Positions 1 to 64,000 of a stretch of DNA of 64,000 nt are shown piece after piece; position 1 is the first letter of the stretch; each line of letters opens with the position of its first letter. Source of the stretch: an uncultured Victivallaceae bacterium (GTDB lineage Bacteria; Verrucomicrobiota; Lentisphaeria; Victivallales; Victivallaceae); NCBI GenBank assembly GCA_944389925.1, contig CALXOD010000051.1, forward strand, positions 1 through 64,000. The letters run 5' to 3'. Made by a program: the position numbers and the translations under genes. Under the pieces are notes generated by a model. The model was not told the DNA's origin and did not search any database. It saw nothing but the letters and a program-made list of their open reading frames with translations.

Positions 1-2278
1 CGGTACAGATCTCACCGATAACAGCGACGTTATCGCCCTGCTCCGCAAGAAAGCCGCCAGCTCTATCCGGCTGGGACTTGACCTTAACGGCGGCGTGGAA
101 TTTCTGCTGGAGCTGGAACCGGACGAAGAGTTTCTCTCCCGTTTCTCTCCCGGCTCCGATCACGCCGACCGCGAGGAGCTGGAACAGCGCATGACCTCCG
201 ATTTTGCCCGTTACCGCGATCTGGCGATGGAAAGTCTGCGTAAACGCCTTGAAACCCAGAAGATCTTCGAATCCGAAATCACTCCGTTCGGAGCCAGAGG
301 CCTCGCACTTCGCGCTCCCATCGTCTCCAAAGACGAAAAAGACAAGCTCCAGAAACTGATCCGCATGAGTTGCAAACTGCAGTTCCGCCTGGTTCATCCG
401 GAAAATCAGGCGCTGCAACTCCGCGCCGCGGCCGATCCTGCCGGTTTCCTGCCCCCTGCCGGCTACGATTTGATGCGCGAAGTCTCCCGGGACGGTCAGG
501 ACCGCACCGACCGAAATTTCCATCTGGTCTCCCGCAAAGTCGAAATGGATGGTCGTGACATCGCCGAAGCTATGGTCGTCCGGGACGAATTCGGACAAAC
601 CAAAATTGCGCTGCGCTTCAACAATGCCGGAGGAGAGCGCTTCGCCAAAGTCACCTCCGACAATATCGGCCGCCAGCTGGCAATCGTGCTGGACGGAAAA
701 CTTTATTGCGCTCCGGTCATTCAGGGCGCCATCGGCGGCGGCCAGGCGGAAATTTCCGGAGATTTTTCCCATGAGGAAGCACAGAACATCGCCGACGCCC
801 TGAGCAGCGGCAGTTTCCCCTTTCGGATCAACATCACCGCCGTCTACGATACCGCACCGACATTGGGAGCCGACAACGTAAGCAACGGCATCTGGGCCGG
901 GCTGCTGGCACTCGCGCTGTTGGCGGTTTTCATGTGCATCTACTACTTCCGGGCTGGGTTGATCGCCATGATTGCACTGAGTGTCAACGTAGTCCTGATT
1001 CTCGGAGCCATGGCAGCCACCGGAGCGACGTTGACGATGCCGGGCATTGCCGGGATTATTCTAACCATGGGAATGGCGGTGGATGCCAACGTGCTGGTCT
1101 TTGAGCGGATCCGGGAAGAACTTGCGGCCGGCAAGAATTTGCGTACAGCCGTGTCGCTGGGATACGACAAAGCCTTTTCAGCGGTTTTTGACGGCAATAT
1201 CACGACCTTGCTGGTCGGGTTGATCCTGATGTATTTCGGCACCGGTCCGGTCAAAGGGTTCGCGGTCAGCCTGTCGATCGGGATTCTGAGCAGTCTGTTC
1301 ACGGCGTTATTCATGACTCGGCTGATTTTTGACTACGCGCTGCGGTACCGGAACTGGCAGACGCTGAAGATGTGCCGCTTCTTTCAAAATCCCCGGATCA
1401 ATTTTCTGAAGCAGGCGCCCAAGGCATTTCTGCTTTCCGGAATCCTGCTGGCAGTCAGCTTCATCGCCTTCTTCGTTAAAGGCGAAAATATGCTGGGCGT
1501 GGAATTTACCGGCGGTACGCTGCTTTCCTACCACTACCAGACAAACGCCCCCGTAGCCACGCTGGAGAAAGCCCTGAATGATGCCGGCATCCACGGCCGT
1601 ATCAGCTACAAAAGCAATGCCTCGGTCGCCGACAACCGCAAACTGGAAGTGCTCATCCGCCGCGGTGGTCAAGGTGCCCTCACGGTCGAAAATCTCAATG
1701 CCGGTGTGGCCGAAATCCTCAATCAGGCCGCTCCGGAGCTGCAACTCACCGATGGTCAATCCACCGTGGTCGGCGGCATGGTCGGCCGGGAAATGAGCCG
1801 ATCGGCGGCAGTGGCTCTGTTGCTGGCATTTGCAGGGATCTGTGTCTATGTTTCGCTGCGTTACGAATTTTCCTACGCGGTGGCGGGCGTTCTGGCACTG
1901 CTCCACGATGTCATCATCGCTCTGGGAATTTTTATTCTGATGGGCCGGGAACTGTCGCTGCCGGTGGTGGCTGCGCTGTTGACCATCATCGGGTATTCGA
2001 TCAACGACACGATCGTAATCTTCGACCGGATCCGCGAGGACCGGCGCCTGATGCCCGACCGTAATTACCGGGAAGTCATCAATTTGAGCATCAACCGGAC
2101 CTTGAGCCGAACGATTCTGACCAGTCTGACCACTTTCCTGGTGGTGGTCACGATGTTCTTCTTCGGAGGAATCGCGATCAACGACTTTGTCCTGGTCATG
2201 ATGCTGGGCATTATCATCGGTACTTACTCGTCGATTTTCATCGCCAGCCCGATCGTGCTGGCCTGGCACCGGAAATAA
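1..2278 (+). CDS. secDF: Protein translocase subunit SecDF (fused), 5' truncated
   Basis: SecD and SecF are membrane subunits of the Sec export machinery that use the proton gradient to pull secreted proteins out of the SecYEG channel; here they form one chain. The reading frame is open from base 2, so the N-terminus lies outside the window; the GTG at 95 is only an internal Val. The start of the visible protein carries the SecD signature LGLDLNGGVEF, followed by the periplasmic P1 region and a membrane domain with GMAVDANVLVFERIREE (about nt 1070-1120). The SecF half begins near nt 1380, with GVEFTGG at the head of its periplasmic loop and GYSINDTIVIFDRIRED (about nt 1990-2040). About 758 residues are visible, as expected for a fused SecDF lacking only its first membrane segment. 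A strong terminator follows the stop. Confidence 0.95.
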   Translation, partial: GTDLTDNSDVIALLRKKAASSIRLGLDLNGGVEFLLELEPDEEFLSRFSPGSDHADREELEQRMTSDFARYRDLAMESLRKRLETQKIFESEITPFGARGLALRAPIVSKDEKDKLQKLIRMSCKLQFRLVHPENQALQLRAAADPAGFLPPAGYDLMREVSRDGQDRTDRNFHLVSRKVEMDGRDIAEAMVVRDEFGQTKIALRFNNAGGERFAKVTSDNIGRQLAIVLDGKLYCAPVIQGAIGGGQAEISGDFSHEEAQNIADALSSGSFPFRINITAVYDTAPTLGADNVSNGIWAGLLALALLAVFMCIYYFRAGLIAMIALSVNVVLILGAMAATGATLTMPGIAGIILTMGMAVDANVLVFERIREELAAGKNLRTAVSLGYDKAFSAVFDGNITTLLVGLILMYFGTGPVKGFAVSLSIGILSSLFTALFMTRLIFDYALRYRNWQTLKMCRFFQNPRINFLKQAPKAFLLSGILLAVSFIAFFVKGENMLGVEFTGGTLLSYHYQTNAPVATLEKALNDAGIHGRISYKSNASVADNRKLEVLIRRGGQGALTVENLNAGVAEILNQAAPELQLTDGQSTVVGGMVGREMSRSAAVALLLAFAGICVYVSLRYEFSYAVAGVLALLHDVIIALGIFILMGRELSLPVVAALLTIIGYSINDTIVIFDRIREDRRLMPDRNYREVINLSINRTLSRTILTSLTTFLVVVTMFFFGGIAINDFVLVMMLGIIIGTYSSIFIASPIVLAWHRK

Positions 2279-2283
2279 TCTGG

Positions 2284-2335
2284 AAAAACGACGCCTCCGA
2301 GAACCAACCGCTTGTCCTCGGAGGCGCCGTTTTTT
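2284..2335. terminator. Bidirectional rho-independent terminator between convergent genes
   Basis: Perfect 9-bp stem GCCTCCGAG (2293-2301) / CTCGGAGGC (2317-2325) is followed by six T (2330-2335) on the plus strand and preceded by five A (2284-2288), which give a U-run on the minus strand. It sits between the ends of secDF (plus) and the membrane-fusion gene (minus) and can serve both. Confidence 0.85.
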
Positions 2336-2353
2336 ACTTCTCAAGAGTTCTCA

Positions 2354-3979
2354 TCAGGGCAAAACAGCATCGGATGGCCGCGCGGCACTCCCTTCCGGCC
2401 ATTCCTCCGGTGTCAGTCGCACCACCTCAGCCTGACGAAGTTTCGCCGGAGTTATTCCCTCAAAACTCCCGGAATCAGACACGACCAGCCGCGCCCCCGC
2501 CTGCAGTTCAGGCGCTTCCGCCAGCACATATTCACGCATCTCCCCGGTAAGAGCAACCGGAATCGGCATTAATTTTTCGTCATGCCAGAGCAGCACTTCA
2601 AATGCTCCCGTCTGCTCATTTCTCTTTAAAGCCGTCCGCGGCACCGGAAACAGATGCCGATCAAAGCTGCGGGACAGCACCACATTCACCCGTTCACCAG
2701 CCCGAAACAGCCTTCGAGAAGCCCGGAACACCACCCGATCTCCCGACTTGACCGTATCCGGCACCTGCCCTGCCAGCAGATCGTAAGGTGACAGTTCGCC
2801 AATCGCCTCAATGCCGCGCAACCGGTAGATGCCTTCATGAAATTCCAGATCCAGTCCCTTGACCCGCACTTTTTCCAGTACCGCTTCCCGAGGAATCGGC
2901 TGTCCTGCCGTAAAGGCTTTCACGCCCCGGAGCCGCCAGACAAAATCGCCTTCCGCATCGCTCCGCACGGCCTCCGGTTTCACCCACAGCGGCGCAAGCG
3001 ACTGATTCGACGGCACGGCTTCGAAAACAAAACTGAGTTCGTCTATCTCCGGCAGCTTCTCCTGTTCCTGCGTCAAACTGCCCACCGGAATCCGCGGATT
3101 GTCCACATAACAGCTCAGCGTACCGGTGCCGACGTTCGCACTGTCAAACCAGGCAACTACCGGTTGAACCGCTCCCTCCGGATATACCAGCACCTGGGTC
3201 GTCGGATCCAGCCGCCGCGTCACATATTCCGGCAAGCGCACCGTCACCTTCATCGCCTCCACCAGGGCGATTTTCATAACCGCCTGCGCCACATCGGCTA
3301 CGGTACCGGCAGAAAGATACACCTCCGCCACGACACAGGGGAAAGGCGCACGGCTGAAACATCCCTCGTACACCCGGCGGGCACGCGCCAGCTCGGACTC
3401 CGCGGCAAGCCGGTTGTAACCGGCGCTTTCATAAGCAGTCTTGGATTCGAGAAACTGCCGGGAGCTGACTGCACCACGCTCATGCAGCTTGCGATCCCGT
3501 TCGTAATTCTCGGTTTTCTCCTGCATCTGCAAAGTGGCATCATTCAGCTTGGCCTCGGCAATCCGCAACTCACTGAGGGGGATCTCCGTATCCTGTCGCG
3601 CCAGCAATTCACCTTTGCGCACGACTCCGCCGTCCAGCTTGAAGATTTCGCTTTTCGCCGGCAAACCGACCGCCCTGACATACGCCAGACGCCCGGATGC
3701 TTCAAAGGCTATCGTTGTCGTCTTCGCATAATCCACCGACCCGACAAAAACCGCCACATCCGGTCTTCGGCTGGTCAGTTCAAATACTCGAAATGGTTTT
3801 TCCGATACCTCTTTTTTCGCCCCGTCCGTTATCTGAACAGAACTGTCACCGGCAGCAACCGGTGACGGCATCGTCTCTCCCCGGACGGAAACGCTCCCGC
3901 CTGCCAGCAGCCATGTTGCCACCAGCAGGCCAGCCGCTCCGTACACGCCTCCCCGTCTTCCTCTGAACATCCGCTCCAT
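2354..3979 (-). CDS. Periplasmic adaptor (membrane-fusion/HlyD-like) protein, orphan
   Basis: 541 aa. The N-terminus (GLLVATWLLAGGSVSVRGE) looks like a signal peptide or membrane anchor. Next comes a split biotinyl/lipoyl-like domain around a helical hairpin rich in Ala, Glu and Arg (about residues 140-210), then beta-barrel regions and a long C-terminal part. This is the layout of adaptor proteins that link an inner-membrane RND or ABC exporter to an outer-membrane channel. The protein is longer than usual (about 350-420 aa), with extra sequence in the barrel region. No exporter, permease or TolC-like gene lies next to it in the window, so its partner is unknown. It ends at a terminator shared with secDF, and trxB lies upstream on the same strand. 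The family call rests on domain pattern; the substrate is unknown. Confidence 0.75.
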   Translation of the reverse strand: MERMFRGRRGGVYGAAGLLVATWLLAGGSVSVRGETMPSPVAAGDSSVQITDGAKKEVSEKPFRVFELTSRRPDVAVFVGSVDYAKTTTIAFEASGRLAYVRAVGLPAKSEIFKLDGGVVRKGELLARQDTEIPLSELRIAEAKLNDATLQMQEKTENYERDRKLHERGAVSSRQFLESKTAYESAGYNRLAAESELARARRVYEGCFSRAPFPCVVAEVYLSAGTVADVAQAVMKIALVEAMKVTVRLPEYVTRRLDPTTQVLVYPEGAVQPVVAWFDSANVGTGTLSCYVDNPRIPVGSLTQEQEKLPEIDELSFVFEAVPSNQSLAPLWVKPEAVRSDAEGDFVWRLRGVKAFTAGQPIPREAVLEKVRVKGLDLEFHEGIYRLRGIEAIGELSPYDLLAGQVPDTVKSGDRVVFRASRRLFRAGERVNVVLSRSFDRHLFPVPRTALKRNEQTGAFEVLLWHDEKLMPIPVALTGEMREYVLAEAPELQAGARLVVSDSGSFEGITPAKLRQAEVVRLTPEEWPEGSAARPSDAVLP

Positions 3980-4075
3980 ATCAGGAATCCTCCCTAAAAA
4001 CCGCAGTCTGTGTCCGCATTGTTTTTGTCCCCCTCCTCCCTGCCCCCGGCAGAAAACATTCCGGCCAATATGCTC

Positions 4076-4999
4076 TTAGTGCACCAGATACCGTTCCGCA
4101 TCAATGGCGGCGCAACACCCCATCCCGGCGGCAGTAATCGCCTGCCGATACACATGGTCCGCACAATCTCCGGCAGCGAATACGCCTCGGAGACTGGTTC
4201 GGGAAGAGTTCTCGAACAATCGGATGAATCCCTGTTCATCCAGCTCCAACACACCTTTGAACAATGCCGTATTCGGCACATGCCCGAGTGCCGCGAAATA
4301 TCCCCGGCAATCAATCCGGCGCTCCGCTCCGGTCACCACATTGCGCACCCGCACTCCGTCCAGCTCCTTGTCACCGGTAATTTCTTCGACTATGCTGTCC
4401 CAGACCACTTCGATTTTCGGGTTGGCCAGAACCCGGTCAACCATGATTTTCGAAGCGCGCAGCTCATGCCGCCGGTGAATCAAATACACCTTGCTCGCGA
4501 AACGAGTAAGAAACGTCGCTTCCTCCGCTGCCGAATCCCCTCCCCCAACCACGACCACCGGCACATCTCGGAAAAAAGCACCGTCGCAGGTCGCACAGGC
4601 AGAAACTCCGCGATTCCGGAATTTCTCTTCGGACGGCAATCCCAGATAGCGCGGCGCGGCCCCGGTGCTGACGATCAGTGCTTCCGCCTCCAACTCCCGT
4701 CCGTCCGCCAGTCGGAGCCGCTGCGGTCCGCCGTCGGAAAGCGTTACTGAATCGACTTGCTCATACTCCACCCGGACACCAAACCGTTCCGCCTGCTGCT
4801 GCATCCGGCTCATTAATTCAGAACCGTTGATTCCTTCCGGGAACCCGGGAAAATTCTCCACCTCACTGGTCTGGGTCAGCAACCCTCCCGGCATTTCTCC
4901 GGCCAGCAACAATGGTTTCAATTCCGCCCGCGCCGCATAAATCGCAGCAGTCAGTCCGGCCGGACCGCTGCCGATAATGATCAATTTTTCCTTTTCCAT
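4076..4999 (-). CDS. trxB: Thioredoxin reductase (NADPH)
   Basis: 307 aa flavoprotein that passes electrons from NADPH through FAD to thioredoxin in the cytoplasm. Visible motifs are the FAD-binding IIIGSGPAGLTAAIYAARA (residues 7-25), the redox-active CATC pair (Cys135 and Cys138), the NADPH-binding VVVVGGGDSAAEEA, and the C-terminal FAD motif GVFAAGDCAD. The start at 4999 is chosen because the protein then begins MEKEKLIIIG, at the usual distance from the FAD motif, with AAGG just upstream; a longer frame to 5074 would only add low-complexity residues overlapping the neighbour. The nitrilase-family gene ends 13 bases upstream on the same strand (stop at 5013-5015), so the two are probably co-transcribed. 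No thioredoxin gene is seen nearby. Confidence 0.95.
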   Translation of the reverse strand: MEKEKLIIIGSGPAGLTAAIYAARAELKPLLLAGEMPGGLLTQTSEVENFPGFPEGINGSELMSRMQQQAERFGVRVEYEQVDSVTLSDGGPQRLRLADGRELEAEALIVSTGAAPRYLGLPSEEKFRNRGVSACATCDGAFFRDVPVVVVGGGDSAAEEATFLTRFASKVYLIHRRHELRASKIMVDRVLANPKIEVVWDSIVEEITGDKELDGVRVRNVVTGAERRIDCRGYFAALGHVPNTALFKGVLELDEQGFIRLFENSSRTSLRGVFAAGDCADHVYRQAITAAGMGCCAAIDAERYLVH

Positions 5000-5012
5000 A
5001 CCTTGTATCCTG

Positions 5013-6077
5013 TCATTTAGGTTGTTGCTGCAACGCCTGTTCCCGTGCCGCCGCGCTGCGTTGATAATAGTCATCCCAGCGCTCGATGGAAAATTCCCGG
5101 AGCACCTCCTCCACCTTCAAGCCCGGCCGTTCCACAGTCAGCAGCACCGCCCCGAGATTGCCGGGATCGGACATGGTAATATCTGTTCCGTAACGGTCAA
5201 TGGCCGCCTGCAGTTTCGCCCAGTTTCCGTCCAGATGCACCACCGCACAGTTGGTATTGATCGAAGTCGTGAACTTACGGAAATAGCAGGTGGATTTCTT
5301 AAGCACCTCTCCCACCGGAGACACTACCGTAGACTCCAGCGCCCCGACAGCCGCACCGAGAAAATGCGCCCGGCAGCGATAGGCCCAGTATCCCTGCATC
5401 AACCCGCCGTGATAATAGGAGGAAAATGCCAGAATATCCGGCTTCTTTGCCGCATAACGCTCCAGAAGCTCATCAAAATTGAGGTCAAAACAGATGATCA
5501 TTCCGATTGTGCCGAAGTCGGTTTCAAACACCGGCGCCTCCGCTCCGGGCCGGGTACCGAACTCCATATCCCCGATAGTCGGATAATTCTTGTCGTAAAT
5601 CCCGACAATTTCCCCATCCCGTCCGATCAGATACGAACAGTTCGCATAACCGCCGCCGGGCAGATCCCGATAGGCGCCGTAAATCAGATAGCAACGGTGT
5701 TCTTTGGCGGTTGCACGGAAAAAATCCAGCACCCGGTCGCCACGCGTTTTCAGGTAGTCACGCATCTGCGTCTTCGTCATCCCCCGGAAGACATCGCAGA
5801 GCTCCGGCAGCACCATCAGGTCCGGCCGATTTCCCCATTCCGACGCCATCTCCTTCGCCCAATACGCGATGACCCGTTCCGCCGTCGGGGTTTCGCCCGG
5901 CGGCAGCTCCGGCAGGTCTGATCCGATCACACTGACGGTAATACGACGGCGTTCCCTCTTCACCTCCGCCTTCTTCTGTTGATCCGGAGCATTTTCCGCT
6001 CCCTGCACGCCGGCGCCGATCAGCAGCGCCAGCGCGGCCAGCCCTCCCATGGCGATACGACTCGAACGACTGCTCAT
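5013..6077 (-). CDS. Secreted carbon-nitrogen hydrolase (nitrilase superfamily)
   Basis: 354 aa. An N-terminal signal peptide (GGLAALALLIGAGVQGAEN) suggests export. The nitrilase catalytic triad is visible: Glu92 in LMVLPEL, Lys163 in GIYDKNYP and Cys196 in IGMIICFDLNFDE. Family members hydrolyse non-peptide C-N bonds (amides, carbamoyl groups, nitriles). A secreted version next to an AGE-family epimerase and an unknown alpha-helical protein fits work on an extracellular or periplasmic amide, but the substrate cannot be read from sequence. It lies between trxB and the epimerase on the same strand with short gaps, so all may share one transcript. Confidence 0.88.
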   Translation of the reverse strand: MSSRSSRIAMGGLAALALLIGAGVQGAENAPDQQKKAEVKRERRRITVSVIGSDLPELPPGETPTAERVIAYWAKEMASEWGNRPDLMVLPELCDVFRGMTKTQMRDYLKTRGDRVLDFFRATAKEHRCYLIYGAYRDLPGGGYANCSYLIGRDGEIVGIYDKNYPTIGDMEFGTRPGAEAPVFETDFGTIGMIICFDLNFDELLERYAAKKPDILAFSSYYHGGLMQGYWAYRCRAHFLGAAVGALESTVVSPVGEVLKKSTCYFRKFTTSINTNCAVVHLDGNWAKLQAAIDRYGTDITMSDPGNLGAVLLTVERPGLKVEEVLREFSIERWDDYYQRSAAAREQALQQQPK

Positions 6078-6098
6078 CGACGTGATCCTCCCTGTTTT

Positions 6099-7304
6099 TC
6101 AGGCTTTGCCTGTATTCGCTGCCGCCTCCTGCGCCACTATTTTCTTCATCTGCCGCACGGAAGTCAAGAGGCAGCGGGGCAGATGGAAAAACGTTTTCCA
6201 TTTACCGCCCTTGAGCATGTGCGTCGGCTCTCCGCGGCGGTTGAGATAGGCGAACCATTCGCCGTATTCCGGATCACGGAAGTGCGCAAAACTATATTGA
6301 TCCATCGCTTCAAAATACTTTAAAAACTTCTCTTCCCCAGTCAACCGGTAGGCATACAACGCGGCGATAGTTGCCTCATTGTGAGGCCACCACAGCTTCA
6401 TGTCATGCTGCAATTCCAGATGTGGTTTGCCCAGCGCGTCCATGAAATAATAGATCCCGCCATATTCCCGGTCGGTCCCGAACTGAAACAGAGCGTCCAC
6501 ATAATCCGCCGCCCGCCGGATCAGCTCCCGATCGCCGTGCGCTTCGGCGTAATTCATCATAAACCACATCGACTCCAGTCCGTGGCCAGGATTCACAAAA
6601 CGTCCTTCGCAGGTATCCAGGTCAAAACTTCCGTCAGGACGGACGTTTTCAAAAATCACCCGCAACTCCGGATGAAAGAACTTGTTCATCACCGTATCGA
6701 TCGCCCGGCGACACTCCGCGTCGTAACGATCGGTGCCGAGGCATTCGGCCATAACGCAACCGAGATTGGCCAGAATCATGTAGGAACCGTGAGAGAGATA
6801 TTGTTCCTTGCCCGGAAGATTTTTCTCATAGACCCCTTTGGGATTCGGAATGCGCCGGATGTAACTTGCCATGGCCGATTCCGCCTCGGCCCGGTAACGA
6901 TCCTCTCCAGTCGCCTGATACATCGCCGCCGCACCCATCGCCGCAAAGCAATCGGTGAAAATGCTGAACGGTCCCATCGCCGGCTCACCACGGCGGTTCA
7001 GCTCAAAATAATAGCTCCCGTCCGCCAGCCGCCCGTGCTTCGTCAGAAAATCATATCCGTCCGCAGCGATTTTCAACCAGTCTTCCCGTCCCTTGCCGTA
7101 TTCGCTCCGGTACAAAGTCGCGAACATATACACGATCCGCCACTGCATCCACATATATTTATTGGGATCGTACACCGAACCATCCCGGTCAAGGCAGGTG
7201 AAATACCCGCCGTATTCCCGGTCCACACAATGCTTTTCCCAGAAAGGAATCACCGAATCCAGCAATTCCCGTTCATAACGCTCAATAATCGGCTGCCAGT
7301 TCAT
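6099..7304 (-). CDS. AGE-family sugar epimerase/isomerase
   Basis: 401 aa, the usual length for N-acylglucosamine 2-epimerase and cellobiose 2-epimerase relatives, which form an (alpha/alpha)6 barrel and interconvert C2 epimers or aldose/ketose forms. Family landmarks are visible: SHGSYM (His172), PGHGLESMW (His241, Glu244) and WWPHNEA (His308, Glu310), which line the active site in characterised members. The tail contains FPDPEYGEW-like sequence (FRDPEYGEWFAYL) typical of the family. The exact substrate (N-acylglucosamine, mannose or a disaccharide) cannot be assigned. It stands between a secreted nitrilase-like enzyme and an unrecognised protein that also looks all-helical, in one minus-strand run. 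Confidence 0.9.
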   Translation of the reverse strand: MNWQPIIERYERELLDSVIPFWEKHCVDREYGGYFTCLDRDGSVYDPNKYMWMQWRIVYMFATLYRSEYGKGREDWLKIAADGYDFLTKHGRLADGSYYFELNRRGEPAMGPFSIFTDCFAAMGAAAMYQATGEDRYRAEAESAMASYIRRIPNPKGVYEKNLPGKEQYLSHGSYMILANLGCVMAECLGTDRYDAECRRAIDTVMNKFFHPELRVIFENVRPDGSFDLDTCEGRFVNPGHGLESMWFMMNYAEAHGDRELIRRAADYVDALFQFGTDREYGGIYYFMDALGKPHLELQHDMKLWWPHNEATIAALYAYRLTGEEKFLKYFEAMDQYSFAHFRDPEYGEWFAYLNRRGEPTHMLKGGKWKTFFHLPRCLLTSVRQMKKIVAQEAAANTGKA

Positions 7305-7331
7305 ATTTTCTTCAAGCTCCCTTGGTTGATT

Positions 7332-8555
7332 TTAAAGATCCAGCAGGCTGCGCCCGGCCGACGCCAGTAGAAGTCCGATGGAAATCGGCGCATTGGTCCA
7401 GCCCGTATAAATACTTCCGGCTCCTCCCTCGTAACGGTCCCCGCCGCCCCAGTCGCCTGCGGACAAATCGTACATTCCTCGCCAGCAGCCAGCAAACTGC
7501 GGCGCCGGTGTCGCATCCTGAATTTTCAGCAGCAGTTCCATCAGCAGCTCCCGGGCGGAAACCGTCGCCGGGTTGCCCGTCACTGCCGCCGCACACTCCA
7601 GCGCCAGCAGCGCCCAGTTGACAGTATAAATCGTATCAACCTTGTCCGGTCCGACCGGCGCCTCGCTCTCATGTTCGGAAGGAAAGTTTCCGGTTTCCGA
7701 ATTCTGCCGTCGCAGCAGCTCTGCCTCCAACCGCGCCGTATATTCTCCGAAACACGAATCCCCCAGATATTTTGCGGCGAATGCCGCTCCGATCAGACCG
7801 TAACAAATCTCGCTGACATCCCAGGAGGCCAGGTGGTCGTCAACGAAACGGCAGTAACGCCGGATCTCCTCGGCATATTCCGGTTTCGGCTGCGTACCGT
7901 AGGCGGCGGCCAGAGCCATGCAGCCGAGCGATCCCCAGTGCGGCATACGCAAATTCCCAAGCCAGAGGTCTTCGGGATCACACCAGAATGCCGGATCATC
8001 CGGTTTGGGGTGTCCGAAACTTCTCCGCATTCCGACGCAAAGCGCATCGGCAAGCTGCAACGCCCGTTCGCGACAGTGAAACTCCTTCGCCCAATCCGGT
8101 TCCAGACGCGTCAGTGCCAGCTGAATCAACACGCACCACGCCTCATCGTCAAAATAAATCACCGGCGACTGTTTGATATGCGACCATTGCCACGCACCGG
8201 CCGGAACTTTGCCGGCATCCTCGTGAAACAGCAGTCCGCTGCGACAATATAAATATTCCAGAAGCCGCCGGGCGGTTTCCCGCTCCGCTGCTCCGCCAAC
8301 ACTGCGGGAGGCCAGCAGAAACAGCAACAGCGTCTGGAAATTGCAATCCGCACGACGCTGCTCGATAATACAGTATCCGTCCTTCATACTCCAGGCGGGA
8401 AAACTGGATAACATCTTTTCGATCGCGCTGTTGCCGCCGGTCACGGCCACCCGCTCTCCCACTCCCCAGGATCCGTCCGCCGGATCCATGACGCCGGATC
8501 GCCGGAACCACTCCAGATTCGCGCAAACGGCGTGTTTTACTCTCTGCTTCATCAT
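7332..8555 (-). CDS. Unrecognised protein, possible alpha/alpha-toroid enzyme
   Basis: 407 aa with no signal peptide and no firmly recognised family. It is rich in helices with regularly spaced aromatic and acidic residues (WSHIKQSPVIYFDDEAWC, WCDPEDLWLGNLRMPHWG, WTNAPISIGLLLAS), reminiscent of glycosidase- or lyase-like alpha/alpha toroids; the fold is inferred only. The start at 8555 is preferred over the longer frame to 8579 because GGAAGG lies nine bases upstream of it, while the longer start has no ribosome site. It heads the minus-strand run that continues with the AGE epimerase 28 bases downstream, so a role in the same carbohydrate pathway is likely. A possible -10 (TATGAT) lies about 45 bases upstream. 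Confidence 0.7.
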   Translation of the reverse strand: MMKQRVKHAVCANLEWFRRSGVMDPADGSWGVGERVAVTGGNSAIEKMLSSFPAWSMKDGYCIIEQRRADCNFQTLLLFLLASRSVGGAAERETARRLLEYLYCRSGLLFHEDAGKVPAGAWQWSHIKQSPVIYFDDEAWCVLIQLALTRLEPDWAKEFHCRERALQLADALCVGMRRSFGHPKPDDPAFWCDPEDLWLGNLRMPHWGSLGCMALAAAYGTQPKPEYAEEIRRYCRFVDDHLASWDVSEICYGLIGAAFAAKYLGDSCFGEYTARLEAELLRRQNSETGNFPSEHESEAPVGPDKVDTIYTVNWALLALECAAAVTGNPATVSARELLMELLLKIQDATPAPQFAGCWRGMYDLSAGDWGGGDRYEGGAGSIYTGWTNAPISIGLLLASAGRSLLDL

Positions 8556-8684
8556 CTTCTGTTTCCTTCCGGATGCCATGCGGATTGCCCCCCTCTCTGA
8601 ATCATACTCTAATTCAAGGACTGAAAAAACAAGACATCCCGCTGCTTCAACCGGTGGTTTTATCGCTGAAAAACAGCAACTGTT

Positions 8685-9962
8685 TCAAGATAATTCTGTA
8701 ATTTTCGCTCCGATCGCGGTCAGTTTCCCAACCAGATTTTCATAACCGCGGTAAATCACATCGGCGGAATTGATCGTGCTGACGCCTCCGGCACACAGGG
8801 CGGCAATCACCATGGCCATACCGGCCCGGATATCCGGACTGGAAACCGTCATACCGTGCAACCGACTCCGACCGGTGATCAGCACCCGGTGCGGGTCACA
8901 GACGATAGCGTTCGCCCCCATGCTGATCAGTCGGTCTACAAAATAAATCCGGCTTTCAAACATTTTTTCGAAAAACAACACGGATCCCCGCGCCTGGGTT
9001 GCCGCCACAATGGTGCAACTCATCATATCCGATGGAAACTGGGGCCAGGGGCCGTCCGAAAGCACCGGCGTGTATCCCCCGAAATCCGATTCCACCTGCG
9101 GATCCTGCCCGCCGGGCAGAAAAATATGATCTCCCCGCAGCTCTATCCGCACGCCGATGCGTTCGAAAACCCGGCGTATCATCCAGTAGTGGCGCGGCGT
9201 CGTTCCCCGCACCACCAGCTCTCCGCCGCAGGCCGCTCCGAGTGCCAGAAAGCTGCCGGCTTCGATGTGATCGCCAACCACGGAATAATCCGTGCCGTGC
9301 AACTCAGGCACGCCCTCAATGGTAATCGTATTGCTGCCATGTCCGGAAATCCGCCCCCCCATGGCGTTCAGCAAATCCGCCAGATCAGTCACATGCGGCT
9401 CACAGGCGGCATTATAAAGCGTCGTCGTCCCCTCTGCCGTCACCGCCGCCAGCAGAATCTGCTCGGTAGCGGTCACACTGGCCTCATCCAGAAACAGTTC
9501 CCGCCCACGAAATCCTTTTTGCAATCGGAATTGATACACCCTTCCGAAATTCAACATGGCGCCAAGTTTCTTCAGCCCGTAGAAATGGCCATCCAGGCGC
9601 CGTCTTCCGATCACATCCCCCCCCGGCGGATACAGGGTCGCCGCCCCGCCCCGCGCCAGAAGCGGAGCCGCAAACAAAATGGATGTGCGATTGCGGGCAC
9701 ACAGCTCTTCCGGCACCTGCGTCGTACGCAACTCCGGACAGCGGATATGCAGCACATGGTTGGAAAATTCCGCCTCCGCCCCCAGCGCCCGGGCAATGTC
9801 CAGCATGGAACGGACGTCAAGAATATCCGGAACATTGCGCAAGGTCATCTCTTCCCGGGTCAGCAGACAGGCGGCAATCATCGGCAATGCCGCATTCTTG
9901 TTGCCTCCGATCGTCACCTCGCCGAGTATCGGCGCACCGCCTTCGATTCTTAAACTTCTCAT
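8685..9962 (-). CDS. murA: UDP-N-acetylglucosamine 1-carboxyvinyltransferase, Asp-type active site
   Basis: 425 aa. MurA moves enolpyruvate from phosphoenolpyruvate to UDP-GlcNAc, the first committed step of peptidoglycan synthesis, in the cytoplasm. The N-terminus has the conserved GNKNAALP (Lys22, Asn23, the same numbering as E. coli). In the catalytic loop, where most MurA proteins have GGCxIGARPVDLH, this one reads GGDVIGRRRLDGH: residue 116 is Asp (codon GAT at 9617-9615), the position of E. coli Cys115. The rest of the fold, such as DGPWPQFPSDMMS, is intact, and the length is normal, so it should be active. Asp-type enzymes in mycobacteria and chlamydiae are insensitive to fosfomycin. 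The gene is divergent from the membrane-protein pair starting at 10144. Confidence 0.95.
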   Translation of the reverse strand: MRSLRIEGGAPILGEVTIGGNKNAALPMIAACLLTREEMTLRNVPDILDVRSMLDIARALGAEAEFSNHVLHIRCPELRTTQVPEELCARNRTSILFAAPLLARGGAATLYPPGGDVIGRRRLDGHFYGLKKLGAMLNFGRVYQFRLQKGFRGRELFLDEASVTATEQILLAAVTAEGTTTLYNAACEPHVTDLADLLNAMGGRISGHGSNTITIEGVPELHGTDYSVVGDHIEAGSFLALGAACGGELVVRGTTPRHYWMIRRVFERIGVRIELRGDHIFLPGGQDPQVESDFGGYTPVLSDGPWPQFPSDMMSCTIVAATQARGSVLFFEKMFESRIYFVDRLISMGANAIVCDPHRVLITGRSRLHGMTVSSPDIRAGMAMVIAALCAGGVSTINSADVIYRGYENLVGKLTAIGAKITELS

Positions 9963-10051
9963 ACCCTCCCGTTCCCGGATTCTTTCAATTTACTGCCGTA
10001 TTCCGGCTACCGGGAAATTAACCTCTTGCCGCAAAAATACAAGTCGTCCGG

Positions 10052-10080
10052 TTGCCAAATCCGGAAAAAGGCGATATTGT
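10052..10080 (+). promoter_or_regulatory. Sigma-70-like promoter for the PMT-type gene pair
   Basis: TTGCCA (10052-10057), 17-base spacer, TATTGT (10075-10080). It lies about 65 bases upstream of the ATG at 10144, in the gap between divergent murA and this gene. Assigned from spacing and sequence only. Confidence 0.5.
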
Positions 10081-10143
10081 ATTGCACTTTTTTTAATAAT
10101 GGACGAATCCCGATGCCCCGAAGAAAGGAATACACCGGGAATC

Positions 10144-11535
10144 ATGAAACAATTCTGGAAGTATTTTCCGGTCCTGCTGCCGGCGGTGCTGTATCTCGGC
10201 ACGTTCAATCAACGCGGTTTCTGGACTCCGGACGAAATGCTGGTTGCCGCCGCAGCCGCGGGATATCCCGCCATGCTCCCGGAACCGGTTGCCACTCTGA
10301 ATCGCCTGCTGGCCGGACTGTTCGGCAACGCGCCGTGGGTACTGCACCTGGTACCGATTGCCGCAACATTCCTGACCGGCGGAATGTTGATGTTCCTGGC
10401 CCGGCAGGCCATGCCGCGAATCACGAAAACAACCGGAGTAATCTATTTCAGTACGGCTCTGGTTTTCTTTACCGGTACTGCAGTGCTGCCAGTGGCGCCG
10501 GCGATTGCGGCCCTCACGCTGCTGGTCTGCGGTGCAGCAGGCGTACTGCTGCAGCAGCGCCCGCCGGCGATCCGGTTATTTTTCTTCATCGCCATGCTTA
10601 CCGGAGCCTCGCTGTTTCTGCGACTTGCGCCATACCTCCGGCCGGCGTTTTTCGGCCCATGGGATCCGGCCCCGTTCCTGGTGCTGGGACTGCTTCCCTG
10701 GCTGCTGCTGCTGCCGCTGGTGCTCACCGGACTGCGGCGTGCGCCCTGGAACAATCCTCTGCTGTGGGGGGCGGGTGCCGGGGTGGCGGGAACGTTGTTT
10801 CTGGCACTGGCAAACAGTGATTCCATACCGGCGGCCCTGCCGGGAATGACGCCATTTCTGGCTCTCCTCGCCGGATGTGGGCTGGAGACCTATTTCAGCC
10901 AGGAACCCGACGGCACCCGATTTAACCGGCTGCTGCGTACCTACAGCATCATGGCCGGTACTGCGGCACTGGGATTGCTTGTTCTGCAGGTACTGGGTAA
11001 ACTCGGCCGTCTGTCGCTGGATCACGTCCCCTATGGCAATGGCAGCGCATGGGTAATTGCCGTCATTGCCCTGATCGTCCTGATCTGCTGGTGGAACTTC
11101 GCCATGCGGGAATCCCTCCCTCGGATTAAAATAGATGCCTTCGCCATCGGCACGGCTTTCGTACTGCTCTGTTCGCAGCTGCTGGTCCCGCTGCAGATCC
11201 GTCTCATGTTGGACTGCGAAACCCCGTTGCGCCGCTATGTCGCGCCGCTGTTGCAGGATGATACGCTGCTGGTGGCCGAACGCAGCTGGGGCCCCGCCGT
11301 CTGGCTGCTGCGGGGAGAACGGGAATTCCGAGTGCTTCGCCCGGAAGGAGCGGCCGCCGTGCCGGGACTCCCGGAAATCACCGCTACGGAACTGGCCGCG
11401 GCGATTGTGCGCGACGGACGCCGGGTGGTGCTGATCCGCCGGGCGGGCCCGGTGCCGCCGGAATTGCCGTCACCGCAGCGGCGCGCGTATTTTCGTCCTG
11501 TTGACTTAAGTATCATGGAGTTTGGAAATCAATGA
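10144..11535 (+). CDS. Polytopic membrane protein, PMT/ArnT-like relative
   Basis: 463 aa with about 10-12 hydrophobic segments. The N-terminal FNQRGFWTPDEMLVA aligns by eye with the PMT-family signature TPDEFRYAEIPREM of the next gene, keeping the Asp-Glu pair but losing the following Arg-Tyr. It therefore looks like a degenerate or specialised relative of the lipid-linked sugar transferases. The C-terminal 100 residues are soluble (LLVAERSWGPAVWLLRGE...). The start at 10144 gives an N-terminus that enters the membrane at once; an in-frame ATG at 10099 would add 15 polar residues. Its stop overlaps the start of the next gene in an ATGA, so the two are translationally coupled. A function in modifying a surface glycan or lipid is inferred from the partner. 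Confidence 0.7.
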   Translation: MKQFWKYFPVLLPAVLYLGTFNQRGFWTPDEMLVAAAAAGYPAMLPEPVATLNRLLAGLFGNAPWVLHLVPIAATFLTGGMLMFLARQAMPRITKTTGVIYFSTALVFFTGTAVLPVAPAIAALTLLVCGAAGVLLQQRPPAIRLFFFIAMLTGASLFLRLAPYLRPAFFGPWDPAPFLVLGLLPWLLLLPLVLTGLRRAPWNNPLLWGAGAGVAGTLFLALANSDSIPAALPGMTPFLALLAGCGLETYFSQEPDGTRFNRLLRTYSIMAGTAALGLLVLQVLGKLGRLSLDHVPYGNGSAWVIAVIALIVLICWWNFAMRESLPRIKIDAFAIGTAFVLLCSQLLVPLQIRLMLDCETPLRRYVAPLLQDDTLLVAERSWGPAVWLLRGEREFRVLRPEGAAAVPGLPEITATELAAAIVRDGRRVVLIRRAGPVPPELPSPQRRAYFRPVDLSIMEFGNQ

Positions 11536-13238
11536 AACTTTATTGGGCACCGTTGCTGTTTTTCATATTCGCCTATCTGGCGCCGCTGGGTTTCCGCCCG
11601 ATGGTGACGCCGGATGAATTCCGTTATGCCGAAATTCCGAGGGAAATGATCGAGAGCGGCAACTGGACCTCTCCGACGCTGCTTCACATGCGGTACTTTG
11701 AAAAACCGGTTCTGGGGTACCAGCTGACCGCCGCCGCCTTCTCCATTTTCGGCGAAAACGCCTTTGCTCTGCGCCTGCCGGCGGCCCTGGCGGCAGGATT
11801 GACTGCCCTGCTGATCGCCCTGTTTCTACGCCGCTTTACCGGCGAGGACAAAATCGCCGCCATGGGGGCACTTCTCTATCTTGCCGGCGGCCTGGTTTAC
11901 GGGATCGGCACTTTCGCCGTGCTGGACAGTCAGACAACGCTCTTCATCACAGGAACCCTGATCTGCTTTCTGCCGGCCTGTCTGGAACCCCGGTTCAACC
12001 GGGTTAAAATCGTATTGCTGCTGCTGACCGGCATTTTCGCCGGACTGGCTTTTCTGACGAAGGGTTTCATCGCTTTCGCCGTCCCTGCGGTCACTGTCGT
12101 TCCTTTTCTCGTCTGGGAAAAGCGGTGGAAAGACTTTCTTCTTCTCCCCTGGTTGCCGCTGATCGCAGCCGGAGTGGTCATTCTGCCGTGGGCGCTGGCC
12201 ATTCATCACGAACAGCCGGACTTCTGGAGATACTTCATTGAAGTGGAACACATTCAGCGTTTCCTTCACAAAGACGCCCCCGGCCAGCACCCGGAGCCCT
12301 GGTGGTTTCTTCTGCCTCCCCTGCTCTTCGGGGGGCTGCCCGCCGCCCTGCTGGCGCCCTGTGCCATCAAAGGATTGTGGAGCGATCGGCTCCAACTGCT
12401 TCGGTTGCCGTATATCCGCTATACACTCTGTTATTTGATATTCCCCTTCCTCTTCTTTTCTGCTTCCAGCGGCAAACTGGCCACCTATATTCTTCCCTGT
12501 TTTACACCGCTGGCAATTCTCGGCGCGCTCGGACTCGCCCGTTACTTCCGACTCGGCGGTACCTACCAACTGTTTCGTTATCCGCTGACGGTGCTGGGAC
12601 TGCTGCTGATGCTCGCCGGAGTACTGGCGGCAGCGGGACGCCTGGCACTGCCCCGAATCGCACCGCAATGGCAGGAATCGTTATGGATGCCGCATACTCC
12701 GATTCTGGTGGCCGCCATCTTGGTCGTCCTGGCCTGGGGAATTACCCTTTGGTATTTCCGCAAGAAGACCTGGAAACGGCTGCTGGCCGTCTTTTTTGCC
12801 GGTATGGTTCCGCTGATTTTTGTCGGCAACCTCATTATCCGTCCATCTGCGATGGCGGATAAAAGTCCTGCCGCGGCATTGCTGGAACTGCGTTCCCACA
12901 TTCCGGACGACGCTCTTCTCATCTGCCACCGCAGCATGGTGCATGCAGCAGCCTGGACGTTGAAACGGCCGGATCTGCTGCTGGCGGTTTCCATGGGGGA
13001 ATTGGACTATGGGCTGTCTTATCCAGAGGCGGCGGATCGTTTTCTGGAACTTCCAGAATACCAGGCTTTGCTGCTGGCATCGGAACGACCGGCGGTAGTT
13101 TATCTGGCACGAGAAGGCGCGGCTGCCTATCTTCCCGAAAACGTACCCGCTCCGGAAAAATTTCATGCCGGCGGTGTCGATCTTTATTATTTTGCCCCAC
13201 GCGGAAAACAGTCCCAGTCGGCACAAGGAGTCCATTGA
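11532..13238 (+). CDS. ArnT/PMT-family glycosyltransferase (GT39/GT83-like)
   Basis: 568 aa integral membrane protein. The first periplasmic loop carries TPDEFRYAEIPREM followed by GNWTSPTLLHMRYFEKP, the hallmark of ArnT-type transferases that move a sugar from an undecaprenyl-phosphate donor to lipid A or another acceptor outside the membrane. About 12 hydrophobic segments precede a soluble C-terminal domain (about residues 430-568). The length matches ArnT (about 550 aa). The sugar and the acceptor are unknown, since no aminoarabinose genes lie in the window. The ATG overlaps the previous stop by four bases, and the downstream methyltransferase ATG overlaps this stop, so the three genes form a tightly coupled operon. 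Confidence 0.88.
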   Translation: MKLYWAPLLFFIFAYLAPLGFRPMVTPDEFRYAEIPREMIESGNWTSPTLLHMRYFEKPVLGYQLTAAAFSIFGENAFALRLPAALAAGLTALLIALFLRRFTGEDKIAAMGALLYLAGGLVYGIGTFAVLDSQTTLFITGTLICFLPACLEPRFNRVKIVLLLLTGIFAGLAFLTKGFIAFAVPAVTVVPFLVWEKRWKDFLLLPWLPLIAAGVVILPWALAIHHEQPDFWRYFIEVEHIQRFLHKDAPGQHPEPWWFLLPPLLFGGLPAALLAPCAIKGLWSDRLQLLRLPYIRYTLCYLIFPFLFFSASSGKLATYILPCFTPLAILGALGLARYFRLGGTYQLFRYPLTVLGLLLMLAGVLAAAGRLALPRIAPQWQESLWMPHTPILVAAILVVLAWGITLWYFRKKTWKRLLAVFFAGMVPLIFVGNLIIRPSAMADKSPAAALLELRSHIPDDALLICHRSMVHAAAWTLKRPDLLLAVSMGELDYGLSYPEAADRFLELPEYQALLLASERPAVVYLAREGAAAYLPENVPAPEKFHAGGVDLYYFAPRGKQSQSAQGVH

Positions 13239-13825
13239 TGAGCACATCTTCTCTTTTCCGACGTTTTCTCCAGAATCCGACGCAAATCGGGGCCCTTTGC
13301 CCTTCCTCTCCCGCCCTCTGTCGCACCATCACCAGCGACATTGGTCTGGAAAACGCAACGACCGTCGTTGAACTCGGTCCGGGAACCGGCGTCATCACCC
13401 GGGAAATTCTTCGCCGGCTTTCCCCGGAAACCACCTTCCTCGCCATAGAATTGGACAAGGCGCTCTGCATGGATCTGCGTCGCAATTTCCCCGAGCTGCG
13501 CCTCTGCAACGACAGTGCTGCGCGCCTGGAAGCGATTCTACAGGAAGAACAGCTGGAGCGGATTGACGTCATCGTTTCCGGATTGCCATGGGCGATTTTC
13601 CCGGAAACACTCCAGCAGGAAATTCTGGAAAACGTCCTCGCCTCCCTGCGGCCAGGCGGTTGCTTCACCACCTTCGCCTATCTGCAAGGTTTGATGCTTC
13701 CCGCCGGGCGCCGTTTCCGGAAACGGCTCTGCGAAATCTTCGACAAAGTGGAAACCACGCCGGTGGTCTGGCGCAATCTGCCGCCCGCTTTCATCTATCG
13801 CTGTCACACTGCCGGGACAGATTGA
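13238..13825 (+). CDS. SAM-dependent methyltransferase, phospholipid N-methyltransferase/KsgA-like
   Basis: 195 aa. Class I methyltransferase motifs are present: VELGPGTGVITREIL (motif I, about residues 45-59), FLAIELDKALC (motif II) and VSGLPWAIFP (motif IV). Short proteins of this type, with an N-terminal NPTQIGALCPSS segment, belong to the group of phospholipid N-methyltransferases and rRNA-dimethylase-like enzymes; the NPTQIG/PSSPxL start favours the phospholipid group. Coupling to two PMT-type membrane proteins supports an envelope lipid as substrate, but this is inference. AAGGAG lies seven bases before the ATG, which overlaps the preceding stop (TGATG). The gene's 3' end contains the first arm of the inverted repeats that precede dnaK. 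Confidence 0.75.
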   Translation: MSTSSLFRRFLQNPTQIGALCPSSPALCRTITSDIGLENATTVVELGPGTGVITREILRRLSPETTFLAIELDKALCMDLRRNFPELRLCNDSAARLEAILQEEQLERIDVIVSGLPWAIFPETLQQEILENVLASLRPGGCFTTFAYLQGLMLPAGRRFRKRLCEIFDKVETTPVVWRNLPPAFIYRCHTAGTD

Positions 13826-13868
13826 CACACCCGGGGTGTGCCAGAGTGTGACACAGCATGGGCACACC
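13802..13868. promoter_or_regulatory. Cluster of inverted repeats upstream of dnaK, possible activator sites
   Basis: Three overlapping perfect inverted repeats occur within 67 bp: TGTCACACT (13802-13810) / AGTGTGACA (13845-13853); CACACCC (13826-13832) / GGGTGTG (13834-13840); and GGTGTGCC (13835-13842) / GGCACACC (13861-13868). They share a GTGTG/CACAC core and lie 60-125 bases upstream of the -24 element of the putative sigma-54 promoter, the usual place for enhancer-binding-protein sites. No T-run follows, so a terminator is less likely. Confidence 0.5.
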
Positions 13869-13924
13869 TTGAAAAAACGAAAAAAATCAAAACATTTTCC
13901 GATCAAAAAGGCAGTAAAAAGCTT

Positions 13925-13942
13925 TTGGCATGAATATTGCTT
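13925..13942 (+). promoter_or_regulatory. Sigma-54-like -24/-12 promoter of dnaK
   Basis: TTGGCATGAATATTGCTT has GG (13927-13928) and GC (13939-13940) exactly ten bases apart, within TTGGCAT...TTGCTT, one base from the consensus TGGCACG-N4-TTGC. The predicted transcription start is near 13952, leaving a leader with GGAGG before the dnaK ATG at 13990. No CIRCE element (TTAGCACTC-N9-GAGTGCTAA) is present. Inferred from sequence only. Confidence 0.55.
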
Positions 13943-13989
13943 TTCCTGAGGGCAAGAAAAAAAACATTACGAACAGGAGGACATTGATT

Positions 13990-15897
13990 ATGGCTAAAAT
14001 TCTCGGTATTGACCTCGGGACCACCAACAGCTGCATGGCGGTCATGGAACATGGGGAAGCGAAGGTAATTCCGAATGCGGAAGGCAATCGCACGACTCCC
14101 TCTATCGTGGCTTTCACCAAAAGCGGCGAACGGCTGGTCGGTCAGACCGCTAAACGTCAGGCGGTCACCAATCCAAAAAATACAATCTTTTCGGTCAAAC
14201 GTCTGATGGGACGTAAATTCTCCGAAGTCGGGCGTGAACGTGAACTCGTTCCGTACGAAATCGTGGAAGCCCCCAACGGCGATGCACACATCAAGGCCGG
14301 CGGCAAGACTTTTTCTCCGCCGGAAATCTCTGCAATGATTCTGCAGAAACTTAAAACCGATGCCGAAGCCTATCTCGGTGAACCGGTCACCCAGGCGGTG
14401 ATCACCGTGCCGGCCTACTTCAATGACAGCCAGCGTCAGGCCACCAAGGATGCCGGTAAAATCGCCGGTCTGGAAGTGCTGCGTATCATCAACGAACCGA
14501 CTGCGGCAGCACTGGCTTACGGTCTTGATAAAAAATCTGACGAAACCGTCGCGGTGTACGACCTCGGCGGCGGGACGTTTGATATTTCTGTGCTGGAAAT
14601 CGGCGACGGTGTCTTCGAAGTTAAGGCGACGAACGGCGATACCCACCTCGGCGGCGACGACTTCGACCAGGCAGTCATCAATTATCTGGCCGATGAATTT
14701 CAGAAGGAAAACGGCGTGGATCTGCGCAAAGACAGCCAGGCTCTGCAGCGGCTGAAAGAAGCTGCCGAAAAAGCCAAATGCGAGCTGTCTTCGAGCATGA
14801 GTACCGATATCAATCTGCCGTTCATTACCATGAACCAGGACGGTCCGGTCCACCTCAATATGACCTTGACTCGCGCCCAGCTCGAAAAATTGTGCGACGG
14901 TCTGCTCGAACATACCAAGGTGCCGTGCGAAAACTGTATGCGTGACGCCGGTGTCACCACTTCCTCTATCAAGGAAGTGATCATGGTCGGCGGGATGACC
15001 CGGATGCCCAAAGTGCAGGATACGGCGAAGAATATCTTCCACAAAGAACCGCACAAGGGCGTGAACCCGGACGAAGTCGTTGCTTCTGGCGCGGCCATTC
15101 AAGGGGGTGTGCTCGGCGGTCAGGTCGAAGACGTACTGCTGCTGGACGTGACGCCGTTGTCGCTCGGGATCGAAACTCTTGGCGGCGTGGCCACCAAGCT
15201 GATCGAACGCAATACCACCATCCCGGCGCGTAAGAGCGAAATTTTCAGTACCGCCAGCGACAATCAGCCGTCTGTGGAAATCCACGTGCTCCAGGGCGAA
15301 CGCGAAATGGCCCGCGACAACAAGTCGATCGGCCGGTTCAAACTGGACGGCATCGCACCGGCCCCGCGCGGAGTCCCGCAGATTGAAGTGACGTTTGACA
15401 TTGACGCCAACGGCATTCTGCATGTGACCGCCAAAGACCTCGGTACCGGCAAGGAACAGAAGATCACCATCACCGCTTCGAGCGGATTATCCGACAGCGA
15501 AATCGAAAAGATGGTCAACGAAGCCAAGGCGCATGAAGCTGACGACAAGGCTGCCAAGGAAAAAATCGAAACGCGCAACCGTGCCGATTCGTTGATCTAT
15601 CAGACCGAAAAGCAGCTCAAGGAACATGGCGACAAACTGCCTGCCGATGTCAAAGCTCCGGTAGAAGCCGGCATTGCCAAGCTCAAAAAACAGTTGGAAT
15701 CCGACGATACCGCTGCCATGCAGGCCACGATGCAGGAAATCGAACAGCATCTGATGAAATTCGGGGAATCGATTTATCAGCAGGCGCAGCAGGCCCAACA
15801 GCAGCAGCCGGGTGCGGATGCCGGTTCTGCCGGCAGCAACGCCAAGCCGAAGAACGATGACGGATTCGTGGATGCGGAAGTCGTCGACGACAAATAA
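13990..15897 (+). CDS. dnaK: Hsp70 chaperone DnaK
   Basis: 635 aa. ATP-driven chaperone that binds exposed hydrophobic segments of proteins in the cytoplasm. The nucleotide-binding domain begins with [15 protein letters not shown] and contains [28 protein letters not shown] and [12 protein letters not shown]. The substrate-binding domain follows the [17 protein letters not shown] linker, and the protein ends in the acidic DAEVVDDK tail. The start at 13990 is fixed by GGAGG nine bases upstream and by family alignment; an in-frame ATG at 13930 lies inside the -24/-12 promoter element and cannot be the start. groES and groEL follow on the same strand; grpE and dnaJ are not in the window. Confidence 0.98.
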
Positions 15898-15922
15898 ACA
15901 AGAAACAAAAAACAAGTTCCGT

Positions 15923-15950
15923 CCGGCGGAATGTCAGAAAATTCCGCCGG
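15923..15950 (+). other. Hairpin between dnaK and groES
   Basis: Perfect 10-bp stem CCGGCGGAAT (15923-15932) / ATTCCGCCGG (15941-15950) with an 8-base loop. The following sequence lacks a continuous T-run, so it may be a weak terminator, an RNA-processing site or a stabiliser that sets different dnaK and groESL levels. Confidence 0.5.
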
Positions 15951-16011
15951 CGGAATGATTCATGATTTTTCGGATTCGACCCGAACAAAAACGAAAAAAA
16001 GGAGAACGAAC

Positions 16012-16308
16012 ATGTCTCAAACGACCATCAAGCCCCTGGGCGACCGCGTCCTGCTCGAAATCCGCGAAAGCGCGGAACAGATGAAGGGGGGCATCCTCAT
16101 TCCCGATACTGCCAAGGAAAAGCCGCAGGAATACACGGTGATCGCGCTGGGCACCGGCAAACTGGATGACAAAGGCGCCAAGATCCCCTTCGACGTCAAG
16201 GTCGGCGATATCGTACTGACCAGCCGTTACGGCGGCAGCGAAGTCAAGGTTGGCGACAAGGAATACAAGATCGTCGGCCAGGATGACATTCTGGCGATCG
16301 TCGGCTGA
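16012..16308 (+). CDS. groES: Co-chaperonin GroES
   Basis: 98 aa, the standard length. It forms the seven-membered lid of the GroEL folding chamber. It begins MSQTTIKPLGDRVLLEI and includes the mobile-loop region GGILIPDTAKEKPQEY that contacts GroEL and the C-terminal EYKIVGQDDILAIVG. The start at 16012 is preceded by AAAGGAGAACGAAC; an upstream in-frame ATG at 15931 lies within the intergenic hairpin and adds nothing GroES-like. groEL follows after 49 bases. Confidence 0.97.
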   Translation: MSQTTIKPLGDRVLLEIRESAEQMKGGILIPDTAKEKPQEYTVIALGTGKLDDKGAKIPFDVKVGDIVLTSRYGGSEVKVGDKEYKIVGQDDILAIVG

Positions 16309-16351
16309 AGCCCCGATCCGGTTGAAAAATTCTAACTGCAAGGAGTTTTAA

Positions 16352-17992
<1,641 letters not shown>

Positions 17993-18025
17993 GTCATCCG
18001 TCGTCCGGCTCCTGCCGAACAGACG

Positions 18026-18062
18026 ACACGCCGAACCGGATTTCCGGTTCGGCGTGTTTTTT
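18026..18062 (+). terminator. Rho-independent terminator after groEL
   Basis: Perfect 14-bp stem ACACGCCGAACCGG (18026-18039) / CCGGTTCGGCGTGT (18044-18057) with a 4-base loop, running into eight T (about 18055-18062). It ends the chaperone operon. Confidence 0.92.
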
Positions 18063-18187
18063 GGTATTGAACGGACGGCGGCGAACGGGAAATGCGAAAG
18101 CCGGGCGCCCTTTCCGCTTCCCCTTCCCCGTGAGAAAAGAGATTTTTCCATCAGGCCGGAACGCACTGCGATCCCGTGAAACCCAAA

Positions 18188-18215
18188 GACCGGCACGGGA
18201 AACCCCGCACCGGTC
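18188..18215 (-). terminator. Candidate terminator after the pseudopilin gene
   Basis: Stem GACCGG (18188-18193) / CCGGTC (18210-18215) encloses a second CGGG/CCCG stem. On the minus strand it is followed by CTTTGGGTTT, a weak U-rich stretch. It lies just downstream of the pseudopilin stop at 18236. Confidence 0.4.
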
Positions 18216-18235
18216 CATGAAAGATTACGCCGGAT

Positions 18236-19012
18236 TTATTTCTTGACCGCGAAATAATACGTGCTGTCGGCGGCGGCAGGATAAGAAATGCGTTTTTTCC
18301 CGGTATAAAGTTCGACGTTCCTCATGGCGGCGGCATGTCCGTCCGCCCAGGCGATCGGCATGACGGTGCGATTGTCGTGGCGACCGTCGATCCAGCTCTG
18401 ATTGGTGGAATACACCAGCGTGGCCTGGTTGCTGGTGGACATGGTATCCGAGCTTTCGCCGATCACGAAAGTCTCCGAAGGACGGTTGATATTGCCGGAT
18501 TTGGTTGCATACAACGTGGAAGACGACTTATACCCCAGGTGCGGGAACACCGCCCCCTTGCCGTTCCCAAAATTATAACCATAACCGCCACCACTCTGAG
18601 CCGCGGAACCGGTATTGGGATCCAGATAAGCGGCAACCCCGGAAACCTGCATCGACTCCGGCAGCCAGTTCGGGCAGCGAAATACCCCGGAAGAAAACAT
18701 CTTCCGGAAATTCTGACTGGTCACAGCCGGTACGTTTTTCGAAGTATACGGCATGATCTGCCCCTTCCAGCTGGCGAATCCCAGATTCGGCACATTGGGA
18801 ATCGTCACGTTGGAAATCGGCATGAAGTCATCACTGTCTCCGGCATACATGAGCGTCGCCGTGGCCAGCTGTTTCATGTTGGACAGACAGTTGCTTTTCT
18901 TGGCCGTTTCGCGGGCCCGGCTGAGCGCGGGAAGCAGCATTCCGGCGAGGATGGCGATGATCGCAATCACCACCAGCAGTTCAATCAGCGTGAATTTTTG
19001 AATTTTTTTCAT
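18236..19012 (-). CDS. Prepilin-type pseudopilin with H-X-DG-type C-terminal motif
   Basis: 258 aa. It begins [20 protein letters not shown], a type IV prepilin leader cut before Phe and followed by a hydrophobic helix with Glu at position 5. The Cys-containing [11 protein letters not shown] and the C-terminal [17 protein letters not shown] place it in the large family of secreted pseudopilins (prepilin N-terminal domain plus H-X9-DG-like domain; the spacing here is X11) that is greatly expanded in Lentisphaerota and Planctomycetes. The role is unknown. The start at 19012 has GGGAGA upstream and places the leader correctly; a longer frame to 19078 would bury it. It is a single-gene unit with its own promoter at 19106-19134. 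No prepilin peptidase or secretin lies nearby. Confidence 0.9.
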
Positions 19013-19105
19013 ATCTTCTCCCTCTTCTGTTCGCGTGCCGTCCGATAACGAAGAGCGGCGGCACGCAGCGTTTTTCAACTGGTGAAGGCGTATCTGTCTG
19101 CTCTT

Positions 19106-19134
19106 ATTATATCAAAAAAATCAGCCGGCGACAA
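19106..19134 (-). promoter_or_regulatory. Sigma-70-like promoter for the pseudopilin gene
   Basis: On the minus strand TTGTCG (19134-19129), 17-base spacer, TATAAT (19111-19106). The predicted leader is about 87 nt long before the ATG at 19012. Confidence 0.6.
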
Positions 19135-19288
19135 TACCGGAGGGACAAGTTGGACGAAAAAACTGATTAATCTGATTGTTCCGGTTCGTTCATTGATCCG
19201 GAGAACGGCAGATTCCCACATCCCTGCTTTGCATTTCCAGGCGACGGCGTGTATATTTCTTCCGGGAACCATCAGGAAGGGAAGCTGT

Positions 19289-20077
19289 ATGAATCTGCTC
19301 TTTATCGGCGACATCGTCGGCAGCGGCGGCCGCAAGGCGGTGCGATCGCTGGTGCCCGAGCTGCGCCGGGAATTCAATATCCAGTTCGTCGTCGCCAATG
19401 CCGAAAATTCCGCCGCGGGAAACGGCCAGACCGCGCGCTGCCTGCAGGAGATGGCGGATGTAGTCGACGTGTTCACAGCCGGAGACCATGTCTGGGATCA
19501 GAAAGGCTTTGAGAGTGAAATCAAAACACTGCCGAATTTCGTCCGGCCGGCCAATCTTTCCAACCGCCAGCCGGGACGGGGATTCGGAGTCTTCCGCAAT
19601 CCCGCCGGCGGTGATATCGCCGTCATCAGCCTGCTCGGCAAAGTATTTATGCGCGACAGCGCCTATTGTCCGTTCGAAACGGTCGATCGCATTCTACAGG
19701 AACTGCCTGGCACCGTAAAAAGCGTCATCGTGGATTTTCACGCCGAAGCCACCAGCGAAAAACTGGCCATGGCCTACTTCCTGGAAGGCCGTGTTACCGC
19801 CGTGCTGGGCACTCATACCCACGTCCCGACTGCCGACGCCCGGATTCTGCCCGGCGGCACCGCCGCACAAACTGACGTCGGCATGGTTGGAGCCGCCCGA
19901 TCTGTCCTCGGCCGTGAGGTCGGAGATGTGCTGTACAAATTCACAACCGGTATGCCGGGACGGCTGAATGTAGTGGAAAAAGGTGTCATCCGTCTGGATG
20001 CCGCCGTCATCACCTACGATCACCTGACCGGACGGGCGAGTGCCATCCGGCCGTTTTCACGGGAATTTGCCGTCTGA
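19289..20077 (+). CDS. ymdB: YmdB-family metallophosphoesterase (cyclic nucleotide phosphodiesterase)
   Basis: 262 aa. The TIGR00282/YmdB family hydrolyses 2',3'- or 3',5'-cyclic nucleotides and affects RNA turnover and biofilm decisions in Bacillus. Metal-binding motifs are present: FIGDIVGSGG at the N-terminus, ANAENSAAGNG, TAGDHVWDQKG and the C-terminal GTHTHVPTADARILPGGTA. The length matches the family (about 260 aa). The start at 19289 has AGGAAGG upstream; further upstream in-frame sequence is non-coding in character. It heads a run with nadC, ruvA, a sugar-binding lipoprotein and cca, with gaps of 32, 3, 20 and 4 bases. Confidence 0.9.
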   Translation: MNLLFIGDIVGSGGRKAVRSLVPELRREFNIQFVVANAENSAAGNGQTARCLQEMADVVDVFTAGDHVWDQKGFESEIKTLPNFVRPANLSNRQPGRGFGVFRNPAGGDIAVISLLGKVFMRDSAYCPFETVDRILQELPGTVKSVIVDFHAEATSEKLAMAYFLEGRVTAVLGTHTHVPTADARILPGGTAAQTDVGMVGAARSVLGREVGDVLYKFTTGMPGRLNVVEKGVIRLDAAVITYDHLTGRASAIRPFSREFAV

Positions 20078-20109
20078 ACCATTTTTATAAACCATCAGGA
20101 GAATAAACA

Positions 20110-20994
20110 ATGAATCATATTCCGGAAATCGACTGGACCAGAGTCGACGCCCTGATTGAACTGGCTATTAATGAGGACCTGGATGGGGCCGGAGACGTGA
20201 CCACACTGGCGGTAGTACCTGCGGACAAGCGCGCCCGGGCGGTATTGCGCTGCAAACAGCAGGATATGGTGGTAGCTGGTCAGGAGGTGGCGGAACGAGT
20301 GTTCGCCCGACTGGATCCTCTGGCCACCTACCAGGTACTCAAACCCGACGGCAGTTGCTGTGCGAAGGGAGAAATCATTGCAGAAGTAACCGGTTCGGCT
20401 CAGGCGTTGCTGACGGCGGAGCGGACCGCCTTGAATTTTCTCCAGCGGCTGTGCGGGATTGCTACCGTGTCGGCCCGTTACGCGGCGGCGCTGAAGGACA
20501 GTGCAACCGTCGTGCTGGACACTCGGAAAACCACCCCGGGATTCCGAAATCTGGAAAAATACGCCGTGGCCGTCGGTGGTGCGACGAATCACCGCATTGG
20601 GTTGTTTGACCGGGCCATGATCAAGGACAATCACCGGGAACTGGCCGCGATGGAAGGTCCCGGGGGGATCGCCCGCTCGGTAGCGCGAGTCCGGCACGCC
20701 TACCCCGATCTGGAAATCGAAGTAGAGGCTGATCGGCTGGAAGAGGTCCGGGAAGCAGCGGACGCGGGAGCCGATTACATTCTGCTGGATAACATGACCG
20801 ACGAGATGATGGCCGAAGCCGTGAAAATCAATGCCGGACGCGCCCGGCTGGAGGCTTCCGGGGGTATCACGCTTGAACGACTGCCAGCCATCGGCAAAAT
20901 CGGTGTGGATTTCGTCTCTGCCGGTGCCTTGACGCACTCGGTGAAAGCCGCGGACATCTCCATGGATATTGTCCCGATGGAAACGGAGGAGTAA
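20110..20994 (+). CDS. nadC: Nicotinate-nucleotide pyrophosphorylase (carboxylating)
   Basis: 294 aa. NadC converts quinolinate and PRPP to nicotinate mononucleotide in de novo NAD synthesis. Recognisable elements are NEDLDGAGDVTT near the N-terminus, AERTALNFLQRLCGIAT, the active-site DTRKTTPGFRNLEKYAV and GGATNHRIGLFDRAMIKDNH, and the C-terminal LEASGGITLERL. AGGAGAA precedes the ATG. nadA and nadB are not in the window. It is followed after three bases by ruvA. Confidence 0.97.
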   Translation: MNHIPEIDWTRVDALIELAINEDLDGAGDVTTLAVVPADKRARAVLRCKQQDMVVAGQEVAERVFARLDPLATYQVLKPDGSCCAKGEIIAEVTGSAQALLTAERTALNFLQRLCGIATVSARYAAALKDSATVVLDTRKTTPGFRNLEKYAVAVGGATNHRIGLFDRAMIKDNHRELAAMEGPGGIARSVARVRHAYPDLEIEVEADRLEEVREAADAGADYILLDNMTDEMMAEAVKINAGRARLEASGGITLERLPAIGKIGVDFVSAGALTHSVKAADISMDIVPMETEE

Positions 20995-20997
20995 AAC

Positions 20998-21609
20998 ATG
21001 ATTGCCCGGCTGCGGGGAGAATTGCTGGAATCCGCCTACACCAACTGCGTCGTCGACGCCGGTGGCGTGGGATATGACGTATCCATTCCGTTGTCCACTT
21101 TTGAAAAACTGCCGCAGCCCGGCGGGCGGGTGGATCTGTACATTCATACGCAGGTGCGGGAGGATGCGATCGTGCTGTTCGGCTTTGCCACCCGGGAGGA
21201 ACGGGAGCTCTTCCGGCAGCTGCTCAATGTGTCCGGCATTGGCGGGAAACTGGCATTGAACGTTTTGAGTACCATGCCGGTGCCGAATTTCTGCGCCGCG
21301 ATCGCCGCCGGCGACCTGAAACTCCTCAGCCGGATCAGCGGCATCGGCAAGCGGACCGCGGAACGGATGGTGGTGGAATTAAAGGAACGTCTGAACACCC
21401 TCGGTGGCGGTGCGCCGACCGCCGCGGATGCGGCGGCAACACCGGCTCTCGCGTCCGCAGCCAACGACGCGGCCCTGGCGCTGGAACAGCTCGGATTCAA
21501 ACGCGATGCGGTGGACAAGACGCTGCGGCGGCTGCTCGCGGAACTGCCGCCTGAAGAGTGCGGTTGTGAAAATCTGCTGCGCCGGGCCCTGCAGCTTCTG
21601 AATTTTTAA
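20998..21609 (+). CDS. ruvA: Holliday junction DNA helicase subunit RuvA
   Basis: 203 aa. RuvA tetramers bind four-way DNA junctions and load the RuvB motor for branch migration. It has the N-terminal OB fold (MIARLRGELLES, GVGYDVSIPLSTFEKL), the helix-hairpin-helix NVSGIGGKLALNVLS and RISGIGKRTAERMVVELKERL, a linker rich in Ala, and the small C-terminal domain (ALEQLGFKRDAVDKTLRRLL). The length is typical. ruvB and ruvC are not in this window. GGAG precedes the start closely. Confidence 0.96.
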   Translation: MIARLRGELLESAYTNCVVDAGGVGYDVSIPLSTFEKLPQPGGRVDLYIHTQVREDAIVLFGFATREERELFRQLLNVSGIGGKLALNVLSTMPVPNFCAAIAAGDLKLLSRISGIGKRTAERMVVELKERLNTLGGGAPTAADAAATPALASAANDAALALEQLGFKRDAVDKTLRRLLAELPPEECGCENLLRRALQLLNF

Positions 21610-21629
21610 TACGGAAAGGAATCGTTTTC

Positions 21630-22595
21630 ATGAAACATCTGGCAGGGTATCTGGCCGCGGCGACCGCCGCGCTGCTGCTGCTGGCTTTCGGCTGCGGCGA
21701 AAATTCCGACAAGACGGAAAAAATCAAAATCGGTGTCTCCATTCCCAGCGCAGACCATGGCTGGACCGGCGGCGTAGTCTGGCACGCTCAGCGCGCCAAG
21801 GAGGAGCTGGAGGCCGCCCATCCGGACGTGGAAGTCTTGATCTCTACGGCCCGTGATGCCGCAGAACAGGTAGACAAGGTGGAAAACCTGCTGGTGCAGG
21901 GCATCCGCGCCCTGGTTATTCTGCCGCAGGAGCCGGGCCCGCTGACCGGCGTCTGTGAACAAGTCAAGGCACGGGGAGTCAAACTCGTCGTCGTGGACCG
22001 CGGCCTGGAACGAGATATTCAGGATCTCACCATTGCCGGAGACAATGCCGGATTCGGACGTGCCGGAGCGGAAGCCATGGCCGAATTTCTCGGTGGTAAA
22101 GGCAAAATTCTAATCATGGAAGGTATTCCCTGTGCGGTCAATTCCGACCGGGTCAACGCTTTTAACGAAGTCATCCGGAAATATCCGGACATCACCGTTC
22201 TGGATTCCCAGTCCGCCTACTGGGATCCGGAAAAAGGCCTGAAGCTGATGGAAAACTACCTCCAGAAATACCCTGAAATCGACGCCGTCTGGGTCGGCGA
22301 CGACGACGTGCTGCTCGGCGCCCTCAAGGCATACGAGGAGTCCGGCCGCAAAGACATCCGCTGTTTCATCGGCGGCGCCGGCGCCAAACGGGTGGTGAAA
22401 ATGGTGCTGGACGGCAATCCGCTCGTGCCGTTTGACGTCACCTATCCCCCGGGAATGGTGGCCACCGGTATGGAACACGCGCTGGCACTGGCCCGGGGCA
22501 AAGCTCTGACGGATCAGAAACGAGTGGTCATTCCGGCTGAAGTCATCAACCGGGATAATGCCGAAAAATTCTACTTCCCCGATTCCATTTTCTGA
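21630..22595 (+). CDS. Periplasmic sugar-binding lipoprotein (XylF/RbsB type), orphan
   Basis: 321 aa. A signal sequence rich in Ala and Leu ends at Cys22 (LAFGC), so it is probably a lipoprotein anchored in a membrane facing the periplasm. The mature part is a type I periplasmic binding fold: KIGVSIPSADHGWTGGVVWHA, ALVILPQEPGPLTG, VVDRGLERDIQ, YWDPEKGLKLMENYL. These match ribose/xylose-binding proteins of ABC importers. No ATPase or permease gene is adjacent: upstream is ruvA, and downstream, four bases on, is cca. It may serve a distant transporter or act as a sensor. Rests on family motifs; the ligand is unknown. Confidence 0.88.
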   Translation: MKHLAGYLAAATAALLLLAFGCGENSDKTEKIKIGVSIPSADHGWTGGVVWHAQRAKEELEAAHPDVEVLISTARDAAEQVDKVENLLVQGIRALVILPQEPGPLTGVCEQVKARGVKLVVVDRGLERDIQDLTIAGDNAGFGRAGAEAMAEFLGGKGKILIMEGIPCAVNSDRVNAFNEVIRKYPDITVLDSQSAYWDPEKGLKLMENYLQKYPEIDAVWVGDDDVLLGALKAYEESGRKDIRCFIGGAGAKRVVKMVLDGNPLVPFDVTYPPGMVATGMEHALALARGKALTDQKRVVIPAEVINRDNAEKFYFPDSIF

Positions 22596-22599
22596 ACCC

Positions 22600-24012
22600 A
22601 TGCGCCGAATACCGCTTCACTTTGATGAAGACCCGGCCTATTGCGCGGCGGCGGCACTGGTCTCGGAACTACGCGCGGCGGGGTTCGGCGCCTGGATCGT
22701 CGGTGGCGCGGTGCGCGATCGGCTCTGCGGGAAAAAACCGGAGGATTACGATCTGGCCACCACCGCGCGCCCGGAAGAACTGGCCGCCCGTTACCCGGAA
22801 CAGTTGAAACTTGTCGGCGCCAGTTTCGGCGTGGCATTGCTGGAACGGGACGGACGGAATTTTGAAATCGCCACCCTGCGGGAAGAGCGTAATTATCAGG
22901 ACGGACGCCATCCGGAACAGGTCCGTTATACGACCGATCCGGAAATCGACGCACAACGGCGCGATTTTACAGTCAATGCGCTCTTTTTCGACCCGGAACA
23001 CCGCGAAGTGCTGGATTTCACCGGCGGGCTGGCTGATCTTCAATCGGGTATTCTCCGTACTGTCGGAGATCCGCGACGACGTTTCCGGGAGGACTATCTG
23101 CGTATGTTACGGCTGGTGCGGTTCGCCGCGCGACTGCGGTTCGCCATCGCGCCGGAAGCGGCAGCGGCGGCTCGCGAACTGGCGCCGCTGGCCGTCAACA
23201 TCGCCCCGGAACGGATCCGCGCCGAACTCACCGCGCTGTTGACCGGTCCCGCGCCGGACCGGGCGGTGCGGCTGCTGCACGAACTCGGACTGCTGCACCG
23301 GCTGCTGCCGGAGGTCGCCGCGCTGGACGGCGTAGAACAGCCACCGGAATTTCATCCGGAAGGGGATGTTTTCACCCACACGCTGCTGATGCTTGCCCAC
23401 CTGCGCTGCGCCGGACCGGAACTGGCCTGGAGTGTCCTGCTGCACGACATCGGCAAAGCGCCGACCCGGCATCGGGACGAAACCGGCCGCATCCGTTTTT
23501 TCGGCCACGAGGCGAAAGGTGCGGACATGGCGGCGGGAATCACCCGGCGGCTGCGGTTCCCGCTCGACCAGCAGAATGTCGTTGAATCCGCGGTGCGCCG
23601 CCATATGCGTTTCGCTCAGGTGGAGCAGATGAAGGAGACCACGCTGCGGAAACTGCTGGCGTCCCCGACCTTTCCGCTGGAGCTGGAACTCAACCGGCTC
23701 GACTGCCTGGCCAGTCATGGGCTGTTCGCCCCATATCTGCGGCTGCTGGACGAGGTCCGCCGCCGGCAGGGGGAACTTGCGCTGCCCCCGCCGCTGGTGC
23801 AGGGACGCCATCTGCTGGCCGCCGGTTTTACGCCCGGCCCCGCGTTCGGCCGGGTTCTGACCGCTCTTTACGAACGGCAGCTCGGCGGCGAATTCCAGTC
23901 CCGCGAGGAAGCGCTCCGGGCCGCCGCCCTTCTGCTCTCCTCCCGGCAGGCCCCCGACGATGACGCCCTTCAGGCCAGTTCGAGGAAGATTTCCTCCAGC
24001 GTCAGCAATTGA
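22600..24012 (+). CDS. cca: CCA tRNA nucleotidyltransferase / poly(A) polymerase family with HD domain
   Basis: 470 aa. Class II nucleotidyltransferase: the head domain has IVGGAVRDRLCG and the catalytic carboxylates in EDYDLAT (Asp49, Asp51), then the RRDFTVNALFFDP and RFREDYLRMLRLVRFAARL motifs. A C-terminal HD phosphohydrolase domain has LLHDIGKAP (His284, Asp285). Such proteins add CCA to tRNA 3' ends or adenylate RNA; the two cannot be separated by eye. The start at 22600 follows the lipoprotein stop by four bases; a longer frame would overlap that gene. Its last 43 bases overlap the 3' end of the convergent ABC ATPase gene. The one tRNA seen in the window has CCA encoded. Confidence 0.92.
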   Translation: MRRIPLHFDEDPAYCAAAALVSELRAAGFGAWIVGGAVRDRLCGKKPEDYDLATTARPEELAARYPEQLKLVGASFGVALLERDGRNFEIATLREERNYQDGRHPEQVRYTTDPEIDAQRRDFTVNALFFDPEHREVLDFTGGLADLQSGILRTVGDPRRRFREDYLRMLRLVRFAARLRFAIAPEAAAAARELAPLAVNIAPERIRAELTALLTGPAPDRAVRLLHELGLLHRLLPEVAALDGVEQPPEFHPEGDVFTHTLLMLAHLRCAGPELAWSVLLHDIGKAPTRHRDETGRIRFFGHEAKGADMAAGITRRLRFPLDQQNVVESAVRRHMRFAQVEQMKETTLRKLLASPTFPLELELNRLDCLASHGLFAPYLRLLDEVRRRQGELALPPPLVQGRHLLAAGFTPGPAFGRVLTALYERQLGGEFQSREEALRAAALLLSSRQAPDDDALQASSRKISSSVSN

Positions 24013-24842
24013 ATCCGGAAGCCGCTGATCCGCTGCTGCTGCAATGCCGCCGCGAGTTCCGCCTCCGGCGCCGTCGTCACCACACGCAGCGTATCCGCCA
24101 GCACCTCCCGTCGGATTTCTCCGGGAAGCGTGCCGGGACTCGCCGCCGCCGGCAGCCGGACTTCCCGCCAGCGCGCCCGCAGCTCCTCGATGGTCCCCTC
24201 CGCCACCATCCGCCCTTCCCGCAAAATCCCCGCCCGGTCGCAGATTCCGGTCAACTCCCCGATCTGATGAGTGGAAAAAAAGACCGTACAACCCGTTTCC
24301 GCCAGCGACTCCAGAATGACGTCCTGCCATTCCCGTCGCGCCGCCGGATCCAGTCCCGGCAGCGGATCATCCAGCAGCAATAGATCCGGTCGTCGTCCAA
24401 GCACGCCCAGCAGGGCGGCCTTCCCCGCCGTCCCGAAGGAAAAATCCCCGATCCGTCCCGTCTCCGGCAACCGCAGCCGACGGCACAGCGCGCTCACCAG
24501 CGCGTCATCCCACCGTTCGGGAAAAAACGCCTGCTGATACTGCAGATATTCCGGCAGCGTCATCTCCCGCCACAGGTGCCGGCGCTCCGCCACATACCCG
24601 ATGCGCGCCGCCGTTTCCAACCGGCAGTCGGCCGGATCCTCACCCAGCACCCGGATGCACCCGGCAGCCGGCAGCAGCTGCCCGGCAAGAAGCCGCATCA
24701 GCGTGGTCTTGCCGGCGCCGTTGCGCCCCAGCAGAGCGTAACAGCTGCCCGCGGGAACCCGCAGCGACAACTCCTGCAGAACCGTTTTCCGTCCGAACCG
24801 TTTTTCCACCCGATCCGCCTGTATCGCCACCGCCGCCGTCAT
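23970..24842 (-). CDS. ABC transporter ATP-binding protein (YtrB-like) with altered Walker B
   Basis: 290 aa. Walker A GRNGAGKTT (residues 40-48) and the H-loop His192 (STHQIGEL) are present. Two key motifs deviate: the signature reads DFSFGTAGK instead of an LSGGQ-like sequence, and Walker B ends LLLLDDP, with Asp159 where the catalytic Glu normally stands. ATP binding is likely; fast hydrolysis is uncertain. It is the last gene of a GntR-permease-ATPase operon, with its ATG overlapping the permease stop (ATGA). Its 3' end overlaps cca by 43 bases. The substrate is unknown; similar Bacillus operons respond to cell-wall antibiotics. Confidence 0.88.
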   Translation of the reverse strand: MTAAVAIQADRVEKRFGRKTVLQELSLRVPAGSCYALLGRNGAGKTTLMRLLAGQLLPAAGCIRVLGEDPADCRLETAARIGYVAERRHLWREMTLPEYLQYQQAFFPERWDDALVSALCRRLRLPETGRIGDFSFGTAGKAALLGVLGRRPDLLLLDDPLPGLDPAARREWQDVILESLAETGCTVFFSTHQIGELTGICDRAGILREGRMVAEGTIEELRARWREVRLPAAASPGTLPGEIRREVLADTLRVVTTAPEAELAAALQQQRISGFRIQLLTLEEIFLELA

Positions 24843-26584
24843 CTGTTTTCTCCTTGTGTAAGGCCGCCGACCGTCAGCGCCAGCGCGATCGGAGCGCCGT
24901 TCATGCGTTCACACCGGAAATACAGCTGTACCATACCGTTCCGTTTCCCCTTCTCCATCCTTAAGCCGGGCAGCCGCCCTCCGGGCAAATCCCGCAAATC
25001 GGTCGGGAATTGCCCCTGATGCTCGATGGCGTACAATTTCAGACGCAGCGCCATCGGTATCAGGATCCGATTGGTCAATACGGATTCCAGCAGCGACTGA
25101 TACCACTCTCCTTCCGGAGCCGTCGCCGCCACCGCCAGCAGCGATTCCGGATGGCGGCAACCGGCCAGGCGCATGATGAAATCCGCCTCCTGGATTTCTC
25201 TTCGCATCCATCCCATCCGGAATCGCCCTCCGGACATCCGGGACAGCCATCCTGTTCTTTGGCCACCGGTCGCCACCATCTCCGCCAGCCGCGGCAACTG
25301 AATTCCTTCCAGCGCCGGACGCGCCTCGTAACCGGCCAGTTCCGCTTCCAGGAACGGCCGTTCCGCGGCCCGGATCGGCCAGTACTCCGCCAGCAACACC
25401 CCGATGGCGGCGTCAAATCGCACCGCCGCGCCCTCCTGCAGGTATCGTCCGCCTTCCCCCCGTCCCAGCCAGTTCCGGAGTTTCCGTCCGACTTCGCAGC
25501 AACGTTGCGCCTCCTCCCAACGTCCGGCGGCAAGCAATCCACGGAAACGCGGCAGGACCACCTCCAACAATATCAGGCGCTGTTCCTGAGGACTCAACCA
25601 CCGGAGGGGGGGCGGCGGCGGATTTTCCGCAAATTGCCGCAGCAGCGTCCCCACGGTTTCCGACTGCGCCATTCGCGCGTCCCATTCTCTACTCGCCCGA
25701 AATTTACCCTCGGTCTTCACCGCCGCGCGCAAAGCGCGATACCAGCGGGAAGCCCCCGAATCGACGGATTCCCCTTCGAAATCGAAGGGAACCAGATTTT
25801 CCCGGGCACTCCATTCCTGCCGGAGCCGGTGATAACTCAGTTCCAGTCCCAGCCATCCTCCTCCCCACAAAACGAGTCCCAGCACCACCGCCCCCCCCAC
25901 ACCCCACAACAGCGCCGCCCCCAACGGACGGTCATAACGTACCCGTCGCCGCCAGACCGCCGCCGTCACCACCAGAAAATATATCCCCAGTGCCACCATG
26001 ACGCCACCCGCCGCCACCACCGGAAGAGATTTGCCGGGCACGAAAAACAGCAGCAGAATCATGATCGGAAGCACCAACCACGCGCCCAGCAGGCCCCACA
26101 GAATCAGTCCCCAGACGCCCCCATCCGTCCCTCTCAGGAGTGCGCCGCAGAAAGTGACGGTGAAAACCGTCCATAACAGCAGCAGCCACCAGAGATTCCC
26201 CCAGCACGACCACCCGCCTCCCAACGCCAGAAATTCGTGCAGCCGCAACCATCCCAGCAACACCAGCAGCATTCCTCCGAACAACCCGTAACGCACCCGG
26301 AAAATCGTTCCCGGACGGAGCGGCAGCGTCCACAGCAGCGGCCGCGTTCCCTGCCGGAAGTCTCGCCCGGCACAATCGCCCAGCATCCAGGCCGCCAGCC
26401 CCCCCAGTCCCCAGAGGATCATGGACTGCGCCAGCTCCCGTTCGTCCCGCGAGCAGGAAAACCAGCTTAACCAGAGCGCCGCCAGATACGGTCCCGCTCC
26501 CAGCAGCAACGCCAGCAACAGCGGCACCAACCGGTTGCGCCGGAAATCCACCCGGCAAAACACCATCCATGGTTTCATCCTCAT
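24839..26584 (-). CDS. ABC-2-like membrane protein with large soluble C-terminal domain
   Basis: 581 aa. The first half (about residues 15-250) has six or more hydrophobic segments with LLLALLLGAGPYLAALWL near the start, like ABC-2 permeases. The second half (about 330 aa) is soluble and rich in Arg, Glu and Trp, probably outside the membrane, and ends near RMEKGKRNGMVQLYFRCERM. This C-terminal part is not recognised. The start at 26584 is chosen because GGAGGAGG precedes it and its ATG overlaps the GntR stop as ATGA. Position between the regulator and the ATPase marks it as the transporter's membrane subunit. Confidence 0.75.
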   Translation of the reverse strand: MRMKPWMVFCRVDFRRNRLVPLLLALLLGAGPYLAALWLSWFSCSRDERELAQSMILWGLGGLAAWMLGDCAGRDFRQGTRPLLWTLPLRPGTIFRVRYGLFGGMLLVLLGWLRLHEFLALGGGWSCWGNLWWLLLLWTVFTVTFCGALLRGTDGGVWGLILWGLLGAWLVLPIMILLLFFVPGKSLPVVAAGGVMVALGIYFLVVTAAVWRRRVRYDRPLGAALLWGVGGAVVLGLVLWGGGWLGLELSYHRLRQEWSARENLVPFDFEGESVDSGASRWYRALRAAVKTEGKFRASREWDARMAQSETVGTLLRQFAENPPPPPLRWLSPQEQRLILLEVVLPRFRGLLAAGRWEEAQRCCEVGRKLRNWLGRGEGGRYLQEGAAVRFDAAIGVLLAEYWPIRAAERPFLEAELAGYEARPALEGIQLPRLAEMVATGGQRTGWLSRMSGGRFRMGWMRREIQEADFIMRLAGCRHPESLLAVAATAPEGEWYQSLLESVLTNRILIPMALRLKLYAIEHQGQFPTDLRDLPGGRLPGLRMEKGKRNGMVQLYFRCERMNGAPIALALTVGGLTQGENR

Positions 26585-26964
26585 TTCTTCGCCTCCTCCG
26601 GTTGTTCCGGCCAATGGTTCACCGCATTCCGTACTCTTTCCCGGGTGATTCCCAGCCGGTCGGTCCGCTCAAACAGCCGCGCCAGCTCCACCCGGAGCGC
26701 CGCCTCGCGCCGTTCCTCCAGCTCCCCTTCGGCTGCGGCGGCGACAAAATTCCCCCCCCCCGGACGGCTCTCCAGCACGCCGCTCTCCTGCAGTTCCCGG
26801 TACGCCCTGGCCACGGTATTCGGATTGATCCGCAGCGCCAGCGCCAGTTCCCGCACCGGCGGAATCCGATCGCCCGGACGATACCGGCCACACAAAATTT
26901 CCCCCCGGATCCCATCGCCGATCTGTCGATAGATCGGGACATCCGACATCAGGTCAAGTTTCAT
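26581..26964 (-). CDS. GntR-family (YtrA subfamily) transcriptional regulator
   Basis: 127 aa. An N-terminal winged-helix domain has PIYRQIGDGIRGEILCGRYRPGDRIP, RELALALRINPNTVARAYREL and GVLESRPGGGNFVA; the short helical C-terminus lacks a large ligand-binding domain, as in YtrA regulators. These control adjacent ABC operons, often in response to envelope stress. It is the first gene of the operon and has a 9-4-9 palindrome overlapping its own promoter, strongly suggesting self-repression. Fits the usual 120-130 aa length. Confidence 0.93.
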   Translation of the reverse strand: MKLDLMSDVPIYRQIGDGIRGEILCGRYRPGDRIPPVRELALALRINPNTVARAYRELQESGVLESRPGGGNFVAAAAEGELEERREAALRVELARLFERTDRLGITRERVRNAVNHWPEQPEEAKK

Positions 26965-26978
26965 GTGCCATCCCCCAT

Positions 26979-27028
26979 TTGTATTAGTAAGCTAATACAA
27001 TTATACTATAAAAATCATACAGTTGCAA
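26979..27028 (-). promoter_or_regulatory. Promoter and operator of the GntR-ABC operon
   Basis: On the minus strand TTGCAA (27028-27023), 17-base spacer, TATAAT (27005-27000). The perfect palindrome TTGTATTAG (26979-26987) - TAAG - CTAATACAA (26992-27000) sits over the predicted start of transcription, touching the -10. This is the expected geometry of a GntR operator that blocks the promoter. Confidence 0.8.
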
Positions 27029-27089
27029 GCTGTTTTCTTCTTTTTTTCCCTATTTTTCCCAATTTTCCCTTCATGCCGGGGAAGAGAGC

Positions 27090-27118
27090 TTGCATCTGGA
27101 AGTGTTTCCCTGTAAAAT
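27090..27118 (+). promoter_or_regulatory. Sigma-70-like promoter
   Basis: TTGCAT (27090-27095), 17-base spacer, TAAAAT (27113-27118), about 48 bases upstream of the ATG at 27166. It is divergent from the GntR operon promoter 60 bases away. Confidence 0.55.
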
Positions 27119-27165
27119 AAAATAGAGTTTTTCTGTGCGAAACCTCGAAATCGAAAGGGAACTGC

Positions 27166-27831
27166 ATGCCCGTCGCCTCCCCGGAAACCGGCCACCGCCC
27201 GGCGCCGGGCCCCATGCCACCGGAACCGGAAACCTCGCTGTGGTTTTATTCTCGACACGACTGGTTTCGGACGATCCGGCTCTTCCGCGGCCTCGAACGC
27301 AATACGGCCTGCCGGGTTGCCTCCGGTCGCATCCGCTGCATCCGGAAGGAGCCGGAACTCACCATCGATCTCGGACAGACCCGGCAGATCATCCGGTTCA
27401 CTCCCATCTCCAAACGCCGCGGACCGGCGCGGTGGCTGTCGGCCCCCGATTACGTGGGCACCTGTTCCCCGGACAGCGCCACCACGGTCAAAATCACGGT
27501 TCGCAATCTGGACCTTCCCTGCATTCAAGCCGAATGCGGGGAAAGGACGTTGATCTGCACAGCCCGAAATGCGCCATTCAACGTCGCATTCGCGATCCGT
27601 ACCGGACAGGACAGCGACTTGTTTCACATTTTGGGAATCCCCTGGCGGGAATTCATCGCGTCGCGCGCCGGCTTCGGCCGCAACCTGCTGGGTGTCCAGC
27701 TGCCGATCCGGGAAACCGAACAGACGGCTTTCCGACTGTATCCGTACGAAGAACTCCTGCCGGTCCTGCTGCTGACCTATCTACTCATTTTCCCGCTTGT
27801 TCATACGGATACGGACAGCGCCGACAGTTGA
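27166..27831 (+). CDS. Unrecognised protein
   Basis: 221 aa, no family recognised. The N-terminal 25 residues are rich in Pro; the body alternates short beta-like stretches (SGRIRCIRKEPELTIDL, TVKITVRNLDLPCIQAE) and ends with a hydrophobic segment LLPVLLLTYLLIFPLV that may be a C-terminal membrane anchor. AAGGGAA precedes the ATG, and a good promoter lies upstream, which supports it over the overlapping frames on either strand. It lies between the GntR operon (divergent) and the DMT transporter (convergent). Confidence 0.6.
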   Translation: MPVASPETGHRPAPGPMPPEPETSLWFYSRHDWFRTIRLFRGLERNTACRVASGRIRCIRKEPELTIDLGQTRQIIRFTPISKRRGPARWLSAPDYVGTCSPDSATTVKITVRNLDLPCIQAECGERTLICTARNAPFNVAFAIRTGQDSDLFHILGIPWREFIASRAGFGRNLLGVQLPIRETEQTAFRLYPYEELLPVLLLTYLLIFPLVHTDTDSADS

Positions 27832-27974
27832 AGCAGCATGTCCTGCCCTGAGCTGTGAAACCATGACCGGGGCTTGGCAAGAAATGCTTGTGGTCATGGC
27901 CATCCTCTCCCATTCGGCCGAGACCATGTCAGCGGCCCGTCCCCCTCCGCCTCCATGGAATACCACAAGGATGT

Positions 27975-28919
27975 TCAGCTCCCCTCCGCCGCCCTCCCCT
28001 GCGCCACCTTTCGTTTCGGCCAGGAAGAATAGCCGATTCCCGCAATCACCAGCACGGCGCCGAAGATTTCAAACAGGCTCAGGGTTTCCCCCAGCAGCGC
28101 CCACGCCATGAGAATCGTCATGATCGGCGTCAAATATTGCATGATCGTTACCAGATTCAGACTGACCCGCCCCATGGCGGCATTCCAGGCGTAAAACCCC
28201 AGCGCTGTCGGAAACACCGCCAGATACCCCAGCAGCATCCAGACTGCACCGGATTGCGGCAGAACGACTTCATTCATCCGGAAGCAGTTGATGAGCAGCA
28301 GGGAGAGCGACGCGAACAACATCGACCAGACCGTGACCGCCAGGTCGTTTTCCGGCGTCACGACCTTCTTCGCGTAGACCGAGGCGATCGACCAGCTCAA
28401 CGCCGAAGCCAGCACCAGCAGGTCTCCCCGGAAACTCGTCGGCGAATAAGTGAGGCCCTGCTCGGTCACCACCCCGATTACGATCATGCACCCGAGTGTC
28501 CCGACCGCCATACCGATTCCCTGACGCAATGAGATTTTCTCGCCGATGAACAACCCCAGCAGAATCGTCAGCACCGGCGCACTCGACATGATCATCGAGG
28601 AATTGACCGCCGTGGTATAACGCTGCCCCCAGAACAGAAAGACGCTCATCCCGACAAACGAAAACTGACTCAGCACCGCAACGCGCAGATAATCGCGTTT
28701 CGACAACCTGAACAGCGCCCTGCGATTCACAACCAGGCAGAAGAGAAACAGCAGCAGCCCCCCCGCTCCAAAACGCAGCAGCGAAAGCGTTACCGGATCG
28801 ATTTTCGCCTCCCCGCCGCGCATCAGCCACCGGGTCGCCACATAAACTGTCGCCCAGAGAAATGCGGAAAGAAACGACCAGAATACTCCCGGATTCCAAA
28901 ACTCTCCGATGCGTTTCAT
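27975..28919 (-). CDS. DMT-superfamily transporter (EamA repeats)
   Basis: 314 aa with ten predicted membrane segments in two EamA repeats. The first is around FLSAFLWATVYVATRWL and SSAPVLTILLGLFIGEKISLR; the second around SALSWSIASVYAKK and YLTPIMTILMAWALLGETL. Members export amino acids, nucleotides or other metabolites across the inner membrane; the substrate is not predictable. AAGGAG lies eight bases before the ATG. It follows the large repeat lipoprotein on the same strand after about 47 bases. Confidence 0.9.
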   Translation of the reverse strand: MKRIGEFWNPGVFWSFLSAFLWATVYVATRWLMRGGEAKIDPVTLSLLRFGAGGLLLFLFCLVVNRRALFRLSKRDYLRVAVLSQFSFVGMSVFLFWGQRYTTAVNSSMIMSSAPVLTILLGLFIGEKISLRQGIGMAVGTLGCMIVIGVVTEQGLTYSPTSFRGDLLVLASALSWSIASVYAKKVVTPENDLAVTVWSMLFASLSLLLINCFRMNEVVLPQSGAVWMLLGYLAVFPTALGFYAWNAAMGRVSLNLVTIMQYLTPIMTILMAWALLGETLSLFEIFGAVLVIAGIGYSSWPKRKVAQGRAAEGS

Positions 28920-28966
28920 ACCGTACTCTCCTTATCATTCATTGATATACTGGCCACTATGCAGGC

Positions 28967-31492
28967 TTATTCGGAATCTCCGAACGGAATAAAACAAAAG
29001 TGCCCGCTGGTTTTCCCGTTGACGGTCCGGCACTCCCAGAGCCGCCAGAATAACGAAACGCGCCGGTCCCCGCCGTTTCTCTGCAACGAAAAGAACGGAA
29101 GCAGCGTTTCACTCTTTTCCCCGTCCCGCCGATAGCGATACAAATACCGCAGAATGCGCACCTCCTCCCGGTCGTCCGAAGCGAAGCCGTCCGCCAGTAT
29201 CCACGCCGCATTCCATCGGGAAGCCGATTCCGTACGTCTGACGCCGAAGAGCCAGGTGCCGTATTCCCGCACCCCGCACTCCCGGATGCGCTCGCCGTAA
29301 AGCGAATTCAGACACGTCTGAAGCGCTTCCGCCGAGTTCATACCAGATGTCGCAATGGCAAGTCCAAGTTCGGCAGAAACTTCGGATAACTCCTTCTGTG
29401 AAGAGAGCAACATCGCCCGTTGCTTTTCCAGCCAGTTATAATCCCATTTCAGCTTTTCCAGCATGGTCTGAAGGTACCCTTTCGGTACGACAGATGCGGC
29501 CTTGCGGCAGGCGTCCTCGTGATCCAGAACCAACGTCTTTCCCGTTTCCGCTTTCAAAGCCTGTTCCACCAGCGGCCGCTGAACATGCAGGCGCATTTCC
29601 AGCTCCGCCAGTTGCCGCAAATCACCAATCCGCGTCCGCAACAGGGCACGCAGCTGATTCAAACGCGCCGCCTCACCCGGCTTGACCGCCACCAGAACCG
29701 TCTCGTCTTCCTGATGATACAATCCCAGCAGGACTCCCAGCCCGGATTGATGGACGAAAGAACGGTGATCCAGCACCGCATCCGCTTCACAGACGACAGC
29801 GGCATCGCGGTCATGCTGCTTTCGGGAAGCCATCCAGCCGACGGGAAAAAGGAAAAAGCGGTCCTTTTCCATGGCACTGTCTTTGACGTAAGTCAAAAGC
29901 GGTATGGAAAGGAATGTACTCTCCTCCTTCGACCGGCTGTATATGCTCAGCAGAGCAAGAGAAAACCATGTCCCATCCTGTTTGTACAGAAGTGGCAGGC
30001 ACCCTCCACTCCAGGTCGTCTGGATGGGTAGACGGCATGTCGGAATCGTATCCTTCAGAAAGGCGCGCAACGACTCCCCGTCTGTAACACTTTCCGGTAA
30101 AATCAGCTCCGGATTCAGCTTCCGGAGTTCGGCACTGATTTGCTTCCGGTCGATCTGATTCCCTTCCGCACGGGAAGCGGCGAACAAATTCCGCACTGTC
30201 TCCCATTCCGGCGAAGCGGCGTAATGCTTCGTACGCACGACATTCCCGAGCAGTGGCAAGGCAAAGACGCTGGTCCTCTCCACGATGGGACTGGCTTCCC
30301 ATGCCCGCAACTGCTGTTTCTGAAAGCGGCAGATGCCCAGAAAATGGAACGTCTGTTCGCGGTCCGCGACATTCCGGTAATAAGGAAAGCAGACCAGCAA
30401 ACGGAACGTCTGCTCCGTCGGAGAACTTTCCCGATGAAACAGCGGTATCAACCCGAAATAACTTTCATTCTGCAGCACGGCTTGATCCCGCAGTGCCGTC
30501 TGGAGCTGTTTAAGTTCGGCTTCGTTTTCGGGGAACTTCCCCCGGTAGCCGAGTTTTTCCAACTGATAAGTCAGATAGGGCCGATGAGCCAGGATCTTAT
30601 CCATTCTCCCGGAATTCAGCAGGGAAAGATCGCACTCTTTTTGCCAGTGAAAAACACTCCGAGTCCCGGCATACCCGAGCAGACCGAACAATTGAAACGA
30701 CTGTTCCGCCTTCCGTTTGCCTGGCGCAAACATGGGATTGACCTCCGGTGGATGGCGAAACTCCTGCCGATTCCTGAGATAGATCGGCCCCAAAATGGAG
30801 AGCATGCCGTCGTCATCCCACGCTGCAAACGGACTGACGAAACATTTCCCGTCACGGGAAATGCTGTAAAGCGGAAATAAATACTGATTCAGAGCATTCC
30901 GATAGCGGAAAATCGGCAGGAACCCGAAAGTTTGGTCGGAGCCATCCCACCAGAACGGGCCGGCGTACCCGAGGCCATTCGGAACATATCGCACAATCGG
31001 GAAAAAGCCACACGACTGCCCTTTCCACCAGAACGGACCGGCATATCCAAGTCCATCAGGAACATATCGCGCAATTGGGAAAAAGCCAAACGACTGCCCT
31101 TTCCACCAGAACGGGCCGGCATACTGGAAGGCATTCGCCTGCGTAGAAAAACGGGCCAGCGGAAAGAGCCCGCCGGAAGTGTGTTCATCCCCGCGATACC
31201 ACCAGAAGGGTATGACGGAATTAATGCCGGAACCGAACCAGGCAACCGGAAAGAGGCCCAGACGGTCTCCCCGCCGCCAGAACAGCGCATAATAAGCCGG
31301 CCATTCCGGGGTCCGCGAGTGATGGAAAAGCGGCGCCATGCCGAAGCCGGCGCGATTCCAGTAGGCATTCGCCAGCCAGCCGTCGCCGTTGACCGGATTC
31401 CAGGCGCAGAGCGGAAACAGCACGGCATATTCATTCCCCTCCTGGTTGAAGAAGGGACGCACCGCGAATCCGTAAGGATCGCTGTCGATCAT
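28967..31492 (-). CDS. Large aromatic repeat protein, main part of a frameshifted lipoprotein
   Basis: 841 aa, family not recognised. The first 280 residues consist of repeats built on G-PFWW-x-G-x-x-(F/C)-G-F-(F/L)-P-I-x-R-Y with a period near 26 aa; two units are nearly identical (78-bp repeat). Similar but looser FFPI/LFPL motifs recur through the middle, followed by a helical stretch (about residues 640-730, rich in Leu, Glu, Gln) and a C-terminal return to LFPF/FFSLQRNGG strands. The pattern suggests a beta-rich surface protein. The frame is open upstream of the ATG at 31492 and continues as RNNLYTSVFWPMID, which is clearly the same repeat type; the natural N-terminus is the lipoprotein start at 31740 in another frame. 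Restoring one base gives about 924 aa. Confidence 0.75.
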   Translation of the reverse strand: MIDSDPYGFAVRPFFNQEGNEYAVLFPLCAWNPVNGDGWLANAYWNRAGFGMAPLFHHSRTPEWPAYYALFWRRGDRLGLFPVAWFGSGINSVIPFWWYRGDEHTSGGLFPLARFSTQANAFQYAGPFWWKGQSFGFFPIARYVPDGLGYAGPFWWKGQSCGFFPIVRYVPNGLGYAGPFWWDGSDQTFGFLPIFRYRNALNQYLFPLYSISRDGKCFVSPFAAWDDDGMLSILGPIYLRNRQEFRHPPEVNPMFAPGKRKAEQSFQLFGLLGYAGTRSVFHWQKECDLSLLNSGRMDKILAHRPYLTYQLEKLGYRGKFPENEAELKQLQTALRDQAVLQNESYFGLIPLFHRESSPTEQTFRLLVCFPYYRNVADREQTFHFLGICRFQKQQLRAWEASPIVERTSVFALPLLGNVVRTKHYAASPEWETVRNLFAASRAEGNQIDRKQISAELRKLNPELILPESVTDGESLRAFLKDTIPTCRLPIQTTWSGGCLPLLYKQDGTWFSLALLSIYSRSKEESTFLSIPLLTYVKDSAMEKDRFFLFPVGWMASRKQHDRDAAVVCEADAVLDHRSFVHQSGLGVLLGLYHQEDETVLVAVKPGEAARLNQLRALLRTRIGDLRQLAELEMRLHVQRPLVEQALKAETGKTLVLDHEDACRKAASVVPKGYLQTMLEKLKWDYNWLEKQRAMLLSSQKELSEVSAELGLAIATSGMNSAEALQTCLNSLYGERIRECGVREYGTWLFGVRRTESASRWNAAWILADGFASDDREEVRILRYLYRYRRDGEKSETLLPFFSLQRNGGDRRVSLFWRLWECRTVNGKTSGHFCFIPFGDSE
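30983..31138 (-). repeat. 78-bp tandem repeat inside the aromatic repeat gene
   Basis: Two units start at 30983 and 31061, 78 bases (26 codons) apart. They share about 62 bases with four differences and then diverge; weaker copies flank them. They encode PFWWKGQSxGFFPIxRY units. Such near-identity suggests recent duplication. Confidence 0.8.
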
Positions 31493-31740
31493 CGGCCAGA
31501 AGACCGAGGTGTAAAGGTTGTTCCGATAGAAAAAGGCCAGAGATTGATCAGCGAGTCGTCCAGCGGGGCGAGTTGCTCTTCAGGAACACGCGCCGCAAAA
31601 CCGTCAATCCGTTCCTGCCGGGGTTTTTCATAACGCTCCAGCACGCCGGACATGCGGGTCATGCGTTCGCTGGACGCGCAGGAAGCGAGCAGCAGCCCGG
31701 CCAGAATGCCGCCCGACATATACAGTCCTGTCTCCATCAT
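31489..31740 (-). CDS. Lipoprotein N-terminal fragment fused by frameshift to the repeat protein
   Basis: 83 aa in this frame. The signal peptide ends in LLLASC, a good lipobox with Cys at residue 21, so the product would be a lipoprotein. The start at 31740 has AGGAG seven bases upstream; longer in-frame sequence to 31842 is basic and unlikely. After LINLWPF the frame turns into SIGTTFTPRSSGR and stops, overlapping the ATG at 31492 by four bases. A shift of one base at the five-T run gives LINLWPFFYRNNLYTSVFWP, which continues smoothly into the 841-aa repeat protein. So this is either the true N-terminus separated by a mutation or sequencing error, or a site of programmed slippage. Confidence 0.7.
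   Translation of the reverse strand: MMETGLYMSGGILAGLLLASCASSERMTRMSGVLERYEKPRQERIDGFAARVPEEQLAPLDDSLINLWPFSIGTTFTPRSSGR
31530..31534 (-). other. Homopolymer frameshift site
   Basis: Five T on the coding strand (AAAAA on the plus strand) in CCTTTTTCT. Reading one base back here converts the short lipoprotein frame into the long repeat frame. tRNA-Phe on TTT could re-pair perfectly after a -1 slip, but a lost base in the genome or assembly gives the same picture. Confidence 0.65.
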
Positions 31741-31845
31741 CCGCCTTCTCCTGGAGTTCATAGAATCAAGCGGCCTCCGCTTCATCCGAATCTGTCTTCT
31801 GAATGAGGCGAAAGGTTTTAACAGCAACGATTCACGATTCATCTC

Positions 31846-32430
31846 TTAGTGCTCCTGATCCTGGTTGGAAGCCAGTGTACGCAAACGACAGACAAAATCA
31901 ACCCCGGCAACGGAAACATCGCCGAAAGTGAAAACAAGTTCCCGGCCACATTCCTCAAATGCTTCGGGCATGAAAGGAACGGTAAAACATTCCGGACGAC
32001 CCGATTCACGAATGGTCACACTCCCGGCGGCACACTTCACCACTTCTCCGAAATGGTTGTCCCGGCCGATTTCCCGCCCCCGGGAGTCGCAGCGGACGAT
32101 CTCCACCAGCAGATTCTTGCCCGGCAGTATATCCGGATGGATGTCCGGTTTGGGCGGCGCCGGTTCGAACGAATCCGGAAACGTGTCGTCCCAGGTCGCA
32201 ATTTCTCCGGTGGCACAGATGCGGAACCAGATCACTTCCGGTTCCCGCGGATCACCGGTAAGGACCAGACAGCGCCGGCCCTTTTTCAAATAAAGAACGG
32301 ATCTTCCGGCTTCATCGGTGCCGTACAGATCCACTTTCGGCACCATGCAGCTCCCCGCATCGACTCCGCAGGGGTAATGCTCCAGGGTCATTTCCTCTTC
32401 GGACACCGCAACATACTGATCGGAAGCCAC
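31846..32430 (-). CDS. Unrecognised protein upstream of the repeat lipoprotein
   Basis: 194 aa, no family recognised, no signal peptide or membrane segment. Short beta-like segments (KVDLYGTDEAGRSVLYLKKG, VIWFRICATGEIATWDD, NLLVEIVRCDSRGREIG, ELVFTFGDVSVAGVDFVCRL) suggest two or three related beta domains. It ends 105 bases before the lipoprotein start on the same strand, so both may be on one transcript. No strong Shine-Dalgarno precedes the ATG at 32430; an internal Met at residue 14 is an alternative. The DNA upstream is distinctly AT-rich. Confidence 0.6.
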   Translation of the reverse strand: MASDQYVAVSEEEMTLEHYPCGVDAGSCMVPKVDLYGTDEAGRSVLYLKKGRRCLVLTGDPREPEVIWFRICATGEIATWDDTFPDSFEPAPPKPDIHPDILPGKNLLVEIVRCDSRGREIGRDNHFGEVVKCAAGSVTIRESGRPECFTVPFMPEAFEECGRELVFTFGDVSVAGVDFVCRLRTLASNQDQEH

Positions 32431-32727
32431 GAAAAATATGCTCCTTTCCCACCCGGATACGGGCCTGATTTCACCTCATTTATTATACTCTCTGTGGTCG
32501 ATGATTACAAGCATCGGCAGTAGATTTGGATTTTCGAAACTTTCTATCAGCAGGACTGTTGTTCATCTTGTCCACCCGGCATTTCTGATATTCACAAACA
32601 TCTGTTGGGTCAGAAATAAGCGGATTTTTTAAAAAATCAGGCCAACTCCGCAAACGCAACAACCGATTTATCAAGCGAATTTTGTATCAAAAACAGTTTC
32701 ATCATGTACGATTGGGAGACAAGCATC

Positions 32728-32755
32728 TTGACTTTTCAGAATGTCAACATATACT
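32728..32755 (+). promoter_or_regulatory. Sigma-70-like promoter
   Basis: TTGACT (32728-32733), 16-base spacer, TATACT (32750-32755). The -35 forms an inverted repeat TTGAC/GTCAA with 32743-32747 inside the spacer, a possible operator. It could drive the small frame at 32827 and the gene cluster that starts at 33030. Confidence 0.5.
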
Positions 32756-32826
32756 ATATGGATAGATCATCATGCGGCTGAGATTATTGTGGTGCAAAAT
32801 AAGCTTTATTTAACGGAGCGATCCCC

Positions 32827-32982
32827 ATGAACAGGGAATACCATATTCATCAGAAATTGTTCAGCCGCAATTCTCCAGTCCAATCCAGACATGACGTATT
32901 TTTCAGAACCACAGGTAATTTCTCTATCGTACAGACTGGGAATTGTGACGTTTTAGTGTTTTTCTATAAGTTTATAAGATAA
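32827..32982 (+). CDS. Possible small protein, 51 aa
   Basis: The frame MNREYHIHQKLFSR... ends in the hydrophobic VLVFFYKFIR. GGAG lies eight bases upstream, and a good promoter starts about 70 bases before it. It has no recognised relatives and its codon use is AT-rich, unlike neighbours. It may be a small basic protein, a leader, or chance; the call is tentative. Confidence 0.25.
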   Translation: MNREYHIHQKLFSRNSPVQSRHDVFFRTTGNFSIVQTGNCDVLVFFYKFIR

Positions 32983-33029
32983 ACAGCATAGATCCAACTG
33001 TTGACATTCTTTATAGGGAACGCGTTGAG

Positions 33030-33494
33030 ATGAGAAGGTCAAAATGGTTCAGAATCGGTATATCGGCGAGCCTGGCGCTGTTGCTGGTATGGGGAATCTG
33101 TGTGCTCTACCGCAGCTGGGTGGCGCGGAGAAACGTGCGAATCCTGGATAAGGTGTGCAGGAAACCGCAAAAATCATGGTTATCCGGTGAACGCAAGGGA
33201 GAGATGAGGCTGTTCCTCGCCCAGGATCTTCCTGGCCGGATAGCCACCGTCAGTCCACTGCTTTATCAGGAAGACGGGACCGGCAGAACTTCTTCTGTGG
33301 TGAACGGGATTTCATTGTCATTCCGAATGGTGAAAGATACTCCGGCGGAAAAAATTCTGGATATCGAAGTCAATGACAACGGCGTCGTGCATCGGGTCAA
33401 GGATTTTCATTATCGCATGGAACCCATGGTAACCGCATTGCGGGGGGCGCGCTGGGCGGCGATCATCAGCAGTAACTTCGGAGATCCGGAATGA
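33030..33494 (+). CDS. Small membrane-anchored protein, unrecognised
   Basis: 154 aa. One N-terminal membrane segment (ISASLALLLVWGICVLY, about residues 11-27) is preceded by basic residues, so the remaining 125 residues should lie in the periplasm. The soluble part (MRLFLAQDLPGRIATVSPLL, LSFRMVKDTPAEKILDIEVN) has no recognised motif. Its stop overlaps the start of the next gene (ATGA at 33491-33494), coupling it to the LolA-like protein; it is the first gene of a five-gene plus-strand cluster. Confidence 0.7.
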   Translation: MRRSKWFRIGISASLALLLVWGICVLYRSWVARRNVRILDKVCRKPQKSWLSGERKGEMRLFLAQDLPGRIATVSPLLYQEDGTGRTSSVVNGISLSFRMVKDTPAEKILDIEVNDNGVVHRVKDFHYRMEPMVTALRGARWAAIISSNFGDPE

Positions 33495-34465
33495 AAAGAC
33501 ATCGCATGATTACCGGTTGGGGCATCGGATTGATTCTGGCAATGGCGATCAGCACCGTGGCGGAGACGGCAGCCCGGCCGGCGGAAATGCCATGGAGCCG
33601 GGCTTTATTGCAGGACGCCTTCGAAAAAACCGAAGCCCTCAATTATTGTACGGAATTTGAAGGAGTAGCGCGGGATAAGGAAGGTGTTCATCGGAAGATA
33701 CGCTATTATCGCCATACCGGAGAAGACGGTGTTGTCTATCGCCGGGCGGAAATTCTTCGAAACGGGACTGTGGAAGAGGTATATATCGCCAATGCCTCCG
33801 GACAATATGGCATCATCGATGAATATCGGAGCCGGCTTGGTGAGACGTTCCTTCTTTTCGATCTGGACTTCCTACATCTTCCGATTGACTCGATGGAGCT
33901 GTCGAACAGTGTTTACGAGGTAGCGGATGGAATTTATAACGGCATTCCCTGTTATGAGTTGCGGATGAAGGTCGGCCCATCCGATCTGCTGCTTGCCGAC
34001 ATTTCCGGAAAACCGTTCCTGGAAGTTCAGGATGTTCATGGTAAGTTCCGGCGGGTTCGGCCTTTTGTCCGGGTGTTCTGGATTGGCAAAGAGGATCATA
34101 TCATTTACGCCCGGAAACATTATAACGCATGGGGAAAGTTGCTGATCGCCCAGGAGTTGGGAACCGTTCTTCCGGAAGACAGCGGCAATATGGATCTGTA
34201 CGAAACGCCTTCCGGTATCCAGGAGTCCTTTTATTTTCGTCCGGATTTTCGCATGTGGGCGGCGGCACGGCGTGAATTGGCTGCACGGCCGATCCAGGAC
34301 CCGCTGGAGTCGCTGCTGGAAAAAACCGGGCGATGGGGACGACGCTGGATCTCCTGGGACACCCTGCTCCGCTATGGGCCCGCCTTTTTCGGTTCCGTCG
34401 CGTTGGTGCTGTTGCTGGGGCTGGGCGGCCGGCTGCTCTGGTTGCGGTTGAAACCGGATAAATAA
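33491..34465 (+). CDS. Exported LolA/RseB-like protein with C-terminal membrane anchor
   Basis: 324 aa. A signal peptide (GWGIGLILAMAISTVAETA) is followed by a domain whose beginning (AFEKTEALNYCTEFEGVA, then repeated strand-turn-strand units such as GEDGVVYRRAEILRNG) resembles the half-barrel of outer-membrane lipoprotein-sorting proteins. The similarity is by pattern only. Near the C-terminus, RYGPAFFGSVALVLLLGLGG forms a membrane segment with a basic tail inside. Such an anchored half-barrel could bind lipid or lipoprotein at the inner membrane. Its start overlaps the upstream gene by four bases. Confidence 0.6.
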   Translation: MKRHRMITGWGIGLILAMAISTVAETAARPAEMPWSRALLQDAFEKTEALNYCTEFEGVARDKEGVHRKIRYYRHTGEDGVVYRRAEILRNGTVEEVYIANASGQYGIIDEYRSRLGETFLLFDLDFLHLPIDSMELSNSVYEVADGIYNGIPCYELRMKVGPSDLLLADISGKPFLEVQDVHGKFRRVRPFVRVFWIGKEDHIIYARKHYNAWGKLLIAQELGTVLPEDSGNMDLYETPSGIQESFYFRPDFRMWAAARRELAARPIQDPLESLLEKTGRWGRRWISWDTLLRYGPAFFGSVALVLLLGLGGRLLWLRLKPDK

Positions 34466-34596
34466 AACAAGAGAAGCAGGCCATCCGAATGTCGCTTTCC
34501 TCTTTCGACAGGAATTCAGGATCTGCCTTCCAGAAAAAATGCTGGAATACAACAGATCCCAACATGAATGATGCTCTTTTACGATACTGACAGCGG

Positions 34597-36045
34597 ATGT
34601 TTTATTATCTCGAACATGCAAGACTTCAGTTGTGGTTTTTCAGCCCCAACCTCTGTGCTGCGTTTCTGGTAATCACCCTGCTGTTGACGGTGGGGGGATT
34701 CCGACGGATGCGCATAGCCCATACGCCGGGAATCCGAATGGCGGCATGGAGCGTTGCCGCCATGGCCGGATTGCAAATCATCATGCTGGCCATGACCTAT
34801 TCCCGCGGCGGTTATCTGGCTGCCCTGACTGCCACCACACTGGCCGCGCTGGCGGAAAAAAACTGGCGCGGCTGGGTGGTACCGTTGTTGATTCTGGCAG
34901 TCATTCTACTGACTGTCGACGGCGGAAGCCGCATCCGTTCAGCAACACAGTGGGAAGAAGGCTCCATCCGAAACCGTCTGCTGCTGTGGCACGGCGGCAC
35001 GGCCATCGCAGCCCGCCACTGGGCGACCGGTATCGGAGCACCGCCGGCGGCAGGGAATCTTTATACGGCTTATTATCAGCCGCTATGGCTTGAGGAACGT
35101 TATCATTCGATGGTCAGCGATTATATGACACTGGCGACGGCGTATGGCCTGATCTGGTTGACCGCCGGACTGCTGGCTGTGTTTTCCGGGATTGGGATCG
35201 GCTGGTGCTGCTGGCGCGGCAATCGGGATCCCCTGTTGCTTTATGCCCTGGCGGCGATTGTCGGGTATCTGGTGTGCGGACTTTTTTCCACCGGCTATGC
35301 TTCCGGCTGGATCATGGCGGCATGGGCTGCGGCATGGGGCGTGGTGGCATTATTTGTCTTGCGCGACATGCGGCGATATGGATTCCGACCGCGTCCGGCA
35401 ATTGCCGGATGGGCATTCGGAGCGGCGGCGGGAATTGCGCTGCTCCTGGGAGGATATGGCGGCATGGTCTATCATAATCGACCATTCCACTGGCAGCAGC
35501 GGGAAATCGGGAACAGCCTTCCCCTCCTGGAACTGTCTCCCCGGCAGGAAACACGGGGCACGGTGATTCTGGCGGTATCCCATCTGGAAACGGCCATCCG
35601 GCCCGTGTTGCGCCCCCTGGTGGAGAAAGGCTGGCATGTGATCGGCCTGGAAACTGCCCCCGGTACAAATGCCGTTGAACCTTTCCGGGAAGCGGCCCAA
35701 CAGATACGCGCCACCCTTCCTGACGACAAGCCGGTCTGGCTGGGAGCTCCCGATGCGGAGTTGTCCCTGGTGGTGCTGGCAGCTGGAGCCACCGGTTCCC
35801 TCCAGCCTGACTGGGACGGAATTGCGACATTCAATCTGCCGTCGGATTGGCCGTTTGCAGAACTTTCTCCCGTCAAGCGGCTCGACGTCTGGAACAAACC
35901 GCTGATTCTGGCATCCGACCAATGGCACATCGATGCAACACGAAAATTGGCGGAAGGGGGAACGAAGCGAATTCTTCCGGAGCCGGCGGACAACAGGACA
36001 CCCCCCGGTGTCATTTTTGCGGAGGTATTGAACCGATGTTTTTGA
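34597..36045 (+). CDS. O-antigen-ligase-like membrane domain fused to a hydrolase-like domain
   Basis: 482 aa. Residues 1-280 hold about seven membrane segments with features of the O-antigen ligase/polymerase (Wzy_C) family: FFSPNLCAAFLV near the start, MTYSRGGYLAAL, the long loop IRNRLLLWHGGTAIAARHW and TGIGAPPAAGNLYTAYY. About five N-terminal membrane segments of typical ligases are absent, and a stop codon lies three codons before this ATG, so the gene may be truncated. Residues 310-482 (GTVILAVSHLETAIRPVLRPL, WHVIGLETAPG, PVWLGAPDAELSLVVLA) look like an alpha/beta hydrolase core, but the nucleophile elbow reads GAPDA with no Ser. The stop overlaps the next start by ten bases. No good ribosome site precedes the ATG. 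Confidence 0.6.
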   Translation: MFYYLEHARLQLWFFSPNLCAAFLVITLLLTVGGFRRMRIAHTPGIRMAAWSVAAMAGLQIIMLAMTYSRGGYLAALTATTLAALAEKNWRGWVVPLLILAVILLTVDGGSRIRSATQWEEGSIRNRLLLWHGGTAIAARHWATGIGAPPAAGNLYTAYYQPLWLEERYHSMVSDYMTLATAYGLIWLTAGLLAVFSGIGIGWCCWRGNRDPLLLYALAAIVGYLVCGLFSTGYASGWIMAAWAAAWGVVALFVLRDMRRYGFRPRPAIAGWAFGAAAGIALLLGGYGGMVYHNRPFHWQQREIGNSLPLLELSPRQETRGTVILAVSHLETAIRPVLRPLVEKGWHVIGLETAPGTNAVEPFREAAQQIRATLPDDKPVWLGAPDAELSLVVLAAGATGSLQPDWDGIATFNLPSDWPFAELSPVKRLDVWNKPLILASDQWHIDATRKLAEGGTKRILPEPADNRTPPGVIFAEVLNRCF

Positions 36046-37601
36046 AGAAAAAATGGGTCTGGCCGGCTCTGGGGTTGGGTATCGTGCTTCTTGCTGGAGT
36101 GTGGTGGTACTGGGAAGAAACCCGGATTGAGGGATGGACGCTGGAAATGCCGGTGCCATCCCCCAGGCAGGAACCGCCGAAATACAAAATCATGCGTGGA
36201 CGTTTTTCGCTCCGGGTGAATCTGCCGTGGAATTTTCGTACGACCGTCACCTATCTGATGCCGGTAGACGAACAGGGAAAACCGTTGCCAAGTGCCTCGG
36301 ACATGGTTTTTTACGCGCCGTTTAGTGGAGAAGCCTGGCGGAAACCCCCGAGCCGTCCGATTCATTTCTATTTTGCGGAAGAACTGGGAATGACGATTTT
36401 TTCCTTTTCCATCGAGCTGGGCAAAACTTACCCCCAGGAACCACTCGATTACAGCAATCCCGACAGCGGCTGGATGGAAGTAGTCATGCAATGCCGGGAA
36501 CTGATTGTGCGCCGACACGGTCTGGAATTGCGCCCGCTGCTGGCCTGGGGACAGTCTGCGGGGGAAGCCATGGCGGGACACCTGGCATTGCGTTATCCCG
36601 ATGCAGTTGATGCAATAACCGGCTGCGGCGGAGGCATCAGAGTGAAACCGACTCAAATCAATCACACCGCCTGGCTGGTACTGAATACCTGGGGATGCCC
36701 CGCAGTTCCGGTCAACCGGATCTTTGAAAAACGAATGCGCGATCTGGGCATGCCTTGCCTGCGGGCGGAAACTCCCCCTTTACGGGAGCGAAAACAGGGC
36801 GTCAACCACCACACTCCCAATCAGGAAGCGTATGAATTGATTGCCTGCTTTCTCAGCGATGCCGCCCGACTGCGCCGTGAAAACGGCGGGCGGATGCCGC
36901 CTCCCGCCCAATGGCCGGTCACAGAGGTCATCCAGGGGAAAACCTATCAACTTCCCTCAGCAGAATTCGCCCGGTTATGGCGCCAACTACCCCATGAGAT
37001 CACCGCTTGGCAGGCCGCCCCGGAAGCCGCCGGCAATACCGGAATCGTGCGTTCGGTTTATCCTCCCCGGGATGACGTGAAACGACTGCTGGTGGTAGTC
37101 CCCCCCCTTTCGGGGGAAGCGGGATTGCGCGATTCGTTGTACGAATGTGTGATTCCCGGCGTCTTGGCAGTCGGCTTGACCGATCGCTTCGGAGAAGCCG
37201 GGGTGGAAGACTGGAAACGGGCTCTGCGTGACATTTTAAATGAAGAAAAGTGGAAGCAATACCCGTTGGAATTGGCACTCGGCGGCTTCCAAGGTCAGCT
37301 TGCGTTGCGGGCGGCATTGGAATTAAAAAGTGAACGCATTCGCCGAATTGGCTGTTTTAAACTGGAGTATGATCACCCCACACCCGAAATATCTCCGGCG
37401 AAGGCGATCGACGGGGTGCCGGCCCAAATACTCTGGTACGAGGATCCGGACCAGGTCATCCGCCAGAAGCTGCCACCCTCCATGGAGCGTCATATACTGA
37501 ATACCTCCCTTACCGAGACGGCATGGTTGAATATGCTGGCAGCATTTGTCGAACGCGAAAAACTACCGGACCCCTCTTCTGAGGTGGGAAAAAACGATTG
37601 A
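36036..37601 (+). CDS. Membrane-anchored alpha/beta hydrolase with a second, degenerate hydrolase domain
   Basis: 521 aa. An N-terminal anchor (VWPALGLGIVLLAGVWWYW) places the protein outside the inner membrane. The first domain has the nucleophile elbow GQSAG (LAWGQSAGEAMAGHLALRYP, about residue 171), typical of esterases and peptidases of this fold; VNHHTPNQEA may hold the His. From about residue 345 a second, similar core follows (KRLLVVVPPLSGEAGLRD, then LALGGFQGQLALRAALE), in which the elbow Ser is replaced by Gln. It thus looks like an internal duplication with one active copy. GGAGG precedes the ATG, which overlaps the ligase-like gene. Substrate unknown; an acyl or ester group on a surface glycan is a guess. 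Confidence 0.65.
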   Translation: MFLKKKWVWPALGLGIVLLAGVWWYWEETRIEGWTLEMPVPSPRQEPPKYKIMRGRFSLRVNLPWNFRTTVTYLMPVDEQGKPLPSASDMVFYAPFSGEAWRKPPSRPIHFYFAEELGMTIFSFSIELGKTYPQEPLDYSNPDSGWMEVVMQCRELIVRRHGLELRPLLAWGQSAGEAMAGHLALRYPDAVDAITGCGGGIRVKPTQINHTAWLVLNTWGCPAVPVNRIFEKRMRDLGMPCLRAETPPLRERKQGVNHHTPNQEAYELIACFLSDAARLRRENGGRMPPPAQWPVTEVIQGKTYQLPSAEFARLWRQLPHEITAWQAAPEAAGNTGIVRSVYPPRDDVKRLLVVVPPLSGEAGLRDSLYECVIPGVLAVGLTDRFGEAGVEDWKRALRDILNEEKWKQYPLELALGGFQGQLALRAALELKSERIRRIGCFKLEYDHPTPEISPAKAIDGVPAQILWYEDPDQVIRQKLPPSMERHILNTSLTETAWLNMLAAFVEREKLPDPSSEVGKND

Positions 37602-37615
37602 AAGGATTGCAGGTG

Positions 37616-38407
37616 ATGAAAAAAAATTTTACGCTGGTGGAACTGCTGACGGTGATTGCGATCATTTCTATTCTGGCCGCCCTCCTGTTGTCCGCCATGA
37701 ACAAAAGTCGCAACAAAGCCATCCAGATTACCTGCGTCAACAATAATCGGCAGTTGCAGATGGCTTTCATGCAGTACACCTCCAACAGCGATGGATTTTT
37801 CCCGCCTTATTACCCCAACTGGTTCGGTGGCCGTTACAGCTGGGTCAAAAATCTGGTGTACCACCGGTATGTCACCAATGCCGAACTGCTGGTCTGTTCA
37901 GAAGTAGCCCGGATGCCTTACGGAACCAGCGGCGGCAACCATCTGGATGCGCTGCGCATTTACGTAGACCGGTTGTTGAACGATGAACGGGGCTTGGATT
38001 ATCAGAATTTTGCCGGGAACCGGATCAGTTACGGCTACAACTGGGCCGCTTTCGGCAGAAACAAGGAACCGGCGCGGAACAACCGGATCCGGCATCCCTC
38101 GCAGACGATTCTGCTGGCGGAAAACAAACGGCATGATCCGGACGTGAAAGACAAGGAGGATACCTCTTCCTTCATCGTCTCTCCCAAAAGCAGAGAAGAT
38201 TATGCCTCCTACAAAACGTTTGCCGGGTATATATGGCCCCGGCATGACCAGAAGAGGCTGGCGGTCGGCTGGGCGGACGGCCATGCCACGCTGGAACAGG
38301 TGCCGACGCTGGATCCGGCGAAAATTTATGATGCGGCCCCTTTTGCCTATGGAGGCACCAAATCGCCGGAAGAGAAGGGCTATGCGGAAAACAACTGGGA
38401 TCTGTAA
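37616..38407 (+). CDS. Prepilin-type pseudopilin with H-X-DG-type motif
   Basis: 263 aa. It begins MKKNFTLVELLTVIAIISIL, a class III prepilin signal with Glu5 after the cleavage site, and carries VNNNRQLQMAFMQY plus the C-terminal RHDQKRLAVGWADGH (H-X10-DG here, close to the family H-X9-DG). This matches the pseudopilin family at 18236. The start at 37616 is chosen because it places the leader correctly and AAAGGA lies about 11 bases upstream; the frame could also start at TTG 37598. It overlaps the upstream hydrolase region closely (15 bases after its stop) and is the last gene of the cluster. Confidence 0.88.
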   Translation: MKKNFTLVELLTVIAIISILAALLLSAMNKSRNKAIQITCVNNNRQLQMAFMQYTSNSDGFFPPYYPNWFGGRYSWVKNLVYHRYVTNAELLVCSEVARMPYGTSGGNHLDALRIYVDRLLNDERGLDYQNFAGNRISYGYNWAAFGRNKEPARNNRIRHPSQTILLAENKRHDPDVKDKEDTSSFIVSPKSREDYASYKTFAGYIWPRHDQKRLAVGWADGHATLEQVPTLDPAKIYDAAPFAYGGTKSPEEKGYAENNWDL

Positions 38408-38763
38408 AAAATTTTTCCTGTGATTCCAGAAGGGTAAAAAACGATTGTTCCGGGATAAATTCCGGTTGCATATTCAGGAATGAAGCTTTTCTGAAAATAC
38501 TGTTTGCTGCACTATAAGAACGCCCGGAAGGCCATGACAGCAAAAATCCATGCCCTTCGCGGCCATATTCCCCAACCTCAGGATAAGCTCAAAAAGGCTT
38601 ATCATCATCGCTATGGTTGCCCATATTCAGCCACAACGATAAAAGCGGGCCTTGTTGTGTTTTGAGCTCAAATTATTGGGTTATTCATCAGCAATCGGGG
38701 AAAAACCGGGGATGGTTTTTATTTGAAAGCGAGCTCACATCTTGTTGTAAAGCGTTGATAATC
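38408..38763. other. Intergenic region between the pseudopilin and tRNA-Ser
   Basis: 356 bases without a supported gene. It holds a perfect 7-bp hairpin GATAAGC (38582-38588) / GCTTATC (38597-38603) and AAAAACC (38701-38707) / GGTTTTT (38714-38720), which on the minus strand could end tRNA transcription. The sequence is AT-richer than its flanks. No integrase fragment or direct repeat of the tRNA end was recognised. Confidence 0.5.
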
Positions 38764-38853
38764 TGGCGGAGAGAGAGGGATTCGAACCCTCGGCACGGTT
38801 GCCCGCGCAGCGGTTTTCAAGACCGCCGCCTTAAACCACTCGACCATCTCTCC
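38764..38853 (-). tRNA. tRNA-Ser (anticodon UGA), CCA encoded
   Basis: 90 nt. Acceptor stem GGAGAGA (38853-38847) pairs with TCTCTCC before discriminator G and encoded CCA (38766-38764). The anticodon loop CTTGAAA has TGA at 38819-38817. A long variable arm (GCGCGGGCAACCGTGC region) and the T-loop GGTTCGAATCC confirm a serine tRNA. TTGAAA and a TTTTATA-like -10 occur upstream on the minus strand. Confidence 0.97.
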
Positions 38854-38914
38854 GAAAAAGGATGCTATAAAATGACTCTGTTTTTTATTTTTTCAAGTCC
38901 GGAACTGAAAAAAA

Positions 38915-40318
38915 CTAGGTATGCTGGATCATCACCAGCGTCTGATCATCCCCCTGCTCCACCTCGTAACTGCCCACTTCTTCCAGAATCAGGTTGATCA
39001 CACTCCGCGCCGGTTCCCCGGTACGACAGCCCAAGCGGAACAATTCCTTCAGCCGCTCCAGGCCAAACTCCTCGCCTTTCCCATTCAACGCTTCCGTCAA
39101 TCCATCCGAATACAACAACAGCGCCATTCCCGGCTCAAATGCCGTGCAAAACGTATCGAACTCCGCAAATTCATCCGGCATGATCCCCAGCGCCGCCCCC
39201 TGCGGCATGATCGTCCGGATATGATCACGAACGAATGTCAAAAGCTCCGTATGCCCCGCCCGCCCGAATTCCAGCAGAGAATTGCGCCGGTCCAAAAGAC
39301 AGCATCCCAGCGTAATGAACCGATCCGCATCCGTTCCCCGATACATCTTGCGGTTCAAATCCCGCAGAAAGTCCCCCAGCGACACGAAATTATCCGCCAT
39401 AGCCCGAATCACGCTCCGCGTCATCGCCGTCAACATGCAGGCCGGCACCCCTTTCCCGCAGGCATCTCCCAGCACGATCAGCAACCGGTCCTCATCGATC
39501 TCCACAAAGTCATAGAAATCCCCGTTCACCTCCTTTGCCGAACGGGTAAAGGCCGTCACGGCAAACTGATCCCAGTCCGGAAACGCCTCCGGCAACAATG
39601 AAAATTGAATCTGCCGGGCAAATTCCAGTTCCTGATCAATCCGGTCCCGCCGACTGATCTCTCCGTAGGCATGCACGATATCCAGCGCCATCGCCATCTG
39701 AGGAGCCAGCAGTTGAAAATGTTCGAAAGCCTCCTCATCGAACGCCGCCCCCGGCTGATTCCGGTTGCCGAAAGCACAAACCACCCCCACAGTCTGACCG
39801 TTGCTCTCCAGCGGCATTGCCATCACGCTGCCGCAAACATTGGTATCCGGATATTCGTCAAAACGAGAATCCACCGCCGCGTTGGCCACCAGTTCAGCCC
39901 GACCGGTGTTCAGCAACTCACCGATAAAACCCTCTCCCGGACGGATCCGTTCCCGGCGCAGTAATTCAAAAAGATGATTCGGATGGGCCAGTAGCATCCG
40001 ATTCCCCGAGTGCACCAGCGGATAAGCCCCATGAACCCCCAGAACCAGCAGCCGTTCATCGATGAATTCATAAATTGCCGCAGTTTCCGCTCCACATTGT
40101 TCAGCCAGATAACCGGCGGCCAGGTTCATCGCCCCTTTCATCCCCCCTTCGGTCCGCATTTCGCCGAACATGCCGCTCAGGAAATGATCCACCCGACGGC
40201 TTCCCTCCCGAACCCGGTTCAGTTCGGCCGTCAAATCCTGGTTGTTCTGCCGTTCACGCAGCAGCAGTGCCACCGCAACAGCCACCAGTGCGGCCAGAAA
40301 TATAATCAGAATCAGCAT
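38915..40318 (-). CDS. GAF-SpoIIE (PP2C-type) protein phosphatase, RsbU-like
   Basis: 467 aa. One N-terminal membrane segment (ILIIFLAALVAVAVALLL) is followed by a coiled region, a GAF domain (about residues 60-215, with VCGSVMAMPLESNGQTVGVV) and a SpoIIE phosphatase domain. The latter shows metal-binding GDFYDF, LGDACGKGVPACM, YSDGLTEALN and GDDQTLVMI. Such enzymes dephosphorylate anti-anti-sigma factors in partner-switching signalling. No STAS or anti-sigma gene is adjacent, so the target is unknown. It lies downstream of tRNA-Ser on the opposite side from the accessory cluster and is a single minus-strand gene. Confidence 0.9.
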   Translation of the reverse strand: MLILIIFLAALVAVAVALLLRERQNNQDLTAELNRVREGSRRVDHFLSGMFGEMRTEGGMKGAMNLAAGYLAEQCGAETAAIYEFIDERLLVLGVHGAYPLVHSGNRMLLAHPNHLFELLRRERIRPGEGFIGELLNTGRAELVANAAVDSRFDEYPDTNVCGSVMAMPLESNGQTVGVVCAFGNRNQPGAAFDEEAFEHFQLLAPQMAMALDIVHAYGEISRRDRIDQELEFARQIQFSLLPEAFPDWDQFAVTAFTRSAKEVNGDFYDFVEIDEDRLLIVLGDACGKGVPACMLTAMTRSVIRAMADNFVSLGDFLRDLNRKMYRGTDADRFITLGCCLLDRRNSLLEFGRAGHTELLTFVRDHIRTIMPQGAALGIMPDEFAEFDTFCTAFEPGMALLLYSDGLTEALNGKGEEFGLERLKELFRLGCRTGEPARSVINLILEEVGSYEVEQGDDQTLVMIQHT

Positions 40319-40413
40319 CGTATCGCTCAGACTCTCGTTTGCATGCGCCCGGAAAATTCCATTCCTCCGGATTCTCCGAATTGATGGGAATATATCTTAC
40401 CCATTCCGCAAAG

Positions 40414-41040
40414 TCAAGCCGAAGGACAATCTTTGTTCAATGGGCATTCGCCACAGGCGGGGCGCCCCGCGTGGCAGGTGTCCCGTCCGTGAAAAATCAA
40501 CAGATGAGAAAAATTCGTCCAGCGTTCCGGCGGCACCAGAGCATTGATTTCCGCCTCAATTTTCTCCGGATCCTTCGATTTCGTCAATCCCAGTCGGTTC
40601 AGCACCCGGTTCACATGAGTATCCACCGGAAATCCAGGAAGACCGAAGGCATTTCCCAGCAGCACATTCGCACTTTTCCGCCCGATCCCGGGCAGCTGTA
40701 CCAGTTCTTCCATGGTCCGGGGAACCTCTCCGCCGAAACGGTCCTGCAACATCCGGGCGCAAGCCACCAGATTCCGGCTCTTGTTGCGGTACAAGCCACA
40801 AGCGTGAATCAGACGTCCCACCTCTTCCGGATCGGCTCCGGCCATCGCCGCAGCATCCGGATAATGTTGAAACAAGGCCGGCGTCACCTCATTGACACGA
40901 TCATCCCGGCATTGTGCCGACAGCATCACTGCGGCCAGCAGCTGAAACGGGGACTCATGCCGCAATGGACAACGCAATTCACCGTAACGCTCGAACAAGC
41001 GATCGTAAACGGCGGCCAGCCGTTGTTTTTTCGACTTCAT
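40414..41040 (-). CDS. nth: Endonuclease III (DNA glycosylase/AP lyase)
   Basis: 208 aa. Nth removes oxidised pyrimidines and cuts the abasic site. The helix-hairpin-helix LPGIGRKSANVLLG holds catalytic Lys122, and Asp140 sits in PVDTHVNRV, matching K120/D138 of E. coli. The C-terminal Cys189-X6-Cys196-X2-Cys199-X5-Cys205 binds the 4Fe-4S cluster. The start at 41040 overlaps the hisH stop (ATGA); the frame upstream of it is hisH in another frame. Usual length. Confidence 0.97.
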   Translation of the reverse strand: MKSKKQRLAAVYDRLFERYGELRCPLRHESPFQLLAAVMLSAQCRDDRVNEVTPALFQHYPDAAAMAGADPEEVGRLIHACGLYRNKSRNLVACARMLQDRFGGEVPRTMEELVQLPGIGRKSANVLLGNAFGLPGFPVDTHVNRVLNRLGLTKSKDPEKIEAEINALVPPERWTNFSHLLIFHGRDTCHAGRPACGECPLNKDCPSA

Positions 41041-41657
41041 GCAGCCGCCTCCGTCCGCCGGACGAAGTTGCCAAGCAAAAGCAACCCGGCGTCCTGACTT
41101 TTTTCCGGATGAAACTGCGTCGCAAAGATATTTCCATGCCCCAGGGCCGCTGCAAACGGCAGAATATAGTCGCATTCAAGCACAACATCCGCCGGATCGG
41201 CCGGTTCCGCATAGTACGAATGCACAAAATAGAAATAATCTCCGTCGGCAATTCCATCAGCACCGGGATGGTCGTGGCGCACCCGAATGTCATTCCACCC
41301 CATATGAGGGACTTTGCAACCGCTTCCCTCAGGGAAACGCCGTACACGTCCGGGAATGATGCCCAATCCAGCCACCCCCGGTGCCTCCTCGCTGGAATCG
41401 AGCAACATCTGCATCCCCAGACAAATGCCGGTGAGAATACCGCCGCGCCGGATGAAATTCTCCAGCGCAGCGGGAAATCCCCGGCGGGCGAGATTTTCCA
41501 TGCCGTCTCCGAAATGCCCGACCCCGGGCAGCAGACAGCCGGAAAAATGCGCCAGCTCCGCCGGACGATCGATTACCCGGACCTCGCCTCCGGCGCATTC
41601 CAACGCCTTGACTACAGAGCCGAGATTCCCCATATCGTAATCGACGACCGCAATCAT
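41037..41657 (-). CDS. hisH: Imidazole glycerol phosphate synthase, glutaminase subunit
   Basis: 206 aa. HisH supplies ammonia from glutamine to HisF in histidine biosynthesis. The class I amidotransferase triad is visible: Cys79 in GICLGMQML and His/Glu in TQFHPEKSQ. The N-terminal VVDYDMGNLGSV and oxyanion-strand PGVGHFGDGM are typical. No hisF or other his gene lies in the window; it is instead placed five bases after an SDR gene and coupled by ATGA to nth, so the three minus-strand genes probably share a transcript. Confidence 0.95.
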   Translation of the reverse strand: MIAVVDYDMGNLGSVVKALECAGGEVRVIDRPAELAHFSGCLLPGVGHFGDGMENLARRGFPAALENFIRRGGILTGICLGMQMLLDSSEEAPGVAGLGIIPGRVRRFPEGSGCKVPHMGWNDIRVRHDHPGADGIADGDYFYFVHSYYAEPADPADVVLECDYILPFAAALGHGNIFATQFHPEKSQDAGLLLLGNFVRRTEAAA

Positions 41658-41662
41658 CAGTA

Positions 41663-42514
41663 TCAGACTCCGGAAAACGCGGAAAAAGCACCATCTACCG
41701 GCAACACCACGCCATTGACGAAGCCGGAAGCGTTTTTATCTACCAGGAAGAGCAGTGCGCCAATCAAATCTTCCGGCTTGCCGAAGTGTCCCATCGGGGT
41801 ATGCGCCAGAATCGTATTGCCGCGGGCAGTCAGCGAACCATCGGGATTGGTCAGCAGCGTCCGGTTCTGATCCGTCAGGAAAAATCCCGGCGCAATCGCA
41901 TTAACCCGGATATTGACCTTCGCCATGTGCACCGCCAGCCACTGGGTGAAATTGCTGATGGCCGCCTTGGCACCGCTATAGGCGGGAATCTTGGTCAGAG
42001 GTTTGAAAGCGTTCATTGAGGAAATGTTGATGACCACGCCGCCGTCTTTTTCGGCCATGCCGCGGCAGAAGACCTGGGTCGGCAGCAGAGTCCCGAGGAA
42101 ATTAAGATTGAATACGAATCCAACCCCCGCCGGATCCATGTCGAAAAACGTATTGCCGGCGCCGGCCGTCAGGTCTTCCCGCAACAGGAATTCCCGTCCC
42201 GTCGTCCCCTTGGGGTGGTTGCCGCCCGCCCCGTTGATCAGAATGTCACAACTGCCGAATTCGGCCCGAATTTTGGCTTCTGCCGCTTTCAGGCTATCGA
42301 CTTCCAGTACATTGGCGGCGATGCCCATGGCGCAACCGCCCGCGGCGTTGATCCGATCTGCCACTTTACGCGCATTTTCCTCACGAAGGTCGAGGATGGC
42401 GACTTTGGCGCCGCATTCCGCCAGGGCTTCCGCCATGACGCTGCAAAGAATCCCGCCGCCGCCGGTCACTACCGCGACTTTGCCGGAAAGATCAATCTGA
42501 AATGGAACAGTCAT
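41663..42514 (-). CDS. SDR-family oxidoreductase, D-mannonate (fructuronate) reductase-like
   Basis: 283 aa. Rossmann motif VVTGGGGILCSVMAEALAECG, NAG-like LINGAGGNHP, the catalytic Ser in INISSMNAF and YSGAKAAISNF (Tyr-x3-Lys). The insertion between NGAGG and the next helix (GTTGREFLLREDL...TFFDMDPAG) is typical of SDR-type mannonate oxidoreductases in hexuronate use, so this assignment is favoured but not certain. A promoter lies at 42556-42584. hisH follows after five bases. Confidence 0.85.
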   Translation of the reverse strand: MTVPFQIDLSGKVAVVTGGGGILCSVMAEALAECGAKVAILDLREENARKVADRINAAGGCAMGIAANVLEVDSLKAAEAKIRAEFGSCDILINGAGGNHPKGTTGREFLLREDLTAGAGNTFFDMDPAGVGFVFNLNFLGTLLPTQVFCRGMAEKDGGVVINISSMNAFKPLTKIPAYSGAKAAISNFTQWLAVHMAKVNIRVNAIAPGFFLTDQNRTLLTNPDGSLTARGNTILAHTPMGHFGKPEDLIGALLFLVDKNASGFVNGVVLPVDGAFSAFSGV

Positions 42515-42555
42515 AATGTTGCCTCCTTATGATGTTTTCTGAGGTCCCGGCTTTT

Positions 42556-42584
42556 AATGTAACATCGGAAACCGCATCTTGCAA
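42556..42584 (-). promoter_or_regulatory. Sigma-70-like promoter of the SDR-hisH-nth run
   Basis: Minus strand TTGCAA (42584-42579), 17-base spacer, TACATT (42561-42556), about 42 bases before the ATG at 42514. Confidence 0.5.
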
Positions 42585-42725
42585 TAAAATAAACCGATTT
42601 TTTAAATCCGGTATGATCCAGCGCCCAGTCCTCACAACAAGATATTTTATGCTCTGTAAAATAGTCTAATTATCACTTTCCTTTTTCGAAACTCGGGAAA
42701 ATATAAAAAAAATGATATTTTCCTA

Positions 42726-42754
42726 TTGATTTTCTAAAGAAATAATAATAAATT
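42726..42754 (+). promoter_or_regulatory. Sigma-70-like promoter in the AT-rich gap
   Basis: TTGATT (42726-42731), 17-base spacer, TAAATT (42749-42754). The nearest annotated gene downstream is the XRE-type regulator at 43060, which would leave a leader of about 300 nt containing the repeated CAGACTGCCGG. Confidence 0.4.
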
Positions 42755-42927
42755 ATCCATGTAGGAGAGATGAAGACATTACAGTTTATTTTCCACTTTC
42801 CGAAATGGTGTTTTTTGAATAAATGAACGCAAACAGGCGGCAATTGCCCCCATATCGTTCAATTAGTTGTAGATTTTTCAAATCGAATTCAACGCCATCT
42901 CTGAAACAGGTCGTAATTTTATAAATT

Positions 42928-42981
42928 CAGACTGCCGGCCGGAAAAAAGGGAAAAAGCTGTAAAAAAATACAGACTGCCGG
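42928..42981. repeat. Direct repeat CAGACTGCCGG upstream of the XRE gene
   Basis: Two identical 11-mers at 42928-42938 and 42971-42981, 43 bases apart (about four helical turns), 80-130 bases before the regulator's ATG. They could be binding sites, for example of the regulator itself; this is inference. Confidence 0.4.
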
Positions 42982-43059
42982 TGTTTTCCTCATTTACGGC
43001 AAACTCCGGCGGATATTATAACGATAACAGTAAAAAACATAAAAAACAGGAAGCGAATC

Positions 43060-43545
43060 ATGCCGGACGTCAAAAGTGTCTTAAGTGAAGAAATCCGCCG
43101 ACTGGCGCGGAAAGAGGTAAAAACCGCCGTTGCTCCATTGCAGGAAACGATCTCTGCCTTGAAAAAGGTCGTCGCCGAACAGCGGCGGCAGCTGGCCGCG
43201 CTGCAGAAAGCTGTCGCCCCGCTGCAGGCCTCTGCGGAAAGCGAAACCGCGGAACAACCGGCAGTTGAAAAGAAAATCCGGCTGAACGCCGCCGGCATTG
43301 CCCGGATTCGCCGGAAACTGAAATTGACACAGGGCGAATTGAGCCTTCTGCTGGATGTCAGCTTGTCGACGATCAGTCATTGGGAATTGGGGCGTTGCGC
43401 TCCACGTGCGGAACAGAAGCGGAAACTCGCCGAACTGCGCCATGTCGGGAAACGCCGTCTGGCGGAAATGCTGACGGAAAAAAGCCAGGCTGCAGCAACA
43501 GTTGCTCCGGAAGCGGAAACGGCCACCAACGCGTCCGCAGAATAA
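43060..43545 (+). CDS. XRE-type HTH protein with N-terminal coiled coil
   Basis: 161 aa. Residues 8-55 form a charged, heptad-like helix (EEIRRLARKEVKTAV, LQETISALKKVVAEQRRQL), probably a coiled coil for oligomerisation. Residues 77-115 are a Cro/XRE helix-turn-helix (RIRRKLKLTQGELSLLLDVS, STISHWELGRCAPR). The tail is rich in Ala and Glu. Having the coiled coil in front of the DNA-binding domain is unusual for a phage-type repressor; relatives with a zinc- or antitoxin-domain were not recognised. GGAAG precedes the ATG. A direct repeat lies upstream and a strong hairpin follows the stop. Its targets are unknown. Confidence 0.75.
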   Translation: MPDVKSVLSEEIRRLARKEVKTAVAPLQETISALKKVVAEQRRQLAALQKAVAPLQASAESETAEQPAVEKKIRLNAAGIARIRRKLKLTQGELSLLLDVSLSTISHWELGRCAPRAEQKRKLAELRHVGKRRLAEMLTEKSQAAATVAPEAETATNASAE

Positions 43546-43556
43546 TGCTTAAAACG

Positions 43557-43599
43557 GGACAGCGGAAAAACGGTATTCTCTCCGTGTCTTCCGCTGTCC
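43557..43599 (+). terminator. Strong hairpin after the XRE gene
   Basis: Perfect 11-bp stem GGACAGCGGAA (43557-43567) / TTCCGCTGTCC (43589-43599), enclosing a smaller ACGG/CCGT stem. The following GTTAATACTGTCTTT is only weakly U-rich, so it may be a poor terminator. The ybaK ATG is 20 bases further on, without a clear ribosome site. Confidence 0.45.
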
Positions 43600-43618
43600 G
43601 TTAATACTGTCTTTCACC

Positions 43619-44098
43619 ATGTCCATCGGCAAAACCAATGCCATGCGTCTTCTGGATGCTGCCGCCGTCTCCTATGAAACGCACGAATATGACACGGCGG
43701 ACGGCGCCCTAGATGCCGTATCTGTTGCCCGGAAAATCAATCGGGCCCCGGAACAGGTATTCAAAACTCTGGTAACGGAATCGGCGGCACATGAGTATTT
43801 TGTCTTTCTCATTCCCGCTGCGGAGGAACTGGATTTGAAAAAGGCCGCCCGTGCCGCCGGAGTCAAGCAGATTTCCATGCTGCCGCTGAAACAGCTTTTC
43901 CCGCTGACTGGATACCGGCACGGCGGCTGTTCGCCGGTCGGAATGAAAAAACTTTTCCCCACCTATATTGAGGAAACAGCCCAGTTATTTGACCGTATCT
44001 GCTTTAGTGGTGGCCGAATCGGATTGAACCTGGAAAGTGCACCGGAAGCGCTGGCATCCTGTATCGGAGCCTGTTTCGCGCCGCTCACCCGGGAGTGA
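43619..44098 (+). CDS. ybaK: Cys-tRNA(Pro)/Cys-tRNA(Cys) deacylase YbaK
   Basis: 159 aa. YbaK/EbsC proteins remove wrongly attached cysteine from tRNA(Pro) to protect translation accuracy. Typical segments: KTNAMRLLDAAAVSYETHEY at the start, QVFKTLVTE with the conserved Lys, KKAARAAGVKQISMLPLKQL, GYRHGGCSPVGMKK and the final RIGLNLESAPEAL. The length matches the family. It lies six bases before mutY, probably one transcript. Confidence 0.95.
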   Translation: MSIGKTNAMRLLDAAAVSYETHEYDTADGALDAVSVARKINRAPEQVFKTLVTESAAHEYFVFLIPAAEELDLKKAARAAGVKQISMLPLKQLFPLTGYRHGGCSPVGMKKLFPTYIEETAQLFDRICFSGGRIGLNLESAPEALASCIGACFAPLTRE

Positions 44099-44104
44099 TC
44101 GAGC

Positions 44105-45175
44105 ATGCCGCCCGCCGTTGTTTTCCCTGCTCTGCCGCCGGAACTGCCGGTTTTGCTGTTGCGCTGGTATGACCGCCACGCACGCACGCTGCCCTGGCGC
44201 GAAAATCCGACGCCATACCGGGTGTGGATTTCGGAGATCATGCTGCAGCAGACCCGGGTGGAAACCGTCAAGCCTTATTTCAACCGTTTTCTGAGTGCAT
44301 TCCCAAATCTCTGTGCGCTGGCCGAAGCGCGAGAGGAACAACTGTTGAAACTCTGGGAGGGACTCGGTTATTACAGTCGTGCCCGTAACCTGCAGCGGGC
44401 AGCACAACGCATTTTGACGGAGTTCCAGGGAGAGTTCCCCTCTGATCCGGTCCAGTTGCGACAGCTGCCCGGCATCGGGGAATATACCGCGGGGGCCATT
44501 GCCTCCATCTCTTTCGGATTGCCGGAACCAGCGGTAGATGGCAACGTGCTGCGCGTTCTCGCCCGCGTCACGGAATGGCGCGAAGATATCACACGCCCCG
44601 CTGCCAAAACCGCCGTCTCAGCCGCCCTGCGAAAAATCTATCCACAGGACCGTGCCGGAGATTTCACTCAGAGCCTGATGGAACTGGGAGCCCTGGTCTG
44701 TCTGCCCGGTGCCCAACCGCAATGCGATCGGTGTCCTCTCAACCAGCTCTGCCGCTGCTCCCGGAATGATGTCTGGCGGGAAATTCCGGTAAAACCAACG
44801 CCCCGGGCAAGGAAAATCGAAGAATGGACGGTCCTGGTCCTGCATTGCGGCAACCGCGTCGCCCTGAGACGGCGGCCCGCCGTCGGTTTGCTGGCGGGCA
44901 TGTGGGAATTTCCCATGTTGCCGGGACATCTCTCCGCAGAGGAAGCGGCGGCGGCACTTGCCCGAATGGAGAGCGGGTGGCAAGTTGCACCGGTACGGCA
45001 AATGACGGCACGGCACGTTTTCACGCATCGTGAATGGCATATGACCGGCTACTCTTTTGACTGCCGGTCGATGCCGGCACCATTCACCTGGGCGACTCCC
45101 GCCGCGCTGAACGGAGAATTTGCCCTGCCGAGCGCCTTCTCTGCCTTCCGGCAGCTGTTGACGCACCTCGCCTGA
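44105..45175 (+). CDS. mutY: A/G-specific adenine DNA glycosylase MutY
   Basis: 356 aa. MutY removes adenine paired with 8-oxoguanine. WISEIMLQQTRVETV has catalytic Glu44; LPGIGEYTAGAIASI is the helix-hairpin-helix with Tyr128 where Nth has Lys; Asp145 is in VDGNVLRVLARV. The cluster cysteines read C-X7-C-X2-C-X5-C (CLPGAQPQCDRCPLNQLC), one residue longer in the first gap than the common X6. A C-terminal NUDIX-like domain (RRRPAVGLLAGMWEFP) recognises 8-oxoG. It follows ybaK by six bases and is convergent with the beta-galactosidase gene. Confidence 0.96.
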   Translation: MPPAVVFPALPPELPVLLLRWYDRHARTLPWRENPTPYRVWISEIMLQQTRVETVKPYFNRFLSAFPNLCALAEAREEQLLKLWEGLGYYSRARNLQRAAQRILTEFQGEFPSDPVQLRQLPGIGEYTAGAIASISFGLPEPAVDGNVLRVLARVTEWREDITRPAAKTAVSAALRKIYPQDRAGDFTQSLMELGALVCLPGAQPQCDRCPLNQLCRCSRNDVWREIPVKPTPRARKIEEWTVLVLHCGNRVALRRRPAVGLLAGMWEFPMLPGHLSAEEAAAALARMESGWQVAPVRQMTARHVFTHREWHMTGYSFDCRSMPAPFTWATPAALNGEFALPSAFSAFRQLLTHLA

Positions 45176-45231
45176 CGTGCGGAAACGCTCCTGACGGCGG
45201 TGGTACCGTCCTGCGTCCCCTCTCATGATCC

Positions 45232-47292
45232 TTAATGGCAGGTCGCGACTTCTCCATCCTCCAATCGATAAACCTGAGACCCGAACTGCGGCAGCACCAT
45301 TTCTCCACTCAGCACACTGCCGTCAATAAGGCTCCGACCACGCAGTGACGTGCGAAACATCTCCGGTCCCCGAGAAAAGTTGTAGACAAACAAATAGCGT
45401 TGCCCCTCCCCTTCGCGTACCGTAGCGTGAACTCCGGCAGGAGTCGTCAGCAACCGGCCAATTCCGTGGCGTCTGGCCAGCTTGCCGTAAAAGGTCAGCA
45501 GGAAATCCAGATCACTGCGTCCCGCCTGATAATAGGCGAACCCCTTGCCGTAAGCATTTACCGTCAGCGCTGCTTCGCCGGCATAGAAGTCACGCACATA
45601 CTCCGCCAGCACCTCCGCTCCTTCCGGATGGATCCGTTCCGCATAATCCCGCACCACATGGCTGCCGGTAAGATTCAGAGAATTCGCCGCCGTCACCCGG
45701 AAAAACTGCCGATCATCCGGCGCCAGCCCATCCAGTTCCTCCTGCCAGATGCCGAAAAGCTCCCGCAATCCGTCTCCCGGCAATCCCCCCTCAAACACCA
45801 GATTGTCCTCATTGACATACCCGGAAAGATATCCGGAAATCAACACCCCTCCTCCGGCTACGAATTTGCGCAGATTCTCCGCTACTCCCGGTTTGAGCAT
45901 ATACAGCATCGGCGCCGCCACCAGCTTGTACCCGGACAGATCTGCGGTACTCTCCACCACATCCACCGGGATGTTCAATTCCCAGAAGGCCCGGTAATGC
46001 TGCAGAATGGTTTCGCACGGTTTCTTGGTCTCTGTGGTGGAAGGCCCCTGCGACACAAGTAACGCATCATGGGAATCCCAGTCGAACACCAACGCCACTT
46101 CAGGATGGGTCATGGTACCGCGCACTTCTCTGATCTTCTCAAGGATCTCGCCGACCTCAGCCACCTCACGGAATACCCGGGTGTTCTCCGAGCCTTCATG
46201 ATCCACCACCGCGCCATGCAATTTTTCACTGCCCCCACGTCCCTTCCGGAATTGAAAATACATGATCGCATCCGCACCGTGCCCCACCGCCAGCAGCTCC
46301 TCGGCCCGGTGCAGCCCCGGTCGCTTCAACCGGTAATATGGGTTCCAGTTGAGGTTGCTCGGCGTGGATTCCAGCAATACGAACGGTTTTCCCCCCATGG
46401 TCCGGTGCATGTCATGGATCATGGCGCTTTCGCTCGCGGCCCCCACAAAATCCCGTGGATCACACCAGCCGGGATAACGGTCATCAGCGATAAAATCGCA
46501 CAGTTCCGCAATCCGGTAATAGTTAATCCCCTGAAAAACTCCCATCATATTGGTTGTCACCGGATGCTGTGAATATCGCCGGACCGCCTCAATCTCCCAT
46601 TTCATGAAATCACAAACCTGTTCCGTGGCGAATCGCCGCCATTCCAGCGCCACCGAGTCCATGCAGGGGTCGTCCGGTTCGATTTCCGCCCAGTCACCGT
46701 AACGATGACTCCAGAAGGAGGTCCAGCAACGACGGTTGAAATTTTCCAGCGTCCCGAATTTCCGCTCCAGATACTCCCGGAAGGCTTTTTTGCAGAGATC
46801 GCAATAGCAGTGTCCGCTGTATTCATTGGAAATATGCCATGCCGCCAGCGCGGGATGTCCGGCATAACGTTCCGCCAGACGCAGGTTGATTTCCCGAACT
46901 TTTTCCCGATAGACCGGCGAGCGCCAGCAGTGGTTCTGCCGCTCGCGGTAGGTATCGCGTATCCCGTGCTGGTCCACGCGCCGGACCTCCGGATACTTTG
47001 CACTCAGCCAGGGCGGACGGGCACCGGAAGGGGTTGCCAGAAACACCTTGTTTCCGGCTTCGGCCATCCGATCCATCAGCCGATCCAGCCAGGCGAATTC
47101 GAATCTGCCCTCCTTCGGCTCGCAGGCGCTCCAGGCGAAGATACCGACCGAAAAAGTATTGCAGCGTGCCAGCCGCATCAATCGGAAATCCGCATCGATG
47201 ATCTCCGGCCGGTCCAGCCACTGATCAGGATTGTAATCCCCTCCGTGCAGAAAATAGTCGCAACCGGCGATAATCGGCGCATGTTTCGTCAT
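45232..47292 (-). CDS. Beta-galactosidase, glycoside hydrolase family 42
   Basis: 686 aa, the usual GH42 length. It hydrolyses beta-galactosides. Catalytic acid Glu157 sits in WHISNEYSGHC and nucleophile Glu308 in VLLESTPSNLNW. The zinc-cluster cysteines (CYCDLC after the acid) and GGDYNPDQW near the N-terminus are typical, as are the trimerisation domain (residues about 400-600) and a small C-terminal beta domain. There is no signal peptide, so it acts in the cytoplasm on imported galactosides. AGGAGGAG precedes the ATG. No transporter is adjacent. A GATACCG-N7-CGGTATC palindrome lies about 100 bases upstream. Confidence 0.95.
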   Translation of the reverse strand: MTKHAPIIAGCDYFLHGGDYNPDQWLDRPEIIDADFRLMRLARCNTFSVGIFAWSACEPKEGRFEFAWLDRLMDRMAEAGNKVFLATPSGARPPWLSAKYPEVRRVDQHGIRDTYRERQNHCWRSPVYREKVREINLRLAERYAGHPALAAWHISNEYSGHCYCDLCKKAFREYLERKFGTLENFNRRCWTSFWSHRYGDWAEIEPDDPCMDSVALEWRRFATEQVCDFMKWEIEAVRRYSQHPVTTNMMGVFQGINYYRIAELCDFIADDRYPGWCDPRDFVGAASESAMIHDMHRTMGGKPFVLLESTPSNLNWNPYYRLKRPGLHRAEELLAVGHGADAIMYFQFRKGRGGSEKLHGAVVDHEGSENTRVFREVAEVGEILEKIREVRGTMTHPEVALVFDWDSHDALLVSQGPSTTETKKPCETILQHYRAFWELNIPVDVVESTADLSGYKLVAAPMLYMLKPGVAENLRKFVAGGGVLISGYLSGYVNEDNLVFEGGLPGDGLRELFGIWQEELDGLAPDDRQFFRVTAANSLNLTGSHVVRDYAERIHPEGAEVLAEYVRDFYAGEAALTVNAYGKGFAYYQAGRSDLDFLLTFYGKLARRHGIGRLLTTPAGVHATVREGEGQRYLFVYNFSRGPEMFRTSLRGRSLIDGSVLSGEMVLPQFGSQVYRLEDGEVATCH

Positions 47293-47385
47293 GATCGCGT
47301 TCTCCTCCTGTTCTATTTTTCAAGGTCAGCCGGAATCGTTCGTTTCCGCTTCTTTGGCCGGGCACGCCCCGGAAAAAACAGACAA

Positions 47386-47406
47386 GATACCGGGACACAC
47401 GGTATC
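47386..47406. promoter_or_regulatory. Palindrome between beta-galactosidase and uracil-DNA glycosylase
   Basis: GATACCG (47386-47392) - GGACACA - CGGTATC (47400-47406), a perfect 7-7-7 inverted repeat about 95-115 bases upstream of the beta-galactosidase ATG. It might be an operator for the galactosidase, or the stem of a terminator for the glycosylase gene, since a U-run (six T on the minus strand) follows seven bases later. Confidence 0.4.
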
Positions 47407-47449
47407 ATAGCACTGCTTTCTCCATCTGTCCAGGGGATCCGGAAATGTT

Positions 47450-48265
47450 TTATCGTTGCCGCTTCCGTCCCAGCCGAGCCATGACCTGCTGCAAATCGCT
47501 CCAGGCATCTCTTTTGGCCGATTCCTGCCGCAACAGAAATGCCGGATGAAAGGTCGGCATGACCGGAATACCGTTGAAATCAATCCAGTGCCCGCGCATC
47601 CGGCTGATGCCCGCCGACTCCTTGAAGAGAAACGACAACGCCACCCCGCCTAAACTGACGATCACTTTCGGCCGGATCAATTCGATCTGCCGTTTCAGAT
47701 ACCCGATGCAGGCGGCAGCCTCATCCGGCTCCGGAGCCCGGTTGCCGGGCGGACGGCACTTGACCACATTGGCGATATACACCTCTTCCCGGGCGAAAGT
47801 CATGGCGGCGATCATCTTGTCCAGCAACTGTCCCGCCCGGCCGACGAATGGCCGTCCGGTCCGATCTTCATCCGCGCCGGGGCCTTCGCCGATAAACATC
47901 AGTTCCGCCCGCGGATTCCCTTCGCCGAACACAGCAAGATGCCGTTTTTCGCACAAACGACAGCGCCGGCATACCCGTACCTCCTCCGCCAGCGCCGCCA
48001 GCGCCGCTTCCGGCCCGTCCGCAGCAACCGGAGCAGAGGTTGCGGTCACCGGCCCGACATCCGGAGCGGACGAAGATGGAGCAGATGAAGGCGTCGGCAC
48101 GTTTTCCGTCACGGCGGCAGGCTTTCTTTCCGGCGCAACGGCGGAAACAGCGGGCACGTCGCTCAGAAATTCCTGCCAGATCGCCGGATCAAGTTCCACC
48201 GACCGATGCCTGAGCCCTTCCTCCTTCAGACATCCGGTTAAGATCTGATAAAAACAGTCACTCAT
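47450..48265 (-). CDS. Uracil-DNA glycosylase, type 4 (iron-sulfur)
   Basis: 271 aa. It removes uracil from DNA. The catalytic domain holds the 4Fe-4S cysteines (VCRRCRLCEKRH, NVVKCRPPGNR), MFIGEGPGADEDRTGRPFVGRAGQLLDKM and the loop PTFHPAFLLR. The N-terminal 90 residues are a low-complexity linker rich in Pro, Ala and Ser, common in these proteins. The start at 48265 is chosen because GGAAAG lies upstream and MSDCFYQIL begins the usual N-terminal helix. A promoter is at 48324-48352, divergent from mscS. Confidence 0.93.
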   Translation of the reverse strand: MSDCFYQILTGCLKEEGLRHRSVELDPAIWQEFLSDVPAVSAVAPERKPAAVTENVPTPSSAPSSSAPDVGPVTATSAPVAADGPEAALAALAEEVRVCRRCRLCEKRHLAVFGEGNPRAELMFIGEGPGADEDRTGRPFVGRAGQLLDKMIAAMTFAREEVYIANVVKCRPPGNRAPEPDEAAACIGYLKRQIELIRPKVIVSLGGVALSFLFKESAGISRMRGHWIDFNGIPVMPTFHPAFLLRQESAKRDAWSDLQQVMARLGRKRQR

Positions 48266-48323
48266 ATCCTGCACTTTCCGGGGTTTTCGGACTTGCCGCA
48301 AAGGCAATCCGGTGTTATCTTAA

Positions 48324-48352
48324 AATATAATCCGTTTGCGTGCAATTGTAAA
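48324..48352 (-). promoter_or_regulatory. Sigma-70-like promoter of the uracil-DNA glycosylase gene
   Basis: Minus strand TTTACA (48352-48347), 17-base spacer, TATATT (48329-48324), predicted start about 50 bases before the ATG at 48265. Confidence 0.5.
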
Positions 48353-48384
48353 ATTCAAAAATAAACGGGGAGCTAATCCGTATT

Positions 48385-49563
48385 ATGCCGCTGATTGTCG
48401 GAACAGCAATAGCCGGAAACACGTTTTCCAATAAAGCCACCTCTTTTTTCGCCCCGTTGACGGAGTGGTTCTCAACCGTCATCCAATGGTTTGTCGATCA
48501 GCGTTTCCAATTGCTGATCATGGTGATCGGTCTGGGCATCACCGCGGCACTCATGGCATTGATCAGCTGGATTCTGCGTCGTCTGATCCCGACTTTGATG
48601 AAAAGAACCGGGGCCAGACTGGATCATGCGCTTGTCACCCATCTGCATCTGCCGGTCATGATGCTGCTTGGTGCCACCGGTATCATGATCAGCCTTCAGG
48701 CGCCGGCGCTGCCGCCGGTGATCGCCCGCTGGCTGCCCCGTTGCTATTATGCTTTTATCTCCCTGATTATTTTCTGGGGGCTCATGAGATTCATCGGGTT
48801 TCTGGATTTCTACTTCAAAGGAATCGCCGCAAAAACCGCCAATACCATGGATGATCTCCTGATCGATCTGGTGCGCCGGGTGGTCAAAGCAACGATCTGT
48901 ATTATTGCCATCATTTTTATCGCACAAAACATCTTTCAGTTGAATGTAAGCGCCCTGCTCGCCGGCGCGGGAGTCGCCGGTCTGGCAATCGCATTCGCAG
49001 CCCAGAACACGCTGGCCAACATTTTCGGGGCAGCCACTTTGATTCTGGATAAACCGTTCAAGGTCGGAGATTGCGTGGAAATGGGGGAAACGTCCGGCAT
49101 CGTGGAAGCAGTCGGATTGCGCAGTACCCGGCTGCGCTCCCTGGACGGAACGGTCTGGTATGTTCCCAACCGCCAGATGGCGGACAGTACCTTGCGCAAT
49201 TACGCCCAGCGCCCGAATCTGAAATATGCCTTTGACATCGGCCTGATTTATGGCACCACACCGGAACAGATGCGGCGGGCGCTCGCCATTCTGCATGAAA
49301 TTCTGGACAATCACCCCATGTTCGACATGGAGGAGATGCCGCCCCGAATCTATTTCACGGAACTGCGGGACTGGTCACTAAATATCAGTGTCATCGTGTG
49401 GTTTCAGACACAGGACTGGTTCGCCATGCAGGCGGCGCGCCAGGAGATCAATCTGCAGATTCTGGAACGTTTCAACGCCGAGGGCCTGAGTTTCGCCTTC
49501 CCGAGCACCACCAACTACCTCACCGCCGACAGCGCCGGTCCGGTGGAGATCAAGAATTCTTAA
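48385..49563 (+). CDS. Small-conductance mechanosensitive channel (MscS family)
   Basis: 392 aa. It relieves turgor when the membrane is stretched. Four or five membrane segments lie in the first 180 residues; the pore helix follows with [27 protein letters not shown], then the beta domain ([39 protein letters not shown]) and a C-terminal domain. It is longer than E. coli MscS (286 aa) because of extra N-terminal segments. GGGGAG lies about 12 bases before the ATG, a loose spacing. argG follows after 28 bases. Confidence 0.93.
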
Positions 49564-49591
49564 CCTCTTTTTTGAAAGGAATCGTAACATC

Positions 49592-50788
49592 ATGAAAGTT
49601 ATCGTCGCCTATTCCGGCGGTCTCGACACATCGGTGATCGTCAAGTGGGTCAAGGAAACCTACCATGCGGAAGTCATCGGCTTCTGTGCCGACGTCGGCC
49701 AGGAAGAAGAACTCAACGGAGTGGAGGCCAAGGCCATCCGTACCGGTGCCAGCAAGTGCTATGTGGAAGACCTCACTGAGGAGTTTGCCCGCGACTTCAT
49801 CTTCCCGATGATGCAGGCCAATGCCATTTATGAAGGAAACTACCTGCTGGGCACCTCCATCGCCCGGCCGCTGATCGGCAAGCGCCTGATCGAAATCGCC
49901 CGCGCGGAAGGCGCCGACGCCATCTGCCACGGCGCCACCGGCAAAGGCAATGACCAGGTCCGGTTTGAACTGACCGCCTATGCCATGGAACCGAACATCA
50001 AAATCATCGCCCCCTGGCGTGAATGGAATTTCACCGGCCGTATGGATCTGATCAAGTACGCCCGGGAAAACGGCATTCCGGTCACCTCAACTGCGGAAAA
50101 GCCCTACAGCATGGACCGCAACCTGCTGCACATCAGCTTTGAAGGCGGCATTCTCGAAGATCCGTGGAACGCCTGCCCCGAAGACATCGCCGTAATGACC
50201 CGCCCCCTTTCCCAGGCTGCGAACGAACCGGAAGATGTGATCATCACCTTTGAAAAGGGGATTCCGGTCAAGGTCAATGGCGAGGAACTCTCCCCGGCCA
50301 ACCTCATGCGCAAGCTCAACGCTCTCGGCAAGAAACACGCTGTCGGCCGCGTTGACATCGTCGAAAACCGTTTCGTCGGCATGAAGTCGCGCGGCGTGTA
50401 TGAAACGCCTGCCGGAACCATCCTGCATCACGCGCACCGGGCGCTGGAAACAATCACCATGGACCGGGAAGCGATGCATCTGCGTGACAGCTTCATCCCG
50501 CGTTACGCGGAAATGGTCTACAACGGCTTCTGGTATGCGCCGGAACGGGAAATGCTCCAGGCGGCGATCACCGAAAGCCAGAAATTCGTGACCGGCGACG
50601 TCCGGGTCAAGCTCTTCAAAGGCGCCTGCCATGTCACCGGACGCCGCTCCGAATACAGCCTGTACGACGACGCCATCGCCAGCTTCGAAGGGGCGGAAGC
50701 GTACAATCAGAAGGATGCGGAAGGGTTTATCCGGCTGAACGCCCTGCGTCTGCGGGTGCTGGCGCGGAGCAAACAGCGCCGGTATTGA
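49592..50788 (+). CDS. argG: Argininosuccinate synthase
   Basis: 398 aa. It joins citrulline and aspartate using ATP, the next-to-last step of arginine synthesis. [12 protein letters not shown] is the ATP-binding P-loop, [17 protein letters not shown] the citrulline/aspartate region, and [15 protein letters not shown] and EDPWN are strongly conserved. Length is normal. AAGGAATCGTAACATC precedes the ATG. argH is not adjacent. It ends in a strong terminator. Confidence 0.97.
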
Positions 50789-50808
50789 TCCCGGTATACC
50801 TTCAGGGA

Positions 50809-50841
50809 AAGCGGAGCGTTTCACGACGCTTCGCTTTTTTT
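50809..50841 (+). terminator. Rho-independent terminator after argG
   Basis: 10-bp stem AAGCGGAGCG (50809-50818) / CGCTTCGCTT (50827-50836) with one G-T pair, followed by a T-run to 50841. Confidence 0.88.
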
Positions 50842-50865
50842 ATTGTACGAAAATCACTTCCCTGC

Positions 50866-50894
50866 TTGCAGCACTGCCGAACCGGGAGTATGAT
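50866..50894 (+). promoter_or_regulatory. Sigma-70-like promoter
   Basis: TTGCAG (50866-50871), 17-base spacer, TATGAT (50889-50894), the best candidate for transcription of the membrane protein at 51105. Confidence 0.5.
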
Positions 50895-51104
50895 AAATTT
50901 GTCTCCGGCTGCCGGAAAAACACAACGTGCCCCCGTCGGGAGCCGGATTCTCTGGCGCAATCCGTTCGGTGAATCTTATTCCGACAATAACGGAATGCCC
51001 CTGATCATCCGCGGGGAAAGAACCAATCAGCTCCCGGAAGATACTTTCCATGGTCACAGGCATGGGGAAACACAAGCAAAGATTTTTTGAGCAGAAGGAA
51101 CATG

Positions 51105-52907
51105 ATGAACATCCAAAGGTTTCATTTTTTTCAACAGAACCGGATAGCCTGCCTGATGGTATTACCGGTTGCGCTGGTGCTTCTGGGGCCATTGCTGTTA
51201 CTGGGCCAAGACGGCATCGTCGCCATCCACGACAATCTGGACTGGCTGCCCTTATACCGGATGTTCCGGGATGATGGGCTTTTTTTTGTCTGGGATGCGC
51301 CGACCCGGTTTATGGATGGATTATCCACTCTTTATTGCTGGGAGGCGGACTATTCGTATCAAAGTCTGCTGTTCCTGCTTTTCCCATTGTTTGAAGCCTA
51401 TGTAGTTCTGAAGGTTTCCATGGTGGTCATGGCATTCTGCACCATGTTGCTGCTGCTCCACCGACTCGTCGTACCGCCGAACTGGATCGCGGTCGGCGTC
51501 GCACTGTGTTATGCTGCGTTGCCGCTGTTGCCGGTCTGGACACCGGCGCTGGCCTCGCTGCCGCTGGCGCCGCTGTTGTTTCTCCGCTATGCCGCCCGGG
51601 AACGTTTTACGCCGGAAGTATTCTGGATCATATTGTTGCCGTTCTTCTCCAGCTTTTCCGTCATCGGCATGTTCCTGATCGGTCTCTGGGCAGCCGCAAC
51701 GCTCCTGCTGTGGGGAATCCGGCGGCGATGGAATGTCAATCTGGCGGCAGGATGGATTCTATTGACGGCCGGCTATGTGCTGGTCGATTTGAAACTCTTT
51801 TATCTGATGCTGGTCGTTCGGGAACCGGTAAACCGGGCGCTGATTCCTCCACAAGGCCATTTTTTTCAGTGTCTGTGGGACGCGTTCGCAATCGGTCTGG
51901 AGCACGCGGACGGTCGTGCCATGCCACTGGTTCTGCCTTTGACGGCAGCGGTATTATTCACCGGTCTCGTCATGCGGCATCGCCAACGTCGGAATGAAAC
52001 GGCCACGTTCCCTTCTCCGTCAGCAATAAAACTTTCCCTGAACGCCGCCCGGTTTCGTCTGCTGGTCTGGTGCGCTGTCGCGATCCTGGGAATTGGAGTG
52101 GTTGCGGCATGCGGCTCCTGTGGTGCCGTGCAACGTTTGACGGCACCGATACTGCCGATGCTGAATGGGTTCAACTGGGCCCGGATTCTGGTATTTCAGC
52201 TGCCACTGTATTATCTGGGATTCGCACTGGCATTGTCCTTTCTCTCCGACCAGAATGGACGCTGGAAAAAAGCCGGCCGGATACTGGCCATTTGCATGCT
52301 GGGAGGACAGCTTTGCTGGATTCTGTTTTCCGATACTTTATACAATGATTCCCTCAAAAACTGGCGGTATATTCGCCATCTGTTTTCGGGTCATGTGGAA
52401 GACTCCGAAGTGACCTGGCGGGAATTCTTTTCGACGCCTCTTTTCCAAAAGATTCAAAATGACCTCGATTATCAAGGTGAAAAGGTAATGGCATTCGGAT
52501 TTCATCCCTCCGTGCTGGTTTACAATGGATTCAACTGCATCGACGGTTACAACAGTCTGCATTCGCAGGCCGCCATGCAAAAGTTCCGCCGGTTGATCGC
52601 TCCGACCCTGAACACCAATCCCTCTCTTCAGCAATATTTCGATGCCTGGGGCGGGCGTTTCTATCTCTACAATCCATGGCTCACCTGGATTCCGACGAAA
52701 AAACATGAATACCGCCCGGTGGAACTGGCCATTGACCGCAATGTACTGATCCATGAATACGGGGCACGTTACCTGCTGTCCCGGGTACCGGTACTCAATG
52801 CCCGACCACTTGGTCTGGAGTTGCTCGGCCTCTATGAAATGGAGGGCTGTCTGTATCGGATTCTGGTTTACCGCATCCCGACCGGTCCGGCTGCCAAGAG
52901 CGAGTAA
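51105..52907 (+). CDS. Large integral membrane protein, DUF6044-like
   Basis: 600 aa with about 10-12 hydrophobic segments. The first loop, IVAIHDNLDWLPLYRMFRDD, and the second part with NGFNWARILVFQLPLYYL and the soluble C-terminal GFHPSVLVYNGFNCIDGYNSL resemble DUF6044 (YkoS-type) proteins and more distantly GT-C glycosyltransferases, whose first loop carries catalytic acids. A role in surface glycan or lipid work is inferred. Two adjacent ATGs at 51102 and 51105 follow AGAAGGA; the second has the better spacing. No coupled neighbour. Confidence 0.65.
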   Translation: MNIQRFHFFQQNRIACLMVLPVALVLLGPLLLLGQDGIVAIHDNLDWLPLYRMFRDDGLFFVWDAPTRFMDGLSTLYCWEADYSYQSLLFLLFPLFEAYVVLKVSMVVMAFCTMLLLLHRLVVPPNWIAVGVALCYAALPLLPVWTPALASLPLAPLLFLRYAARERFTPEVFWIILLPFFSSFSVIGMFLIGLWAAATLLLWGIRRRWNVNLAAGWILLTAGYVLVDLKLFYLMLVVREPVNRALIPPQGHFFQCLWDAFAIGLEHADGRAMPLVLPLTAAVLFTGLVMRHRQRRNETATFPSPSAIKLSLNAARFRLLVWCAVAILGIGVVAACGSCGAVQRLTAPILPMLNGFNWARILVFQLPLYYLGFALALSFLSDQNGRWKKAGRILAICMLGGQLCWILFSDTLYNDSLKNWRYIRHLFSGHVEDSEVTWREFFSTPLFQKIQNDLDYQGEKVMAFGFHPSVLVYNGFNCIDGYNSLHSQAAMQKFRRLIAPTLNTNPSLQQYFDAWGGRFYLYNPWLTWIPTKKHEYRPVELAIDRNVLIHEYGARYLLSRVPVLNARPLGLELLGLYEMEGCLYRILVYRIPTGPAAKSE

Positions 52908-52929
52908 AAAGATTTTCGGGGACTTGTAC

Positions 52930-52958
52930 TTGACATTCGCCGAAGCCAAGAGTACATT
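52930..52958 (+). promoter_or_regulatory. Sigma-70-like promoter of the moxR operon
   Basis: TTGACA (52930-52935, consensus), 17-base spacer, TACATT (52953-52958), about 67 bases before the moxR ATG at 53025. Confidence 0.65.
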
Positions 52959-53024
52959 GTTTCAAAGTAACGAGATTTTTCATCCGTTCAATGTTTTTTC
53001 ATTATTTTTCATGGGGGGAAAATC

Positions 53025-54047
53025 ATGGAAACAAAAGACATTCAGCAACTACAGGAAATCGTCCGGCAGCGCCAGAACGCGCTGCAGCTGGTCAAAACGG
53101 AAATGGGCCGCATCATCGCCGGACAGGACAAGCTGCTCGACCGCCTGCTTCTGGCTATGATCTCCGATGGTCATGTCCTGCTCGAAGGGGTACCCGGGCT
53201 GGCCAAAACCATGGCAGTCCGCACGCTGGCCCAGACGCTGAACGGTACGTTTTCGCGTCTGCAGTTCACTCCGGACCTGCTGCCGGCGGACTTGATCGGG
53301 ACGCGCATTTATAACGCATCGACCCATGAATTCTCGACCCGGCTCGGACCGGTTTTCGCCAACATCGTGCTGGCAGATGAAATCAACCGCGCCCCGGCCA
53401 AGGTGCAGAGTGCACTCCTCGAAGCCATGCAGGAAAAACAGGTGACCATTGCGGGAGAAACCTTTTCCCTGCCGGCCCCGTTTCTGGTGCTGGCCACCCA
53501 GAACCCGATTGAGCAGGAAGGAACGTATCCATTGCCGGAAGCGCAGCTGGACCGGTTCATGTTCAAGCTCAAAGTGGATTATCCGAAACGGGCCGAGGAA
53601 GAACTGGTCATCCGCCGCATGGCGCATCCAGCCTGCCGGGTAGAGGCGGTCGCAGTCGGTAAATTGGAAGACATCGTTGCTGCCCGGGAAATTGTCGATC
53701 AAATTTACATTGACGAAAAAATTGTTGAGTATATTCTCGATCTGGTTTTCGCCACCCGTCCGGGACACCGGGCGGAACTCTCGGCACGGCAATCCTCGGC
53801 CAAACTGGACGAAACGGCAGCGCTGATTTCGTTCGGAGCCTCCCCTCGCGCCTCAATTGCGCTGGCGGTGGCGGCCCGGGGGGCAGCGTTTCTTGCCGGA
53901 CGCGCCTATGTCGTGCCGCAGGATGTCAAGGACATTGCCCCGGATGTGCTGCGGCACCGAATCATCCTCTCGTATGAAGCGGAAGCGGAAAACATCGATA
54001 CCGATGCCGTGATCAAATCGCTCCTGGATGAACTGCGCACGCCCTGA
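53025..54047 (+). CDS. moxR: MoxR-family AAA+ ATPase
   Basis: 340 aa. Walker A EGVPGLAKTM, Walker B NIVLADEINRAPAKVQ, sensor 1 LATQNPIEQEG and the MoxR C-terminal FGASPRASIALAVAARGAAFL. MoxR ATPases act as chaperones for partner proteins carrying a von Willebrand A domain, here encoded just downstream. GGGGAAAATC precedes the ATG. First gene of an operon with DUF58, BatD-like and BatA-like genes (gaps of 50, 3 and -8 bases). Confidence 0.95.
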   Translation: METKDIQQLQEIVRQRQNALQLVKTEMGRIIAGQDKLLDRLLLAMISDGHVLLEGVPGLAKTMAVRTLAQTLNGTFSRLQFTPDLLPADLIGTRIYNASTHEFSTRLGPVFANIVLADEINRAPAKVQSALLEAMQEKQVTIAGETFSLPAPFLVLATQNPIEQEGTYPLPEAQLDRFMFKLKVDYPKRAEEELVIRRMAHPACRVEAVAVGKLEDIVAAREIVDQIYIDEKIVEYILDLVFATRPGHRAELSARQSSAKLDETAALISFGASPRASIALAVAARGAAFLAGRAYVVPQDVKDIAPDVLRHRIILSYEAEAENIDTDAVIKSLLDELRTP

Positions 54048-54097
54048 GTTTTCCTCCTCTCCACGCAAGACCAACCGAATGGGAGGATCCGAAAACC

Positions 54098-54979
54098 ATG
54101 TTGCCACCAGAACTCATGAAACAGATCCGGCTTCTGGAAATCCGGACAAATCGCGACGTCGAAGAAATTGTCGGCGGCGCCTATCACAGTGTATTCAAAG
54201 GACGCGGCATTGAATTTGACGAAGTCCGCGAATATACCACCGATGACGACATCCGGGATATCGACTGGAACGTCTCGGCCCGTATGAATACGCCTTACGT
54301 CAAACGTTATATCGAGGAGCGGGAACTTAATGTCATGCTTCTCGTGGATGTTTCCGCCTCCGGAGCTTTCGGCTCCGGCGAGAAAACCAAACGCCGGACT
54401 GCCGCGGAACTCGCCGCCCTGCTCGCCTTCAGCGCAGGCAGCAACGGTGACAAAGTGGGCCTGCTTCTCTTCAGCGACCGGCGGGAACTGCTGCTGCCGC
54501 CGCGCTCGGGACGAACGCATACACTGCGATTGATTCGGGAAATGCTGGCCTTCACGCCGCAGGGGCGGGGGACAGATATCGCATTGGCGCTGAAAGAGGT
54601 CGGAGCTCTGTTGTCCAAACGCAGCGTTATTTTTCTTATCAGCGACTTTCTGGATGCTGGAGAGTATGAAAAAAACCTGAAGGTACTGAACCGTCGCCAT
54701 GATGTCGTTGCCGTACGCCTCCGCGACCTGGCCGAACTACATTGGCCGCTGACCGTGCCGGTCACGGTACAGGACGCCGAAAGCGGTCGACAGGTTAGCA
54801 TTGGCGGCGGCCGTCGCACCGCGGAACGGCTTTGCGCAGCGGCGGAGGCGGAACTGCATGAAAGTTCCGGCATCTGCGAACGCGCCAAAGTGGATCTGAT
54901 CGATATTCGCAGCGGGGAGGATCCATTAAAACCGTTGATTCAATTCTTTAACCGACGACGTCGCCGGTTCCGGGGGTGA
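54098..54979 (+). CDS. DUF58 domain protein
   Basis: 293 aa, no membrane segment. It contains the DUF58 core FDEVREYTTDDDIRDIDWNVSAR and a degenerate von Willebrand A fold with VMLLVDVSASGAFG (the DxSxS-like metal site), IFLISDFLDAG later. DUF58 proteins work with MoxR ATPases; in Bacteroides and Francisella the related Bat operon affects stress tolerance and envelope integrity. AGGAG precedes the ATG. The next gene starts three bases after its stop. Confidence 0.93.
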   Translation: MLPPELMKQIRLLEIRTNRDVEEIVGGAYHSVFKGRGIEFDEVREYTTDDDIRDIDWNVSARMNTPYVKRYIEERELNVMLLVDVSASGAFGSGEKTKRRTAAELAALLAFSAGSNGDKVGLLLFSDRRELLLPPRSGRTHTLRLIREMLAFTPQGRGTDIALALKEVGALLSKRSVIFLISDFLDAGEYEKNLKVLNRRHDVVAVRLRDLAELHWPLTVPVTVQDAESGRQVSIGGGRRTAERLCAAAEAELHESSGICERAKVDLIDIRSGEDPLKPLIQFFNRRRRRFRG

Positions 54980-54982
54980 CCC

Positions 54983-55960
54983 ATGAAAAAATCCGGAAAA
55001 ACACTCGTTTTAATCGCTGCAGCAACTTTTCTGGTGCTGGCTGTGGCAATGATCCTGGCCGGTTACGGCTGGTCCTTCCGGCTACCGCTGCCGCAGATGC
55101 CGGAAAGCGCTCTGATCCTCCCTTCCCGCGAAGTGGAACTGGGCACTCCGGTCACAGTGGAACTGGAACTGCGGTTGCCTCTGCATATGCGCCCGCTGGA
55201 AGCGCGGCTCACTCCCCCCGAACACACGGTACAGAATGGAGCAACAGTAATCCGTCTGGATGCCTATCACTGGAGCAGCGCCAATTGGAAAATCCGTGCG
55301 CGCCTGCAGGCTCTGCGTCCCGGAGAAACCACCGCCGGCACGCTCACCATCACCTTGTCCTCTCCGGAGAAACCGGAAATGTTGACGGTAGCGATTCCAT
55401 CCCTGACTGTCTTGCCGCTCCAGACAAGCCGGGATGATCTGGAACTGGCCGGTATGGTTCCTTCGGACAGTCGTGGATCCGGCAGATGGATACTGGGAAT
55501 CATTGCGGCAGTTGTCGTCATCGCCTTGGCAGGCTTTTTCCTGTGGCGGCGACGGCACCGGAAAACACCACCCCCTCTGCGCCCGCCCTGGATTCGTACC
55601 TCCGAGGCCCTGGAACAACTCCGGACGGAAGTGCAAAATCGCCGCATTAATCTGGAAACAGCATTTGTCCGGCTGACGGACTTGGTGCGGAATTACCTGG
55701 AGGAACGCTATCTTCTGCCGGCCTCCGTCCGGACTACCGATGAATTTCTGGAAGAGTTGAAATCCCCGGATTCACCGCTTCCGACCGAAGACAAACCGTT
55801 TCTCGGCGAATTTCTGGAAGCGGCCGATCTGGTAAAATTCGCCCGGATGCCGCCGGACGAGACACAGCTGTTCCGGGCCGTCGACGGCGCAGAAAAATTT
55901 GTAAAACATACCACGCCGTCGCCGCTGGAGCAGCAGGGAAAGGAGGTGTCCCATGTTTGA
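54983..55960 (+). CDS. BatD-like membrane protein
   Basis: 325 aa. An N-terminal hydrophobic segment (TLVLIAAATFLVLAVAMILAGYG) leads to a periplasmic beta-sandwich-like region (ELGTPVTVELELRLPLHMRP, TAGTLTITLSSPE), then a second membrane segment (WILGIIAAVVVIALAGFFLW) and a cytoplasmic helical tail (LVRNYLEERYLLPASVRTTDEFLEEL) as in BatD/DUF4381-type proteins. It sits between DUF58 and the VWA gene; its end overlaps the next start by eight bases. Confidence 0.75.
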   Translation: MKKSGKTLVLIAAATFLVLAVAMILAGYGWSFRLPLPQMPESALILPSREVELGTPVTVELELRLPLHMRPLEARLTPPEHTVQNGATVIRLDAYHWSSANWKIRARLQALRPGETTAGTLTITLSSPEKPEMLTVAIPSLTVLPLQTSRDDLELAGMVPSDSRGSGRWILGIIAAVVVIALAGFFLWRRRHRKTPPPLRPPWIRTSEALEQLRTEVQNRRINLETAFVRLTDLVRNYLEERYLLPASVRTTDEFLEELKSPDSPLPTEDKPFLGEFLEAADLVKFARMPPDETQLFRAVDGAEKFVKHTTPSPLEQQGKEVSHV

Positions 55961-56975
55961 ACTGGCCTATCCATGGGCGCTGGCGCTCTTCGCTATGCTG
56001 CTGCCGCTGATCTGGTATTATGCCCGTTTTCGGAAATATCCGTCGATCACCGTGCCGTCAGCCACACCGTTTGCCACGGTCGGTCGCCGGCGGATCAGTT
56101 TGCCGAACTGGTGCTATTTTGCTGCTGCCGCTGTTCTGGTGGTGGCCCTGGCTCGTCCCCGTTTCGGAGACGAAAAGGTGGTCATTCGTTCCCAGGGGAT
56201 CGATATGATTCTGGCTCTTGACCTGTCCGGCAGCATGGCCACCATCGATGTGCCCCCCGACGTGCGTGATACCCGAACCCTGCAGGAGGGCCTGACAAAC
56301 GGCCGGATCAAAAATCGACTGGAAGTTGCCAAGGAAGAATTGCGCAAATTCGTTCAGGGGCGCCCGAATGACCGCATTGGTCTTATCGGTTTTGCCCCCA
56401 TGGCCTACAGCATTGTCCCGCCGACCCTGGACCACGGTTGGCTCATCGGCCAGCTGGATCGGCTTCAACCGGGGTTGATCGGCGATCAAACAGGACTGGC
56501 CGCGCCGCTGGCTTCCGGCATTCATCGCCTGAAGAATTCAGCTGCGCCACGCCGCGTCCTGGTGCTCTTCACCGACGGCAGAAACAATGTCGACAACCGC
56601 CTCACTCCGCAACAGGCGGCGGAACTGGGGAAAGAGTCCGGCGTTACCATTCATACCGTCGGGATCGGCAGCGACAACGCCTACATCCCGGTGGACACCT
56701 TTGTGGGCAGACGCTTTCAACCCGTCGCCGATGAATTCGATGAAGAGATGTTGCGCACCATCGCAGGAAATTCCGGTGGCCAGTATTTTCACGCCAATGA
56801 CGCGGATGGCATGAAACGGGTTATGGATGAAATCAATCAGTTGGAAACCACCAGCTTTGAGCAACCCAAATTCATTGAATACCGGGAAATCGCCCCCGAT
56901 CTCGCCCTGCTGGCCGTCGCCTTGCTCGCCTGCGGCTTTCTGGCGGAATCCACCTGGAAGTTGCAGCTGCCCTGA
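55953..56975 (+). CDS. batA: VWA-domain membrane protein (BatA-like)
   Basis: 340 aa. Two N-terminal membrane segments (ALALFAMLLPLIWYYA; NWCYFAAAAVLVVALARP) enclose a short cytoplasmic loop; a periplasmic or cytoplasmic von Willebrand A domain follows with a complete metal site: LALDLSGSMATID, GDQTGLAAPLASG and LFTDGRNNVDN. A C-terminal membrane segment (PDLALLAVALLACGFLAEST) completes the BatA layout. It is the last coupled gene of the MoxR operon. GGAGG precedes the ATG. A hairpin (56985-56993/57001-57009) without U-run follows the stop. Confidence 0.9.
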   Translation: MFELAYPWALALFAMLLPLIWYYARFRKYPSITVPSATPFATVGRRRISLPNWCYFAAAAVLVVALARPRFGDEKVVIRSQGIDMILALDLSGSMATIDVPPDVRDTRTLQEGLTNGRIKNRLEVAKEELRKFVQGRPNDRIGLIGFAPMAYSIVPPTLDHGWLIGQLDRLQPGLIGDQTGLAAPLASGIHRLKNSAAPRRVLVLFTDGRNNVDNRLTPQQAAELGKESGVTIHTVGIGSDNAYIPVDTFVGRRFQPVADEFDEEMLRTIAGNSGGQYFHANDADGMKRVMDEINQLETTSFEQPKFIEYREIAPDLALLAVALLACGFLAESTWKLQLP

Positions 56976-57069
56976 AGATGCTCCGGCGACACCAGTCACC
57001 GGTGTCGCCGCCGGGATTTCCCGGTGGGGGGATTGAAAACCGACGGCGGCACGTGTATGTTATGAAATT

Positions 57070-58644
57070 ATGAATTACTACTGGATCATTGTGCTTGCCG
57101 TCACAACGGCCGTTTTCGGGACGCTGTTGCTGCATCGTTTCCACCGGAGTCCCGAAACGGAGGCCACGGCACAGCGTCTGGTCGCAGCCATGACCATCGT
57201 CACAGCGCTGATTTACGGGGTGCTCGGCTTTTTCAAGCTGGAAGCGCTGCAAATGGGGCTCTGGGACTTCGGTATTTATGACTCCATGCTGCACCTGGCC
57301 GCGACGGGTCAGGGATGGATGCAGGATTTCCGCGGCGGAGCTTTCGACCATTTTTCGCCACTGGTGATGCTGCTGGTACCGCTATACTGGATCGTGGATG
57401 CTCCCGGGTGGCTGGTGATGGTGCAGGTGGCGGCACTGACGGGGGCGGCACCGCTGCTGTACGCGCTGTCCCGTCGCTATTTTTCACGGCCGGGACCGCC
57501 ATTGATTTTGACGGCGATGTATCTGTTGAATCCGTATTTTTCCCGGATGGCGCTGTTTGACTTTCACATTGAATGTCTGTTTCCGTTATTTTTCTTCGGT
57601 GCGTTTCTGGCCCGGGCACACGGCAGAAGATGGGCCTTTCTGCTGTTGCTGGCGGCGATGCCGCTGATCAAGGAGGATTTCGTAATTCCGCTCGGAGCGG
57701 TCGGGCTCTACTGTCTTTCTCGGCAGGGGCAGAAAAAGGACGGGGTATTCCTGCTTGCCGCCGCAGGCTGCTGGACGCTCTTCATCCTGAAAGTCTATTT
57801 TCCCTGGATCATGCACAGCGCCTATTGGCATTACGGTCGCTATGAAGTCAGTCCCGATAATCTCGCCGCCATGGTCAGACGCCTGTTTTCTGCCCATGTC
57901 CCCGGGGTACTGCTGAGCGTACTGTTGCCATTCGCCCTGCTCCCGGCGGCCAACTGGCGGGGATTTTTTCTGCTCTTTGCTCCGGTTCTCGGCATCCAGC
58001 TGATTTCGGGGGCGCCGCACCAGAATCTGCTGGTCAGTCATTATGCGTCGGCGCTGATCGGCGTAACGCCGGTGGCGGCTCTGATCGGAGTGCGGACCTT
58101 GCGTGCCGCCGTCCGAAGAAGGAAATGCCGGCTTCAGGTGACGTCCGGAACCGCGTGGCTTTTCGCCTTGCTGCTGGCATTGAGCATCCACATTCTGTGC
58201 TGTGACCTGCCGATGACGCGCTATTACTCCTACGTTCCGGGCTGGAATCGCAATCTGCACCCGGGATTTCTCTCGCTGCCGTTGCGCGGCGACTGGTACA
58301 TGGCCATGCTCGCCGCCGATGCCCAGGCGGCGGAAACCCGGGAAATTCTCCTGAAGATGATTCCGAAACACCTGAGTGTCACGGCTCAGAATGAACCGGG
58401 GCCGTTGTTTATCCGCCACCGCCGTGTCTACTCAATTCCGGGACCGCCGGAAGGAAGCGACATATATGTTTTCGACCATGACAATTACACCGGATTCACA
58501 CCGGTCGCGGACTTGAATGCCTGCCTGATGAATGTCCTTAAAAATCCTGAATATCGACTGGTTTTCCGGCATAACGGCCTGATGGTCCTTGCCCGGAACT
58601 CCGTCATTGCTGAATTGAATCTGCCTTCCGTACAAAGGAACTGA
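57070..58644 (+). CDS. DUF2079-family integral membrane protein
   Basis: 524 aa, about 10-12 membrane segments. It shows the DUF2079 hallmarks GLWDFGIYDSMLHLAATGQGW, GAFDHFSPLVMLLVPLYW and ALFDFHIECLFPLFFF, which match the acid-containing first loop of GT-C glycosyltransferases. The soluble C-terminal part begins near residue 400. Function not established; a lipid-linked sugar transfer outside the membrane is plausible. There is no clear Shine-Dalgarno before the ATG. It sits between the Bat operon and rlmI on the same strand. Confidence 0.82.
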   Translation: MNYYWIIVLAVTTAVFGTLLLHRFHRSPETEATAQRLVAAMTIVTALIYGVLGFFKLEALQMGLWDFGIYDSMLHLAATGQGWMQDFRGGAFDHFSPLVMLLVPLYWIVDAPGWLVMVQVAALTGAAPLLYALSRRYFSRPGPPLILTAMYLLNPYFSRMALFDFHIECLFPLFFFGAFLARAHGRRWAFLLLLAAMPLIKEDFVIPLGAVGLYCLSRQGQKKDGVFLLAAAGCWTLFILKVYFPWIMHSAYWHYGRYEVSPDNLAAMVRRLFSAHVPGVLLSVLLPFALLPAANWRGFFLLFAPVLGIQLISGAPHQNLLVSHYASALIGVTPVAALIGVRTLRAAVRRRKCRLQVTSGTAWLFALLLALSIHILCCDLPMTRYYSYVPGWNRNLHPGFLSLPLRGDWYMAMLAADAQAAETREILLKMIPKHLSVTAQNEPGPLFIRHRRVYSIPGPPEGSDIYVFDHDNYTGFTPVADLNACLMNVLKNPEYRLVFRHNGLMVLARNSVIAELNLPSVQRN

Positions 58645-58649
58645 ACGCC

Positions 58650-59840
58650 ATGAATGCCCCCTGTCTTCATCTGCTGCCGGGGCGTGAAAAATCCCTGCTG
58701 CGCCATCATCCCTGGATCTTTTCCGGAGCCGTTCAAACCGTCAGCGGCGATCCCGCCCCCGGCGATACCGTCGAGGTCCGGGATGCCCATCACCGACTGC
58801 TGGCGCATGCTGCGTTTTCTCCGGCCTCGCAAATCGTCGGCCGAGTCTGGTCTTTCGATCCGGAAGTCATTATCGACCGTGCTTTCTTTGCCGACCGTAT
58901 TGCCGCCGCACTGCGGTTACGACGCGCTGTCGGGCTGGACGTGCCGGAAGGCGGCTGCCGCCTCATTGCGTCCGAAGCGGATGGTTTGCCCGGATTGATC
59001 GCCGACCGTTACGGTGAATTCGTCGTGTGCCAGATTCTCAGTGCCGGAGCGGAACGGCATCGGCAACTGCTCGCGGAACTGCTGCAGGAAGCCACCAGCT
59101 GCCGGGGAGTTTACGAACGGTCCGATGTCTCCATCCGTGCCCGGGAGCAACTGCCGGAACGTACCGGGGTGCTGCTCGGCGAAACTCCGCCAGACACCAT
59201 CGAAATTCGGGAAAACGGCCTCCGGCTGCTGGTCGACGTCCACCACGGACATAAGACCGGCTTTTATCTCGACCAGCGCGCCAATCGTATGGCAATCGGT
59301 CAGGTGGCGGCGGGAAAAAATGTATTGAACTGCTTTGCCTACACCGGCGCATTCGCTGCCGCGGCACTGGCGGGCGGAGCGCGCCATGTCATCAATGTGG
59401 ACTCTTCCGGCCCGGCTCTGGCATTGGCAGCGGAAAACTGCCGGCTCAATGGATTTGGTCCGGACCGCTGTGAAAATCGTCGTCAGGATGTCTTCGAAGC
59501 ACTCCGGGAATACCGGGATAAGCAGCAGCGCTTTGACCTGGTCATTCTGGATCCGCCTAAATTCGTGGACAGCAAGGCAGCCCTGCCCCGGGGATGCCGG
59601 GCGTATCAGGATATCGCCCGGCTGGGCTTCCAGCTGCTGAATCCCGGTGGAATACTGGCGTCATTCTCCTGCTCCGGTCTGATGACACCGGAGCTTTTCC
59701 AGAAAATCACCGCCGATGCCGCGCTGGAAGCCGGCGTAAGCGGCCGTATCGTCCGACGCCTGGAACAGGCCGCCGACCATCCGACCGCATTGGCCATCCC
59801 GGAATCCTTCTATTTGAAAGGGCTGCTGGTCCGCATCTGA
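58650..59840 (+). CDS. rlmI: 23S rRNA (cytosine-5)-methyltransferase RlmI-like
   Basis: 396 aa. An N-terminal PUA domain (LLPGREKSLLRHHPWIFSGAV) is followed by the EEHEE insert and a class I methyltransferase: LNCFAYTGAFAAAALAGGA (SAM motif), VINVDSSGPALALA and DLVILDPPKFV (motif IV). E. coli RlmI methylates C1962 of 23S rRNA; other members of this family modify other positions, so the exact site is uncertain. It starts five bases after the DUF2079 stop. Confidence 0.9.
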   Translation: MNAPCLHLLPGREKSLLRHHPWIFSGAVQTVSGDPAPGDTVEVRDAHHRLLAHAAFSPASQIVGRVWSFDPEVIIDRAFFADRIAAALRLRRAVGLDVPEGGCRLIASEADGLPGLIADRYGEFVVCQILSAGAERHRQLLAELLQEATSCRGVYERSDVSIRAREQLPERTGVLLGETPPDTIEIRENGLRLLVDVHHGHKTGFYLDQRANRMAIGQVAAGKNVLNCFAYTGAFAAAALAGGARHVINVDSSGPALALAAENCRLNGFGPDRCENRRQDVFEALREYRDKQQRFDLVILDPPKFVDSKAALPRGCRAYQDIARLGFQLLNPGGILASFSCSGLMTPELFQKITADAALEAGVSGRIVRRLEQAADHPTALAIPESFYLKGLLVRI

Positions 59841-59853
59841 AAAAGAACCTGTC

Positions 59854-59875
59854 GCGTTTTCCCGGAAAACGCTTT
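59854..59875. terminator. Hairpin between rlmI and the convergent redox-protein gene
   Basis: Perfect stem GCGTTTTC (59854-59861) / GAAAACGC (59865-59872) followed by TTT; a run of A precedes it by a few bases. A weak shared terminator for the convergent genes. Confidence 0.5.
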
Positions 59876-60203
59876 AACGGCTTTGTACTTCCCCCAGCAA
59901 CCGGGCCGCAGCCGCGACACAGACCGCACAGGGAATGCCGCTCTGTTTCAGCTCCCGGCAGATTTCCGTACCGAATTCTGCCAGAAAAGCCTGACGGATT
60001 GCCTCTCGCTCCGATTCAGATGCAATCAGGCAGGCCGCATGAAGAGCGCCGCAACGCCCTTCGGGAGCGCGCCCACCGCCGCCGGCCCGCAAATTCTCCA
60101 CAAGATCATCGCGTCCGGCGGCGGCGGCGATGGTTTGAGCACAGTTGTGCGTTTTAGGAACGCGCCCGAAAATCTCTGTCGCCCGTTGCTCAATGTCGTT
60201 CAT
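59874..60203 (-). CDS. C_GCAxxG_C_C family redox protein
   Basis: 109 aa with six cysteines: Cys21 (NCAQ), Cys51 and Cys58 (RCGALHAAC), Cys82 (ICREL), Cys92 and Cys95 (PCAVCV). This spacing, with the FG motif before Cys82, is that of the C_GCAxxG_C_C family of putative redox-active or metal-binding proteins. It is a single small domain with no signal peptide. It lies four bases after the PLP decarboxylase on the same strand, so the two are probably co-expressed; it might keep a thiol or metal partner in the right state. Confidence 0.8.
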   Translation of the reverse strand: MNDIEQRATEIFGRVPKTHNCAQTIAAAAGRDDLVENLRAGGGGRAPEGRCGALHAACLIASESEREAIRQAFLAEFGTEICRELKQSGIPCAVCVAAAARLLGEVQSR

Positions 60204-60207
60204 CTTG

Positions 60208-61413
60208 TCACCCTTCCGCGATATCCGCCGCCAGCTGCCGAATCAAATCCGGCTGGAAATACTGCATGACCACCACATGAGCCAGTTTCCCGTAATAAGC
60301 ATCTTCGCTGCACGCCATACAGTAACGATGTACCACCTCCTCCCGGGGACGCGGGAAAATGACTGTATTTGACCAGCGGTTGACCAGCGGATGCACACCG
60401 CGCGCATCCAGTTCCCGCCGCAGCAAAGCGGTCATGGCCAACACATGTTCCGCCTGTTTCCGGAACCCCTCGCGTCCGGTGGCCGCAATCCGCCAATACA
60501 GTTTCAGCGGATCGAAGCCACTGCGGGAACAGCTGATCGTCGGAATCACTCCGTTCAGATACGGCACCGGAATCGACTGCAGATCGTCCAGAATCTCCTT
60601 CCGACAGATGAAAACTCCCGCCGGTTCGTTCAACGCCAGAAATTTATGTCCGGATACCGCCAGCGAATCGAAATGCATCGCCGCAGCATCCACCACCTCC
60701 CGCGCTTCCGGATCGTCCAGATACGGCAGATAGCCCCCGAACAACGCTACGTCCAGATGCCGGTAGACCGCCACCGGCCGAACCTCCCGTAATACCGCAT
60801 CGATCGCCTTCTGGTCATCAATCGCACCTTTGAAAGTCCCGCCGATGGCAATCGCCACCAGCGCCGGGCGCGACGGATCCAGACGGCGACGCAGATCTTC
60901 GGTATCCATCGTTCCGTCGGCGTGGGCCCGGATTACACGTGTCTCAAGATTCTGAATGTCGCCCAGTTTCCTGACGGAATAGTGCGCCTCCTCAGACACA
61001 TACAGAATCGGCGGCAGCGGTGAACGCGCCGCCAGCGCCTTGCGTCCGAAATAAACCCCGTGCATATTCCCATCGGTGCCGCCATTGGTCACCACCCCCC
61101 AGTGCCCGCCGCGAAAACCGAATCCGTCCGCCAGAAAATCAATCGCCTTTCGCTCAAACTCATCCGTATTGAGCATATCCCATTCTGTCTTGTAGGGGTC
61201 GCCGACATTGATCAGCGTCACATCCTGCAAGCCGGTTTCCAGCAGCCACTCGTAAAATCCCTTCAGGCAGACGTCCTGGTCAAAGGGATACCCCATTTGC
61301 AGAAAACGACGCGTCACAAGTTCCCGGGCACAGGCGTTCAGCCGCGCCATCTCCGGCGCCCCGGGACGCGCGTGACGTCCGCTCCGCTCTGTTTCTTCCA
61401 GATATTCTTCCAT
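60208..61413 (-). CDS. Group II PLP-dependent amino-acid decarboxylase (histidine decarboxylase-like)
   Basis: 401 aa. The pyridoxal-phosphate Lys257 is in VSGHKFLALNEPAG, and the cofactor Asp lies in HLDVALFGGYLP. VTNGGTDGNMHGVYFGRKAL and YVSEEAHYSVRKLGDIQN are close to the PLP-type histidine decarboxylases of enterobacteria. It could instead act on another amino acid such as serine or aromatic residues. No amine/amino-acid antiporter is adjacent. The C_GCAxxG protein follows four bases downstream. The ATG is preceded by AAAATGGAAG only, a weak site. Confidence 0.85.
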   Translation of the reverse strand: MEEYLEETERSGRHARPGAPEMARLNACARELVTRRFLQMGYPFDQDVCLKGFYEWLLETGLQDVTLINVGDPYKTEWDMLNTDEFERKAIDFLADGFGFRGGHWGVVTNGGTDGNMHGVYFGRKALAARSPLPPILYVSEEAHYSVRKLGDIQNLETRVIRAHADGTMDTEDLRRRLDPSRPALVAIAIGGTFKGAIDDQKAIDAVLREVRPVAVYRHLDVALFGGYLPYLDDPEAREVVDAAAMHFDSLAVSGHKFLALNEPAGVFICRKEILDDLQSIPVPYLNGVIPTISCSRSGFDPLKLYWRIAATGREGFRKQAEHVLAMTALLRRELDARGVHPLVNRWSNTVIFPRPREEVVHRYCMACSEDAYYGKLAHVVVMQYFQPDLIRQLAADIAEG

Positions 61414-61501
61414 TTTGAGTCAATATCACTGAATCTACCTATTCCAACCACAACCATCCGGGAGGTATTCACTGCCCGGCTGGCGGTCTCTTCTGCGTAC
61501 T

Positions 61502-62806
61502 TCATCCCCGGCAATTGGGCAGAAATGCTCCCATTTTTTTCAGGCGCCGCTGGAGATCACCGATGGGAATGCCCCGAACATCTCCTTCCTGCCCCACCGC
61601 CATTGCCGCAGCCATGCCGGCCGCCTGTCCCGTGATGTAGCATCCCGGCATCACTCGAATCGACGCCTGCACATAACGATCGCAGCTCACACACCGTCCC
61701 GCCACCAGCAAATTCCGGCAGTCCGCCGCGATCAGACTCCGGTAGGGGATGCCGTAGCTCTCGCCGCGATCATAATGCATTCCGAAATTCAAGCGCTTGA
61801 ATTCCTCCTGATCCGCCGCCGAGGTGGATGCGGGGTGAATATCGATGCCGTAACAATAGCGTCCGATTTCATCATCAAAGACCCGCCGCGCCTTGTAATC
61901 CTCCAGATTGAGCACGTAATCCCCGACCACCCGCCGCGATTCCCGAATCCCCGGCAAAGCAGCCGTGAAAGTCAGCTCCACCTGTTCGTAACCGGTGATG
62001 TATTCCCGGTAATAGCGCTGAAATTCCACCATCTGACGCCGCCCTTCCACCAGACCGGCAGTCACCGATTTCTCATCCAGCGGATCCAGCCCGAAGAGGT
62101 GCCCCATATTTCCTCCTCCGAGGTGAGTCCCCGTCGGAGTAATGCCGGTGTGATGCGGATCGTTATGGCGGAAAATACCGTCCGCAAACGCCTTGAAAAG
62201 AATCTCCCGCGGCTTGTCCCCGGACGCCCGGAACCGCTCCCAGTCGATCCCGCCCCAGCCGGAACAAAGCGTCGATGGCATCACCACGCCGTTTTCATCG
62301 CCCTTTTCCGTCCGGTTTCCGGCATAAGCCGCCAGATCGCCGTCTCCCGTACCGTCCACAAACACCCGCGCACCGATGGCAAACAATCCGCTCTTGGCGT
62401 GAAATACCGCCGCCGTAACCCTGCCGTCCTCCGTCTCCGCCGCAATGAGTTCGGTCATCAGAGAAAAATCCACCCCCGCACGCTCCAGCAGATCATCGTA
62501 AATCCGCTTCAGCCGTTCACCGTTGATGAAATCGGGATTGTTGTTTATTACGCCTTCGGCAGCATGTCGATCACGCACTTCACGGCCGAAACCGTCCGCA
62601 CAGAAGTCCACGCCGTTTCCGAACGTCATATACATCGGCACCCCGCCGGCTGTGCCCAGTCCCCCCAGGCAGCTGTGCGCTTCCGCCAGAAACACCCTTG
62701 CCCCCTGTCGCGCGGCAACGACCGCCGCCGCCACGCCGGCCGGACCGCCGCCGACGACGCAGACATCGTAAGTGTCGCGAATAGTGATTTCCCGTTGAAA
62801 CAACAT
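61502..62806 (-). CDS. FAD-dependent oxidoreductase (PF12831-like)
   Basis: 434 aa. The N-terminal dinucleotide fold reads YDVCVVGGGPAGVAAAVVAARQGARV (FAD binding), followed by LGGLGTAGG and FVDGTGDGDLAAYAG. The C-terminal NLLVAGRCVSCDRYVQASIRVMPGCYITGQAAGMAAAMAV closes the FAD site. Proteins of this type are numerous in Lentisphaerota and Verrucomicrobia genomes, usually in polysaccharide loci, and their substrates are mostly unknown. AAAGGAGAG precedes the ATG. A promoter lies at 62850-62879, so it is a separate unit from the gene upstream. Confidence 0.88.
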   Translation of the reverse strand: MLFQREITIRDTYDVCVVGGGPAGVAAAVVAARQGARVFLAEAHSCLGGLGTAGGVPMYMTFGNGVDFCADGFGREVRDRHAAEGVINNNPDFINGERLKRIYDDLLERAGVDFSLMTELIAAETEDGRVTAAVFHAKSGLFAIGARVFVDGTGDGDLAAYAGNRTEKGDENGVVMPSTLCSGWGGIDWERFRASGDKPREILFKAFADGIFRHNDPHHTGITPTGTHLGGGNMGHLFGLDPLDEKSVTAGLVEGRRQMVEFQRYYREYITGYEQVELTFTAALPGIRESRRVVGDYVLNLEDYKARRVFDDEIGRYCYGIDIHPASTSAADQEEFKRLNFGMHYDRGESYGIPYRSLIAADCRNLLVAGRCVSCDRYVQASIRVMPGCYITGQAAGMAAAMAVGQEGDVRGIPIGDLQRRLKKMGAFLPNCRG

Positions 62807-62849
62807 GATGCGACTCTCCTTTTTTTAGCTGTTTTTGCATCGTTTCTTT

Positions 62850-62879
62850 ATAATATACGCTCGCAAGCCAAAGGAGCAA
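62850..62879 (-). promoter_or_regulatory. Sigma-70-like promoter of the FAD oxidoreductase gene
   Basis: Minus strand TTGCTC (62879-62874), 18-base spacer, TATTAT (62855-62850), about 44 bases before the ATG at 62806. Confidence 0.5.
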
Positions 62880-62915
62880 CCACCGGGTTTCACGGGAACT
62901 CTACTTTTTTGCGAA

Positions 62916-64000
62916 TCAGGCGCCGAAACCGCCCCCTTCCCGCGATAAAAACGGTAAAAACACCCCTCCCACCACCGAACGCGCCCGGAACCCCTGTTCC
63001 AGACCATCCGTCACTCCATACCAGTCACCAAACGGAATCCGACTCGGCGTTTCATCAAGGAAACGATACAAGGGGGCTATCAGATGCTCGAAGTCTATGC
63101 GCTCCCGCGCCAGCGACGCTGCCCAGACCACCCAGTCCGCCTTGGTATAAGGTTTCCGGTTGTCCAGCGGTACACCGTAGCGCAGAATCCGCCCCAGATA
63201 CGACCGCACTTCCGCAGCGGCCAGCTCCTCCGGAAACAGATTCAAGCCCAGCAGCCGGTCCCAGACCAGGTTGTATTTGAGGCTCCAGCTGTCCGCCGCG
63301 CCGAAAGCCAGCACGGTATGTCCGTTCACGGCGGCCCGAACCAGCCATTCCGCTGCCAATTCCCGGGCCCGGTTCAGAAACGTCGCAGCCTCTTCATGCA
63401 GCCCCCGTTTTTCACACAACTGTGCAAAAGCACCGATGCCGAGAATCCCCTTGATCGCCAGATTGGCATTCCCCGCCAGATGCCCGGCAAAATCGTCGGT
63501 GCACAACTGCCGCTCCAACTCCAGACCGGTCCGCGACAGGTAAGTCGCCCAACGCCGCAGCAGCCGCCACTCTTCCGCCGTGAATGTCGTATCGGGTTCG
63601 GCCCGGACCACCGCCCCCGCCATCAGCAGCATGTTGCCGCACTCCTCCACCGGCATCTGATATTCCAGCTGATTATCGCCGTACAACTGTCCGTTGGCCA
63701 GAGGATAGCGGCCGACATCATGCGGTGCGAATTCGTACTGCCAGGCCGGCCTTGAGGCATAGCGGAAAATCGGCCGCATCATTCCCCGCACCAGTTCCGG
63801 ACAGAAGCGCAGAAAGAGCGGCATGGAAGGATAACTCACATCCACCGTGCCGATAAAGCCGCCACTGAAATTTTCCTTGGAGAAAAACAGCAGTTCGCCG
63901 TTTTCATCGTAAACCATCTTATGCGCGGCAAATGCCTGACGCCAGGCCAGCGCGCAGATCGCGGCATATTTTTCCCCGCCAATCGCCTCCGCCTCAGCGA
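62916..64000 (-). CDS. Glutaminase A/DUF4965-like secreted-type protein, 5' truncated
   Basis: The frame is open to the window edge; the Met at 63917 is internal, since the frame continues upstream as GEKYAAICALAWRQAFAAHK. At least 361 residues of the C-terminal part are visible. FFSKENFSGGFIGTVDVSYPSMPLFL, MPVEECGNMLLMAGA, NLAIKGILGIGAFAQLC, WSLKYNLVWDRLLGLNLFP and the end GFRARSVVGGVFLPFL are typical of the DUF4965/glutaminase A group, an alpha/alpha-toroid family found in fungi and gut bacteria that is probably active on glycans or peptides. No signal peptide can be seen because the start is missing. Confidence 0.82.
   Translation of the reverse strand, partial: AEAEAIGGEKYAAICALAWRQAFAAHKMVYDENGELLFFSKENFSGGFIGTVDVSYPSMPLFLRFCPELVRGMMRPIFRYASRPAWQYEFAPHDVGRYPLANGQLYGDNQLEYQMPVEECGNMLLMAGAVVRAEPDTTFTAEEWRLLRRWATYLSRTGLELERQLCTDDFAGHLAGNANLAIKGILGIGAFAQLCEKRGLHEEAATFLNRARELAAEWLVRAAVNGHTVLAFGAADSWSLKYNLVWDRLLGLNLFPEELAAAEVRSYLGRILRYGVPLDNRKPYTKADWVVWAASLARERIDFEHLIAPLYRFLDETPSRIPFGDWYGVTDGLEQGFRARSVVGGVFLPFLSREGGGFGA

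Follow-up and report, generated by a model that had tools for sequence, protein, structure and literature searches.

The window (the whole stretch of DNA analysed, 64,000 nucleotides) is contig C51 of a 2.8-Mb genome that is 97% complete. Five genes of its + strand, called here g1 to g5, lie at 33030-38407, and the array ends next to a tRNA-Ser (TGA) gene (38764..38853, - strand), the boundary of a variable site. g1 (33030..33494; 154 aa) encodes a small extracytoplasmic protein with an N-terminal membrane anchor; g2 (33491..34465; 324 aa), an extracytoplasmic protein of LolA/RseB fold with a signal peptide and a C-terminal transmembrane helix; g3 (34597..36045; 482 aa), a half-size WaaL/Wzy_C protein with a hydrolase-fold domain; g4 (36036..37601; 521 aa), an extracytoplasmic alpha/beta-hydrolase with an N-terminal anchor; g5 (37598..38407 if counted from a TTG; the ATG at 37616 is the most likely start), a pseudopilin. 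An earlier note on this DNA had described such a one-strand array beside the tRNA-Ser gene; its presence is confirmed, and coordinates and overlaps (4 bases for g1/g2, 10 bases for g3/g4) match. The note's names for the first and last genes, membrane-anchored protein and pseudopilin, agree with the anchor found in g1 and the prepilin N-terminal motif of g5. The g4-g5 gap is short and the g2-g3 gap measures 131 bp; because no + strand terminator-like site was found in the latter, a single transcript across the cluster is plausible. The combination had been said to match no recognised pathway, and indeed Pfam, NCBIfam and PADLOC give no exosortase, Wzx, Wzz, glycosyltransferase or defence system in the five genes; an exosortase/exopolysaccharide locus (Pfam, NCBIfam) and an anti-phage defence system (no PADLOC matches) were rejected on these grounds. 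The named relatives of the cluster are Lentisphaeria/Victivallaceae MAGs.

The membrane domain of g3 (residues ~1-293; 8 predicted membrane helices) is followed by a hydrolase-fold domain (residues ~295-482). g3 passes the threshold of Pfam Wzy_C (PF04932; 43.7 bits, cut-off 31.7), which also matches 8 of 9 relatives. In the PDB, its profile finds the O-antigen ligase WaaL (7TPG; E 6e-4), with coverage limited to WaaL residues 152-398; SRP54 and Rab, also matched by this profile, were set aside as weak chance matches to the alpha/beta domain. The AF2 model (pLDDT 81.5, pTM 0.78) has eight membrane helices, then the C-terminal domain, whose fold is that of alpha/beta-hydrolases (Z 18.1). The VIA rows for this model are taken up by the hydrolase domain; the likeness to WaaL is drawn from the profile match and from Foldseek (7TPG; E 1.8e-4).

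WaaL (CAZy GT121; PDB 7TPG/7TPJ) is a full-length protein with 12 membrane helices, and its key residues are Arg-191 and Arg-265, which bind the Und-PP phosphates, and His-313, proposed to activate the acceptor (PMC10920833). g3 shares with it the fold of the C-terminal part, the Wzy_C domain and both diphosphate-binding Arg (Arg70 and Arg127 align with Arg-191 and Arg-265). It differs from WaaL by its start, a PN motif, which leaves out the ~150 N-terminal residues, by V173 in the column of His-313 (Asp175 lies two residues on), by its extra nucleophile-less hydrolase domain and by its hydrolase partner gene. Of the 'O-antigen-ligase-like/hydrolase fusion' proposed earlier, the Wzy_C domain and the hydrolase fold are borne out; but the protein is half-size and without the WaaL His, so that 'O-antigen ligase' is an unsuitable name, and its hydrolase domain has no nucleophile. 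Two explanations of the short form were rejected. Frameshift truncation: no open frame upstream extends g3, and relatives begin at the same motif. A missing N-terminal half encoded by an adjacent gene: the upstream neighbours are g2 or hydrolases.

g4 is, as described before, a two-domain alpha/beta-hydrolase. Domain A resembles esterases and PHB depolymerases and carries a GxSxG motif; among 12 aligned members, S174 and G176 are invariant and H259 is nearly so, and in the candidate column for the acidic third residue the window protein has C where some members have D. Domain B and the C-terminal domain of g3 are homologous. No Ser stands in the nucleophile elbow of this domain in any aligned member, whether of g3 or of g4, which makes it a probable pseudo-hydrolase.

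Profile searches over 198 Lentisphaeria genomes delimit a family to which g3 belongs, named here mini-Wzy: proteins of ~380-550 aa that start at an R-x-Q-x-x-F-x-x-PN motif, found in about 45 of the 198 genomes (counted from the match table) and in about a dozen Verrucomicrobiota outside Lentisphaeria. Full-length Wzys (~580-680 aa or longer) gave far weaker matches in the same search. In a tree of 56 sequences, a single branch (100/99) separates 46 mini-Wzys from 10 full-length Wzys. The mini-Wzys themselves comprise two subfamilies: I, which includes the window protein (93/89), and II (99/91). The PN, SR and NR (HR in some) motifs are kept in all mini-Wzys examined; SR and [N/H]R align with the WaaL Args. 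The column of the WaaL His holds V, I or L in every mini-Wzy, compared with His in 8 of the 10 full-length Wzys; two residues further on, an invariant Asp is found in the subfamily I members examined and Ser or Ala in subfamily II. Given these replacements of the His, g3 itself may have lost the ability to transfer glycosyl groups. Asp or Glu stands in for this His in SEDS and several Wzy families (PMC10920833); loss of the His is therefore, by itself, no proof of loss of activity.

Enzymes of the WaaL/Wzy type are understood to have 8 to 14 helices, a catalytic loop and a GT-C fold (PMC10920833). The mini-Wzy departs from this view: it keeps the half that bears the diphosphate-binding Args, has lost the His and is associated with a serine hydrolase outside the cytoplasm, and would be either a minimal version of the class or a repurposing of it. 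A literature search for Lentisphaerae together with O-antigen ligase, in sources that mostly exclude subscription journals, returned no such pairing and no description of the system; this is a set of gene families without an earlier name, mainly of Lentisphaeria. As its motifs, its partners and dozens of members are now defined, the family is testable, and it offers a handle on the poorly known envelope of Lentisphaeria.

The earlier note had proposed a check of whether the five families co-occur. Co-conservation holds in part: it is strong for g3 with g4, good though incomplete for g2, found for g1 together with g2, and weak for the pilin. A strong g4 match (E < 1e-60) is present in 19 of the 198 genomes; a mini-Wzy accompanies it in 17 of these 19 (Fisher p 9e-11), and 16 have the g3-type gene and g4 adjacent on one contig. 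The g3-g4 neighbourhood exceeds chance. Most genomes with subfamily II have no g4 of the window type; subfamily II genes are preceded by 1-2 single-domain alpha/beta-hydrolase genes in all 12 loci of the class that have upstream sequence. Outside Lentisphaeria, a hydrolase adjoins the mini-Wzy in 7/12 loci. In subfamily I, a separate hydrolase near the mini-Wzy is missing from roughly half of the loci. g2 occurs in 23/198 genomes, 18 of which have a mini-Wzy (p 2e-9); the two genes adjoin in about 11. The order g1-g2-g3-g4 recurs in genome G036, and one contig of G130 has X (the gene of a small secreted protein, see below), g1, g2, g3 and g4 pieces in line. The exact five-gene set, pilin included, was seen at the window locus only.

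Relatives of g1 share a conserved C-terminal motif and are mostly encoded directly upstream of g2-like genes. For g2, the anchored LolA-like half-barrel proposed from the sequence is supported by the predicted fold, which is that of the lipid-binding half-barrels RseB/MucB and LolA/LprG/LppX. The best structural matches of the model are RseB/MucB (VIA, Z 11.3), followed by LppX (10.8) and LolA (about 7-8) (Foldseek E 8e-7); model confidence is modest (pLDDT 63). Pfam LolA_like matches 3 of 16 relatives. Unlike LolA, a soluble periplasmic carrier, g2 and most relatives have a C-terminal transmembrane helix that would hold them in the membrane; g2 lies beside a mini-Wzy, not beside RseA/MucA or LolCDE.

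Secreted proteins of several types are encoded near mini-Wzys or g1/g2 paralogues at related loci; none is universal across mini-Wzy loci, and no small secreted protein was found upstream of the cluster in the window. Protein X is a family whose members (~110-170 aa) carry two conserved Cys, a PPHNGTGNG-like motif and, mostly, a tail of C-x-x-H type at the C-terminus; their genes lie beside g1/g2 paralogues in three genera (nine copies in G020; also G036 and G130; L041 9524-11019 and 17526-18044, L050 6923-7306, L052-L055, L057, L205 1654-1863). Its candidacy as a universal substrate was rejected: it is present in only 3 of the 198 Lentisphaeria genomes and absent from the window genome. Cys-rich small secreted peptides unrelated to X lie beside g1/g2 in G089 and in a Pelagicoccus genome. 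Homologues of radical SAM/SPASM peptide maturases are found in two mini-Wzy loci (G006, G217; L087 1875-3257 and 9001-9920, L195 1572-4098). A rhodanese gene adjoins the mini-Wzy in three loci (L095 7774-9073; L126 4150-7607; L197 2688-3577). L095 and L197 have MauE in addition, and small Cys-rich secreted peptides are encoded in L095 and L126; the combination suggests disulphide chemistry. Secreted RHS-repeat proteins are encoded near many hydrolase/mini-Wzy operons of subfamily II, in many genera (L043, L129, L136, L138, L143, L144, L194-L197, L200); this link is given as an observation, counts of single RHS repeats being too insensitive for a base rate. Two further observations concern these loci. 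A beta-lactamase-like gene (identified by eye) lies between g4 and g3 in L087. In G020, the distance between an X-g1-g2 set and the genes for HxsB and HxsC, radical SAM maturases of the His-Xaa-Ser type, is ~3 kb (L054 13846-16139).

These neighbouring secreted proteins and maturases suggest a protein target. Considering that related loci encode peptide maturases, RHS proteins and small secreted proteins, such a target appears as likely as a glycan.

The reading tentatively preferred is that g3 and g4 form, as the core of an envelope module, a transferase of two parts that works outside the cytoplasm on a donor linked to lipid diphosphate. It starts from the gene array, the folds, the conservation of motifs, the hydrolase partnership and the monophyly described above; donor binding, division of labour, docking and acceptor are deduced as follows. 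By comparison with WaaL, g3 would use its two invariant Arg to bind the donor on the outer side of the inner membrane. g4, a membrane-anchored serine alpha/beta-hydrolase, would dock with g3, perhaps through the domain B common to both, and would contribute the Ser/His chemistry, to transfer or remove acyl or ester groups. The anchored, LolA/RseB-like g2 may hold or sense the lipid portion of the substrate, and g1 would be the partner of g2. The acceptor would probably be a secreted or surface protein encoded nearby (the pseudopilin here; small secreted or RHS proteins elsewhere), a glycan being less certain; the neighbourhoods that support this differ between loci. Pairs of a multi-pass membrane protein and an anchored hydrolase-fold transferase are known among MBOAT proteins with an extracytoplasmic esterase-fold partner: PatA/PatB, AlgI/AlgJ, DltB/DltD. 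g3 and g4 may resemble them in arrangement only, the families being unrelated (Wzy_C against MBOAT, alpha/beta- against SGNH hydrolase).

A bolder form of the two-part transferase is unlikely on present evidence: mini-Wzy and alpha/beta-hydrolase would make up a machine of a new kind that modifies proteins or peptides and is not a glycan ligase; its dedicated secreted substrates would receive an acyl group or a group borne on lipid diphosphate. If this were true, the donor-binding subunit of such a machine would be half of the WaaL fold put to a new use, and the candidate substrates would be small secreted proteins that often contain Cys (some encoded beside radical SAM peptide maturases or MauE/rhodanese), RHS proteins and pseudopilins.

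The earlier note suggested that the cluster might ligate or edit an acylated glycan at the cell surface, which is possible. A nearby reading, editing of surface polysaccharide, is conceivable but rather doubtful: g3 would ligate or polymerise an undecaprenyl-PP glycan with Asp175 in the role of the His, g4 would add or remove acyl groups and g2 would carry the lipid product. The Wzy_C domain and both Args of g3 are consistent with it, and so are the acidic residue of SEDS and several Wzy families (PMC10920833) and the Asp kept in all subfamily I members examined. However, half of the WaaL fold is absent, Asp175 lies two residues off the His column, subfamily II has neither His nor Asp at that column, and the five genes include no glycosyltransferase, Wzx or Wzz.

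A role in envelope sensing or signalling is improbable. It would make g2 an RseB-like component and g3 a sensor of lipid-diphosphate intermediates, with the hydrolase as effector or receptor domain. Besides RseB/MucB as the best structural matches of g2, two loci point this way: in G025, the g4-type hydrolase forms one protein with a BlaR1-type M56 peptidase, encoded next to a BlaI-like gene, and in G008 the gene directly after the mini-Wzy is BlaI-like (L049 6653-10017; L044 13213-13590; BlaI identified by eye, M56 by Pfam). BlaI/M56 genes occur at these two loci only, and the window cluster has no sigma/anti-sigma factor and no BlaI.

Glycosylation of a pilin, in which g3 would attach an undecaprenyl-PP-linked glycan to the neighbouring pseudopilin g5, is rather improbable. 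The pilin-specific O-oligosaccharyltransferases TfpO, TfpM and PglS are Wzy_C/WaaL-like membrane proteins whose operon can include a pilin, and their genes lie close to that of the pilin substrate (PMC12645811). Pilins are found in the operon at 5 of 11 counted loci, compared with 1.4 expected (P 0.005; 6 genes counted), the window locus having been picked with its pilin in view and gene numbers having been estimated from genome size. However, most homologous loci have no pilin, and pilins are very abundant: the prepilin motif has at least 77 matches in this genome, and g5, being one of them, is the weak link of the cluster. Its co-conservation is only suggestive, and its presence at the window locus could be partly due to chance. 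It scores below the cut-offs of the Verru_Chthon pseudopilin cassette (TIGR02596/02599; 15.9 against 256.5 and 15.6 against 70 bits). The enzyme differs too: g3 is half-size, has hydrolase and LolA-like partners and has no equivalent of PglS His324, the hypothesised catalytic base, whose change to Ala serves as an inactive control (PMC12800693). By its membership features, as far as sequence can tell, g3 falls outside the WaaL ligases (size, His) and the TfpO/PglS-type enzymes (His). It may nonetheless work like either, with Asp175 or the hydrolase replacing the His.

A decaying, functionless remnant of a full-length ligase operon, as the missing N-terminal half and His might indicate, is very unlikely: dozens of genomes keep the same truncated start, the invariant Arg/PN/SR/NR motifs and the hydrolase partner, and the proteins form one well-supported clade.

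The cluster is accessory and appears to have been exchanged recently between species; the genomes are MAGs, for which a binning error is possible. Regions of two congeners were compared with window 33030-38764 (G002 contigs C18, C59 and C35; G001 contig C363). In G002, the flanks are 86-92% identical to those of the window on both sides and the 3.6 kb of the cluster present there are 99-100% identical; the contig with the left flank and the one with the cluster share 141 bp at their overlap. At the tRNA-Ser junction, each of the three congeneric genomes has different DNA on the side facing the cluster; that of G002 includes an IS200-like transposase gene (identified by eye). The high identity of the cluster against diverged flanks and the variable tRNA-Ser side are the grounds for this view. 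Elsewhere in the window (28967-31492, - strand), an 840-aa protein contains repeats such as FGFFPIARYVPDGLGYAGPFWWKGQS; its match to the LA_1737 C-terminal family is weak (E 0.001).
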